From Dryococelus australis (Eukaryota; Arthropoda; Insecta; Phasmatodea; Phasmatidae): a stretch of 64,000 bases of DNA. The notes beneath the pieces are model-generated. The model made no database searches and was not told the origin of the DNA. It worked only from the letters and a program-made list of their open reading frames with translations. Positions 1 to 64,000 of this stretch are shown here, piece after piece (position 1 is the first letter of the stretch; the number at the start of each line of letters is the position of its first letter). The DNA is taken from the NCBI GenBank assembly GCA_029891345.1, contig CM057000.1, positions 123,055,838-123,119,837 on the forward strand, in the 5' to 3' direction. A program made the translations under genes and the position numbers.

Positions 1-830
1 GTATTCGTATAATAAACATGATGAGAAAAAAGCATACGCACAACGGCCGTTCATCGGTTTAGAAACTGGAAACATAAACATGGTTAGTCATTGGCTGGAA
101 ACATTTACTGTTTGTACGTGTCGACATACGCTGTCATAAATGCTAAACATGTTTTTAAAGTCCAGTCAGTAATAGCCAAGAAAATGTAACATTGCTTTAA
201 AAACATAATTCAAACCATAAATGTTTTAAGTATAATTAAAATTTTAGTTCTGAGTACTATTTTCTTCCAAAGTCATCATAAAAATAACCAACTTAACAAC
301 GCGGATCCCGCAGCAGTTCATCAGCTGATACAATACTGTATGAACGAGAGTATTTACTGGTTACATAAAGTGTAGTTTGTTCACATTGTCTGTCAGATTT
401 TACCCCACTTATATGAAATGGGCGATAGGCATATATTACAGAGTACTTCGGTCGCACTATTCCACACTTAGTTGCATAAGGAGGTCTACTGTCTACTTGT
501 GTTTGCACTTATGGTCTCCTTTTCTTCACTCATTATGATGTCTATGTCATTGCTGCCTTGACCCTTACACTACACTACCACTGGAATATTTCATCTGCAT
601 TGTCACTGGTTGCTTGACAGAGCTCTTACGGATGACTGTCTTTTATCTAAGTATGATGTCTCTTTTCATTGCGGTCTCGACCCATGCACTGTACTTTCTC
701 TGTCATTATTTATAATTTGTAGTCACTGCACTCACTGGCATTGCTATGTATCACTGTCACTCATTAAGCTCTTACTGCTTCCATTCCCCACTCTTTTATC
801 ACTGTTTACTGGTATGGGTTCTTAGGGGCA
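1..830. other. Intronic sequence, nothing recognised
   Basis: Left edge of the intron following exon E. AT-rich to about 500, then mixed composition. The short open frames match no family I know, and I see no clear terminal repeats. Confidence 0.5.
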
Positions 831-3620
831 GCACTCACCTTACAGTTGCGTAGCCCGTATGCCATGAGTACGGCCTCATGAAGCTCTGGGTAGGTCACAA
901 TGTGGTTTCACGATACCAGCCGACTTGACATTTAAGATCGTGCGGCAAGCTCATGGCGGCGGCTCTCGTCTCTGGGTTGGTTCAGTGGGGTGAAAGGGTT
1001 CAGCATCACATCACTTTTCTGTCCTGGGTTCGGACTCCGCCTGCTGCCTCACGTCGCCGTCCAACACACCGTCACTGCTAGGTTCATCCTTCTGGGCATT
1101 GGTAGTCGAAGGTAAGGGTTTGGTGGCTACCTCCAGCTCAACTGTGGGCGGGACACATCCACTCGGGGTGCAGATTCTGCATGCAGCATTACGTCGCTGT
1201 CCGGTACAGCGTCAAACCTGGACTAATCCCTCTGAGTTGATTCTTGGGGAGGCGACAAGGGTGTTTGATCTTGCCTTCTTTGGTCAGCCACTCCATTGCC
1301 GGGCACTATCTAGGAGGCAAACCCAAGTGTTCTCGGTCCTTTGGAGACCGCTAGGATACCTCTGAGCCACTAACCCTTGAATTACTTCGCCCAGGGGTGC
1401 TTCTTCGGCTCGAACTTTATCCAGGGTCCATCCTCTTCCTCTCTGACTGCCCACGTACTGAGGGATCCTCGGCGTGTCTTTGAGTTTAAGGGAGGCAAGG
1501 CCTCAGTTGTCCCCTAATTGCTTTCTTTATCCATGCTCCCTCATCTTCGCCCCAGTACACATTCTTCTGTCTACCTACAATTATATAATAGAGTCCCTCC
1601 CATTTCTGGGTTAGCCTGACACAAAACCTGTCCCAGTCGCGGGTGAGGGGATAATTCTCAGGAGGACCTTATCTCCTTTTCAAAGGTAATTATTACCAGT
1701 CTTGAGCTTAGGGTATTTCTGTTCAATGTACTTTTCTTGGGCCGTCTGGGCTCACCAGTGCAGGGCTACAGCTTCCAGTCGGCTGGTCTCTGGCTGTGGG
1801 AGGGTGGATGGCTCGTGTTCCCATTGTTAGTCACCCAGGTGTTATTTCATCTGTCCCAGTATAAGTTGGTTGGGTGAGGTGTCTATTACCTCGTTGTTCC
1901 TGTACCTGAGGGTAAAAAGGATATCAGAGATGTGGGTGTCCCAGTGTCTATGATCTTCCCCCACTCGAAGCCTGAGGCTCTTGGCCTTAGTGGTGCCTTT
2001 ATACAAGTCGGGCACGTTGGCTGCCAGCTCGGCACGAAGTCTAGGTGAACTAGGATTGGCTTGAATATGCGAGTTGTTGGGAACGTCACTGGCTTACACC
2101 CCACTGCCGTGCCTCGGGTGCTCATCGACGTAGGTCCGGTGTCAGGTCTTGTAACCTGGCTGACTGGCAGTGATATCTGCAGGATGGCTCTGGTGAGGGA
2201 CAGGGTTGGCTGCGACAGGCGGGCTTCCGGCCTGCTGACGCTGGTCCAACGTCATCTGCTAGCTCGACATCTAGTACTAGGGGTAGGTCTAGGCGGAGGT
2301 ACTCAGAAATTGGGTGTGCTGCTCCGGGGAGATTCACAAAGGGACAAAACAAGTTACAGGAGTGTCGGGGGGGGGGGGCTGCGAGATGAGACCTCAACAG
2401 TTAGCGGGCAGCGTGAGCTCGTTCATGGGGGATCTAGTAGCTGAAGGCCAAGACAGGTTGTTTAAGCAGTTCTTGCTTGCTAGCTAGGATGCAGCTGCTT
2501 TCATGTCACTCCACTTACTATCCTTCTTGTAGGTGAACTTCATTTAACAGGGATGAGGTGTTACAGTTCACTTCCGCAACAGGGTGGCAGGCAACAATAA
2601 CCCAGAGTGTATCCTAGGAGTCGATTCTTTGTCAGACCTGACACTCCCTTTGGTTAATTTATAGGCGGTCGACGTAGTGGGTTATCTGACAAGGGTGATC
2701 TAGCCTCTTCGTTGTGCCACTTGCTAGTGGTCATGGCTCTACCATACGTGCACACCAGGTACCTTTGTGTGCTTGGTCCACAGTATGGTTGGTCGTGTAA
2801 TGGGTTGTGTTTTGATGACTAACATCAAGTCTTTTTTAGGAGACATGCCGCAGTCCTAAACTAAGTTAGGCCAAACCTGTATCAAATATGTGGTTCCCTG
2901 CTTCTCCTTTGCGGGGTGATGCTTATTAGGGAAGACTAAGCAGAAGAAAGAGCAGACAGCAGTTAAACTTTTAACTTGTTTTATTCTATTCAGAATAGAA
3001 CACTGTGACCCGTAGTCTACTAGAGGAACCAAGGCACTGATTCAACTCTCAGAAGGTAGAGCAAAGACAGGTGAAGGGGCCCGTTGGCTTAAAGAGTCAT
3101 GCCTGAAGAGCCAGCTAGGAGAGCACAGAGTGTTTATCCTGAGTGTGAGGTGTGGGTTTGACGGAAAATGTCAAGTATGGGGGAGGAACGACTTTTTGGG
3201 GCTGCAGCGCATGCTGGATTGTTAACTGGTAATCACTGGATGTTCTTTACGAGGTGGAAGAGAGCAGACAGAGCAGAGAGCCTTGAAGCGAATTGTATAA
3301 AGGCAAGCTGCTGGTATCTACTGCCATTCTGCGGCCGTGCAGCACAATATATTCTCCTCCTCTAGGGGTGTCTCAGATGTCTTCAGCAAGGGTGGCTCCT
3401 CCCTCTTAGATGGTGCTGTAATTGCTGACATCTCTCAGGGGCGACTGGAAGCACGTCTTCCTGTTGTGCGGGTGGTGTCGGCTGCACGAGCTCAGGTGCA
3501 GCTTCGCTGACGTGGTTTACTGGTATTCCCTTCTCATGGGGTTTTGTTTAAGGAAGGGGCACTTTAAGATTTTCTTCCTTTAAGTGCATTCCGGTCTCCA
3601 GGCATCCACCTTAGTAATGG
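830..3620 (-). mobile_element. Degraded LTR retroelement region (Ty3/gypsy-like)
   Basis: A relatively GC-rich block within AT-rich intron. A minus-strand integrase C-terminal relic is readable near 1.55-2.0 kb, and other minus-strand open frames (to 2397) are low-complexity and unassigned. A T-rich stretch near 2965-3000 with TTTATT could be a reversed polyadenylation/LTR region. Boundaries are approximate; no LTR pair or target duplication could be established. Confidence 0.45.
1555..2000 (-). pseudogene. Gypsy-like integrase C-terminal relic
   Basis: Reading the minus strand in changing frames gives a W-D-T-H-I-S ... F-T-L-R-Y-R-N-N-E-V stretch followed by TSPNQLILGQ. This is the pattern of the end of a Ty3/gypsy integrase core (N-x3-T-x-S-P-x2-L-x2-G). 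Lower in coordinate is an L-T-Q-K-W-E-G-L-Y-Y-I-I block, like the GPY/F chromatin-targeting module. Several stops and frame changes make it non-functional. The assignment rests on motif recognition alone. Confidence 0.5.
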
Positions 3621-3731
3621 AGAAGGAATGCTGGCTTGGGTAGCTGCTGTTTAGGATTCTATCACTTCTAGGGCACATGGCATGCACGTCATGATACGTA
3701 GTTGCAACAAAAAGAAATAGTATGTATACGC

Positions 3732-4653
3732 TAGTGCTGAGCTGATGCCGATACCAGATGTCAAAAATGTGCCGATATTAGTAATATCTGTCAGCCCAAA
3801 CCAATTTTATTTTTAGCCGATATTGAGACCTGACATTTTCCGCTAAACCAGTGGATGATAGGGTGACAATGTTGGAGTAATAGGAACTAAATAGCTGCTG
3901 TTTTTAGTCAGCAGTTGCCGTTGTTATTCCAAGCACTACACTGACAGATTGTCACTCCAAGACGAAAAGAGAGGAAGGGACATGCCTCCCTGGTGTGCGA
4001 TAATCATCTACAGGAGAGGAAAGAGTGAAGAGAGAGAGAATTGTTGCTCCCCAGTCCACTGTGGCTGCCTGCTATGACAGGCACTTTGGGAGATAATCAT
4101 TTACAGCTTGTTTTGCGGGTCACCAAATTACCAGCTTTGCAGGCGCCACACTTCAGTGTTACATCTTGTCATATAAGTATTTAAAATCTTTTAAAAGCAA
4201 CGATTCTGATCTTCATAACCCGGGAACTATACATATAAATCATTTTTAATTTTCTGAATATGAACAAAGTTGAATTATGCTGAGAATTGTTATACACTAC
4301 CTTGAGGATTTAATATTTTTAAATTTATTTGTTTAAAGCAAAGTGCTTAAATTGCCATGACCTAAATTTAAAAATAAATTACTAAAGTATATTTTGAGTG
4401 CTGCTTTTAATCTCTGATTTCAATAATTAATGTGAAATTAATTTTCCTAATGTTTTAAACATCTAATAGTATACTGCGTGACACTGACGTTAACACAGAT
4501 TTTCATCAGATTCCCAAAACATTTTTAGTGCTAGTAGAAGTCTTTCAGTCCATTACTCATATGTCCATTGTATCGGTATCGAATATTGGTTGTATCTGCA
4601 GGAAGTATCGGTTCGTACCGGTATCGGTAAAAACCTGTAACGGCTCAGCACTA
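3732..4653. mobile_element. Non-autonomous hAT-like transposon with 8-bp target duplication
   Basis: The ends are inverted: TAGTGCTGAGC at the left and its complement GCTCAGCACTA at the right (one TAGNG-type hAT terminus). The flanking octamer GTATACGC occurs at 3724-3731 and again at 4654-4661, a perfect 8-bp duplication as hAT transposases make. Subterminal CCGATA / TATCGG motifs are repeated inside both ends. No transposase frame is present over 922 bp, so it depends on another copy for movement. Confidence 0.85.
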
Positions 4654-4857
4654 GTATACGCATCACACGCCAATATAATATAATTTTTTTATTCAGCATG
4701 GCTTGTTTTGTACCATATAAACTATGTTTTACAGACTGTAAGCCACCCTTAATACCAAATTTGTATTGGCGAAATACCATTTTCTCTGAGCCAATAACAA
4801 CAAAGACTATTTACGATAACCAGGCTCCAACATAACTTTGAAAATGTCATTATTTCT

Positions 4858-4878
4858 CCCCCCCCCCCCCCCCCCCCC
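4858..4878. repeat. Homopolymer of 21 C
   Basis: An uninterrupted run of 21 C on the plus strand (G on the minus). Several other G/C homopolymers of 10-20 bases occur in the window. Confidence 0.95.
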
Positions 4879-7333
4879 AATTTAGTTGCGTGCCAAGCTT
4901 AGACATTAAGTTCCAAGTGCAGTGGTATACACACTGTATTTATTACTTACATGACAATATTTATTTTAAAAGGTGATTAAAGGATAAAAAATTGCTACAA
5001 GAAAAAATAACTAGGGTCTCAAAAGTGCTCACTTTACCATGGACAGGTTATACCTGCATTTTCTTGACATCTTGCAGTCAAAACTAGTTAGTATATTTAT
5101 GGTTTTTGTAGCTTTGCTTATGAACTGTGAATAAGGCTATTAGGCTTTAACTTTGTAAAACCTTTCAGACCAATGAATGTAACACAGTTACGTATCTAAG
5201 AGCAGATATTTGCATTAGCCGAGCAGTTAAAGGAATTCCAAACTCCAACCTATCTAAAGTCTGAAAACTGCCACCATATTTTTTGCAAGTTGCAATACTA
5301 GTTTTTCATGCAGTTAAGAGGTAACCATTACCTTGCTGTGCTACACTCGAGAGAACGTGACTGGGAGCATTAGAGATCACATCTTCAACATTTTCTGCAG
5401 TATCCTGAGCTCCGAACTCTTCACTTCACGACGGACGGACAGAGGATGGGGGCTTTAAGTGCCACGAGTGCTTCCAGATGCATATTCTAGCCTCAGTCCC
5501 TGGTGTTCCCCCCAGTGTACCGTAGCGCCGAACGCTGCTACTCATTTAGCCTCTGTACCGTTCCCATTCACAAGCAAATCAACTTCTTGCCATCTGAGAG
5601 GCCAACAATCAGCATGATGCAGCACTCCAGTCTGCATGCGTGGACCCACTCCCTTGCTTTTCTTGCCCTGGTCGGGAGGCACCAAACATGAATGCTAGCA
5701 GCACATCAGGGGAGGCTTCCCCTCAGAGTAACCTGCACAAGCCACCCTATTATCAGAACTTGTTTTTCTTAACACACTAGATAGAAGCTCTTGATACAGA
5801 GCATTCTCCTTGCTCTAAGTGTTGGCCACGTGCCTCATCCGCATCAGGCGTAGCTGTACCAGGGTCTCTCTCGCCCTGAACTTCAATCAATATCTCGTTG
5901 CTGCCCTGAGGCAAACAGCTTGGCATACTTGGTCCCGCATTCATCAGACGTTAGTAGGCCTAGGTCAGAGTTATGTCTTGTAAATTCCTGCTAATGGAAC
6001 AATACGTACATATACCAGTTAACCCCTCTTTGGTTCAATCATTCTCTTTCCATTTCACCTCCCTTACCCACTTTGCTTTCTGTGTTCATATCCACTTATC
6101 TACTTTTTGGTGCATGCACAATCGCCACGATAGAGTTATAACCAAACATCCCAGTGAAGGACGATATCACCTCTTGTCAATAGTTTATTCTCCCCAAGTC
6201 ACTATAGGTCCAAACACCGTCCCTCATGAAGCACATACTCCTGCACCGAGCAAGCGATAGGACTCTAGCAGGGATTTACCTCAAGGCACCGGCCCTAGAA
6301 AGAGGAGATTCCTTCCTGGGCAGACCACACCAGAATCTGTCCTCCCCCGCTACGCAATATTAAAATACCTTTGTCATGCCTACGCCTCCAGGACACCCAA
6401 CGAATCCGCTAAATCATAACATCATTCTCTATTCATATTTTGATTTGTATCCTTTTAAAATAACGTAGCATCACTGAAAAAGCATAGTTGTACACTTGCA
6501 GCTATTCTTAAAAGCCCAATCACCAAGCGGCCATAAAAGTGATAACATAACCCTCAGTGCCCAGCTACACGCTCTGGTGAGCCAGGGCCAGACGCCCACA
6601 GGGTCGGATGTATCGACCCATACTCCCCTTAAACTCCTCATTAAATAGACTCCGTTTCCTTAGTCAATAGAGGGATACTTGGCCTGTACATTTTTCTTTC
6701 ACTTTTCCAAGTTGAGTATATAAGGCATAAAAAAACTGACAACACATCTGTGAATCAGCATATCTCCATAATTTTATGAATTGGCATAGCTCTAATTAAA
6801 ATCCTAGACACAATATGAAAAATAATGCATTATTAAGATAGAAGGCAATATGACAAAATGATGCCAAACAACAAGCTCTTAATAGGTACTGTTAATTTTT
6901 TAGTTGCATGCAATACATTACACACACAGTATCTAATGCAGTGGAGAGCCGTCACACTTATTTTATAATACAGTAACTAACATAGAAACCATTACATTTT
7001 ATCACTTGTTTTTTCTTGCAATTTCTTTTCCTCTTCTTTTAATTTCCTATTTTTTCATTAATTTTTATAATTTTTAAACAGTCCCAAGAAACACAGTAAA
7101 ATCACTGTGTTTACGAAATCGGAATTCTTAGTATTTACAATAAATAAATTTGTATTTTAGTTTTACCTTCAAAGGTTCTAACTACCATTAAGAAGCATTT
7201 TAAACAATAGGACAAAAAGATCTTTTCGAATAATTTTTTTATACTAATATGCAGGCAGGCTGTCGGAATTGTTCAGGCTCAACCTGTAAATCCACATTTA
7301 GGAGATGGTAGGTAGACAGAGCACAGCACTCAC
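4879..7333. other. Intronic sequence, nothing firmly recognised
   Basis: A moderately GC-rich block at about 5380-6660 with no recognisable protein, then AT-rich sequence up to exon E. Open frames at 5503-5691 and 5973-6260 show no known motif. The GC-rich block may be an old retroelement fragment, but nothing decisive is visible. Confidence 0.4.
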
Positions 7334-7477
7334 CAAGACCTTGTTGCCACCGACCGTCTCCTTGATGTGCCTGATGCACTCCAGCTCTCGAGACTGCATG
7401 GTGAAATTGCCCGTGCAGCCACCAATATCGAACAAGAAATTCTTGATCATCACCTTACCACTCGGCGTCAGGTCCAC
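7334..7477 (-). CDS. GMPS: GMP synthase coding exon E (end of GATase, linker to ATP-PPase)
   Basis: A 144-base, 48-codon phase 0-0 exon for residues 186-233, starting VDLTPSGKVMIKNFLFDI and ending ETVGGNKVL. It covers the last amidotransferase strand and the helix (TMQSRELECIRHIKE) leading into the ATP-pyrophosphatase domain. The acceptor is GTGTGCAG and the donor GTGAGT. By family homology the next exon should start just before the PP-loop. It is not visible in the remaining 7.3 kb to the left, so the following intron is longer than that. Confidence 0.95.
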
Positions 7478-8690
7478 CTGCACACCCAACAGCCACACTC
7501 CTGTGTATCACAGACTGGCTGGCCAGCGGGCACACTCACAACTCCTCACTAACTGCCCACTCCAAAGATGCAACACACACAATTTTCTCACACACATCCA
7601 CCATAGCAGTTTAGTTCCCCATGTACGTTCACATTCCTCAGCAATCTTCAGTAGCAGTTATAGTGGTACAATAAATAGTTATAGCACTTCAATGGAGAAA
7701 TTGGATGCAGTGCACAGAGTTTCTAAAAGCAGCAATACAGTCCCCAATACACACTAGCACATATATACATAGGTTTTAGTCAGCACTTAACAGTAGGGTT
7801 GTGCAAATGAGACTTTTCATCTCACAAAACAATATGAAAAATTTGTTATGAACTTTTGCGAAACTAAAGAGAAAAAGAAAAATTATTTCATACAAGCTAG
7901 CTCTGACGCGTGACGTCCTGTTGAGTTAACAACTTACGTGCAGTGACTGGTTTTTGTTCGAATGCAGCATCAGAAGCACCCTTAAATAGGGGTTCTTGTG
8001 TAACTTAGTCCTAGCGAGGTGCAGTGGCACGCCCGTTAAACATGACAGGCCTGGTAGCTGTGCGGCAGGGCACAAAGTCGGCTTTTGACAGCTTGATCGG
8101 ACGAGGATTTACTGCCTTTAAGAGTATACCTAGGCAACAGACATGATTGTTGGACAGCCTGGCAGTGGGCATGTTGGCAACAGGTATGGGTGTGAAGGGT
8201 TGACTTGCTGGAGGCCGTTACTGTGAGTGTACTAGCCATTAAGTAAAAAAATTGTAAATATTACTTTTTATATATTGTAAAACTCCATTAAAAAAAAAGT
8301 AGAAAAGCATATTCTTTCAGTATTCATTCGTGTTGGGAAATTGCAAGCGTAAGTCAAGCCAGATGCTCGTGATGCACCAGAATTAGAGGAACAACAAGTT
8401 TTTCCTACAGATGGACGTCAGTGGTGAATGCACATCAAATAACATGTCACAAGAGTATGCTTGAGAGGGCGATTTGTGCCCAAGAAATCATGCAGTAATG
8501 AAACATTTGTATTGTGAAGTAACAGAAAAATATATTTGCAGTATGACGTCTTTCTACTTATTATTAAATCGACTTCGACTCATCTGTACAATGAAATGGG
8601 GACGTCTAACGAAACTTGATTTGCCGCCACTACTGATGAGACATCATCAGAAATTGTTCTATCTACCATGGCACCAGATATAATTATTTG
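7478..8690. other. Intronic sequence, nothing firmly recognised
   Basis: Follows exon E on the plus strand (intron D-E). A TAGGGTTGTGCAAA sequence at about 7794 looks like a hAT terminus, but no matching end was found. Confidence 0.4.
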
Positions 8691-8699
8691 CCGGCCAAG

Positions 8700-10000
8700 C
8701 CACAGAGACCATGAGCCGGGATCAACGAGTAACACTACACGCTGCTAGAGGTCACTACTGATACTACTACCGAGGCTTGACCCAGGATCCAGTACTTGCC
8801 ACGGACATCTCACGCCAAGGATCTATGCCACGCCGCTGCACCTGTCACAGTCCTCTCCACATCAACCCCAGCTGCCTCGTCAAAGGGATGCCACAGTCGC
8901 AGCAGAATATATATACCAGGCCACTCCAGGGCTCGTGATCATGGTGCCAAAGGAACCATCGGCTCCTGCATTACTCTTCACCACAACCGTCTCGGTGCTG
9001 AGACTATCAGCTCAAACTCTTCACCGCAACCAACATGGTGCCGAAGATCCCTGAAGCTCCTCGCCTCTGAAGAACCAAAGCCATTACAACATTTTCAAAA
9101 CATGCCCGTCCCATCAGGACACCAGAGTAGAGCTAGGAAAAGTGAATAGTAAAGACAGCAATTTTCTACCTACCCCGGGTAGATTAACTACAAGTAGCCT
9201 TCACCTGTTAGCGTAGGGTGTACGAATTCCGTTAATCTCTAGTAAGATAGGAGGCAGGGCATTCTCCATCACTGTTTATTTCCTTAGGAAATAAACAAAG
9301 TTTTCACTCACTCATGGATAGCAAACCCGTCTAGAGGACAACAGGTGACAGAGTTTTACAATTACCGCCACAATTAAAAAAAAAAACTTAGTGTAGGCCA
9401 CCCATTCTCCACACTCGTGTGGAGGATGGTAGAACCACGACACTAGGATACAGCTTCCTTGGGCGCTGGCCTGCCAGTCTGGAGTTTACTCTTCTTACCT
9501 CACACTAGACATGTCGAGAGGAGTACTTCTCCAGGTCTTGGGGGGGGGGGGGGGCGCTCTCCTGGAACACTCACCACACCAAAGTTGGAAGGCCACCCGT
9601 TCTCTGCACTACGTGGAAGGAACGGTAAAGCCACGACACTAGATACATGATCCCATTTGAGTCGGCTTGCCAGCTTGAAAGTTGCTCTTCCCATCGCACA
9701 CTAGAGGTGCCGAGAGGAGTAGCTCTCCGAGACTGGGGAGACAAACACTTGTAGGACAACACCTGTGTTGTGTCGGCAGCCAGTATTAACGCACCTTGAA
9801 GAAACGCCACTCTCCGGTGTCAGTGTTTTAGTGAGATATGGCACTGAACGCCAGCTACTTCATTTGCACATGCTACAATTGATGGATGTCACCTGCCAAA
9901 CCTCGCGAGTCCCATTAGTTGTCCTTCCTCATGCCCTTTACCCATCGTAGTAGTGTTCGTAAGAGTGTGAAAAAGGAAAAACCTGCCTCTATATCTCCAC
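8700..10000 (+). mobile_element. Unclassified retroelement-like segment, related to 22.9-24.5 kb
   Basis: Shares ordered similarity with 22900-23660: a TATA-like tract (near 8910), an ACCCCGGGTAGATTAACTA-like block (9173), an AATAAA-type region (near 9290), and GGCCACCCGTTC...GCACT followed by GGTA-AGCCAC-AC. This looks like an LTR-type promoter, polyadenylation region and leader. Open frame 8796-9149 matches nothing I know. No terminal repeats were resolved. Confidence 0.35.
9391..9745 (+). repeat. Two diverged direct repeats of about 160 bp
   Basis: Segments at about 9398-9556 and 9587-9745 align end to end. Both contain GGCCACCC, then CCACGACACTAG, then CACACTAGA, then CGAGAGGAGTA and a G-rich end. 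The first unit ends in a 15-G run (9540-9554). A third related unit starts near 23579. Confidence 0.7.
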
Positions 10001-10246
10001 TGGAGCTTAACCCCCCTTTAGTTACTCTAGAATGACAGGCCCAGCATGAACAAGCAGCTGAACTCCATAGAAGCTCCATCTCTGCAGTACCTACCTACAA
10101 ACCTACCACATTCCAGTCGCCAACCAAGAGCTCCGGGGAAATACACTTAGTCTTACAAGCTTTCATCAGCGGTCAAACCACCTCCCTGGGTATCACCAAC
10201 CTTCGGTTCTGGGAAATGCCTCGAACGCCACAGGCCGCTGCACCTT

Positions 10247-10438
10247 GTGCACCGAATCAATCCCAACTCGACCAACAGCGGGGCAATTCAGAGTACACCG
10301 CCGTCTGAATCTCATAACACTCCTGAAACCACAGGCCAAACATCGGACAGGACCACCACCCCAAATAGTACCTACCAAATGAAAGATAGTACTCGAAGAA
10401 ACCGACCATCCCGTGTTGGAAGGCCACTTGTCCAGTAG
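10247..10438 (+). pseudogene. Possible polyprotein C-terminal tail of an LTR element
   Basis: A 63-codon frame rich in Ser/Thr/Pro/Asn ending in a basic RRNRPSRVGRPLVQ stop. This resembles the low-complexity basic tails that end gypsy polyproteins just before the 3' LTR. Its position immediately upstream of the LTR-like segment is the main support. It is too short for a family assignment. Confidence 0.25.
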
Positions 10439-10439
10439 C

Positions 10440-10941
10440 CTATGATGGCCGGGCTCCTGTCCCCTGTCGCCACTAAGCCAAATACCAGGACACACCTAGC
10501 CTAGCGTCCCCCAAAAGTCGCCTTGACAACAGACAAGTCAGAAACGAGGACCGCCACGTGCCAAATTGTTCTGGAGAGGATCGTTCTGGTCACTGAATAT
10601 AAGTACTGGGCCAGGAAGGAAAGGACAAGAAGCTAGTCAGTAACAGAAACAGCAGCAGGTAGCTGCCGAGTTGAAGTACTAGGGATAGGAAGTACATATG
10701 AAGAATTTAAGACTTAGCCGAGCATCTGACGTGACATGAGACCAGTATGGCCACAATTTAATAGTATGTATTGCAAGTTGTAAGACGTTTTCTGTAAAGA
10801 AGGTTAATGTTGTGCATACGAGAACGGAATAGTAAAAATAAATAGTCATTAATAAAGGGGTTAGGTTATTGCCTTTAATCATTCCACTCACCCACAAAGA
10901 GTTGAAGAGTGAATACATATCTATCCGCTCGGGATATGACA
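10440..10941 (+). mobile_element. LTR of a Ty3/gypsy-like element
   Basis: Contains a TATAAG box (about 10598), an AATAAA (about 10838 and 10851), and ends in CA directly before a primer-binding site at 10945. The right end is well defined. The left end is not, and no clear polypurine tract is visible. Confidence 0.55.
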
Positions 10942-10944
10942 ATT

Positions 10945-10961
10945 TGGTGTCAGATGTGGGG
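10945..10961 (+). promoter_or_regulatory. Retroelement primer-binding site, tRNA-Leu type
   Basis: TGGTGTCAGATGTGGGG lies three bases after the LTR end. It fits the complement of the 3' end of tRNA-Leu, which ends in CCA, as used by several insect gypsy-type elements (family consensus TGGTGTCAGAAGTGGGA), with a few differences. Confidence 0.6.
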
Positions 10962-11286
10962 TAGGAATGACCACTGTGCCAGGAAAAAGAATGACGACTG
11001 TTCGAAAAAGAGATTTTTCTATTCTTGGGTGCAAAGGAGAAACTACACGCAAATTATAATTAATGGAAACCAATTAAAAAGATAATTCAGCATTCTACGA
11101 GATATTTAATGAGAAATACGAAGCCAGTGTATCCGTTATCAAGATTGTAGCACGAGTGCAACCTGAGACAGTGCAGCCTGACTTCCAGTGCATACAGCGC
11201 ACCCGTGCGAGGTACTGGAATAGGGTGTCCACTCAAGTCTGCGGCATGTAAATTGCTGTACAAGGAGCCTGCATTCATTCTCTCGG

Positions 11287-11697
11287 ATGGAGAAGGTGTT
11301 TGTGTATCCCAATGCCTTATTCCTGAAAGCAGGGACTGAAGGAAAGGGTGAAGCTGACCTTACTTGCTACTGGATGCCTGCACGAGCTGAGCTTTGCCTT
11401 GCACTTGTAGCCTCAATAGCTAAGCGTAATCCTAGGGAGCAGGCCCACACATTAAAGCACATACAGGATCCTGTGACACCAGAGGTACCGAAGGATTTGT
11501 ATGCAGACCCTGTACGCACTGGCCCGGCAGAGTACACCTGGTGTGTAGAAGGCCACCTCAGCCAGCCTGATCGACCACCTATACCAGCGATCTTTCGACC
11601 AGCTCCTCAACCCATACCTCCCACCAGGCCTGCAGTTACTACACCAGATCCACAGCCAACTACTATTGCACACAAACCTATCACACTTGCCTATTAG
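11287..11697 (+). pseudogene. Unidentified ORF downstream of the LTR (possible gag remnant)
   Basis: 136 codons from MEKVFVYPNALF to a stop. The first 75 residues are mixed; the last 60 are Pro/Thr-rich (PAPQPIPPTRPA, TTPDPQPTT). I do not recognise a domain. It sits about 325 bases after the primer-binding site, where gag would start. No zinc knuckle, protease or RT follows before the next repeats, so any element here is 3'-truncated. Confidence 0.3.
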
Positions 11698-12781
11698 CCG
11701 AACCCGACTTTGTCCCCTACCGGCAAACAATCAGGCCGGTCCTGTACAACGGAAGAGCACCAGTGCCCCATCAGGACTAGACCCCCCCAGGAGATAGGAG
11801 CGCCCCTAAACATAAAGGACCTTGCATCTGAGACGTGTAAGAATTTGCTCCCGAGTACGTTAAGGGCTGATTTTTTAAAGTTCAGTTCCAGTTCGATGAG
11901 TTATAGCATGGTTCAGTTCAAGTTCTATTAATGGACAGTTTTGCAGATTGTGTTCAAGTTTGGTTCAATAAAAATATCCTTTCTAGTTTAGTTCAGTGCC
12001 AAAATTTTGGTTTGTGCCACCTCTAGTTTCATGTAATCATATTAGTTATAAAATAACAAAAACCAAGGAGACAATTTAAAAACATTTTCTTAGCTGGTGC
12101 ACTAAATCAGGACTGTCACTGATTCTAAACATAAATTTTAAAACCAACCAACAAAAAACCTGGAAAATTCTGAAAGCCTTACCCATAAATATCCTGAAAA
12201 ATCCAGGTCCAATTACATACTGAAAGTCATTAAAAAATGTTTTGTTGATGAATTATTGAACCAGTTTTGGAGCGGCCGCAGCAAAAGTTTGAGGCTGTAT
12301 CACTTTCAGGAAACATCACTGGCACCAACATTGTGCATTTACCACATAAATTTTAAGGCAGGTTCTTTTCAAAAATGAAATTGGAACACAACAGTTAAGC
12401 TTCAATCACATCATCGTTTTCCTTCACTGCCATCAGCACTGCAGCTGAAATCCAGATTCTTGAATATAAAAATTCTGTAAATTCCTGAAATAATTGAGTA
12501 AAATCCTTGGGGGGAAAAAAAAAAAAAAATACAAGGTGGAAAAGGGGGGGGGGGGGGTGATACGAAGGAAGTTTACATTCTTAATTTTGTTTGGAATGTA
12601 CTAACCATGGTAATTCTTTTCTCCACTCACACTTATGTCTACACAACCGCATCGGTGATAATTTTCATTTTCTCTCCATTGTGATATCAATGCTGAACGG
12701 AAAACACAGTCACCAAAGGTTCTTTTCAATAATGGTCATGGCCTTTGCATGTTATGATACAGCTAGGAACAAGAATATGTA

Positions 12782-14365
12782 TGGTCCATTCCCGACTGGA
12801 AGCGACTTATGAAAAACAACCTTTGAAAAAACACTCTAGGCATAATATGTCAACCTATTTTTTTCAATAGCCTGCATTCCACAAATATATAACACTATGG
12901 TTAACTTTACAGTACTGTATTATTGAATAAATTAAACTTTACCTTAATATCTTTCTCCCCCTCTTCCCTCTGTATCTATTTCACACTCGGGAAGTTTCAC
13001 TTCACTAGTATGCGAAAATTGTACCTGTTTCATACTTATTACAGTAAAATAATGATTTTTGAATATGTAATTTACAACTGAAAAGAGATTTTAATGTTTG
13101 TATCCTTATTTTAATATATTTAGATATGATGGCAGGGCAGAAACAAAGTAAAGTTGGCAGACTGACTAGCCATGACATGGTGTGTTGCTGTTTTACCAAG
13201 CGAAGCATAAATTATACTTACTCCGTAAAACTACTTCAAATTACCACATCACGTTTGTAGATGTGTTATTTAAACGTACCTAAGCAAGTTATTATATTGT
13301 GATCAATCTGTGTTTCCGCGGCAGTAATAAATATACTGTTACGGTGTGTTTCGTTAACCGCTGCATGTGAAATAGAGTGGCATGGCTGTTTGGTAGTAGT
13401 TAAGCTGGGTTCTGTGTATATGTGATTTCAAATATTTGATGTGAACTATGTATACGTTGTAAATGTGAACTGTTTTTATGACTAAGATATTTACTTTCCT
13501 CCACGTATCTTTATTTATCACAACATTGTACCTTTGCCCTGGGTGTTTGAAACACAGTCATGTAACGCGATTTACCACCAATCCCAACAAAATAATCAAG
13601 CAGAGACCCAATAAATCTCAATAAACATAATACACTGTAAATAGAAATACATATAAATATGAGTGGAATAAAAGTTACGGTAGGCTTATTTGAGTGCATA
13701 TTCACCGCTATATTTTAAGTTTCTATAACAAAAAATGAGCGACAAGTTGCTTGCTTGACTTTAATGTCACATTTTCGTTGGACTGTCTATTCCTTCATTA
13801 TTTGAACTGAGGCCGTCCTTTTAAAGAAATAACCCAACACATATCAATAACAAAAAGTTAAATACTACAGTTCATTACCCCGCAGTTGTAACAGTGTTTA
13901 ACACAGTCGCGGCAAAATAGTAACATGCATTACGTGTAATGTGCTATATTGTGAAAATCAAATATTTTAATGTAACATAACCATAAAAACTATCGTTAAT
14001 TCAGGCGTTTTCAAAACGTCGTAAAGCTGACCTAAATAATGTTATAGGCCGAAACTGTGAATATTCGTACAAAATTGTTTTTGAAATAGACCTAAGACAC
14101 AATTCTTTGAAAAGCTGTAAACAGTAAACAACACATTTGACAGGTATAAAAGTAGAAATCACATTTCAATGTTTATTTTTAGGTGTAGCGAAAGTATACG
14201 AACACATCTACACAAACAATGGCATGTAAACATTGATTTTGACAGATGCTACATGGCAGTCGCATGGCAATCTTTGTTTACATTTGGCGGAAGGATACGA
14301 AACGGGCCTGCAAGTAGATATTTAGCAGAGTTCCGAGAAAGTTGCCTCCAATGGGGAATGGATTA
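12782..14365 (+). mobile_element. R1-A: TA-target DNA transposon, non-autonomous (Tc1/mariner/pogo-like)
   Basis: The ends are inverted repeats of about 26 bp (left TGGTCCATTCCCGACTGG..., right complement TAATCCATTCCCCATTGG...), bounded by TA at 12780-12781 and 14366-14367. The unoccupied R2 copy at 32.7-33.4 kb shows the same junction with a single TA, which proves the insertion. Two more copies are at 38624-40503 (opposite orientation) and 48666-51672. Conserved short frames (near 13511-13705 minus, 14169-14396 plus) occur in two copies but match no transposase. They probably reflect sequence similarity, not genes. Confidence 0.85.
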
Positions 14366-14385
14366 TAGACAACTGTATACCTGTG

Positions 14386-14473
14386 AAGGTGAATAATTAA
14401 AGGAAATATTTTGGACATACGCTATTGAAGCAATGGTGTATGTCCAAAATATTTTGCTTAATAATTCACCTCC
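14386..14473. repeat. Hairpin within R2 (arms about 40 bases)
   Basis: AGGTGAATAATT...AATATTTTGGACATAC is followed after a short loop by its complement, GTATGTCCAAAATATT...AATTCACCT. A weaker form of the same hairpin lies in R2-D near 33036-33090. Confidence 0.8.
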
Positions 14474-14605
14474 ACTGCAAGAATTTTTCAAACAAACAAG
14501 ACAATGAAATTGACACACATAGCTGTTAATGCTAGTGTTACACGTACACAGCAGTCATTTTGAGTAAAGTGCTGTGTGCATGCACAATATCATTGGCACG
14601 TGGAA

Positions 14606-14625
14606 GGGGGGGGGGGGGGGGGGGG
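14606..14625. repeat. Homopolymer of 20 G
   Basis: An uninterrupted G run, absent from the matching part of R2-D, so it was gained after the copies diverged. Confidence 0.95.
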
Positions 14626-15057
14626 ATTTGTTCACTTTAACTATTTTCAACGTATCACTACTTTGAAGTGAAATTTGATCAAACATTTTGTAGATGACAT
14701 TTGCGTGATTTATGTATTAATAGCGGACATGGATATTTGTTGTGGAGATAAAAATTTCACAGCTACGAACGCATATTTAGTTAAATGGACGTAAACATAC
14801 AGCAATCTTACTGCTCTTTAAGAGCTTGGGACAAGACTTGTTTATACTTCCTAAACATACGTTAAAATTAATCAAATCTTTTAAAACTAAAGGCCTGTTT
14901 TAAATATACTATGAATTTTTTGTAGAGTTTCAGTGTTAGACATCGCAAATAATTAAGTCCCCTACTGTAAATGCTAAGGATAGAATTACATAATGTGCAC
15001 TTTGCCTGAAATACTTTCCACCAGCTTTAACCATTTCGAGACATTGTTCCCGATTTG

Positions 15058-18000
15058 TAGAGATGGGCAAATACCACATTTTGCAGATAACGACAAAAAT
15101 TCTCAACTCCCGATGCCACAGATTACAGCAATGCCAATACCAGTATTTACAAGCACAATCATAATTCACAATTTACAATATTTGGAAATACTGTTTATTA
15201 CTTAAATTTAGGTATTCAGTTATGCAAACACTTTAAGCACTTTGTATAAGTGTCTACAGCACCAAATTAAATACAACAATAATTTTAATAATAAATGATA
15301 AGATAAACAATTTTACTGGGGAAAATAACTGACTTAACATTCAAGAAAATACTGTTACAAGACAATATATCATTCATTACATACAGAGTTCATTAAAGAC
15401 AACTTTCAAAACTTCTGACAATCTGATGCGAACTTGGATTTTAAATCTGAGATATAACATATATAACCTCAAAATGGATATTTGTTTAAACAGCCTAAAT
15501 AAGTAATTAAAAATAACTTATTGAAATCAATTTTATATTAAATAATCACTTGAAATTGAGCAAATTATTTTCATTTATACAATTTTCGTTTAGTATTCCT
15601 TCGTCGGCCAACCCGTACTCAATCCCTTAGTTAAAATTACAACTGACATATTTGCAGCAATTTTTACCAATTGTTACTTGTGAGTCTTATTCAAACCTTT
15701 AACTCTTTAACCAAAACCGCAGCCAACAGTTTTGAATAAGAACTACGAACGGCAAACTCTCGTGTATTTGCTTTCACTTTCCATTTACAATAACATTAGC
15801 GTCATAGAATGTGTGATTAGTTTTCATTGCTGCCGACCTATGAGAGCAGCAAATGCATAAGAAGAATAAGAATATATATGTTCCTTGTGAATGCAGTAAA
15901 AACAGTAAAAATATAAGAAGAAAATAAAACAAAAACTCTTGCAGGATGTAAACAATACTATTGATAGCATCTGTTGTTGATTAACTGCATTGTTTTGCAT
16001 TCAGGTAGTGTCCAAAAAAATAATGATGCACACAATCTTAAGCGAATGTACCAACAGGAAATGTGGTAAACTGTAAACAATAGGGGTGGACGAAACTTTG
16101 AAAATTCAAATATAATATTTTTAATATTCTGCTTCGTATTCAAAATCAAATTTTTTGCTTCGAACTTCGAAACAAAAAAATACTTTTCGGAAACTTAAAT
16201 TATTTATTATTATTCGCCCAAAAACCAAAATTAGACACATGGCTAATGAAACATGAAAATATAACCTCAACTCAACAGAATGCCCACAAATTAGTTCAAA
16301 CTGCATTCGGTGTAAATTAATTGTCAGTATATAATTTTACTCACAATATAGCAAAACTGAATTATCGGCGAAAAAACTTTTTACATTATTAAACACGTTA
16401 ATTATCACTCAAACTAAATTTGGCACCTCAGATTTTAATCAGTATTATGTTTATTTTCCTCATGCCCAACAATCTTTCATTACGGTGTGATAAATAGGAC
16501 ATTACACTGCAAGTTTTACAGACTCAACTGCTATGAAAAGTGTGAAATTGAACCCACAGCAATTCAAATTTCACTTCTCAGTAAAGTATTAAAAAAAAAG
16601 GGGGGAAACTGTTAACAAAATACAAGGCACGTTTCATGCAAGAAGTATTGCATCGACTCTATACGTACGTGATTATGATTTGATGAATCAAATTTAGTCG
16701 AGAAATCAATTTTTTCGCTTATTCACAGATAGATTTAAAAGTTCATCACATAAGCAAAAAAATTTTTGTACCTCATATTATCATGTAACGTTAAAACTAC
16801 GTATTATTGCCAACATTAACTAGAACTGGTTGTAAACTTACACTATTATGACGTTACGGTGAACCGTGCACACTGCATTTGTCTTATATGCAAACGACAT
16901 CTATAAGTCGCAAGTATCGATTACGTAAAAATTAGCAAGTGCACAATGAATGTTTAATTCAACCCCAAAGTTTCAACAATTGTACTGAGATCTAACATTG
17001 TGTTTTTCAATATGTGTTTAGTTAAAAAATATTCGTAACACGCCTACAAATTGTCTTTGTTTCTTATTCCGAATGTGTTGGTTTGTGTGTGCTGTGCTCA
17101 CTCGTTATCGTTGAGACATTGATAAACCCCAAATGTAGCAAATTTCCTATGAGAAAAAATATAATTTATTTATTTAGCTTCTTTTATTTCGTTATCGATA
17201 GAGGAATTAGCTTTGTTAGCATACAGATTAGGTATGTTGCATTCATAACCTGCCCGATGTGACTTGGCTGTGATCGCACTACGTGATTCAAAGCGTTTGT
17301 GTTCACGGACGTTAAAACTTTCACTGAAAGTTATTTGAACAAATTATGTCAAAGTACACACATTTTAATACCCAAAATAGAACAAAAAATTGCACCAAAC
17401 TGAAAATATCAAGACAATGTTATTAAATAAATCTAATGTGACATTTTTTGTTTTATCATGGCTTAAGTCCAATTTTTTATTATTAAAAAGTTTTTACACT
17501 GGATTTCTGTATCAAAATTGGGAAGCAAGCATTTTTAAGAAATGATCCAAACCCAGAGGATTAATTCGTAGTGCAACAACTAAGTGTATAAAAATAGAAA
17601 ACAATAAGACTTTTGTAGCTAGAATTTAGTTTTTAGCACATAGTCATTATTCTATTATTCTATGTTTATTTTTTGTTTTAATGGTATAAGTCATGATAGA
17701 ATGTTATTCACTAAGTCTAGCAACCCACAAACTTCTTCACCTAATCAAAAATATTTTTTCCCAATTCCCCCGCCCGAATTTTTCCCGATGGCGAAATTCC
17801 ATTCCCGCACACCACTAACACGTACGCAAAGTAATAGAACCACATTATATTGAATCACACTGTTTAGATACACTATTTGAATAAAAAGTACAAACTGGGG
17901 TGTAAAAACATGATCACTGCAATTAATTATTCTGTTTTGCATGTTCCACACTTTGCTGAAAACATTTTTAGTTTCTAATTTAGTATTTTTTCGCATTAAG

Positions 18001-18570
18001 GTCAAAAAATATGCTGATGTAATGAAAAACGATTCCTTTTGTAATAGGTATGCTACTTTTAAATATTCTTTATGCCTGGATTAATTTTCAGTTTGTTATT
18101 TAGATGAGTTTAGCATGAGTTTAGCATTAAGGGCAATATGTGTACTTACATGGTAAAAAACTATGACAATCTAGCTTGTAAAAATGTATGTAGTTAATAA
18201 ATTTAAAAAATATATATATTTGGTGCAATATGTACTTGTCAAAAAAACACTTTGAATTTATACTTGATTCAAATTCGTGAATATTATAACAAATTCGCTC
18301 CGAAATGAAATTTCCAGCTTTGCACACCCCTAAGACTAAACAACAGGAACAAATCATAGAAAAACAGTTGGGCCGAATAAATGTTGGATATCTGATTGGT
18401 GGATGCGGTAAATTAATGCTTTACGAGATTGAGCCCGCCAGGTCATTTAACAGTGTGTTAAATAAATTATGCTTCTAAAGATAATATGTGAATAATAATC
18501 TGCAAATAATTTTTGGATGCTGCCGATGGCTGTGTTAATCTGTATTGGCATCGATATCAGCCTATCCCTA
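15058..18570. mobile_element. R3 copy 2, hAT-like repeat interrupted by a second element
   Basis: The segments 15058-16080 and 18344-18570 align, in reverse orientation, with R3 copy 1 at 36907-38140. The ends are TAGAGATGGGC at the left and ...GCCTATCCCTA at the right (complement TAGGGATAGGC), so they are inverted. The octamers flanking it agree only at 5 of 8 positions, so its own duplication is not demonstrated. No transposase frame. Confidence 0.65.
16081..18335. mobile_element. hAT-like non-autonomous element nested in R3
   Basis: It begins TAGGGGTGGACGAAAC and ends GCTTTGCACACCCCTAAGA, giving inverted TAGGGGTG ends. It is flanked by GTAAACAA (16073-16080) and CTAAACAA (18336-18343). 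The unoccupied R3 copy carries this octamer once (complement TTGTTTAC at 37141-37148). Subterminal TTCGAA-like words recur at the left end. About 2.25 kb, AT-rich, no transposase seen. Confidence 0.75.
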
Positions 18571-18926
18571 CCTTTGTGTATATCTCATTAGAAAAAACAG
18601 ACAGACTCCTCCCCATCCAACTGTGGGTCAGCGTAAAATGAAAAATCCTTCAAGACTACAGTATCCCTACCCTCCCATTGTGAACCACACCAAATTAAGG
18701 TCAAGCGACCCCAAGACCAACCATCGCAAAACAGCTTGTCCTTCACTTTTCAGTTTTCTCCGGCATTTCTTGCTTTCCCTTCTTTTGCATAATATTTGTA
18801 GCCAATATACGAGCTGCATTGAAATTTTTCATTTCTGATGTGTACTATTAATAAATTGTTCACAAAATCAAATCGAAAACATATTCAATTGAAGTCCAAT
18901 AAAACTAACTGTAATAAATAGTCAAC

Positions 18927-19621
18927 AAAAATATATACAGGACAGGAATCCAAATTCTCACAGTCTAGTACTTGTCGATAGGCACACACACACAAAGTAG
19001 GATGAGACAGCTTTTTCACACGGTTGTGCAATCGCAAGTTTTGCTAGCTAAGCCAACTTCATCAGGTGGCTAGTTGTAGGACACTGCAGTATGGTGGAAG
19101 GGCGCAGCTAGTAGTAAACCTATAGCGGCAGGGTGGCCAATTAGGGTGAGGCGAGAAAATTGAAAAATTGCAGGTATAGTAAAGAGCTGTGATTATCTTA
19201 AATTGAGGCCAGGCGGCTGTCTGGATTTAGTTATAAATTGGTGAGCTAATTCCCAGCTTCCCACCTTCAAGCAATAGCTCAGAATTCACGACGCTGGGAA
19301 TTAGCTCACCAATTTATAACTCAATCCAGGCAGCCGCCTGGCCTCAATATCAGATAAACACAGCTCCTTACTATACCTGCAATTTTTCAATTTTCCCGCC
19401 CCACTCTAGTTCACCACCCGGCCGCTAGGTTTACTACTAACAGTGCCCTTCCACCATACTGCAGTGTCCTTCAACTCGCAGACTGATGAAGCTGGCTTAG
19501 CCAGTGAAATGTCACAATTGCGCAACCACATGAAAAAGGTGTCCTCATCCTACTTTGCACGTGTGCCTATCAACAAATACTAGACTGTGAGTACATGGAT
19601 TCCTGTCCTTTATATATTTTT
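18927..19621. mobile_element. Long inverted repeat, possibly Penelope-like terminal sequences in tail-to-tail arrangement
   Basis: The arms 18927-19257 and 19293-19621 are imperfect inverted copies of about 330 bp with a loop of about 35 bases. Outer ends are AAAAATATATA / TATATATTTTT and the inner junction is AATTCCCAGC / GCTGGGAATT. Each arm carries a CTGATGA...GAAA-type core (hammerhead-like), a feature reported for Penelope-like retroelement terminal repeats. The Penelope assignment is inference; no RT or GIY-YIG coding sequence is present. A foldback DNA element is the alternative. Confidence 0.6.
19483..19513 (+). ncRNA. Hammerhead-ribozyme-like motif
   Basis: Right arm of the inverted repeat: CTGATGA (19483-19489), a stem II of CTGGC/GCCAG closed by a TTA loop, GAAA (19506-19509), then TGTC. 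This order is that of a type I hammerhead with a minimal helix III. The left arm (complement of 19034-19065) has CTGATGA but AAAA in place of GAAA, so it is probably dead. Helix I pairing is poor in both arms. Activity is doubtful; the motif looks like a decayed descendant. Confidence 0.4.
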
Positions 19622-19649
19622 AGTAGCCTAGCGGCCTATTTGCAATCTT

Positions 19650-19726
19650 AACTAACAAGTAGTCAACAAATTGTAGTCAACAAACAGAAGTCAAGAAACA
19701 GTAGTTAACAAACAGTAGTCAAAACC
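19650..19726 (+). repeat. Short tandem array, unit about 15 bases
   Basis: Five imperfect repeats of AACAAACAGTAGTC type directly beside the inverted repeat. A related AGTCAACAAA word also precedes the left arm at 18920, so this may be the expanded target sequence. Confidence 0.7.
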
Positions 19727-20229
19727 ATGGTAAATCTAAAAATTTGCACAAAACCAAATTGTAATAAGCTAAGAGAGAAACTATATCCACAAGCAAAAGA
19801 GATCACAATGTCAAGACAAGCTCATGAAAACAGCAGTCACGTCGTGCACTGCAACACAATGAAAGCTGATGAGGGGGTGGGCAGTCAATACATAATGGAT
19901 ATTGTTGACAGCATAAGGGGATGGTATCTATCTTTAAATATGTGCTTCTTGCAATACCATTTGGCCAAGAGAAATGCAATGCAGTAACCAAAAAAAATGC
20001 AACACTCTTATTTTTTGACAGGTTTCCTTCAAAATTTCTACTTTAACCAGAATTTTTCATGGTTCTTCAAAATCAGATTGTAAAAGAGTGGTGGTTGTAA
20101 TAAATAGGGTCGCAACAGTGAGATTTTCCTGTAATAAGTGGCAACTTTGCAGGCACACAACTGCCCCCGTCTAAGAGGTCCAGACTGGGTAGCTGTGCAG
20201 CAAAGGCGACAACAGGCGTTCAAGCATAC

Positions 20230-20383
20230 CTCTGGGTGAAACTGCACGCCATAGAGCCGCTGTTTGTCATTGGCAATGGCAGCCGTGAAGGTGCTGGAGG
20301 CAGCTACTGTGCGGAAAGTGTCTGCCACTCTCTCCACGCTGTCTCCGTGTGTCAGCAGAACCTTCTGCACTTTCTCCAGGCCC
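20230..20383 (-). CDS. GMPS: GMP synthase coding exon D (His/Glu of the triad)
   Basis: A 154-base exon. One base completes Lys134, then residues 135-185 run from GLEKVQKVLLTHGDSVERVA to YGVQFHPE. His183 and Glu185 in QFHPE complete the Cys-His-Glu triad. LLTHGDSV is the conserved loop preceding the last strands of the amidotransferase domain. The acceptor is GTGTGTTAG and the donor is GTATGC directly after the Glu codon (phase 0). Confidence 0.95.
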
Positions 20384-21790
20384 CTAACACACACAGCTGC
20401 CATCTTCATTCAACTGATCGCATCTATAACCAACTACCATCAAACACATTCTACACTACAGGAAAAAAACACTTAAGAAGTTGCACAGTGATGAACTGTG
20501 CAGCTCAGAATGGGAAAATGATATTGATTCTGCAGTTCTACCAATATTCGCAAGATATCAAAAACAATGGTAAGCAATGTTAACATGGAGATATGCCGAT
20601 TATATGACAAAATCTTGCTCTCATTACAGGAGCCAAGAAATATTCAAGACGCCCATTTAGGCACAGTGGTTGCTTGTGCTAGTACAAGGTGATGAGACTG
20701 CTAACTGAACACCCCACGCTATCCCATCCATGTAGACCAAGTTCTAACCAGCCTGATTTATGTTTTTGGTAGGGCCATGAAAGGAGTGTACACGCAATAA
20801 TGTCTTGTTGATGTCAGATTGAGAGGCAGAGTTGGCATCGATGATATACTAAAGCCATGACCTGTAGTAGATCAGCTGGCAAGCTGACTGCTTGTACATT
20901 GTACACTGACATGCATTAAGGTGTTGTATTTTTATCCAACAACTAGGGGTTTAGACCGTGACCGTGTTTTAAGTATGGCCACGTGCCTAGAATATTTATA
21001 ATTTTGAAAAATTTGGTTATCATACAAAGACTGAAAATTTTTTTTTGATATTTCTCTATACGCTGGGCCACTGTGGCCCCACTTGAAATAGTGCTAGCCA
21101 CTTTACCACTGTGGCCCCACTTCATTAACTCAACATTAAAGCGAGACATTTAGAGTAAACAAAAATGATATTCCATTACCTTCATATCTCTATGCAATAA
21201 TCTCTATGCATTAATGCAAAATTTTCATAGGGGAAAAAATTAGTTTTTAGGGTTAAAGGTAATGATTTCATAATCTGATCTTGCTGAAATTCGAACTTGA
21301 TATGTATTTGACCCTGAGGATTCACTCTGCAAAATTTGAAGAACTTTTGCTGAGTTTCAAGGGACGAGAAGAGTTAAAGAGAGGCAGACAGACAGAGATT
21401 GTTCTATTACATAATAGGATGTTATTATGTATAGACACAAATCAATCTACTCATTACAACAAAGAAACAGAAGGAATCACACAACTTGACACCAGTTGAG
21501 CAACATGGTGATTGTGCACTAGCCCAGTATCCCTCTAGACTATGGAAACAGAATCTCCTTGAGGATTTTTAAGGTCCGTATGGGCTAACGCGTTTGAACC
21601 CTGAATGTGTCTAGCCCTAGACCAGAACATATAGCTTGGCACTGAGGATTATATTATCCCTTTTCTGGCCCCCCAGTGATTGGGCATTTAAGAAGTACAC
21701 AGCTATGCACAGTCAGTGATGTTACGTTAAATTTTAGGGGACAAAATAACTGAAGTGTAAAATAATTGGTACCATTTTTAGAGGATTCAG
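20384..21790. other. Intronic sequence, nothing recognised
   Basis: Intron C-D next to exon D. It holds two copies of CCACTGTGGCCCCACTT (21067-21083 and 21107-21123); otherwise no gene or element ends were found. Confidence 0.4.
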
Positions 21791-22218
21791 TGGGTGTCCT
21801 GTAGGTGCAGGCACGACTGTTAAATACAAGTAACGTAGCAGGGCAGGGGAGGGCAGGTTCTGGTGTGGTCAAACCAGGAAGGAACTGAATCTTCCTGGGG
21901 CTGGTGCCTTGAGGTTGACGCCTGCCGGAGTCCTATAAATTGATTGCCGTCGCAAAATACACTTCACGATATACAGTGCTCGAGCCAATAGCAACTTGTG
22001 GAGAGGGCACCCTGATCCTCGGAGGAGGAGTTGAGTGAGCAGCGTGATCAACTACTGACCTGAACTTCCCCTCTGGATTCACAGGAATCCCCTAAGCAAG
22101 GCCCATACAGATCTCAGTGAGCAGCACAACCAGCTTGTAGCACGAGAGTCGAGGTAACCTAATGTGTTTGTTCTCTTCAAGCTCAAGAGACTCAGAGAAA
22201 GGTTCTCTCCCACATTTC
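21790..22218 (+). mobile_element. Possible LTR with primer-binding-site-like sequence
   Basis: A TATAAA (about 21945) is followed by TGGCGCTAGAGGGCGG (about 22223), which has the look of a primer-binding site beginning TGGCGC. No gag frame follows, and the left boundary is a guess. Low confidence. Confidence 0.2.
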
Positions 22219-22899
22219 TACAGTGGCGCTAGAGGGCGGCTTAACCAGCCAGTACTAAACACCAATAATCGACTAGAGGCATGATCGCCCTTTAGTAGGG
22301 ACGTGGTTTGATTCTGTAACATGATAATTATGCGTGCACCTGGAAGTAGGTAGGTGACTATGTACACAGAAAGCAAAGCTGATAAGGAAGGCGTAAAATG
22401 AAACAATGACCAGACCAAGAAGTAGTAATTGGTAGATATACGTTGACCCATGCAGCTTATTGAGTTATACCAAACAACTACGACTCATCCTAACATGTTA
22501 TTACTAAATCAAGAAAGCAAACACAGATGGCTACAGGACTTTTTCCCATGGAGGGACAGTTACAGACACGTGGTATTTCCCACATGTTCCAAACCCAACT
22601 TTCTCACACTACTCATGTAGTATTACATAACCAGAGGAAGGGTCAAACCCAACACATTCACGAATGCATACAGGATCGCTCGCTCCCAGCCCAGTGGGCA
22701 TTTCCTGCACGTGAAATAAACTAAGTTTCTAAGCGAAAGCAGTACAACATCAGCCTTCCCGACACACCTGGCAGTGTCGCCACACTGGCAAAACTTTCCA
22801 AAGATGGCCGAGCGTCCATGGCCATATAGCTGAGCACAGCGGGTAGATTCTCCCCTCCCGCTCACTCCAGGCAGACATCGCAGAGGGACGTCACAGCCC

Positions 22900-24460
22900 C
22901 CCTCCAGCCCAAGCATGGGCCGGCACAGCATACTATATAAGGCAGTGTGCGGGAGAAGACACGAGTGATTTGCAGTAGCTCGCCTCAAAACTCCTGTGCT
23001 GGGTCTCTCTACTGCCTACCAGGTCTTCTAGATCTCCAGCAGCCACCACCAACTACCAGAAGCTCCAGAGGATTTCACCATCAACAGCTACGAGAAGCCT
23101 GCAAGACTTCACTCCACACTTCCGCTGTTGATCCTACTAGTTCAACAGCTGCCACTACTTGCTGGTAAGTGGCAAATACACCCACTACCCTTTTGAAAGT
23201 GGCCCCCTATGTAAAGTCTCGCCTAGACGACCCCAGGGTAGAGTAACTGTGTCAGAGTTATTTTCATAGCCGTCAAAGTCATTCTTATCTTGAGTAGCCT
23301 AGGAGCAGGTCACCTCAACCTGTAAAGTGTAGATTACTTCCGTTCGCACTTAGCTTAGTAGTGAGAGTACTTGTCACCATATTTATTATTTATAATAAAT
23401 ACACTTTTGTTCCTAACCCGAGAACGATTTGTTATAGAGATAATTCTTTCCGATTGCTAGATACTAAACCTTGTGAGGAGCAAGCAGGAGACCAGATTTT
23501 TCTAACTGTATGAACCATAATGTAGGACTACAGATCCCCTTCAGGAATCAGTACGTCGCAAACACACTCCACTTTCAACGGCCACCCGTTCCATGCACTT
23601 TGGTGTATAGGAAGGTAGAGCCACAACCATTAGGTACTCATCCAACAGGGGCAGGACAGCCACCACAGGTTTTATTGCTACTGGAGCGCGGATGATGCTG
23701 CCAGGGGTACTTGCCTGGGATTGGAGGCCCGACTATTGTTGAACCACACCCAACAATAGTAGAACGACGGCTCAGAGGACCCACCGCTCCAGGTTCGTGC
23801 ACGAAGGCGCAGGACTGATTGGAGCACAGGGTTTGCGCCGTCAACTGCTTGCACCAAACTAGGAGATAGTTAAGTGTCAATTCTACCTCTATGCCTTTGG
23901 GGGAAAGGCACAGAGCTAGAAGGGAGGAGAAAAAGACTAAGTTCATTGCTACTAAACAAGTGTGTGCCAGTAACCTCTCTGCACCTTGCGGTGACACCCC
24001 ACGGGGCAGAGCTCAAGCCGCCCGACACCTGGAGAGGTCTTCCTCTCCAGCCAGCACCCCTGTTTTCTTCCCTACACACACTAGGCTCAGCATTGAGTAC
24101 CATCCAGCTGCTTGCGCCCTGGTCACTGGGAGTGACACCAGGCTGGGCATATCCATCACCTTCTTCTGCAACAGCGCAGCTGCAGATTAGAGCAGGAAGT
24201 ATCATACCACACTGTACGGTAATTCGTCGCCCAGCACCACCAAGGAAAAGGAAAGGGCTGGTCCCAGTCAAACTGATTCTGCACCAGAGTCCAAGAAACA
24301 GGTACCTGAATACCCTGGTTAAGTATGCCCCCTCTAAACTGGTTAGTGTACTGGTCAAACACATTGCGCCACCGTCCAAACCAGATTTTGTGCAGAGTTG
24401 CCAACCTACCCGACCAGTGTTAACATCTAGCAGAATGCCTGCTCAGAGTAAATAATTTGT
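22900..24460 (+). mobile_element. Unclassified retroelement-like segment, related to 8.7-10.0 kb
   Basis: A TATATAAGG box (about 22935), a downstream leader, ATTTATAATAAATAC (about 23390), and the GGCCACCCGTTCC...GCACT block at 23579 shared with the 9.4-9.75 kb repeats. The tail contains a 193-codon frame (23874-24455) rich in Pro, Ser and Leu, with a basic RRPAPPRKRKGLVPVK stretch. I do not recognise it, and the opposite strand is also open over much of it, which points to GC-rich composition more than to a gene. Confidence 0.35.
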
Positions 24461-25845
24461 TAACCAAAGTGTGAATGACTTAGCGCATACCAAAACCTAG
24501 TTGACTATATCTAAGCGACATGCTTCAACATTTCATTCTATCTGTAGAATTATACAAACTTATATCTCCGACTTGTGCCCACTAATGTCTGATGAACGAG
24601 GGACCACATTTGTCAAGCTGTTTACCGCAGGGCGGTAACGAGGTTCAACCTGAGTTTTGAGGTGAGAGCGAAACCAGTACACTACGTCCAGCATGAGCGT
24701 GGATGAGGCATGTAGGCCAACACTCTTTCAACATTTAGAGAAGGCTCCACAACAAGAACTTCTTACATGGCATTGAAAAGCACAAGTGAAATGCTATGGA
24801 AAACAATACAAACTAAAGGTACTTGTTGAAAACAAATGTACACGGGCATAGCAGCGAGATAGCAGGAGTTAAGGATGGAGTCCTTCCACTCACAGCTACT
24901 AACTTGTGAACTGCTTTATTTGGAGGCGTGCATGAAATATATACTCTCAAGATCCATGGCAAGCAAGGTGTGGATGGAGTGGACTGCATGACGAGGGAAA
25001 CCTCCCCTGATGCACGGCTAGCATGTGTGTGTGATGCCTGCCAGCCTGCCAGGCCAAGGCAAGCGAGGGGTATGAGCCAATAAATTTCAACATACATTTG
25101 AAAAACAGGCGTTGACTTACGCTCACAACAATCTTATATTAAGTCCAACAAGCTAAGTGTACAATGAAAACCATTGTTTTTTTTCCATTTTAACATAATA
25201 AATATTTAAATTTGGACTTTGCGCTCGCTACAAGGTGAGGCTATGTACACTCTTCCTGGGTAAAATTTTATTCAAAGCTATCTGCCTACTTAATTAAAGT
25301 AATATTTCATTTGAACAAAAATTTTTTTTATTTTGCCAAATATAATTAAACACAGATATAATGTGAAAAACCAATCGGGTTATAATTTTTTTTTATTAGG
25401 GGTCAAAACAAATTAGTTTCAGCAATGTCACAAAGCCATTCTAAGGGATTATGCAACTCTGTAAAATCAGGAATCTGCTACTTATGGAACAAAATTATTG
25501 ATGACGATGATGATAACCAAGTTAAAAACTATATACATAATTATCTATCAAGCTATGCAATACTATTAACTTGTATAGTATACCATCTTTCCATATACAG
25601 ATTTTCTTGTACAGTACTTCATTGCACACACACCAAAATGGAATGTGCGAAGATTTTATAATTTGAATAATTGCAAATAGTAATTTACAAATTACTTACA
25701 TTCGAACTTGGAATATCTTATGATAAAATTGTGAATAATTTACATTACTGTTTACTTGTTTAGAGTGGCTACTTGCTAAGACTTTTAATCCATAGTTATT
25801 AATGCTGGACTGTTACTGACAATGATAACTAGTGGTTTCTACGAA
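24461..25845. other. Intronic sequence, nothing recognised
   Basis: Mixed composition to 25100, then AT-rich. The frame 24813-25097 (minus) has no known motif. Confidence 0.4.
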
Positions 25846-25849
25846 TTTT

Positions 25850-26147
25850 TGCTATTTCATGCAGCTGCAAATCAATGAACTCTAGATCCCAGCAAGGTTG
25901 AGTGAGTGAAAAGATTTGGGCGGCTATTAACAAGGTCTTGAGAGCCGATGAGGGCGACTGAGATGAGTATGGAGCAGCGCCGGAATGAAAGGGCGGGGGC
26001 AACAGAAGATCCCAGAGAAAACCCGCCAACCAACGGCATCATTCAGCAGATTCCCACATACGAAAATCCGGGAGTGACTTGGCCTTGGATTGAACCCAAT
26101 TCGCCTTGGTGGGAGGCGAGCAGATTAACTACTCAGTCACAGCCCCC
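25850..26147 (-). mobile_element. tRNA-derived SINE
   Basis: On the minus strand the head has an RNA polymerase III box A-like TGACTGAGTAGTTA (26139-26126) and, about 30 bases on, a box B-like GGGTTCAATCC (26097-26087), as in a tRNA. A GC-rich body follows (GGCGGGTTTTCTCTGGGATC, CATTCCGGCGCTGCTCCATA), of a style I associate with tRNA-SINEs of insects and other invertebrates. It is not a real tRNA gene: the acceptor stem does not close. The 3' end is approximate. Confidence 0.7.
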
Positions 26148-26159
26148 CCGCTCCCCAGC

Positions 26160-26780
26160 AAATTTGTTTACATTGGTATGTTATTAAACAATTAGAAACA
26201 TGACGAATACTACAATCATTAAGGAAACCATTACACACACATCTATTTTCACTGTAGCATTTACAGAAATAGAATATATTTCTTCAAGTAATAGGTATGT
26301 AAAGGTAATGTTACTGCGGTTGTGCACTACCAAAACAAAAACATCTTTGTATTGCTTTTATTAGCATACCAAAGGTTCCGTATGACAAACTGTAATATTT
26401 CAGTAGAAACAAAAGGCCCAAATTCTGATTTCTTTTTTTATTGATTTGTTTTTATTCAACAATAGACAAAAATCACTCAATTTACATTATCAAAGAAGAA
26501 ATTTAAAAAAAATCTTACAACAATTATAGATGAAATGCTTGCATAAAAAATTTACTAAGGAAGTAAACTCAAAGCTACCTACACCCTAATAGCTACATAC
26601 ACGGGCAGAAAATAATTTAATAGAAGAAAACGCTCAATCCGAAATACTGTAGTAATAGAAATTAAGCCACAGATGCTACCCACGTACATTAAACTTTTGA
26701 CTCACAGTATAATTTAAACTTTTCAATATTCAACTTACGCAACCATTATCATCGGTGGTTTCTGTATTTGCTACAGAATT
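26160..26780. other. AT-rich intron, nothing recognised
   Basis: No open frame or terminal repeat of note. Confidence 0.4.
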
Positions 26781-26789
26781 ACGCATGTG

Positions 26790-28340
26790 TTTCTCTCTCT
26801 AGTTAAGTGGCTCGGCAGCTGATCCTTCCGCGGCGTGTTCTCGACAGGCGGGCCCAGTGGATCATGGTGGGTTCACATCGGGGCCACTTGATGGAGGGGT
26901 TGTTCCTGAGTGAAGGGGAATCAAACCCCAGAGTGGGGTGTACCGTGACTGCTTCCAGTCCGGGGAGTATAATCTTTCTTACTAAGGTTTGCCAAGATGC
27001 GGGAGGCCAGCAGTACATGTCATGTTTACTGATTAAGCGACAGCAGATTTGGGAGTGGAAGATCCCATCGGAGGGGTCGACTATCCATTGTGGCAGTGTC
27101 AGCCGATGGCTGGGGATGTAGATTAGGGGATGGAAGTTACGCGGGGTTTAGGAATAACTTTAGGCAGTAGTCTGACCCGGATCACCTTCCCGGAAGTGAG
27201 ACGGATTGTACATGTACTCAGTGGGTTCTTACTCATATCTTTCTTGGGAGGTGCTACGATTGTGGAAGGCAGGGGGGTCTCCAGGTGGAGGTAGCTTATG
27301 AGTCTTGCCATGGCCAACAGATACCCAAGCAAGCGTAGAGTTCAGCTGCGTGGTCGAGTGGGAAGCTAGGAGAAACTGGTCATGGGTTAGCCTCCGGATT
27401 CGCCGGTGGGGGGTGTGCATCCTCATGCATAGTTTCTACTTCCACCTGGTGTGTTAGTTTGTCTCTGTAGAGGCCGCCACTCTTCACGCTGTATACGGCT
27501 TTGAATTCCACCTTTCCTACTATGCATTTAGAGAAACCTTCTGTCCTTCCTGCAGACGTACAGTCCTGGGGATGAGTCTTCTTCAGACACACCCGAGGCA
27601 CTGATGGTGAGATGTGCAGCTGGGAATTAGGATGCTACTGAAGTCAGGCAAGGGAGCACCAGAAACCCAGGAGCAGCAGAAAGTCTTTTCGGACTCAAAG
27701 CCTTATTCAAGCCCCGTCTCCTGTGGAGTTCGTACACTCTAAAATCAATCTCTAAATGAATTAAGTGATTACTCAGGTGAAAGTAAGCTGGAAAAGAACA
27801 AAACCAAAATACTCTTATTATAAATTTTTAGGTATTTTTTATGCAATTGACAGCATAACCTCCTGAGGGGTGGTCATCCAGATGGGACATCACGACAACT
27901 TGCTACCGCGGAGTCAAAGGAATGACTGGGGTAAAGGGGTGCAGGGATTGAACATTAAGGTTACATCTGGAGTGACGTACCAGCTCTTTCAGTCGGCTGG
28001 TGCAGGAGTATTCTCAAGCTGCAGGTTGTTAAGCCTTTTGCAAGCTGCAGGAGAGGAGAGGGGTCTTGGTCACACCAGGGAGAGTGCTCGCGGACCTATG
28101 CGGCCGGCGAACCCGGCGACCTCTGGCAAGAGATAAATCCATGCCTCCTTATATAGTCAAAAATCCAAGCTTTGGGGCTCTTCCAAGGGTGCGGGGGATG
28201 ATAGCCTTTCTCCGCAGGGGTTGGTTATCATAGGGCTTCGGGGCCGCGCACATTCCGTAACGCCCTGAGTGGAGGCTGCTGACAAGTTTAAAACCTCAGT
28301 TTGAGGCTTGGTGGGTGTGACGTCACGGTGTAGCAGAGGT
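26790..28340 (-). mobile_element. GC-rich degraded element, class unknown
   Basis: A compositional island in AT-rich intron. Minus-strand frames at 27018-26803, 27332-27123, 27426-27229 and 27601-27380 follow one another, as expected of one decayed polyprotein, but none carries a motif I can name. The CCTTATTCAAG region near 27700 could be a reversed 3' end. Confidence 0.3.
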
Positions 28341-28946
28341 GCTGCGATCCTGTGGCGTCGGTTGAAACTTACTTCTCCGTTATCTTTGGGCAGTGGCTCG
28401 TCGGGTAAAACAATCTTGGTTCAAGGGGATGGCGACCGCATTTTGGAATCTGGGCGGGCAGTACAATTCATAATTAAACACGTTAATTATTTTCGTGTCC
28501 AAAGTTGTCCAACGTGTGGAGTCAATTCTTTCAGCACATGTATAATAGTCTGCCACTGTTGTGCGCAGCAGTGTTGCATGCGTAAAAAAAAAGTTTGACT
28601 CAAACTTCAGCATCATACTTTTTGTTATTTGCTCTTTGATTGGCCATCGTCTGACCATGTCACATTTCTCCTCCAATCAGCAATGACAAGATGAGAGCCA
28701 ATCAGGTACTTTTATTTAATTTTACATAACTGAATATTTGAATATGTATTTTATATTCTCTAAGTAAAAATGAATAATAAAAATAACAGCAACAATTACT
28801 TCTAAATAATTCCAACATCAATAAACTCTTAACATAACCAAATTTACACTGCACATCATTTAAATTATATAATAAATCTTAATTTGAAAATTATGTTATT
28901 TAAACATCACCATTAACCAAATAATCTGAAACCAAAGACAAATATA

Positions 28947-30162
28947 CAGTAGAGCTTCACTATAACCAACCTCAAGGGACCAAAAATATGGCTAGTTTGT
29001 TATAGTGAAGTTCTTTATAGAGAAGCACACAAAAAAACTTTCTTGAGGTAAAACTAGATGCTGCAAAATGTTACTGAAGTGAAGTTAGCTTCGAATCTTT
29101 ATTGCCAACCTCTGGCTAATAAAGTAATTGTGACTCACGCCGCATACGAGAGGATAACAGGTCGCGCTCAGCGGAAGAACCGCACATGTGCAACACGGTT
29201 GTATAGGGAATGCTCACAGGGGTGCTCGAAAGTAGCATGTTTAGAAGCTTATACAATGAAAACTAAACCAAATAAGTTAATAAAGCATACCACATGTAGG
29301 TCACAAGTCCCTTTAGTGTCAAGATATGAAGAAAAGCCCGGGTTCTCAGATTTAATTTTTATGCTGCGAGCCTTTGAATTTCGCAATTTGTTCGAGGTGT
29401 GTGTTCAAATCGCGAAACTCAAAAGCTCACATCATAAAAATGAAATCTCAGAACAAAGACTTTTCAGCATATCTTGATACTAAAGGCACTTGTGAGCAAC
29501 ATACATATAGTATGCTTTACCTACAATGGCAGGATTGTTAAATATTTGCTTATGAACTTGTCACTTTGTTTGAGGCGTGTCACGTTTTCGGTCGGGTGAT
29601 AAAAAATTGATTTTCTCTATTTCAGAACATTGGCCTATTATTGTTGAGAATGTAGATTTCACTATGCCGAATTCCGTGGCAATTTTTTTTCCTTCCATTA
29701 TCTATAGCTTTAATTATAGCAAATAATCAAGAACAAACGTGTTAAAAGATGATAAAATTTATTTGCAATTCAGTGAAAATAGATTTAGAGGTTAAGGTAA
29801 ACTCATTTGCAATTCACGGTAAAATACGCCGATGTGAGAACAGACCAGAGATATAGCGACAGCAGTTTGTTGTACGTAAAACTTCGTCAAAGTCAGTCTT
29901 CTTATATGTGCCTACACAATGATGTAGCGCATTAGTTGCAAGGATAAACACTAATAGTGCTGCGCTTTTTACATTTTATTCTGATTACAAAGTGTTCGTT
30001 AACGTGAATATTTAATAAACCTCTCGTACATTTTTACCAAAAATTTCGTATAACTGGAAGTTATTTGCATGTAAATGTATGGTGTTTTTGGCGGGACCAA
30101 ATAATAAGTTTGTTATGTTAAGTGTTCATTAACTTGAAGTTCGTTAAGGTGGTGCTCTACTG
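28947..30162. mobile_element. TA-target non-autonomous transposon (pogo/Tigger-like)
   Basis: Starts CAGTAGAGCTTCACTATAAC and ends ...GGTGGTGCTCTACTG, with TA at 28945-28946 and 30163-30164. CAGT ends, a TA target and repeated GTTATAGTGAAG / TTAACTTGAAG-like subterminal words fit pogo/Tigger-class elements. No transposase is encoded over 1216 bp. The 139-codon frame at 29058-29477 lies within it and matches nothing. Confidence 0.75.
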
Positions 30163-30404
30163 TAATACCTGGAAAACTACAACGTTACAAAATACGTAGA
30201 TGGTTTTTTTTGTAATTCTGGGGAAATTATAGCATTTTATTTCTGCAAACATATTCAATCGTATAACATTTTGGTACACTGATGAGCGCATGAGACAGCA
30301 CACGGTGGACACTAAATAGACGGTCCTTATTTAACATATAGTTATAATAAACTGTTAATATTTGGTAACTTGTTACACGAGTAACATTGTCCATTGTTTA
30401 TAAA

Positions 30405-30600
30405 ATTATTTTTGGAACATCATGGATAGCCTCACTTAAACCAATGCTTTACTACTGCCCGCAAATTAAAGTCATTTTTGGGAACATCTCGGTTTGTAAC
30501 TGTAGGCATGTGTAAAGGTTATTTTTTGGAACATCTTGGCTTGCGACCGAGTGCATGCACAAACATTATTTCTTGGAACGCCAAGCTTTGGAACAGAGAA
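30405..30600 (+). repeat. Degenerate tandem repeat, unit about 50 bases
   Basis: TTATTTTTGGAACATC-type words recur near 30405, 30474, 30518 and 30566, each followed by a variable GGCTTG-like tail. Confidence 0.55.
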
Positions 30601-31096
30601 CATAACATTATTTCCTGAAATGTCGGAACAGGTGAGAAATCATTCATAGTAACCTGTTACAAAAATAACATGTTACTGGAATGTGTTACCAACTTGGAAC
30701 TGGAACAACGGAACTAGTTACAGTCAACTCTTGTATAGTGAACGCATTTACCGATAAACCGTATCTGCTATTAATTTTCAGTGGTCCCGGCAAAACTCCT
30801 ATACAAATAATGATAAAGATATTGGCTTATATTGATTATCTGATGCTGCTCGACCAAAGTATATTTCGGTCCTGTCACCAAGATTTCCAGCAACTGGTTG
30901 TTTATGCAAACGTCTTGTAACTGGATGTGAAATACGTCACGTACACTGCCATTTATCACAGCTCTGCGGCGCATTATCTGTCTGTCTTCCAAACACGTCT
31001 GCGGGTTGGTGCGACGTGTGTGTCTGGCTCGCTACCTGCCCTTACATACCCAATGAGAGGAGAAGTGGTTACCTAGCAACCAGCATGGCAACCTAG

Positions 31097-31290
31097 TGTT
31101 CTCTCTCTCTCTCTCTCTCTCTCCCCCCCTCCCTCTCTCTCGCCTTCAGATGCTGGCAACAGAGCAAATAAAGAGGGATGGAGAGGGACAGAAGGGGGAG
31201 GAGGGAGGAAGGAAGAGGGGGAAGGTGTGTGTGCGCGCATGTGTGTGTGTATGCACACACATGCACGTGCGTGCACACACACACACACCA
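31097..31290. repeat. Compound microsatellite: CT tract, GA-rich tract, GT/CA alternation
   Basis: (CT)n at 31101-31143, a purine-rich GGGAGGAGGGAGGAAGG-type stretch at 31168-31225, and alternating GT / GC / CA at 31225-31290. About 400 bases from exon C within the intron C-D. Pyrimidine and purine tracts are in inverted arrangement, and the GT/CA part could adopt Z-form DNA. Confidence 0.9.
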
Positions 31291-31684
31291 TCATGTGAAA
31301 TGTTATACTGCATTTTTTGTATAAGCAAGTATTATTTGTGTAGGAACTGTTTGTTATGTGATCAGTGAAGTTATATTTATTTGTTACATTCAACTAAGAA
31401 GAACTCTTTCTGGTAGCTTTTGACATCAAAACTATTCACATTTTATTTGAGAAACCTTTACTATACAATATGAAAATATTCAAACATTAAAATCCACTAT
31501 TCACACTCACCTAACAATGAATTAAGTAAAATAGAAATTTGAAATTTTAATATTGCAAGTTCCGCAGCCAACAGATGAATGTGACTCAAATAGTAAATTT
31601 TACAGTCCATAGTTACACAAAGTGCACAGCACAGTTTGAACTTCTAAAAGCATTGCAAAGCAAGCTGGGCTGAAGTGGACTCAC

Positions 31685-31802
31685 TTGAACAACAAGCACT
31701 TGGTATCGACTTCGATGGGGAACTGGCCATCCTCTCGCGTGGTTGTCTGCTCCACCAGCCCTCCAAACTCCTTGTTCATCATCTGCATGCCGTAGCAGAT
31801 TC
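31685..31802 (-). CDS. GMPS: GMP synthase coding exon C (catalytic cysteine)
   Basis: A 118-base exon: two bases finish Gly95, 38 whole codons (residues 96-133) follow, and two bases start Lys134. [14 protein letters not shown] contains the nucleophile Cys97 in the G-x-C-x-G nucleophile elbow, which forms the glutamyl thioester during glutamine hydrolysis. The acceptor is TGTGTGTGCAG and the donor GTGAGT. An open frame in another register covers the same stretch on this strand, but only the register given here matches the family and the neighbouring phases. Confidence 0.95.
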
Positions 31803-32679
31803 CTGCACACACATGCACGTTCTGTGGCACTGTCGGCAAGTAATCAACTCCTAAAGTCTAACACCTAGACCTGAAAATAAACTGTAGTCAGTGATGTAAT
31901 AGCTGTAAGGGCTATGAAATACATTACCCCCCCCCCTCCATAAATTTAGTAAATAGGATCCTAATGACAGTCAACGGACAATCAGACTGCGTCCAGAAGC
32001 ATTGATATATTGTACACAATCTCTAATAAATTGTTATAAATATTATTTATACTTATATATACATATATGTTCCATGTTCATTTCTGGGTTACAAATTTTT
32101 GTGCAGCACGTGATTTAGATTCTGATTCCACCAAAATAAAATTTAAAGAGAAGCAAAATTCTCTTCCTAAAGGCTTGTCACCCCCACTGTGGAGGAGGGG
32201 GTGCCTGAAGTAGTACTCCCATCCTAAGTTGGAAATGATGTTTCACCACTGACTGAACTAAATATTCAGCTGAGACACTGGCAAAACATTTAACTAAATT
32301 TAATTAAAAATAATACAACTAAAACCATTGAAGTTTTTAGTTGCTTACAATCTTTTATATCAGTGGAGAATTATTGCATGACCATTTAAGAGAAGTTTAA
32401 AATTTTTTTCTATAACTCAAAAATATAAAATAATTTTACCAAGCCTCATTTCTCAGTGCCACTAGTACAGGTCTGCCGTTTTATTGGATTTTATCCGTTT
32501 TAACAGATTTTTAACTCTAGGAAATCTCAGTTGAATAATTCCGATATATACCACTGAGGTGTACAAAATCATTTTTTGCAATTTTTATATCTCGACTATG
32601 TTGTAAACTTGAGGCACCGTAACTTTAATAGCGGGTAAAATCTCTCTAAACCATTATTACTAACAAATCTGTATGGTAG

Positions 32680-33365
32680 AAAGAAATGTTAGCAAGTCTC
32701 GCCCAAAGCTCTTAAAAACCAGTAATATAACTGCATGTTTACCTCCATTTACCCAAATATATTACGTTTGTAACTGTGAATTTTTATCTCCACAATGAAT
32801 ATCCATGTTCGTTATTAATACATAAATCATGCAAGTGTCGTCTACACAACGTTTGACTGTATTTCACTTCAAAATAGCAATACGTTGATGAATGTAAAAA
32901 ACAAATAAACTTTTTTTTTTTCGTGGACCAAAAACAATGCGTGTGAACAGCATTTAGACTAAAATGGCTGCTGCACACATGCGACACTAGCGTCTGCAGA
33001 TATGTGTCAGAATCACCTACACGTTTGAAGCACAATATTTTGGATATACACCATCGCTTAAATAGTGTATGTCCAAAACATTTACCTTAATCATTCACAG
33101 GTGCAGGTATACAGGTATCTACATATTTCTGTTCATGGCTGTATGATCATCTGCAAAGGCTAAGGCCATTATTAAAAAGAATCGCAGCGCTATAGGTTTT
33201 TTCACACAAAATCAGAATTTGGTGACAGTGTTTTGCATTTGGTGTTGATATCAAAATAGAGAGAAAACTAAAATTATAGCCGAAAGGGTTGTAAAAACAA
33301 AAGTATAAGTGTGAATGGGGAAAAGAATTACTATGGTTTGTATGTTCCAAACAAAAACAATTACA
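32680..33365. repeat. Repeat family R2, copy D (unoccupied by R1)
   Basis: Aligns in reverse orientation with both outer parts of R2-A. At the place where R1-A sits it reads straight through with one TA (complement of GAACAGAAATATGTAGATAC). It carries the weaker central hairpin. No R1 sequence. Confidence 0.75.
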
Positions 33366-35745
33366 TTAAATAGGTAAACATCCTTCAAAACCACTTTTTT
33401 TAAACGTAATTTATCTTTTTTTATTTCAAGGATTTTACAGGATTTTTATATACAAAGTACCAGATTTCAGCTTTAGGGCTGGTGGCAGCCCTGCACTTGT
33501 ACCAATACACCATATAGCAGAGGGGAGAGGATGGTCGATGCACGCCTCTCAAGATTCAGCTGCCAAACCCAAATCCTTTGCTGCTTGCTGGCCGAGTGTC
33601 TACAGGGAAGAGCTAGGTCCTTCACTGATGTCTGGTCTGACCGAAGCTGACAAGTGTTAAGTCCACATTGCTCTAGGTCTCGTGCTTCCGTAGTTAAATG
33701 ACCACACAATTGTTCATATACAGTAAGTTTTGCTACCAACATCACGTGAGCTGAAGCAGTGCTAGCTAACAGACCTTGAATGTAAGGAAACCTGCAGCCC
33801 AAGTGACAAATATAATTTGCTGAAATCACAAAATTTGAAGTAGCTTTAGTATATATACAGTATTTATGTATTCCTGCCAAAGACAACTGTTGCCAAAGAT
33901 GGGCACACCTACCATGCATGAACATAGGTGCCTCAACACAGTAGGCACTGAGAGTACTGTGTACCAAAAGAAAGCTTTAAAGGTCACTCACGGTAAAGTG
34001 AACAGTTTGGAAACCTCTGCTAAAGTTTTGCATTCAACACATTGGTTGTGAATCTTTCCACATTTCAATATAAACATTGCCATGTGACTTTCAGCTGGTG
34101 TTTATATCAGCTGCTCATGTACATATGTCCACTGTGTACTTATTAAACTAGCAGTACTCTCGCCCGCTTCGCTGGGCATCTGAATATTATTCTATATACA
34201 TAATATCAATAGTGTAACATCTCGATGTCCCTAATGTCATGATAATGTTATGAATGTCGGTAATTTTATGTATTTTTCGTAAGTGTTAAATATGTGAACT
34301 GATTTGTATAGATTTAGTACCTAAGATGTTTTATTTTGACAGTTGTATTGTTTAATAGCGTGTGAAATTGTTAGCGTAAATGTAAATTTTGTCTATGCAA
34401 TTGAAAGTGTTTTGTCAGGTAAATATTTTGTTATGTTTTCTGTTAATCACGCTACACCAGCCAGAAACGACAAACTTTTGTTTCTGTCAGGAACATTACA
34501 GTAAAATAGAACATTCCTAAAAGATTCTAAATGTAGCTGTCTTTATAGAAGGATATAAGAATGAAGGGCTCCGAAACTATCTGAATATTCTGTCTGCATG
34601 TTTGACGTGTGTGAATAAGTTAATACGTCTAAGTACTAAAAGAATGAACAAATAATAATATTTAACAAATTAAAGCCAAGAAGATATAATAATTTCAAGA
34701 GAAGTAATGAGCCCAAAGAAGATGGTGTCATCTACAAAATTCCTATCAATTTGACGACAGATAAACTGAAGTTGAACTACAGTTTCCGGAGATGACAGTT
34801 TAAGTACCAGAGGACGTTTCCAGCCAAAACTAAGGAAGTCTATGCTGTTCCTGAGATTGGAGGATCGACTGCCTGCATCACAGACGTCTGGAGTACCAGC
34901 CCAAAGTTTGACGCCATGGGTCCAACTGAGCGGAACGACATCGGGATGCCTACTGCATGCTGAGTTGGATTCGACATCAGGGTTCCTGGTTCACGGAGAG
35001 GCGTCAGGACATTGATCGCCAGCAGGACCATATGCAGAGGAAAGGTGATGCTACGCTACAGTTTCAACAACAGCTAAGTTCTCGTCTATCCAATCAGCTA
35101 CTGAGTGCTTATTCTTATTCCCTTTTATTTAAAGCACCGTTAATATTGGTAATTTGGCAGATGTGCAGCGGTAGTCTTTCCGGCTGTTGTATCGTTGGTT
35201 AGCTTTAAATAGTTGTAGAATGTTAGTCAGTAAATTATTTCTCAATGGTGACTAATATGTTATTTAAAGAGCCCAGAGATTTCGTTGAATACACTTCACA
35301 CAACTGAAACTAATCTTGTGACTATTCTTAATGTGTTTTAATTTAAACTACCATGTGTGATTTTAACGTGTTTCTCCAATGCTTTATTGATTCTCTTTAA
35401 AAAATTTTGAACAGGAATTCTATTTCTCCATAACCGAGGCATAAACAAGTATTCACCTATTACACATATAGTTGGATATCTTTGCATACACCAAAACTTA
35501 AAAACAATTGTGTAACAGTATTGTGTGCTGTTGTGTGTATATGTATATAAACTGCACCAACACACAGGCCAGTAACACCACCAGGAGTGTTACAATAGCA
35601 TTAATAAGTAACTATTATAGATTTTTTTTATACAAAATTTTTAATTTACATTTTAAAAGTAATTCAAAATTTTTCTCAGTAATTAAAACTTCAAGTAAGA
35701 AAATTAATTTTAACATCATATTTTAAATAGCAACTGCCCGTTAAT
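33366..35745. other. Intronic sequence, nothing firmly recognised
   Basis: Includes the frame 33473-33967 (minus, 164 codons), with no motif I can assign, and a CTCGCCCGCTTCGCTGGGC stretch near 34158 that resembles widely repeated invertebrate sequences I cannot name. The stretch 34660-35290 is more GC-rich and may be a decayed element. Confidence 0.35.
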
Positions 35746-35749
35746 GAAT

Positions 35750-36215
35750 TAAAAAATTCTTGAATTTAGTGCACACTATCCTCAATGTCTGTGACAGTAT
35801 CAATGGATTTTTAATGTTTAACTGGGCCAAGAACTTCTTGTAAGATCATTGTATTTATTTCATTAACTGTATCGTTTCTGGGAGCTATTATTGCCCTTGA
35901 ACAGAGCCAATCTAGATCAGGATATATTGCCTCTATAAGATGTTCTAATTTATGGACTACGTGACACAATCCAACATCAAGTTTGTTTTCAGAGCTACCA
36001 CCATTTGCGCTTGGAAAAGGGAATTTTCCTTCTCCAAGCTTAGCAATTGTTGTGGAAAACGTTCTCATTGTTTTCGCAATTTTAGTGTTTGAACTGAACC
36101 CCATAAAAAAAATGATTTTAGGCATGCTTTCACACTGTCAGCATGAGTTCCCTTTGTTACGATAGGAAGTGTTCTGGCAAAAATCACCAGCAAATGCAAA
36201 AGTGACACCACCCAT
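35750..36215 (-). pseudogene. Helitron-type PIF1-like helicase fragment
   Basis: On the minus strand from about 36215: GGVTFAFAGDFCQ (the helicase walker-B-like GGD/FRQ region), then after a frame change NTKIAKTMRTFST, KLGEGKFPFP, DWLCSRAIIAPRNDTVNEIN and, after a stop, SIDTVTDIEDSVH. These are successive blocks of the PIF1-like helicase carried by Helitrons, in family order. WLxxRAIxxPxNDxVNEIN is especially diagnostic. At least two stops or frame changes. No Rep domain or Helitron termini were seen, so this is a fragment. Confidence 0.8.
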
Positions 36216-36527
36216 GAGTACATTTGAGCGTCCGGTGTACATTTGAGTTTCTGAGATCTTGGAGCGTCCGGTTGACCGCTTCAACATGAGCTCTATGGCT
36301 CATAGTACATTCGCCCCACATAATTAATTATGCATATTTTTACAATTTGCCAAGAGGTCCAGTTTTACGTACGGAACATACTGAATTTTGCTACAAAGAT
36401 ACTGTTAGAAATAGCTTAAAGGTGGAATGTGCGGTTTTCCCATCGTTTAATAGAGTTGCAGCAATCCCAGAATATTAGACTTGTAAAATTTGTTTATGTA
36501 GATGTGGATGCGCGTTCTCTCTGCGCA

Positions 36528-36731
36528 TTAAGCCAGTTGTGAATGTTCAGTGCTAGACTCTCTAGCGCGTGTTTCCGATGTCCGTGTTCGGTGGACAGTA
36601 AGCTGCTGGGAGTGTTCTGTGATAGATTCCCTAGCACGAGCCTGTGAGGTTCTCATATTTTGGCTGGCAAACCCCTGCAAGAGTTCCACTATAGATTTTC
36701 CAAATGGACATATTTTAGCCATCCTTGCCAC
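36528..36731. repeat. Direct duplication of about 65 bases
   Basis: GTTCAGTGCTAGACTCTCTAGCGCG and GTTCTGTGATAGATTCCCTAGCACG are homologous starts of two adjacent units. In the minus-strand frame this appears as a repeated RARES-TEHSQ motif. Likely a local tandem duplication, not a protein repeat. Confidence 0.6.
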
Positions 36732-36906
36732 GGACGTATTTCTATAAAGTTGCGTCTTTCATTTAGGCATGAAGTTGTCTTTATATACTACATATTTGAT
36801 CCTTAATAGCAACCACACACATGCAGTACGATAACTATCTTTTTAAATTGGCTGTTTAACTAAATCAATATTGGTATTATCTATGATAAACGATCAAATA
36901 AAAAGT

Positions 36907-38140
36907 AGGGATGGAACAATACAGATACCGATTAACCGGCCGATACCACGACCATCGGCATCTGAACATTATTTGCAAATTATTATTCACCTATTAGTAG
37001 CACTAATTAATTTAACACAATGTTAAATAACCGGCATGCTGCATCTCGTAAATCATTAATTTACTAAATCTATCAATCAGATATTCTGTTCGAAACGAAA
37101 AATATATTCGGAACGATTGTTTTTCATTGATTTGTTGCAGTTGTTTACATTTTACCACATTTCCTGTTGGTATACTTGCCTAAGATTTTGTGCATCATTC
37201 GTTCTTGGACACTACATGAATGCAAAACAACACAATTAATCCACAACTGATGCTATCGATAGTATTGTTTACATCACACAAGAGTTTTTGTTTTATTTTC
37301 TTCATATATTTTTTACTGTTTTTACTGCATTCATAAGCAACCTGTATTCTTATTCAACTTATGCGTTTACTGCACTCGTAGGTTGGCAGCAATGAAAACG
37401 AATCACACATTCTATGACACTAATATTATAGTAAATGGAAAGTGAAAGCAAATACACTAGATTTTGACAAGCGTATTCTTATCGAAACTGTCGGCTGAGG
37501 TTTTAGTTGAGAGTGTTAAAGGCCTGAATAAGATTCGGCAGTTATTAATTGGCAAAAATTGTAGCAAATATTTCAGTTGTCATTTTAACCAAGGGAATGA
37601 GTATGGCTTGGCTGACGAAGGAATACTAAGCAAAAATATTAATATAAATAAAAAAATTTGCTCAATATAAAGTGAATATTTAGCATTAAAGTGTTTTCAA
37701 TAAGTTCTTTTTAATGACATCTTTAGTCTGTTGGTTTAAACATGCATGTTGAGGTTATGTATGATATTTCTCAGATCTAAAATCCAAGTCTACATCAGAT
37801 TTCCTGAAGTTTTGACGGTTCACTTCAATGAACTCAGTTTGTAATGAATGCTGTATTGTCTGGTAACAGTTTTTTCTTCGAAGTCACTTATTTGTCCAGT
37901 TATAAGGTCTATCTTATAATTTACTATTAAAATGAGTGTTGTATTTCATTTCTATGCAGTAGATACCTAATACAAAGTACTTAAGGTGTTCACAAAACTG
38001 AATACGTAAATCTAAGTAATAAAAAGTATTTTCAAATATTGAGAATCGGAAATATGATTGTGCTCATCAAAACCGATATTGTCATCGCTGTAATTGGCGT
38101 CGTCAGCAGTTGAGAATCAGTATTATTGGTATCGGCCCTA
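36907..38140. mobile_element. R3 copy 1 (hAT-like, unoccupied)
   Basis: Starts TAGGGATGGAACAATACAG and ends ...GGTATCGGCCCTA, so the ends are inverted and both carry CCGATA-type subterminal words. Aligns in reverse with R3 copy 2 along its length. The octamer TTGTTTAC (37141-37148), duplicated around the nested element in copy 2, is present once here. Flanks are A-rich, so its own target duplication (AATAAAAA on both sides) is uncertain. Confidence 0.65.
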
Positions 38141-38623
38141 ACTAAATAAAAAAATTATTTTTTAATATAGACAACTTGAAAAGAATTATTTGCAAATTCA
38201 ATTGCCTTTTTCAGTTAGCATTTTCAAAAAACTGATAACCAATATTAAGTTAACAGTTAACTGTTAAGCTAATGTTCAAAGAAACAATAGAAGATATCTT
38301 GTTTACAAAATAAAATCTAAATAATCGCAAAATCATTAACAAAACCATTTGGTGGGCATCAATTAATATTATGAAATTATTTTTTTACAAACTTTTCAAT
38401 TTACATTTAAAATTAAATTTAAAAAATTAACAATTCTAGCCAAACTAATTCAGGTATGGAAAAATATCATTCACTAGCTAATTAAAATCTATAGAAATTT
38501 TTTTTAACGTATATATAATTATTTTGCCATAATTGTAAGTAAAAGTAAGAAAATTCTCGATATTTGATTATATGTGTAATACTTACACTTTAAGAATAAA
38601 TTTTTTTCGTTACGCAACTACTA

Positions 38624-40503
38624 CAGTCCATTCCCCATTGGAAGCAACTTTCTTGGAGCCCTGCTAAATATCTACTTGCAGGCCCGTTCCATATCCTTCC
38701 GCCAAATGTAAACAAAGATTGCCATGTGACTGCCATGTAGCATCTGTCAAAATCAATGTTTACATGCCATTGTGTGTGTAGATGTGTTCGTATACTTTCG
38801 CTACACCTAAAAATAAACATTGAAATGTGATTTCTACTTTTATACCTGTCAAATGTGTTGTTTACTGTTTACAGCTTTTCAAAGAATTGTGTCTTAGGTC
38901 TATTTCAAAAACAATTTTGTACGAATATTCACAGTTTCGGCCTATAACATTATTTAGGTCAGCTTTATGACCTTTTAAAAACGCTTGAATTAACTATAGT
39001 TCTTATGGTTACGTTACATTAACATATTTGTTTTCTAGGACATAGCACATTACATGTAATGCACATTAATATTTTGCTACGACTGTGTTAAACACTGTTA
39101 CAACTGCAGGGTACTGAACTGCAGTATTTAACTTTTTGTTATTGATATGTGTTGGGTTATTTCTTTAAAAGGACAGCCTCAGTCGAATAACGAAGGAATA
39201 GAAAGTCGAATAAAAAAGTGACATTAAAATCAAGCACGGAACTCGTGTTGCTGATTTTTTGTTATAGAAACTTAAAATATAGCTGTGTACATGAACTCAA
39301 ATAAGCCTACCGTAACTTTTATTCCACTCATATTTATATGTACTGCTACTTACAGTGTATTATGTTTATTGAGATTTATTGGGGCTCGGCTTGGTTATTT
39401 TGTTGGGAATGGTGGCAAATCACGTTATATGACTGTGTTTCAAACACCAAGGGCAAAGGTACAACATTGTGATTAATAAAGATACGTGGATGAAAATATA
39501 TATCGTAGTCATAAAAACAGTTCACATTTACAACGTATACATAGTTCACATCAAATATTTGAAATCATACACATACAGATCCAGTGTAACTATCACCAAA
39601 AAGCCACGAAACACACCGTAACAGTATATTTATTACTGCCGCAGAAACACAGATTGATCACAACATCGTAACTTGTCAAGGTAGGTTTAAAAAACACAAC
39701 GTCTATAAACGTGACGTGGTAATTTGAAGTATTTTTCGGAGTAAGTATAATTTACGCTTCGTTTGGTAAAACAGCAATACGCCATGTCATGGTTCACCAC
39801 GTCTGCCAATTTCACTTTGTTTCTGCCCCGCCATCATATCTAAATATATTAAAATAAGTATTGAAACATTACAATCGCTTTTCAGTTGTAAATTACAGAT
39901 TCAAAAATCATTATTTTGCTGTAATAAGTATGAAATACGCTGCAATTGAAAACATGTACAACTTTACCGCAAACTAGCGAAGTGAAACTTCCCAAGTGTG
40001 AAAGAGACAAAGACAGAGAGAGAGAGCGACAAAGCTCACTCAGCAGACAGTTGCTTCAAAGTGTCTCTCGCTTGATAAAACAATACCGCACCATTACGGC
40101 CTACTCACAATATTTTACGCTGTTATTTTAAACTGTAAAAATGACATATGTTACCATTGGGGGTACCTAAATATTTCAATAGGCACCGTTTAATTTACAA
40201 ATAGTATATTTAAAAAATAGGTTAAAATAATATTTTAACTATGAACTACTTCTTACCGGCGATTGTCAACACGTAGCTGCTCTCGCTGTTGTTAATTCAT
40301 ATTTAAAAAGAAAGAAATATTACAAGTTATAGAAGATATTATTAAGGTAACATTTCATTTATTCAATAATACAGTACTTTAAAGTTAACCATAGTGTTAT
40401 ATATTTGTGGAATACAGGTTATTGGAAAAACAGGTTGACATGCTTTGCCTAGTGTTTTTTCAAAGGTTGATTTTCATAAGTTGCTTCCAATCGGGATGGA
40501 CTA
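38624..40503 (-). mobile_element. R1-B: second copy of the TA-target transposon
   Basis: Inverted ends CAGTCCATTCCCCATTGGAA and the complement of TTCCAATCGGGATGGACTA, with TA at 38622-38623 and 40504-40505. In opposite orientation to R1-A and about 300 bases longer, mainly an interior stretch near 39960-40370 missing from R1-A. Confidence 0.85.
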
Positions 40504-40505
40504 TA

Positions 40506-41845
40506 CATACAAACATTCAAAGTTGCCTAATTTGGTGATATTCAGCACATTTCATCAAATTTCCCATGAACTAAGCCAAAATTTTCCTTTATTGTGGTTT
40601 ACTCTTAAATGTTACCTAAAATTTGTCATAAATAGTTTGTATTTATTTTTACATTTTACAAAATTATGATGAAATACTACACCCCTGTTATTGCTACTTA
40701 ATTTGGTGATAAGGAACCTTACTTAGCTGTTAACTAATTTATACACTACTTTTAAAGTAATACAATAAAAAGGAAATACATAAAATCATTTTTAAAAAAC
40801 CAATTTTTAAAAACATCACAAAACATAAAAAGGAAAAAAATACACATTTCACTACCCTGTAACAATGTTTATTGCAACATTCCTGCAAAGATAAGGGGTA
40901 AAAAAAGTATATAAATATGAATACAAGTAAAAAAAATTAAATACTTTTTTATACAAAAAAAGTATAATTTAAGAGATGGCAACTTATGATTGAATAGTTG
41001 GTTGCCCATTTATGACATTGACGCAACTGTTACAGCAGCACTTTAAATAAATTAACAGCAATAATTATATTAATCTTCTAGATATTTTATTGGTATTTAA
41101 ACTACACAGCGAACATTGTACAAACAATTAATATAGTCAGCCTTCAGCTAGGGAAGTTGGCAAGAATAACTTGCAATGGAAATTTACTTATTCAGTTGAA
41201 CCACTGTAAGTAATACAAAATATTTCAACATAATTATATTACAATGATAAAAGTTGTTGACCATTATTATTTCTATGTCCAAAAGGCCACGTAAATGTAA
41301 TACAATGTTAAAAACATTTAGGTCCATACAATACATATTAGGTTAAGTTGTATGCATTATAACATGTTAAAGTAACAAATATTAGATACTTTAATGGTTG
41401 CACTCCTGTACCACCAAAATAACAAAAGCAATGTTACAAAAAACCAAATGATTTTAGTTTTTTATAATGGTGATCATTTCCTGCGAATTTACGCTACATA
41501 ATTTCCATTTTGATAGGCTTGTCAACCCACCTCTTTTTTACAAACATATCTTTATCTGTTATTACATTTACATAATACCATTTTTTATATATGCATCATT
41601 AAAAAAAGTGTGGCTTAAACACAGTATTATAAATAGAAACTTTACAAAGACTGAAATGTATGATCTGTTCACATTTATAACGATATGAAGACACCTTGAT
41701 GAAACAGCGGTTATATTGTATCTTTGTAATCCATGCACAATATAAAAAAAACTGTACTCTAACAATTTATGAAATGTAACACATTCTCAACCATTGTAGT
41801 ATCACACAAAAATGTAACTGTTATTTCTTTGTTAAAAAAAAATAT
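40506..41845. other. AT-rich intron, nothing recognised
   Basis: Many short A and T runs. No frame or repeat end was identified. Confidence 0.4.
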
Positions 41846-41849
41846 GTAA

Positions 41850-44530
41850 GTTACATTACACAGCTCTCTTTGTAGATAATTTTTGTAGTTTCAACAGTAG
41901 CTCTCGTTTCAGATTTCTTCTTCTCACATTTAGCCTCTTGTGCAGATTTGATATGTGGACGTTCGCGTATAGGCATATTACTGGTATGTCTAGAGAAAAT
42001 AATTTCTGGCAAAAGGGAATCGTAGAAGAAAGTTAGAAACTTGGTAACCATTATATTTTCCCAAAAGTTCTTATCTCATTGAATTTTCAGAGATAACATG
42101 CCATCTGGAGTCCATACAACGAAATTGCATGTCTTCTGCCGTGAAATATGGAGGACTCCCTGTACTTGGTACATGTAGTTATGGCTCAGTTTTAACTGTG
42201 GCTTTCCATATTTCATTTCTAGGTACTTTATTTTACCTTTTGCAAGTGCATCTAATGGTGGTATAGATATAGCAGAGGATGGGCACGTTACTTCAATTAT
42301 TTGGTCATCGTCTATGAAGACATCTGGCGATGCTCCTAAAAAAGGATATTCTTTGTCCACAATTAAACCACTATGCCTAGATTTTCTCTTTCAAACTGAG
42401 CAATCGCCACTGACTTTCGGTGCCTCAATTTGTACTAGAATTCCCCTTGAAGACTTCATACCAAATTTCCTTTACAATATTTGCACAAGAAGTTGTAGCC
42501 TTCATTTTACAAAACTTCGCAAAGAACAATGATGTTATGCGTTTGCTACGATCTACTTTCCACTCGTGTGAAGAGTTCTTTCTCTTGTTCTTTTCTCTAT
42601 CTGTTCTCAAGTTTCATCACATCTAAAAGTTGTTTTTTGGCATTTTTTCATACATAGCTTGTGACATGTCTGGTGTGCTTAGAGAAACATTTGGACCATA
42701 ATAACTATCTAAGTTCTTTTTATCCCTGTGTTCAACTCTCTTTCTGCCGTGGAATATCAAACGGCACCATCTCAGTCTTTCTGCCATTTTTATCGCCTTC
42801 CGATAACTGTATTTGTGTGGACTAAAGGATTTTTTTTTAACAGATGGCATGGATAATTCTGTGCATCTCTCCACCTGAGTTGACAAATACCACACCTTGT
42901 TTTATAGGAATTAGAGAAGGAAAAATTGATACGCTTTCCTCCAACAAACTTCGCTAAAACAGAATTGTAAGTCTCTGCCACATTGTTGTCAACATTCAAA
43001 ATGAGACTGCTGGCGTTATTTGCCACTCTTTAATCGTAAAGCAATAATTCTTTTAGCAATCCTGCCTTCTCCATTTCATTTACCAAATTAACTTCTCCGG
43101 GTTTTGGGAGTCCATTACAAAACAACTGTCTTTCAGATGTTTTGAATGGTCACCAAGGATGTAGAATGGACTCTTCAAGAAATCTTTTTCTAAGTTTCTC
43201 AATCAACAAGTAGTATTTGACTTCACTCTGCCTCTTTCTGTATTTAATTGCAGACACGACAGCTGTTCTTAGTCTCATTATACAATCTTTAAAAGCTGAA
43301 CGCAGTTCATAGCTTCACAGTTTGGTGTTGCTGCATAAATCTGGTACTTTACTAACATAATTCCGACAAATGTGATTTCGGCACTACTTTTTCTGCCAGT
43401 TGTGTTGTCCCACTGGGCATAGCATCTTTTAGCGTTCTGTGCAGATGCTGTCGCCGTCTGCGATCAAACGGCGATAAACAAGGCCATGCACGCCAATGCT
43501 CTGCAAAAATCCTTCAACAATGACATCTTGCCCCATTGATGACCCAGAGCAGTTCTTGGCACATTTGTGAGATGCAACAGTATTCTTTGCATCATGCAAT
43601 TGGAACATGTCATTAAAATTACAATAAAATGACAAATCATAACAGCACTAAATAAACAGTATTGAAGTGAAGACAAAACATTCTGTCCATACAGACAACG
43701 CTATTTTCTTTACTGCTAAGCAAAAAATATATTAGTGACTTAAGTAAAAAATGATGTTATTACATGGCTCGAGAAAAACTAATTGTTATAACTGACAACT
43801 GTATTTCTGTCAACAGCAACAACCAATAGATTTGTTACCAATAAATAAACAAGTTTCGTGTGGTCTATATTGACGAAATTAATTTTCAAGATTATTTTAC
43901 AGGGATATGTGTACAAAATCACGCAATGATTACTTACGATGCCTCACAGCGAATTGTATTTGGGTTTGTATGAACGTTTTGACCAAGCTCCATCTGCTAC
44001 AATGATCATCATTGGGTGGCCTTCATTATCTACGTCACCAGGTTCAATTGCTAGCTTTGCTCCTCCTTGTGCAGCTTCGCACGTAGTTCCCATGCTGAGT
44101 TTTTAATCGTATGAGAAATACGATCATGATGAACTTTCCAGGTTTCCTTAGAAATGCAAGTCATATTCAGTGCTCCACATAACTCTTTGAGTTGTGAAAT
44201 GGAAATTACCCCAAATACTGCAGCTGAGTTGACATTCAGCAGCTCCGCAATTTTTTCTGCACGTTCAGTTCGCAGAGTATCAGTAATATTACAGAACTTA
44301 CATTTTATTGTTATAAGGCTGCAAAATCTTAAACGTGGGTCATTGATTATACTCATATCACTGAAAGTACAGTTGAATGGCTCATGTTGACTAATCTGTT
44401 TGATTTTGTCAATTAAATATTGAATATTTACCATTTTTCTGCCTTCTAACATAATGTCTGCTGTGGTTGTTAATGGTTCATTATTATCTTGTTCATACTT
44501 TGAGTTGTAAATTCCTGCTCATTGGCAGTT
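41850..44530 (-). pseudogene. Mutator-like transposase fused to YqaJ-type nuclease, relic
   Basis: Minus-strand blocks in family order: N-terminal segment 44452-44051 (NIQYLIDKIKQISQHEPFNC ... LKELCGALNMTCISKETW); DDE start IVADGAWSKRSY near 43990 after a frameshift; CAKNCSGSSMGQDVIVEGFL and YRRLIADGDS at 43635-43429; NNVAETYNSVLAKFVGGKRI at 43026-42790; YYGPNV near 42700; nuclease part WKVDRSKRITSLFF at 42580 and FLGASPDVF at about 42330; C-terminal LLPEIIFSRHTSNMPIRE near 42000. A GTAAGT at about 43937 may be an ancient donor. Several stops and shifts. In the nuclease core the usual E-x-K appears as IIEVTCP, with Thr where Lys is expected. I know this pairing from arthropod mobile-element proteins; termini were not found. 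Confidence 0.75.
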
Positions 44531-47500
44531 ATCTGTGTGGTATTGATGGTTAAGTCTTCTGTAGTTTCAGACCTGAGATATGAAAGTAAATTTGGTTATT
44601 TGTAATTAACACTACAACATGCAACATTTGACTACACCCTATATCCTCACGGCCTAAAATAAGAAATTTAGGGGTTGTTTTCTCCTGGGTGCATAGAGAT
44701 GATTTTTATAAAGTACAACTGAAATTAGGGAAAACCAATGTTTGTTTTCTTTTCGAATGCTGAAACAGTGTGAACGATTTGTTTCGTCTGAGGCGAAATA
44801 TAATTTGAATAAAATACACCATGTGGTTAGTGTATATGTTTTTCCCCAGGCTTTTAGTTTTTATGCTTGAAACATTATCATTATATTTGCAATTATTAGC
44901 ATTTTGACATTAAATAAAATTTCTGTGCACATTCCAAATAATAAATTTAATAAATAAAATTTATCATGATACAGTTTTCTCATTATCAAAGGCCACTAGA
45001 TGAAAGCATTCTATCTATACAACTTCTTATTATTTTTCTAAATTCTGTCCATTGTGCTACCTGAATTCACACGCAAAACATCACATCACCCGTACGGCGA
45101 GAACACTTGCTCAAATACTGTCTGGTATATATCTTCCAAAATTTCATCTTCCAGCTATCCGCAATATAGTTTTCTCCCTTCCAAAGTGTCTAGCATCTTC
45201 CCCTCTCCCGCCTTTCGGAAAACTCCCACCCTGTCTCCTCTGACCTAACGGTGACAACTGTACAGTAATAACATACAAGAACTGGCACGCGGAAACAATA
45301 CTCAGCAAAAATTACGGAAAAATGAATTATAAACTATAATTTTATTAATTATAATACAGTATCAAGAATTCAATTTTCTTTTCAAAGAGTAATCCATATT
45401 ATAAAATACAGTTGAAGGAAAACTGCAAAATATAATACAAATATTTAATTTTTGCAATATGAGAATTACTCCATTTTTTTTTTATATTTTGTAGCTGCAT
45501 GAAAATTTATCTTTGCACCGTAAACTAATGTTTTTATTGATGTGAAAAAAAAAAAAAAAACTTTCCATAGTTTGGCAACATCACAATGTCGTCAGTCCTA
45601 AGACTGGTTGGATATAGCTAACCTCCTTTTGCTGGGAAATTCCATTATGAAAACTGGATTCACACGGCACAAAGTTATAGCTGGTTTCGTCGTTTCAAAA
45701 TAAAACTTTTAGAATAAAATATCTTCAACTGCAAATTTATCAGCGTGTTGACTTCCAGCTCAAGAGAGCACCTCGTATACATCACAGTCTTGAAAATGAT
45801 GATATAACTTTTGTCATACGCACATTATTTCACAGACAGTCTTATTTATTATGAGTTGTGAACACAATCTCGGCTTCTTTGCATTTGGACTGCAATACGG
45901 ATGGTTTCATACTATAAAATTCCCAAACAGTACCTTCGAAGTTATTTCGTGCAAATAGCGCCATACAAATTTATAATGAATTCTTTTGGTAATAATATGC
46001 AATCAGTTTTAAATCATAATCTGGAAAAAATTACACTACAATGTAAGAATGTTTTTTTTTGTATGTGTGAAGACTTTAGGTGACATTTAGACTATTACTA
46101 TACAATATGTATACATATATGTTTTAACATTTTAGATACTTTCATTTTTCCTTAATAGGATTTTACAACAAAATACCTGTTCCACAAATACAGATGTTAA
46201 TATTAAAGTGGGGGGCAGGAAGTGGGTTTTGTGAATATCTCATTACACATTGCAGAAACTGGTAAATAAAATTACACGCTCCGAAACACATGAACATTTA
46301 GTCACGAAACTCTTCATTAGATGTTTAGACAGAAAACTTTTTTTCTAATCTTGTAAACTTATTTCGGTGCATTTCTGCATGGTAGACATTCACTTACTCG
46401 CGGTAAAAACCAGTTAGTGAATTCAAAGTTGTATTTTAAAAAATGTTAAACGTGAGCACGAATGCACTGCAGCCTATTTCATATTGTGTTCCTGTGTGTA
46501 TAGCCCATTTTCAGCAAAATTAATGTATTTAAAGTTATTGATAGTTTATTCTTTCACTACTTCTTAAGAAGGTTATTTTGAAAAATGTTATGTTATTTTG
46601 AAATGTTTTATATATACTATTTTCTAACTTAAGATGTTATCAGTCTTCATACTTTACAAAATATTTATTTTAAGAGTTTTCAGATTTTTGATAATACGTA
46701 ATTATTTGAAAATAATACAAATTATTTTACATGTTACAGCGTTTTCAAAGAATTTCATTATAAATATACAAATTTTTTTTACAATACATTTCAATGACAA
46801 TTAATTTTTCAGCTTATCGTACCGTTGACAAGGTTATTGCAAAAATGATCTGAAATACAATAGATAAAGGAACGAGGAAGAAATTGGCCATTGTCTTCAT
46901 TCGGGACTCATTCCGGCATTTGCCAGACATGATATTGTGAAACACGAAAGACCAGATTCATGGTGACCATTCTGGAATTTTAAACGAGCTCCTTTTTATT
47001 GCGAGCTCAAAGTTTTATTTTGTGCTATTTCATTCTAATGGTTGTAATATACCCACCTTCATTGCTGCCTGCTTGAACATTTAATCTGTCTATACTTGTC
47101 TACATTCAAAAATATTCTGTGTTGATGGACAACAAGAAAAACCAAAACGGACCAATCTCTCACCTAGCTGTGTGTACAGACACTACATGGGATGTGGAAA
47201 AGGGACGCGCGCTGAAGGTATCTGCTGGACGGTGTTTCCCTCCTGGCCCTCGACACCTCCTCTACCTCTCCCCCATCACCACTGCTTCCGTGCATTCTTT
47301 TCCCCTTCCACTGATGCGTCACCAGCTTTCTCTCCCCAGCTGTAGGAGGAAAGGGGCACAGAGCATGCCACTCACCAGCCTCAACCGCATAGGAAGAGCT
47401 AACAAGCAGAAATAATATTTTTCGTAAATTCACGCCATTTAAAATTTTAAGTGATGACATTATGTTTTTAATGGTTTTTTCATCAAGCTTCTATCTATGC

Positions 47501-48660
47501 TCAAATAGTCTCCTAAACATAAAAAAACTACAGGATAAAGTGTGTAAACTGTGCAAAAGTTGTAGATTTTCTGCCTATTTGTCACTTATTGATATCATTT
47601 TCTACTTTTTTTTTTTTTTTTTTTATAAAAATTTGACTATGGAGTCTTTCAATTTCATTATTTAAAAAAAAAAAAAAGACTCTGAAAACAATTATAGTGC
47701 GGGAATTACACGTATTTCTGTACACACACATCTGCCTAATTTTTATTAGGAAGTCCCCTTAATGGTAATATGTTTATTTAAATTTGTTGTATTTAGGATT
47801 TCCCCTAGTGTCATAACGTCATGAAATATAGCATATGTTCATCCAGAAGGTCCAGGCTACTTACCAGTGAAAGAATTATATTAATCAAATTAGTTCCAGA
47901 GATTACCTCTAACAAACTCACAAATTTTACCTCTTTATTATATTAGTGTAGATAACGAAAAGTAATATTGTAATCAAAACTATAAACATGAACATGCCAA
48001 TTTCTGTAAATACATAATATTGTTTTGAGAACATTGATTCATTTCCGATTCTTTTTCTGTTTAATATTAATTAAATGTCTTAACTGTAGTCAACCATTCC
48101 GTGGTTATGAAAAACTGTTGCTCCATTCACGGGGTACTTTCGTAGCTGGGACCTGACCCCAGCATCTCAATGACTCGCCTCTCCACTTGTGGAGGTGCAG
48201 AAATTGAAGTGGGACAAGTGTAAGTGTAGGTAAGGGTGAAAGCAGTAGAATTATTGACAGGCTTAGCAGACAGCAGGAGCCCATGGAACGCGAGTTACGT
48301 TTGGCGGTGACAGCTGGTGTAAGTCTGAGAGGCTCTGAACAGTGTTTCGGCGAGATTGGTGGTAAAGATGAAACTGGCATTGGTACTGCGAAGCACCCTG
48401 GATAGGAGGATGGAGCTGAACTGGAACTGGTGATCCTGGATGATGTCAGGCAAGTGGTGGCTTTCTGTGGCGTTACTGGTTTACAAGCCTCAAGAAAAAG
48501 AAAATTTAGCTCTACACAATATTAATAATATGAAGTTAGAGTGAAGCTAAAACAAAGTTTCTTAGTTATACGTTTGGTTCAGCATTAACAAGAATAAATG
48601 TTAAAACAATGAGCATCCAGTAGAAAGAAAAAAAAGTGATGCCTCACCTGACTGGGGGTT
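44531..48660. other. AT-rich intron with two GC-rich patches, nothing recognised
   Basis: Patches at about 47090-47420 and 48090-48480 stand out in composition. Both strands are open over the first (47119-47415 plus, 47164-47460 minus), and neither product matches a family. The rest is AT-rich with long A or T runs. Confidence 0.35.
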
Positions 48661-49745
48661 GTCTATAGGCTGTTCACGACTGGAACAGACATTTCTCAAG
48701 CCCTGCTAAATTTCTACTTTTGGTTATTGATTACGTATCCCCATGCTACACCTAAACATTAACACTGCCATGTGGCCTACGTTTATAACAAATGGGTTGT
48801 TTACCGTTTATAGCTGTTCAAAAAATAATGTTATAATTATGATGGAAAAACCAGTAGTATTTAATCTCTTGTTATTGATGTGTGTTGTGTTATTTCGTTA
48901 AAAGGACGGCCTTAGTTGGAATAAATATTAAAATGAAGGAGCAACCAGTCGAATGAAAAAAAAAAAAGGAATTTTAAGCACGCAACTCGTGTTGCTAATT
49001 TTTGTGTACATAGCAGCGACAAACTTAAAAGATAGTGGTGAATATGCACGCAAATAAACCTACCGTATATTTTATTCCGCTCATATACGTTTACATAGGT
49101 AATTAGATTTCACTAGGTTTATTTAATTACTTATTTACAATTTCTAATTTCTAGTTGGGTGTATGAATTTGTTGAGATTGTGGCAAATATTCAGATCACA
49201 AAAGAGTAAGCACATTACACAACTGTGTTTCAAACACCTAGGGCGAAGTTATGTTGTAATAAATAGACATATAATTAACTTCGTAATAAACACAGTTCAT
49301 GGATAAAACATCAATTTTGCACGTCCAATATTTGCAATCACACACACAATGTTAATGACCGCGAAGCAGCCATGCCCGCTCACATGTAGCAGTTGACACA
49401 CGTAATATTATATTTATTCCTGCCGTGGTAACACAGATTTAGCACGTCATAACTTGCGTAGGTAAGTTTAACAAACATAACTTGTACACACTTGTTGTGG
49501 TAATTTGAAGTATTTTTCGGAGCTAGCAAAATTAACAACTTGTGCTCATATAAAAAAAAAAGCCAAGTCTTATATCCAATCACCACGTCTGTCAACCTTA
49601 ACATTTGCAACTCTCCTGCCATCACACTTAAGTATATTAAATACGTATTCAAACATTAAAACCTTTGCAGTTGTAAATTACAAATTCAAAAATCATTATT
49701 TTGTTGAAATAAGTATGAAATATGCCAACATTTTAAACATGTATA

Positions 49746-51540
49746 CATGTCTTCCGTGTTTTTTTTTGTTTTGTGCATGTGTTTAGTTTACTGTGCAGCA
49801 GTACGTCTTCTAAAAGGAAACGTGTTGTATCGTTGGCAGACAAAATAAAAATCCTTGAACAATTAGACAAAAGAGTGAGTGGGAAGCAGTTAGCTAAGAT
49901 GTTTAGCATGGGAACATCAACAATTTCAGACATAAAAAAAACCAAGTCCTCAAATTTAAACTTTATGCCTGTCCTTGAGCATGAAAATGGAAGTTCGTCG
50001 AGAAAAGTGATGCAAACAGCAGAAAACAAAGAGCTTGAAGAGGCCGTGTTCAAGTGGTTTTTGCAGCAGCGAGCATTAGGAAACCCTCTTTCAGGGCCAA
50101 TTATTTGCCAAAAAGCAAAACTTTTAGCTGACAAAATCGATAGTTTGTCTTCATTTAAAGCGAGCAATGGCTGGCTACAGAATTTCAAGGCAATGCATGG
50201 TATTCGTGAGTTGGATTTAAGTGGCGAGAAACTATCAGCAGACCCAAAAGCAGCAGAAAATTTTATTGAAAAATTCAAAATTGAAGCAGAATCTAATGAC
50301 CCTGAATTTTTATACAACGCAGATGAGACAGGCCTTATTTGGAAGGCTATGCCTAAAACAACTTTAACTTATAAAAGGGAAACTAGTGCTTCTGGTCATA
50401 AGGTTAGTAAAGCCCGTGTTACCATACTGAACTGTGTTAACTCTACAGGAAACCACAAAATGTCCATTCTGTTGATAGGCAAATCGAAAAACCCCTGGCT
50501 TTCAAAAATGTGAAAAAACTTCCCTTCTTTTACAAGAATCAACCAAAGGTCTGGATGACTGCTGCTTTGTTTACTGAATGGTATAATTCAATTTTCATAT
50601 GTGAAGTAAAAAAATACGAAAAGGCAATAGTAAAAGAAGGCAGTGAGGTGATGTTAATTCTGGACCCACCCACCCCAAAGAAAGCCTTCTTGTCAGAGAA
50701 GATGAATGTTTCAAAACACTCTTCCTGCCGCCAAACGTAATGAGTTTGCTGCAGCCAATGGACCAATCGGTTATCGAAACTATGAAGCGACATTAAAGAA
50801 GAAAACTGTTGACGAAGCTTTTGATAGAAGATGAAAATGAAGAAGGCAGTGTGGATCATCACCAAAAATTGGATTTAAAAGACTGCTCTTACATGGTGGT
50901 GGAAACATGGAATTAAGTGAAAACAACCACATTAAAAAGAGCTTGGAACAAATTGAAAGGCATTTCAACCAAGGAGGTAGAGAAAGAGAAAAAATTCCCG
51001 GATGTTCCGAGTGCAGTGCAGAGGATGTAGACGAGCGGCTTGCTTATGATTCTTCGGACCCTGGATTCCAAATTCTCAGTGACGATGGACTCATTCAAGT
51101 GTGAGAGAAGAAACTGATGACCAGGAAAATGACATTGCTACTGAATCAAATGTGGGACTGTCAGCTGGTGTCGAGTTTACGTGTCTTGACACTGTGCTAA
51201 CATGGATGGAACGCCAGCTCGAGTGTGACCATACACAGCTGCTCACCATCAAGCGGATGCGAGACTTGGCTGCATGAAAACGATTTAAGACACCAAAACA
51301 AATGACTGACAGATATGTTAAAGAACTGCTGCTTTATGTAAATACAGTGCTTTACAAAATTTAAACAACATTGTTTTGTAGTCATTAAATTAATAGTATG
51401 TACGTACTACAGCATACAAAATTTAGCTTTTTTTTTTTTTTTAAGAAATTACCTTTTTTCCATATTTACCCAATATCCGGATATTTGTTTATCCGAATTG
51501 GGTCCGGTCCCCATTAATCCGGATAATTGGAGTTCCACTG
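49746..51540 (+). mobile_element. Pogo/Tigger-like transposon, left end missing
   Basis: The right end reads ...GGATAATTGGAGTTCCACTG followed by TA (51541-51542). Its complement CAGTGGAACTCCAATTATCC is a classic Tigger-type terminus, preceded by further TCCGGATA words. No matching left terminus exists: R1-C sequence passes directly into DNA just upstream of the transposase near 49746, so the left end and adjoining R1 interior were lost together. Confidence 0.85.
49773..51278 (+). pseudogene. Pogo/Tigger/jerky-family transposase relic
   Basis: First frame, 246 codons (49773-50513). Residues about 12-60 form a psq-type HTH (KRKRVVSLADKIKILEQLDK ... GTSTISDIKK). Residues about 75-150 form a CENP-B-type HTH (GPIICQKAKLLADKI ... 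GWLQNFKAMHGI). The DDE core begins with FLYNADETGLIWKAMP (Asp at 50322). A frameshift near 50500 leads to the second Asp in VMLILD (50663), and another frame gives LPPNVMSLLQPMDQ (third Asp at 50761). The C-terminal acidic tail continues to a stop near 51277. Stops and shifts make it inactive. The usual N-A-P-x-H after the second Asp is reduced to PPT. The true start is unclear because the 5' end is lost. Confidence 0.85.
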
Positions 51541-51674
51541 TACTTTAAAGTCAATCACAGTGTTATATATTTGTGGAATACAAGATACTAACAAAACAAG
51601 TTGACATGTTACGCCTGGGGTGTTGTTACAAAGGTTCATTTTCAAAAGTCTATTCCACTCATAAAAGGACTATA

Positions 51675-53355
51675 GTTCCCCCCTCAGACTGAGGAAGAAG
51701 TGCACACAGATTACTTGGATTGCTGGATTGGTGGGATTGATAACTGTCTGCGTGGGGGTCCTGTCAGATCTAGCATCTGCCGGTAAATCTTGGGTGGTGC
51801 TGGCTTGCAAGGCAGTGTGTCCAGACTCGGATCGGGGCAAAGCTAATGGCAGCAGAGTGAGGGTCAGATGGTCAGACTTTGGGTGGGGTACGTGGAAGGG
51901 GGGAGATGGCTCGTGGAATGGACTTTTAGTCCAGCAGAGGTTCCTCTAATCTATAGCCTCTCGAATTTGTGTTTGATTCATGACTGGTTGCTCAGGAATA
52001 GTCAAAGCTCTGTTGCAAGTAACCTCTTCCCTTAAGTCAGCATAAACCCTGACAGCCCTAGTTTCCAACTCGGTTTTTTCCCTTGGCCAGAGAACCAATG
52101 CTTCCTTAATCACCTTCCACTGCCTAATTCGGTGGCATGGCATGGGGATAAGAGTAATATGAGAAGTAGGTGTCCTGTGGGCATGGGCATAGTGAGGTGA
52201 TTTGGGCGTGCCTCCCAGAGAGCCGTGACCTCTCTCACAATGCCAATGCAACCTGTGTCTCCCTCGTAGAAAAACCGGTTCAGCAGGGTTACAGTTTATA
52301 GCCTGAGTGCCTCAAAAGGTTCAGTGTGTTTCCCTAGCAGGGCCATATTCAACTCCTAACAGGAGAACAATCGGTTGGTGAGGCTACTGCCGTGGGACAT
52401 CTGCTCCCTGTTAGGGTGGAAGAAGGTTCAAACACTCCTTCCCTGAAGCAACTGTGTTAGCAGACAGGGCTGGACTACCACCATAACACCATCAACAGAA
52501 CTACTATCCACAAAGTCTGAAGAGCAAAAGGGGAGGGTTAGAACAGCATGCCCAGATCCTGAAGTAACCACGGAGATCACTTAGCATGATGTCGTAATGG
52601 TGGGCCAAAGCAAGTCTAAGATCCCGTAGTTCACTGCACCCTCTTGTAGACAGAGTAAACAGCAAAGTGGCTGAATAATTTCCAGAAGGGGATGGTGCCG
52701 CAGGACACCGGATGACTGCCTAATTAGGGGGTTGGGCAGTCTCATATACGCTCCGAATGGTAGCAAGCTAGAGAGGTGAGGTGTGGAGGGAGAGAGAGCA
52801 AGACACCCTTTAGCATGTACCATACCACCTGTGATGGCAAGGTGGGCTGTCCGTATTACTTGTGACGCCTTTGCCAGAAGGGGTGACGAGACATCATTAG
52901 AGGCACGATTTTGTGGTAAAACACAATAAAACAAAACAATACAGAGATAAAAGTTAAAATGTGAAATAACATGAAATACGGACAAATGCATGATATCTCA
53001 CGAAATTAGCTTTCTCTGCAAGAAATTATCGCTTCTCCTATGTTATATACACAAATTTACTTTGGCACTGTAAAAATCTAGAAACATACGAGTGTCTGCA
53101 ATATCGAAAAATACTCTAGATGAAAAAATCCTCAATTTCGTTTTAAGACAATTTTTAAATTTCGGAAATCATAGTTCTGCACGCAACACACACACGTAAA
53201 TACGTTAAGTATTTTTTTCTTGCATAACACAATATAAACACCACATATTCCAAAGATTACACAAACCAATAAAACATGCACTCTGAAATAAACTACAGTA
53301 GTTTGACAACAAACTGCCTCCAAGCGCTAGTAACAATGATGCGAAGTGAACACAC
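51675..53355. other. GC-richer intron block, no assigned product
   Basis: Minus frames 52251-51946 and 52991-52581 are open for 101 and 136 codons but carry no motif I recognise. They may be decayed retroelement sequence continuing the gag-protease relic to the right, which I cannot show. Confidence 0.3.
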
Positions 53356-53357
53356 AT

Positions 53358-53960
53358 AATAAAAATTGTCAGAAAAGTAGTTTGATTAATGCTGTATATG
53401 AAAGAAGAATGCATATATTTTGTTACATTATAAAATACTTTACTAAAATATACTTTTTAAATGTAAAAAATTAATTGATTGATAGAGCCCACATTTTTAT
53501 CAAAATTTTGAATGCTTCAGAATGCAGAATTTGAAAGAAAATCTTCAAAAAAAATTGTAATATTTACTGTAATCATATGTAATAAAATCATAGTAACAAT
53601 GTATAATGATTTTATAATCAACTTTATTTATGTCAGTTTCAGTCATAAATGTTTGTGACAAATGGACGCACATAAAACCAATTATAAAATTATTTTCTAC
53701 ATTATTGTTACAATTTTCTTACACAGAATTATAGTAAACATTATGACAATATTCCATAAGGAAGATTCTTGCAAATTTTGTTTTCTGAAGCATCTGGAAT
53801 GGAAATATGCTTAAATTTTGTTAAAAAAATACAGTATTTTAATCAATTATTTTAAATTTAAAAAGTACATTTTAATAAAATATTTTATAATGTTGCAAAA
53901 TATATACGTTCTTCTTCCATATACAGCATAAATAACATTTTTCTGACAATTTTTATGAAG
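53358..53960. repeat. Long AT-rich palindrome (arms about 280 bases)
   Basis: ATAAAAATTGTCAG at the left is matched by CTGACAATTTTTAT at the right, and similarity continues inward (GCTGTATATGAAAGAAGAA / complement of TTCTTCTTCCATATACAGC; ATTATAAAATAC; ATGCTTCAGAA) almost to a centre near 53660. Consistent with a foldback or MITE-type element; no target duplication found. Confidence 0.75.
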
Positions 53961-54299
53961 TCTGTACTAATTTTTTTAGGAGTTCTTAATGTTGTATAGT
54001 CGGGTGCAGTGCTCCACAGGCAGTTGCTTTACTTCAACCTTAAAAGGTGTGTACTTTACAAATAGTGTATCAGAACTAAATTTTATAACATTTTATGTTT
54101 AAACTATTTCTTAATAGTAGTTGCCAATGAAGCACTGCTCTCAGCATTATTACATACTGATTAAGAAGTAGGATCACAGCAGCATCTGAATTTTACAGCC
54201 TGGGTTGGCTCGTGTGGGTTTGCATCCACAAGACTTGTCTCAGTTTCTAGCCCACCTATATGCTATTTTCACTATAATCCATAACCACTTCCTGGCTAA

Positions 54300-56050
54300 A
54301 GAGCCATGGGTGTCCCAAAATTTTTGGTTTGCACAATTCATTAGCTATGAAGAACTCCTCTGTTGTGACTTTACCCCCTACTGACAGATTCAAGTGCACT
54401 TTTCCACTAGTCTGTCGGATGGCATCCCTCAGTGTCTTGCGTATTGTTTTTTGGTCTACCTCATCATGTACTGTGAAAGCGGAACTAGTTCCACGCGGAG
54501 AAAATGTTCATTTGTGGCCATGTCAAGAGTGGCTATTATTTCCTCGCCTTCAATCCGTGCAGTTACAAGCCCTGTCAGGACATTAATTTCGAAAACTTTG
54601 GTTCCCTGAGCTGGTACATTGTTTTCAGCAGATTGGCTACTGGGAGCAGGGAGCACTGTCTTGCCTTGGTTTGCATTATTGGTGGCTGCCTGTTTCCACT
54701 GATTTACAGGACAATCACTATGAAAGTATCTTTCAGGGTAATGACAACACTTGGGAAACTAGAATCATTTAAGCAATGTCAGGGGCGCATCATGCGACTT
54801 GGTTTTGCTGCCAGCAGGTGGTGTGGTCTACACAATCACCAGCACTTTGCTTTGCAGCCTATGTCTTGCTCACATGTCCAGGTACGTCGAACAGCTCTTC
54901 GATAGTGGTCAGCTCGAGTTCCTGCAGACGGGACACAATTTCTGAAAGCAGTCATGCTCCCTGACTCAGTGAGGCGGTGCTATATCTGGTAGCCAATTGC
55001 TCAGCTGAGTTGGCTAACGTTTCCAACTTGGAAAGTGCATGTTCCCCATGGTTGGTCGAAAGCCTCACTATGCCTACGTCCCACGTGGAAGGAGTAAACC
55101 GTCCATCAGAGAGCAAACAGCTCCTTGAGTACTGAATTATAAAAACTGAAAATTTTAATCTGAAATCATGAAAGTGTGCCTCGTTTTGGGTAATTTAACA
55201 ATGGATTAATACAGTTAGTTTTTATAGGTGATTCCTAATAAAAAAATCACTGACCGTAACTGTGTATATTTTTAAGTGACCAGTGAAAGCAATAATGACA
55301 GCTAAGTTGGTAGCGAGCCACAGTTCTTCCATGTTTAAACATTTTACTAGTAGTCATAAAGTAAAAATTTATGTAATCTGCAATTCAGTGTATTTATTCC
55401 TTCACGCAGAAGGCAACGTGTCTTAAACCATATTAGAAAGACTTGGAAGATTATGTTTAACAACATTTACAAGTAGAATTAAGGAAAATCGTTTGCCAGT
55501 TTAAATGTTTTGAAATGACTTGCATTCACTCTTTTTTCCACTAGAACATTACAAAATATGATGTTCACTCTGTAAACATTCAGATTATCATATTTTCTGA
55601 TGTATCTAAATTCCTACTAAAGTAACTTATGACTTTTTGCATTATATACCTTGCAAATCAACATTTTAATACGAAACTATGCATAAGCAAATAGCTGTTC
55701 CCATGATGTGATAAAATCACTGTATCTTTGCCACCATTTGGCTGCATCCATGTGCAGCTGCACTTTATGTACGACATCCAGAGGGATTTTGGGATCCCGG
55801 TTTTTTGAGCTCAACCACGCAGGCTTATAAGAACTGTTCGGCATATTCTTGTGGATGCCCCACGTATTCTGGAAGGAGGCACTGGTCTGGGGTGACCAGC
55901 CTGATGCAACATTGGTGCTTTCTGTCTTATAAAAATTTCCACCTCTTCCCCCATTTTCTGGACGATGGAGTACAATTCCTCATGGAGTCTAGTTACTACT
56001 TTCTGGCCCAAAATGTATTCAAAGCACATATGTCACATTCATGATGCCTT
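54300..56050 (-). pseudogene. Gypsy-like gag-protease relic
   Basis: On the minus strand, a gag-like frame 56029-55811 (LHEELYSIVQKMGEEVEIFI) is followed near 55750 by MDAAKWWQRYSDFITSWEQL, the W-W/F-x-x-W pattern of Ty3/gypsy gag. Near 54730 there is a degenerate CCHYPERYFHSDCP zinc-knuckle-like motif. Then comes a retropepsin-like stretch (VTARIEGEEIIATLDMATNE at 54656-54456, with LDTGA decayed) and KILGHPWL at about 54325. Stops and frame changes are frequent. No RT follows; the next sequence leftward is the AT-rich palindrome. Confidence 0.65.
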
Positions 56051-56404
56051 CTGAGCATCTGCCTCAGCTGCACTTTCCCTCACGTTAAGCCATGTCATAG
56101 CCAGAAGCCCACATCAGTACCACCACCTTCGTGTGGACCTGCAGCAATAGGATCAGTACCCCAGGCCCTCTATAACTCCCTGTCTTCTTTGGCCCAACCA
56201 AGGCACATAAGATGAAAGTCGCCACAGTGTGCACACACGTGGCACATGACATTTCTGGAGCAATCTGGCAATGCGCACTGGTTGACCTTGCTACAGGCAG
56301 TAATTATGCCTAGATTCAAAACTTAGTGGACTGTTGTCTGCCATGTTGATGTCCCCAGAGTGTATATAGGTGTAATAACCCTGAGCACTTGCATCTGACT
56401 GTAA

Positions 56405-56462
56405 GCAGGGCAGAGTGCACATGCACACGTGCACAATCACATGCATGCACACACACACACGA
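56405..56462. repeat. Alternating purine-pyrimidine tract beside exon B
   Basis: GTGCACATGCACACGTGCAC, then CATGCATGCACACACACACA. Highly alternating and partly self-complementary, about 20 bases past the splice donor of exon B, so it lies within the first bases of the 24.7-kb intron. Confidence 0.85.
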
Positions 56463-56485
56463 CCATAAATCAGCAGCACTCTTAC

Positions 56486-56580
56486 CTAGGACAGGAATGC
56501 CTATCCTGAATATGTCCGCATCGTATCGTGGAGCATCTTCCGAGTACACTGAGCTCGGACCCCCAGATATTATAATTGCC
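56486..56580 (-). CDS. GMPS: GMP synthase coding exon B (GATase domain)
   Basis: A 95-base exon whose first G completes Lys63. It then encodes residues 64-94 ([17 protein letters not shown]... to PVL) and the first base of Gly95. [11 protein letters not shown] is the glycine-rich oxyanion-hole strand of class I amidotransferases. The acceptor is a clean T-rich tract ending TTTTTTCCAG and the donor is GTAAG. It lies in a roughly 0.9-kb island between a minus-strand gypsy-like gag-protease relic (to about 56050) and a plus-strand gypsy pol relic (from about 56960). An alternating purine-pyrimidine repeat starts some 20 bases past the donor. Confidence 0.95.
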
Positions 56581-56959
56581 CTGGAAAAAATATATTAAAT
56601 TAGCTACACATTCAACACCTCCACTAACACATTTTAAGCTTACAGAAGTCTGTTCTTAACATAAGCCTCTATTTAAATTTAAAAGTAATTATTGGGTCGA
56701 AACCAAACTGTGTTCAGTATTGTTTAAATGTAAACAAGAAGTTACTTATATAACTAATGAGCCCACTTTTCTCTCCACGGGTGCAAATAATTTTTAATGT
56801 AGTTCATAAAAGCTTAGATGGTAGGTAGGCCTTGATGTATCCACTGTCAGCCACATCATTGGAGATGAAACCAGCAACATATGTAACAGTTCCAAGACAA
56901 ATACACCTTACCAACACTGCAGCCAACATCAAACTGGTTCCTAAGAGTGCCACTGGTTA

Positions 56960-59030
56960 AATAAATAAAAAAAATTACTTGGGACATGTAGTGTATGCCC
57001 ATGGGATTGCAACAGACCCCGAGAAGACCAAAGCAATAAGAAATTGGCCAACACCAACTGACAAAACTGAAGTTCAGAGTTTTCTGGGATTATATGTCTA
57101 CTACCGTCAATTTGTACCTGGGTTTGCCACGATTACCAAACCACTACATGAACTGACTTAAGGCATAAAGGAAATTTCATTGGACCACTGAATGTGAAGA
57201 TGCTTTAAGTAAACTAAAGAAAATTCTGATATATCCTCCATACCTGGATTTCCCAAAAAGTGAAGGTATATTTATTTTGGATACTGATGTTAGTGATGTA
57301 TAAACTGAAGCTGTGCTATCTCAGGTGCAAGATGGGAAGGAAACACCACTAGAATACTTCAGTAATGTATTGCATAAGCCTGAGAGAAATTATGTTACAT
57401 GCAGGGAGCTTCTTGCCATGGTGAAGGTAATTTCACACTTACACCTGTATCTTTACGGCAGATATTTTATTGTAAGTACCAACCATGCTTCAGTATACTG
57501 GCTACAAAATGTTAAGAATCCCGAAGGTAAAATAGCCCGGTGGATACAGCATCTTCAAGAATATGACTTTGAAATACAACACCAATCTGGCTGCCTTCAC
57601 AGCAATGCAGATTCACTTTCTGGGAGGCCATGCAAGCAATTTTGTCGTCATTGTGAACATCAGGAAGTAAAGAGTGGTGAATTACTGAAGGTACGGACGT
57701 GATGGGACACCTACCTGGAGTGATGAGTGTATTCGGAAAGCCATCTGAATGATCCCACTTTGCAGCCATTATTAAAGTGGAAAGAAGCTGGCTGTCTGCC
57801 AAAATAGGAAGAAATATATAGTCTGAGCTCAGCAGTCAAAGTATACTGGGCACAGTGGAATTCCCTCATACTGAAGAATCGTGCACTTTACAGAAACTGG
57901 GAAAGTAATGGTGGAAAACAGACACATTTACAGTTGGTCCTTCCAGAATGCAGGGTTCCTGAAGTCTTAAAATAACTACATAATGCGGCAGCCAATGGAA
58001 ACTTTGGTGTTAACAAGACACCCGACAGAATTAGACAGATTCTACTGGCTTCACTGTAGGGAGGATATTGAGAAATCATGCAGATTGTGTGACACCTGCA
58101 CTGTGAGGAAGGGCACAAGGACCAGAGGACAAGGTTACGTCCAGAAATACAATGTTGGAGCCCCATTCAAAAGGATGGCAGTAGACATTTTGGGTCCTTT
58201 GCCTGTCACAGAGAGAGGTAATCAGTATCTACTGGTGGCTCAAGAATATTTTACTAAGTGGCCTGAGGTCATTCCCTCCTAAACCAGGAAGCACGTACAG
58301 TAGCTGAGACACTCATAGAACATGTATTTTCAAGATTAGGGGTGCGACTAGAACTCATTCTGATCAGGGAAGAAACTTTGAAGCTGTGGTCTTCCAGAAG
58401 GTAACAAAAATTCTGGGCATGAAAAAGATTAGCACTACAGCCTTACACCCTCAGTCTGATGGAATGGTGGAGAGGCTTAACCGCACAACTGAGCAGTACC
58501 TGTCGATCTTTGTGGCAGACAACCAAAAAGGATTGGGATTCAAAGGTGTCATTGTTTCTTCTTGCTTACCACTTAGCAGTTCATGATTCCACAAGGGTAA
58601 CACCATCGAGGATGCTGTTTGGAAGAGAACTACACCTTCCCAGTGACCTCGTGTTTGGCCAAATGACAAATGAGGAAGCTGCAGCACCTGATTATGCCAG
58701 TGAATTACATAACAGACTTGTTGGCATTCATGATTTTGCTCGACAGCACCTCAGAATAAATAGTGACAAGATGAAGGTGCGTTATGAGAGGAGAATGTTG
58801 GGCTAGATATTTCAAGAAGAACTGGTGTGGCTGTACAACAGAGGAGAGGAGGGCACTGCCCGAAGATACAGAAATGTTGGGAAAGCCCCTACAGGATTCT
58901 GAAGAAAATCAAAGATGTGGTCTTTAAGATTCGTCATCAAGGCTCTCTGGTGAAGTCGAAGGTTGTCCACTTTGACCATCTGGCACTCTACGATGGTCCC
59001 GATGCCGCAGAGTTTGTTAGGGACCAATAG
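56960..59030 (+). pseudogene. Gypsy-like pol relic: RT end, RNase H, integrase
   Basis: Blocks in the standard Ty3/gypsy order: RT thumb and connection (GHVVYAHGIATDPEKTKAIR ... FLGLYVYYRQF) at 56979-57158; RNase H (LDTDVSDV, then PLEYFSNVLHKPERNYVTCR) to 57702; integrase zinc finger (YWLHCREDIEKSCRLCDTC) and core (MAVDILGPLP) at 57983-58282; core end (HPQSDGMVERLNRT) at about 58450; and a C-terminal module (CWESPYRILKKI) to 59027. Stops, frameshifts and a lost integrase stretch mean it is dead. Gag, protease and the RT catalytic palm are absent, so the copy is 5'-truncated. Confidence 0.9.
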
Positions 59031-59047
59031 ACTTGAGGAGGGGGCAG

Positions 59048-59640
59048 TGTTATATGTCGCTGGTCTGTGCTGCTGACCTAGGTGTGCCCCGCGCAAGCAG
59101 AAGTAAGAGAGGGACAGAGGAGTGATGATAAAGGGGCAGCACGCCGATGCAATGGTTTGAATGGCAGCCAAGCATACCGCACATCAGTTACATAAAGCGA
59201 GCCAACACTATAATCTCTTTTGGCGCACACTGATGACCTGGTTGTATTGATTTGCGTTTATCTGAAGAATACTCTGGATACTGACATCGTTCTCTCAGCG
59301 TGACTCGGGATGCATTGAACCTTCGAGATTGTCACGGCCATTACTATAAATATTGCATCAGGCCTCCAGGCCAGCAGTAGAGTTAGAGTTGACGAGTGAA
59401 AGAGTGGCTGAGTTCCGAGCTATAGAAGACGAGCAGCGAGTGAAGTAACCAAGGAAGAGAAGTCTACGACTGCAAGTATTAAGCAGTGAATGATGCGGCT
59501 GGCAGGCTGGACTATTGGACTAGATGCGTGAGTGAAAGACATTATAAATTATGGCAACAGATAGCGTTAATTGAATGTAACAAACAAGAGACAAATAAGG
59601 ATGTTAATTAGAGTTGAAATAAACATTAAACATTGCACCA
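59048..59640 (+). mobile_element. 3' LTR of the gypsy-like element
   Basis: Begins TGTTATATGTCG right after a purine-rich tract (GAGGAGGGGGCAG), ten bases past the pol stop. Contains AATAAA at about 59618. The right end is uncertain (somewhere between about 59640 and 59790); no partner LTR is present. Confidence 0.65.
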
Positions 59641-59789
59641 ATTGTTTAAAAAAAAAAAAAAGTCAAAAGGAGACATAATTTAATTCTGTAAATAATAGTG
59701 GAGTGAATAAATTAGAAATCAAATTTAGTTTCTCTAATTTTTTTCTATTAAGACCTCCATCCCTCACTCAGATATGCCCACCAGGCATC

Positions 59790-60602
59790 ACATGCAACAG
59801 TATTGTTTCTATTTTCCCAATGGGATAAAAGTGAATAAAAGTTCCCATGTAAAATAACCAAAATGGCATTTTTGTACAAAAATATTCAATGTGACAGATT
59901 TGAATTTGGAATCCAAAAATGCACACCAGTGAGTATACATTTATATGCCATGTTTCGCAACCAAGTTTGATGCCTTACGAACATAAGATATATTATAAGT
60001 TAATTAATTTTTGTGAACATATTTTTTGTTTCGAAGAGCCTAAAATAACATTTCAAAAACATCAGCTAAGTCTTGGTAAATAGCAACATAACTGCTGTCT
60101 CTTTGACGTTACCAGGTCAAATGGTTCACAACCAAATTACAGTATGTGGCCTCAAACCACCACCTCTTAAGAGTAAAATGAAGGACTATTTTATGCCTAA
60201 AAAGTTGTATGCCTCCCATAGGTGTTTACCATTACTATTAGTTTGATTTCCAAGTGCCCATATGTCAAAATGTTGGCAGTCATAAACTACACTTCCATTG
60301 CCCATAAGAACCGGTATTCTTCTACTGCAGTTTTCTCAGAAGTGGGATTTTCGAAAAAGTATTGCTTGTGATGGGTGAGGTGTAAATTAGAAACATTTAA
60401 CTCCGTTACTGAATTAAGACAGTCCCTTCAAAAAGCTGGTAATGCCCAGGTAATTTAATTTATTAAAAAAAAAAAAGTTCTACACATCACTACACATACA
60501 AAAACATGCAGAAAGTGTACTTACAACAAACTCTACACATGTTGTACTCAAAGTATGATACAGTGAGCACAGTGGAGTAAGGAGCAAAGCAAACCCACTT
60601 AC
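59790..60602. other. Intron A-B sequence beside exon A, nothing recognised
   Basis: Moderately AT-rich, with no open frame, repeat end or RNA gene that I can support. Confidence 0.4.
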
Positions 60603-60790
60603 TTGTATCCTTTCTCCTTGAGGGTAAAGGCAGGTGTGTCGAGGGGCAGCACCTCACTCTCCACGCAAAGCTCCCGCACCTTGCGGTCTATCACCTTGCC
60701 ATACTGGGCCCCCGCGTCCAGGATGGCCACCTTCTCCGGGTTGTACGAGCCATTTGCCCGAAACTTGGCTTCTGGACTGGTGTTGTGCAT
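60603..60790 (-). CDS. GMPS: GMP synthase coding exon A (N-terminus, start of GATase domain)
   Basis: Encodes residues 1-62 and two bases of Lys63. The core [19 protein letters not shown] is the first strand-helix of the class I glutamine amidotransferase domain and is nearly identical across animals. The exon ends TAC AA followed by donor GTAAGT. The start at 60790 ([10 protein letters not shown]) is chosen because an in-frame TGA lies about 27 bases upstream. However, a TAG at 60797-60795 could be a splice acceptor, so a short extra 5' coding or untranslated exon further right is possible. The N-terminal leader is about 7 residues shorter than I recall for the human enzyme, and the same offset holds at later landmarks. 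No TATA box or CpG-rich promoter is evident just upstream. Confidence 0.93.
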
Positions 60791-60799
60791 CTCGCTAGG

Positions 60800-63700
60800 G
60801 CCCCAGCAACACTGTCACATGCCACACCCCCATCAACATCCACTGTTGTGCTGAGAACTATTAACTATCTTATATGTACTGCAGCTCCTACTACCCAAAT
60901 GGGAAGGTTCCTGAAATGCCATCTTATTCAATACGACTCTTTACGAGACAAATCTTCCATTAACAATAAAATACTTTTGATTAATTCTATCTGTAAAAAC
61001 CTTTTCCTCCTTAATAACATTACATAATTTTGGATCTGGTCTTTAAACATCACATTAATTTGACACTTTTACGAAGTTTTCCTGGTTAATAAGCCTTGAA
61101 TTTTTCAGTCCCCTCTGATCCCCTCCGAAAATATCCTAACAGAGTTTTACTAAAGATCAATGTGAATTGTGAACAAAGATCCCAAGTAACTCAATCATAA
61201 ACTGTGCTTAGGCATGTGGAAAAATTTTGATACATAAGATATTACAACTGTAGAAATAAACATTTCATCACACCAAGAAAAATTTATAGTTTCACAACAA
61301 AAACACATAAGCAGAATTTTTTTTTACAAATTCTGCACGGCTACATTAGCTCCAGACCAATAACAACACGTCATAGTTGAGCTATGATATACAAAATATA
61401 AAAAAATGTTTAAATAGCAGTGCAATCACTTGATAACGCTACATAATGGGCAGCTAGTATGACAGCACACTGACGCTACCAAGGTACAAGCAGCAGAGGT
61501 CTTTAATGATGGATTGTGGTGGAGTACCGGAAGGAAGCAACACAACTCCTAGCACGTACTCGGGTGTATCCCACCATGGGGCCTTCCAGGCAGTGCATAC
61601 TCTTTGAAGGGGTGGGGGTAGATAGGGTATAGCTGCAAAAGTAAAAGTGGAGTGGTGTGCACTAACCTCCGAGACTCTGGAACCTTTAGCGTGCATGATG
61701 AGAGGATCTGTGTAGTGCATGTTCCCTCCCAGGCTCATAAGGCACACCATAGTGGTGAGGACTGGAATATGGAAGGCACACCCGGAGATCAAGACCCTCT
61801 GGAGACAGGCAAGTGCTGCACTGTCATTTGTGGATCTATGTCCCGCAAACATAAGCCAGTCCAGTATACTGGCCAGCAACTACCAACAACAGCATCGCAG
61901 CCAGCAAGGGACGATCCAGGCGACTTTTCAGCCCAGCAACAGACACTACAGAGCACCTTGCAACTCAGCGCTACCAGTGGTGGGCGGGCACACAGAGGTG
62001 GTGTAAAGTAAACCAGAGGGGGTAGTAGGAGGACATTGTATAAAGGGCAGTTGTTGCAAACACCTTTCTTTCATTATAATCGAGTAGTGATGAAAATTTA
62101 ATTAAAACATTGTAATATCAACAGAGAATATCTACAAATATACTGAACCTAGACCTTTGTGCAATATAGGAATGACTTCCTTGAATTATTCATTACTAAG
62201 ATAACATTTTTGTAATGTCTTTCAGTAACTCATTCAATCATTCAATGCAGCAAAAATAGTGAATACCTGAAAGAATTGGAAACTACTAATGAGTGAACTA
62301 ACTTTTGTTGGTTTTATATGATATTTCTGATAATTACACAGACACTCAGGGATACTGACTGCAACAAAATAAATAACTATATTTCCAGAACGTAATTGAA
62401 AAGAAATATCAACGAACATCCTAATGACCCTTGACGCATAGCACATCCCTGGCATTGGGAATGTACGCTCTACATTTTGACATCGCCCCATCTTCGAGTT
62501 GCTACACTCGTATGGGCAAGACACACTGCGGCAGTTCAATTAATCACGTAGTTACAGGATCGCTCCCAGCCTAGTGAGAGATTACAGACACATGGTGAGA
62601 TTTAAAATTGTTTTGTCCACCAAGAAGCCACCATGCGGTTGCCTACTTCCCACCTAAGAGCTTGTACTGTTCGCAGAGTCGCCGGTAACAGAGAAACTAG
62701 TTCCAAAGGATGCTGCAGAAGGGCAGCACCCAGCCTACACAAGGCTGTCACAAGCCGCCAGAGCCTATGTGGAGAGACGATAGATATATCAAAAGCTTCA
62801 AACGGGGGAGATAGAGAGTGGTGTGGCCCACAAGCATGATTAAAACTACTCCTGTGGAGCAAGGCTTACAGCCCCCACACCCCGCTGACAGCCTACAAGC
62901 CAGAATTTTCAGTATATAAGGATGTGTTAAACCACAGCTCCGGACAATCGCGAGCCCTCCAGTTTGCATAAAGCTGTGGGCACTAGGGGAAGTGGCTGTC
63001 ACACTGCCCTCTAAGTCTGCAAAGACTTGAGAATATTTAAATCCACTTTTCTGACCACTAGGCCACTCGCGCCGAGGTCACCAAAGTCAAGTCTCCAGTG
63101 TAAGCCGTTCGACTCGCTCTTCTCTCAGTCTGTGAAGAGTGAAGTTAGTCTAAAGGGAACTCAACCACTAGACCACTCACTATGGTCTCCGAAGACGCCT
63201 GCCACAGTGCCATCTGCAACACTCGGAAGACGTCACCCGCAAAGAATCCAGAGGTATCTCGACATCCCATTTTGTCCTCTACCCAGAAGTCTAATCCTGT
63301 CACCTCCACAGCAACAGGTTGGGCTGACGTCCCTTCTGGACTGCTCCCCCTCCCTTCTAAAAATCAAGGTAATTCTAAAGCCAAGTAGAAATCAGAATCT
63401 CTCTATCTTATTTCTTTTTTAAAAGAGCTACACATCCCCTTGTTTTCTCGAATGTATAATAAAATATGAATGTTCAAATTAATACTTGTCACCGACCTTC
63501 ATTTCTTGATTTGTACCCAGTCATATTTAATGTTATAAGTGTTGTAAAGATTTTATTAGCACTCTTAAATTCAGAGCATTCCTACTGTTAGGTGGAAAAG
63601 GACAGCATGTTCTTGTTTATCTCCAGCTTGCAAAGGTAGGGATAAAATTCCACAGTCTGAATAAGATCAGAATATACAAGATACAGTCTGTGTCCTTTTG

Positions 63701-64000
63701 GCCTCCAGCAGGATACAAACCCCATACTCCAGGCTATTTGATCATCCAATATCTTAGTCTCATTCTGCAATAAAGACCTAGCCCAGGAGAGCTTGGCTAC
63801 CACCTGGTATACTGGAAGTGTGTTCCATTTTCTGTTTCATTCCATTCAGATGCCTTTTTCCACTAAAGAAAAAGCCAGTCAAATACGCATGTTAGCCCAA
63901 CTGGCATTGCAAAGTGAGTTACAAGCCTCAAAATGCATGGTAACTGCACCAATCAATAACGATTCCTCGAATTCTATTATTGAACTGCTATTTGGTACAG
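60800..64000. other. Upstream side of GMPS, possible old retroelement fragments
   Basis: 61450-62030 and 62540-63420 are GC-richer blocks. The second has a TATATAAGG-like box (about 62921) and an AATAAA-type end (about 63460), and shares a TACAGGATCGCTC...CCCAGCC phrase (62555) with 22670, so it may belong to the unclassified family at 8.7 and 22.9 kb. Frames 63027-63422 and 63182-63388 are open but unassigned. No upstream GMPS exon or promoter could be recognised. Confidence 0.35.

What the first reader, a model, noticed from the sequence alone, without database searches (positions are those of the whole stretch)
18927..19621. 330-bp-arm inverted repeat carrying hammerhead-like cores on both arms
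The arms fold into a very long hairpin. Each contains CTGATGA, a stem and an AAA-type core in the right order. One keeps GAAA and a following TGTC, compatible with a minimal helix III. Penelope-like retroelements are known to carry hammerheads in their terminal repeats, often in complex orientations. The hairpin could also feed small-RNA pathways if transcribed with the gene.
Basis: partly seen in the sequence, partly recalled or inferred. Interest (0 to 1): 0.7.

Follow-up and report, generated by a model that had tools for sequence, protein, structure and literature searches.

The report
Inverted Penelope retroelement remnant in intron
The long hairpin is an old double-ended copy of a Penelope-like retroelement sitting in an intron of what looks like an animal gene; it carries the worn-out remains of a hammerhead-type ribozyme, which is ordinary for such elements, although the way its two ends differ hints at how they insert.

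Summary
The inverted repeat is real: arms 18927-19260 and 19290-19621, 86% identical. It is not a stand-alone hairpin gene. The window's own 3.4-Gb genome gives thousands of candidate relatives. In 34 of 40 fetched loci the arm runs upstream into coding remains of the GIY-YIG endonuclease of a Penelope-like element (PLE); in 11 of 40 reverse transcriptase is also present. The window copy is two 5'-truncated PLE 3' ends joined head to head, 3' ends outward, in an intron of GMP synthase, with an 8-11 bp putative target duplication.

The family consensus has a minimal type-I hammerhead layout with no real helix III and one extra A before stem II. No Rfam hammerhead model rings in the sequences scanned, and both window copies fail the descriptor, so here the ribozyme is at most a relic.

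One regularity is worth following. In 14 of 14 inverted pairs with standard ends, exactly one end carries a 34-nt "tail", like the tail known for PLEs. This suggests that each such insertion primes both target strands, one from each start site. It is a new member of a known kind.

The parts
18927..19656 (.). whole insertion: two PLE 3' ends joined head to head, 3' ends outward
18927..19258 (-). left unit (sense on - strand): last endonuclease codons, pseudo-LTR, hammerhead relic; untailed 3' end at 18927; junction edge approximate
19259..19656 (+). right unit (sense on + strand): last endonuclease codons, pseudo-LTR, hammerhead relic, tailed 3' end; junction edge approximate
19623..19656 (+). 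34-nt 'tail', by analogy the stretch between two reverse-transcription start sites; on the right end only
   Evidence: score 34 of 34 against the family tail, left end 6
18919..18929 (+). left copy of the putative target-site duplication TAGTCAAC(AAA); the last 3 bases overlap the element's A-run
   Evidence: (family D3); caveat: a 14-nt tandem repeat starts at the right flank
19660..19670 (+). right copy of the putative target-site duplication
19471..19525 (+). hammerhead relic, right unit: CTGATGA, 6-bp stem, GAAA, TGTC kept; helix I next to the core broken
   Evidence: no Rfam hit
19020..19077 (-). hammerhead relic, left unit: CTGATGA kept, GAAA changed to AAAA, cleavage-site region altered
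19260..19357 (+). last codons and stop (19355-19357) of the PLE endonuclease ORF in the right unit
   Evidence: tblastn match 19220-19354, which runs across the junction; stop read from the sequence
19196..19255 (-). last codons of the endonuclease ORF in the left unit
   Evidence: tblastn
20231..20402 (-). GMP synthase exon (residues 144-200 of PDB chain 2vxo_A), upstream of the intron that holds the insertion; edges approximate
7334..7477 (-). next GMP synthase exon (residues 198-244 of 2vxo_A); the insertion lies in the roughly 12.7-kb intron between the two

Best explanation
It is an old, defective insertion of an endonuclease-positive Penelope-like retroelement made of two 5'-truncated copies of the element's 3' end in opposite orientation. 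Inferred mechanism: the element's endonuclease made a staggered cut, and both target 3' ends primed reverse transcription on element RNA. One started at the inner site (untailed end, 18927) and one at the outer site 34 nt further on (tailed end, 19656). The two short cDNAs were then joined near 19258, and gap filling left the target duplication. The arms have since decayed separately. The family RNA carries a minimal, helix-III-less type-I hammerhead layout in its pseudo-LTR; in this copy both ribozymes are probably dead. The confidence given is for identity and anatomy; the two-sided priming step alone I put at about 0.6 (self-priming rival 0.3).
For: Thousands of candidate relatives in the same genome (3877 and 4086 first-look candidates, 40 scored each). 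Reverse transcriptase match in L018 (RVT_1, E 2.5e-4, 21.3 bits, under the 29.6 cut-off) and GIY-YIG in L026 (23.1 bits, cut-off 22.6). Endonuclease homology of 20 aa or more upstream of the terminal segment in 34 of 40 loci (these include L020 and L026, the sources of the queries); any endonuclease homology in 39 of 40 and in both window arms, RT in 11 of 40. In 14 of 14 inverted pairs one end is tailed and the other is not. Flanking repeats beat shuffles in 10 of those 14 pairs, window included. In print: a purified PLE protein cuts and extends both strands and starts reverse transcription at two adjacent internal sites that bound the 30-40 bp tail (PMC11167929, section 'Main text' read). 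Family hammerhead layout: descriptor hit in the consensus; 2 of 200,000 shuffles and 0 of 100,000 Markov sequences match; 8 of 31 arms match.
Against: Two-sided priming was not observed; self-priming would also give inverted arms (proposed for rotifer PLEs, PMC3846280, passages read), and PMC11167929 saw no difference in start site between top and bottom strands in bulk. The window's flanking repeat lies at a 14-nt tandem repeat, so it could pre-exist. No flanking repeat beat shuffles for L005, L009, L040 or L043. RVT_1 stays under its Pfam cut-off, and the L009 coding pieces gave no GIY-YIG hit (one none, one only weak unrelated matches). The window arms hold only endonuclease codons that belong to the terminal segment itself. 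The hammerhead has an extra A between CTGATGA and stem II, no Rfam support and no covariation: of 307 substitutions in 51 arms, 206 are CpG transitions, as in decay.
Confidence: 0.9

Rival explanations
1. Same element, but the inverted arms arose by self-priming: one cDNA (or an antisense template) folded back and copied itself, so both arms come from one molecule and one priming event.
For: Rotifer PLEs show palindromes at inverted junctions and their authors favour self-priming on an antisense template (PMC3846280, passages read). Arms of some pairs share private variants, most clearly L009 (21 shared non-CpG variants over 366 columns, 5.7 per 100; unrelated arms at most 1.4 per 100).
Against: It does not by itself explain why the tail is on exactly one end in 14 of 14 pairs. 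The window pair shares 4 variants over 331 columns (1.2 per 100), above the mean for unrelated arms (0.3) but within their range (up to 1.4); three pairs (L010, L012, L043) share none (12 pairs).
Confidence: 0.3
2. A foldback or MITE-type DNA transposon with long terminal inverted repeats.
For: Long inverted repeat with flanking direct repeats.
Against: Related arms continue into GIY-YIG and reverse-transcriptase coding sequence; the two ends differ by a 34-nt tail; 32 of the 48 insertions scored have no inverted second end in the stretch held.
Confidence: 0.02
3. A working hammerhead pair or retrozyme: the arms are kept because they self-cleave or make circular RNA.
For: Core, stem II and GAAA survive in the right arm; the consensus fits a minimal hammerhead.
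Against: The left arm has lost GAAA, the right arm has lost helix I next to the core, and neither meets the descriptor. No Rfam hit. No direct tandem array of the unit was seen in 18500-20100.
Confidence: 0.04
4. A host hairpin RNA (miRNA or siRNA source) kept by selection inside the GMPS intron.
For: Very stable fold; miRNA-model matches to the hairpin tip, best E 0.0011 but 29.9 bits against a gathering score of 76; it would be transcribed with the gene if the intron is.
Against: Between the arms the transitions split 9 G.U to 17 A.C on the + strand (17 to 9 on the gene strand), two-sided binomial 0.17, with 20 transversions, as expected from free decay.
Confidence: 0.03

Closest known systems
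Endonuclease-positive Penelope-like elements (Penelope/Poseidon type, e.g. PAc of Anolis; PMC11167929, section 'Main text' read)
   Same: RT plus GIY-YIG, pseudo-LTR with hammerhead layout, optional tail of 30-40 bp (here 34), AT-rich targets (79% A+T in the ten flanking words, trimmed by eye)
   Different: here only the 3' end, twice and inverted; the hammerhead has an extra A and, unlike PAc, no long frame starts at it (in the consensus the ATG of CTGATGA meets TAG after four codons)
Bdelloid rotifer Penelope copies with inverted pLTRs (PMC3846280, passages read)
   Same: inverted pLTRs, a 31-bp tail optionally on one of them, target duplications of 8-10 bp in some copies
   Different: here the matched flanking words are 11-18 bp, some including bases of the element's ends, and the one-tail pattern is counted over 14 pairs
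Small helix-III-less hammerheads of PLEs (reviewed in PMC6155905 and PMC7761336, passages read; two primary papers not held)
   Same: CUGAUGA, stem II, GAAA, then a cleavage triplet with no real helix III; the ACGU there could pair between two copies (inference)
   Different: one extra A before stem II; not found by Rfam

Membership tests
Penelope-like element (EN+) | telomerase-like reverse transcriptase in the same element | tested here: met
   L018:5290-6033 matches RVT_1 at E 2.5e-4, below the Pfam cut-off; RT homology in 11 of 40 loci; 153 genomic matches among 150 scored of 1540 candidates. That the RT is telomerase-like was not tested
Penelope-like element (EN+) | GIY-YIG endonuclease at the C-terminus | tested here: met
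   L026 23.1 bits over the 22.6 cut-off, L020 22.2 just under; upstream of the terminal segment in 34 of 40 loci (not L003, L005, L023, L041, L042, L044); last codons in both window arms
Penelope-like element (EN+) | inverted pseudo-LTRs with an optional 30-40 bp tail | tested here: met
   34-nt tail; 14 of 14 scoreable inverted pairs have it on one end only
Penelope-like element (EN+) | target-site duplication | tested here: met
   10 of 14 pairs beat shuffles; the window's lies at a tandem repeat
Penelope-like element (EN+) | tandem direct copies (pLTR-ORF-pLTR) | tested here: inconclusive
   no full tandem unit among the 48 insertions scored; L032 has a second partial end in the same orientation 2.8 kb away; only about 1-9 kb upstream was held
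Type I hammerhead ribozyme | conserved core CUGANGA / stem II / GAAA / UH with helix I | tested here: inconclusive
   consensus fits if one extra nucleotide before stem II is allowed; window copies do not fit
Type I hammerhead ribozyme | match to a curated covariance model | tested here: not met
   genome-wide RF00163 search 0 matches, 73 of 375903 candidates scored, controls silent too
Type I hammerhead ribozyme | self-cleavage | not testable with these tools
   needs in vitro assay
DIRS element | tyrosine recombinase, no target duplication | tested here: not met
   five coding pieces scanned gave RT or GIY-YIG or nothing relevant, no recombinase; flanking repeats present in 10 of 14 pairs
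Foldback/MITE DNA transposon | transposase-coding relative with the same ends | tested here: not met
   relatives examined carry PLE coding sequence

The most novel reading that the evidence does not exclude
Every two-ended PLE insertion uses both reverse-transcription start sites, one per target strand, because a dimeric protein primes both strands on a single RNA whose two adjacent start sites cannot be shared. The one-tail rule in inverted pairs would then be the footprint of coupled, asymmetric double priming.
Probability: 0.3. Interest if true: 0.6.

Novelty: new member of a known kind. Interest (0 to 1): 0.35.

Why it matters
The locus itself is an ordinary transposon fossil. The genome around it holds thousands of candidate copies, many with sharp ends, so it can serve as a natural record of how PLEs insert, an open question. 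[quoted passage not shown] It also suggests that decay at CpG sites helps to hide PLE hammerheads from standard models.

Tried and rejected
Rejected: foldback DNA transposon or DIRS (coding relatives are PLE); selected hairpin RNA; live ribozyme in the window; Rfam miRNA matches at the hairpin tip, all far under their gathering scores. Led nowhere: scan of viral contigs for a 22-base piece of the arm (0 matches); genome-wide RF00163 search, uninformative because its controls were silent too; NCBIfam scan of two PLE pieces (nothing relevant); search for compensatory changes in the hammerhead among 51 arms and in four loci near more distant RT copies, where three (L054, L056, L057) proved to be the same or a close family, decayed, and L055 showed no arm; small-fragment folds, whose minimum-energy fold is not the hammerhead and is no better than shuffles (the L017 stretch was misplaced and starts inside the motif). 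Dropped before the 14-pair count: L039 (tailed; its other end starts 17 nt inside and has no tail), L021 (matches of 81% and 94% to the consensus, 3.4 kb apart, probably two insertions; also one tailed, one not), L025 (68% fragment 7.4 kb away; no tail scored at either), L032 (second hit in the same orientation). L018 has an inverted inner piece without an end.

Full report
Observation. The inverted repeat is real and far beyond chance. Arms 18927-19260 and 19290-19621 are 86% identical, and the RNA would fold into one long hairpin (-484.8 kcal/mol, 0 of 20 shuffles as good). CTGATGA occurs once per arm on opposite strands, as expected when the arms are copies of each other. Rfam finds no hammerhead in the window at gathering scores or around the repeat at E up to 10.

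What it belongs to. The window lies in an unnamed 3.4-Gb assembly, by its gene and repeats most likely an animal (inference; no taxon was given). There the repeat has thousands of candidate relatives (3877 first-look candidates, 40 scored; 4086 and 40 with another query). I fetched 45 further places and used two loci (L003, L005), so 47 loci plus the window were scored for their ends; 32 of these 48 show no inverted second end in the stretch held. For the 40 loci held, tblastn finds homology to the PLE endonuclease part in 39 (not L044) and to the reverse transcriptase in 11. Because the arm itself holds the last endonuclease codons, I recounted: 34 of 40 have 20 aa or more of endonuclease upstream of the terminal segment; L003, L005, L023, L041, L042 and L044 do not. 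The queries came from L018, L020 and L026, which are among the 40. Pfam calls GIY-YIG in L026 (23.1 bits, cut-off 22.6; L020 22.2, just under) and RVT_1 in L018 (21.3 bits, cut-off 29.6, E 2.5e-4); two pieces of L009 gave nothing relevant. A protein search with the RT piece lists 153 matches (150 of 1540 candidates scored). The arm is therefore the 3' end of an endonuclease-positive Penelope-like element: last codons of the endonuclease, stop (19355-19357 in the right unit), pseudo-LTR, then the end. Both window arms keep such codons.

Anatomy of the insertion. The window copy has two such 3' ends pointing outward, joined near 19258. L003 and L005 are two other compact palindromes. The right end carries a 34-nt extension (19623-19656, 34 of 34 to the family tail); the left end stops at the A-run at 18927. 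The sequence TAGTCAACAAA flanks both sides, but a 14-nt tandem repeat starts at the right flank, so this duplication is less certain than in other copies. The insertion lies in an intron of GMP synthase on the - strand, between exons matching residues 144-200 and 198-244 of PDB chain 2vxo_A; an earlier exon matches residues 32-74.

One tail per pair. I scored the tail at both ends of every inverted pair with standard termini: window, L003, L005, L009, L010, L011, L012, L026, L037, L040, L043, L046, L047, L050. In 14 of 14 exactly one end is tailed. If ends were independent the chance of this is at most 0.5 to the 14th, 6e-5. Selection: eleven of the pairs were in the list, whose query held only 3 bases of the tail; L009-L012 were picked because two inverted hits lay close. 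L037, L040 and L043 came only from the tail-containing query, which favours one tailed end but says nothing of the other. Left out: L039, L021, L025, L032, for reasons given under Tried and rejected. Flanking repeats beat shuffled flanks in 8 of 12 pairs and in both later ones, 10 of 14, so these are most simply single insertions. L039 showed none.

Mechanism. Shown in print: the Anolis PLE protein cleaves and extends both strands, and starts reverse transcription at two adjacent internal sites that bound the tail; in bulk the strands did not differ in start site (PMC11167929, section 'Main text' read). Noted in rotifers: a tail optionally at one of the inverted pLTRs, with self-priming proposed for the palindromes (PMC3846280, passages read). 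A curation guide mentions 5' truncation, inverted pLTRs and short 3' extensions of PLEs (PMC8969392, passages). Inferred here: each two-ended insertion primes both target strands and uses each start site once, and the short cDNAs are then joined. Whether both cDNAs come from one RNA is open. Among 12 pairs, the arms of L009 share 21 private non-CpG variants; the window pair shares 4 (1.2 per 100 columns, mean 0.3 and maximum 1.4 for unrelated arms), and three pairs none. A common source is thus clear only for L009.

Hammerhead. The consensus of the arms reads CGCCGC-CTGATGA-A-GCTGGC-TTA-GCCAGC-GAAAC-GTC-GCG-ATC-GCG: core, 6-bp stem II, GAAA, no real helix III, a cleavage triplet GUC, and a helix I of 3+3 bp with a bulge. 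A descriptor with one extra nucleotide allowed before stem II (added after seeing the sequence) hits the consensus. It hits 2 of 200,000 shuffles, 0 of 100,000 Markov sequences and 8 of 31 arms, neither window arm among them (some of the 31 are partial and lack the motif). Reviews describe PLE hammerheads as minimal forms lacking helix III (PMC6155905, passages; PMC7761336, passages); the two primary papers I asked for were not held. Against it: the extra A; no Rfam hammerhead match in the window, in nine loci examined (L003, L005, L007-L012, of which L007 and L008 are the places also held as L013 and L014; part of L017) or genome-wide (limited); folds of short stretches that do not show it; and no covariation in 51 arms, where 206 of 307 substitutions are CpG transitions. 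I hold the family hammerhead as likely, the window copies as dead.

Known or new. This is a new member of a known kind. Searches in the held library brought up the papers above, which have inverted pLTRs, tail and hammerheads of PLEs in print. In what I saw of PMC11167929 (main text) and PMC3846280 (passages) there was no count of tails per inverted pair; earlier primary work cited in their reference lists was not looked up, so I do not claim that the rule is unpublished.

Noticed in passing
window 53350-53965: A second AT-rich inverted repeat without detectable similarity to the first in the window self-comparison (71% between arms over 650 columns; arms 53385-53468 and 53850-53933 88% complementary).
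   Followed up: partly
window 49737-50513: Open frame with CENP-B_N, Tc5 DNA-binding and partial DDE_1 matches: a pogo/Tigger-type transposase piece (the type name is recalled); neighbouring 48854-49720 repeats at 13028-13868 and 39123-39958.
   Followed up: partly
window 57304-57699: LTR-retrotransposon remains: RNase H of a reverse transcriptase.
   Followed up: no
window 44054-44518: Mutator-like transposase fragment (PF20700).
   Followed up: no
window 12969-14368 and 38621-40013: Inverted pair of long repeats, 88% identical over 1.4 kb; family not identified.
   Followed up: no
window 19658-19722: 14-nt tandem repeat, 4.6 copies (AGTAGTCAACAAAC), right at the insertion site.
   Followed up: yes
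L009 1021-1480 and 7278-7737: A PLE pair whose arms are 97.6% identical to each other but about 9% from the family consensus: apparently a late copy of an already diverged source.
   Followed up: partly
window 19240-19300; L003, L005 centres: The three compact palindromes join within about 10-20 bp of the same place in the endonuclease end, with different exact junctions (read).
   Followed up: partly
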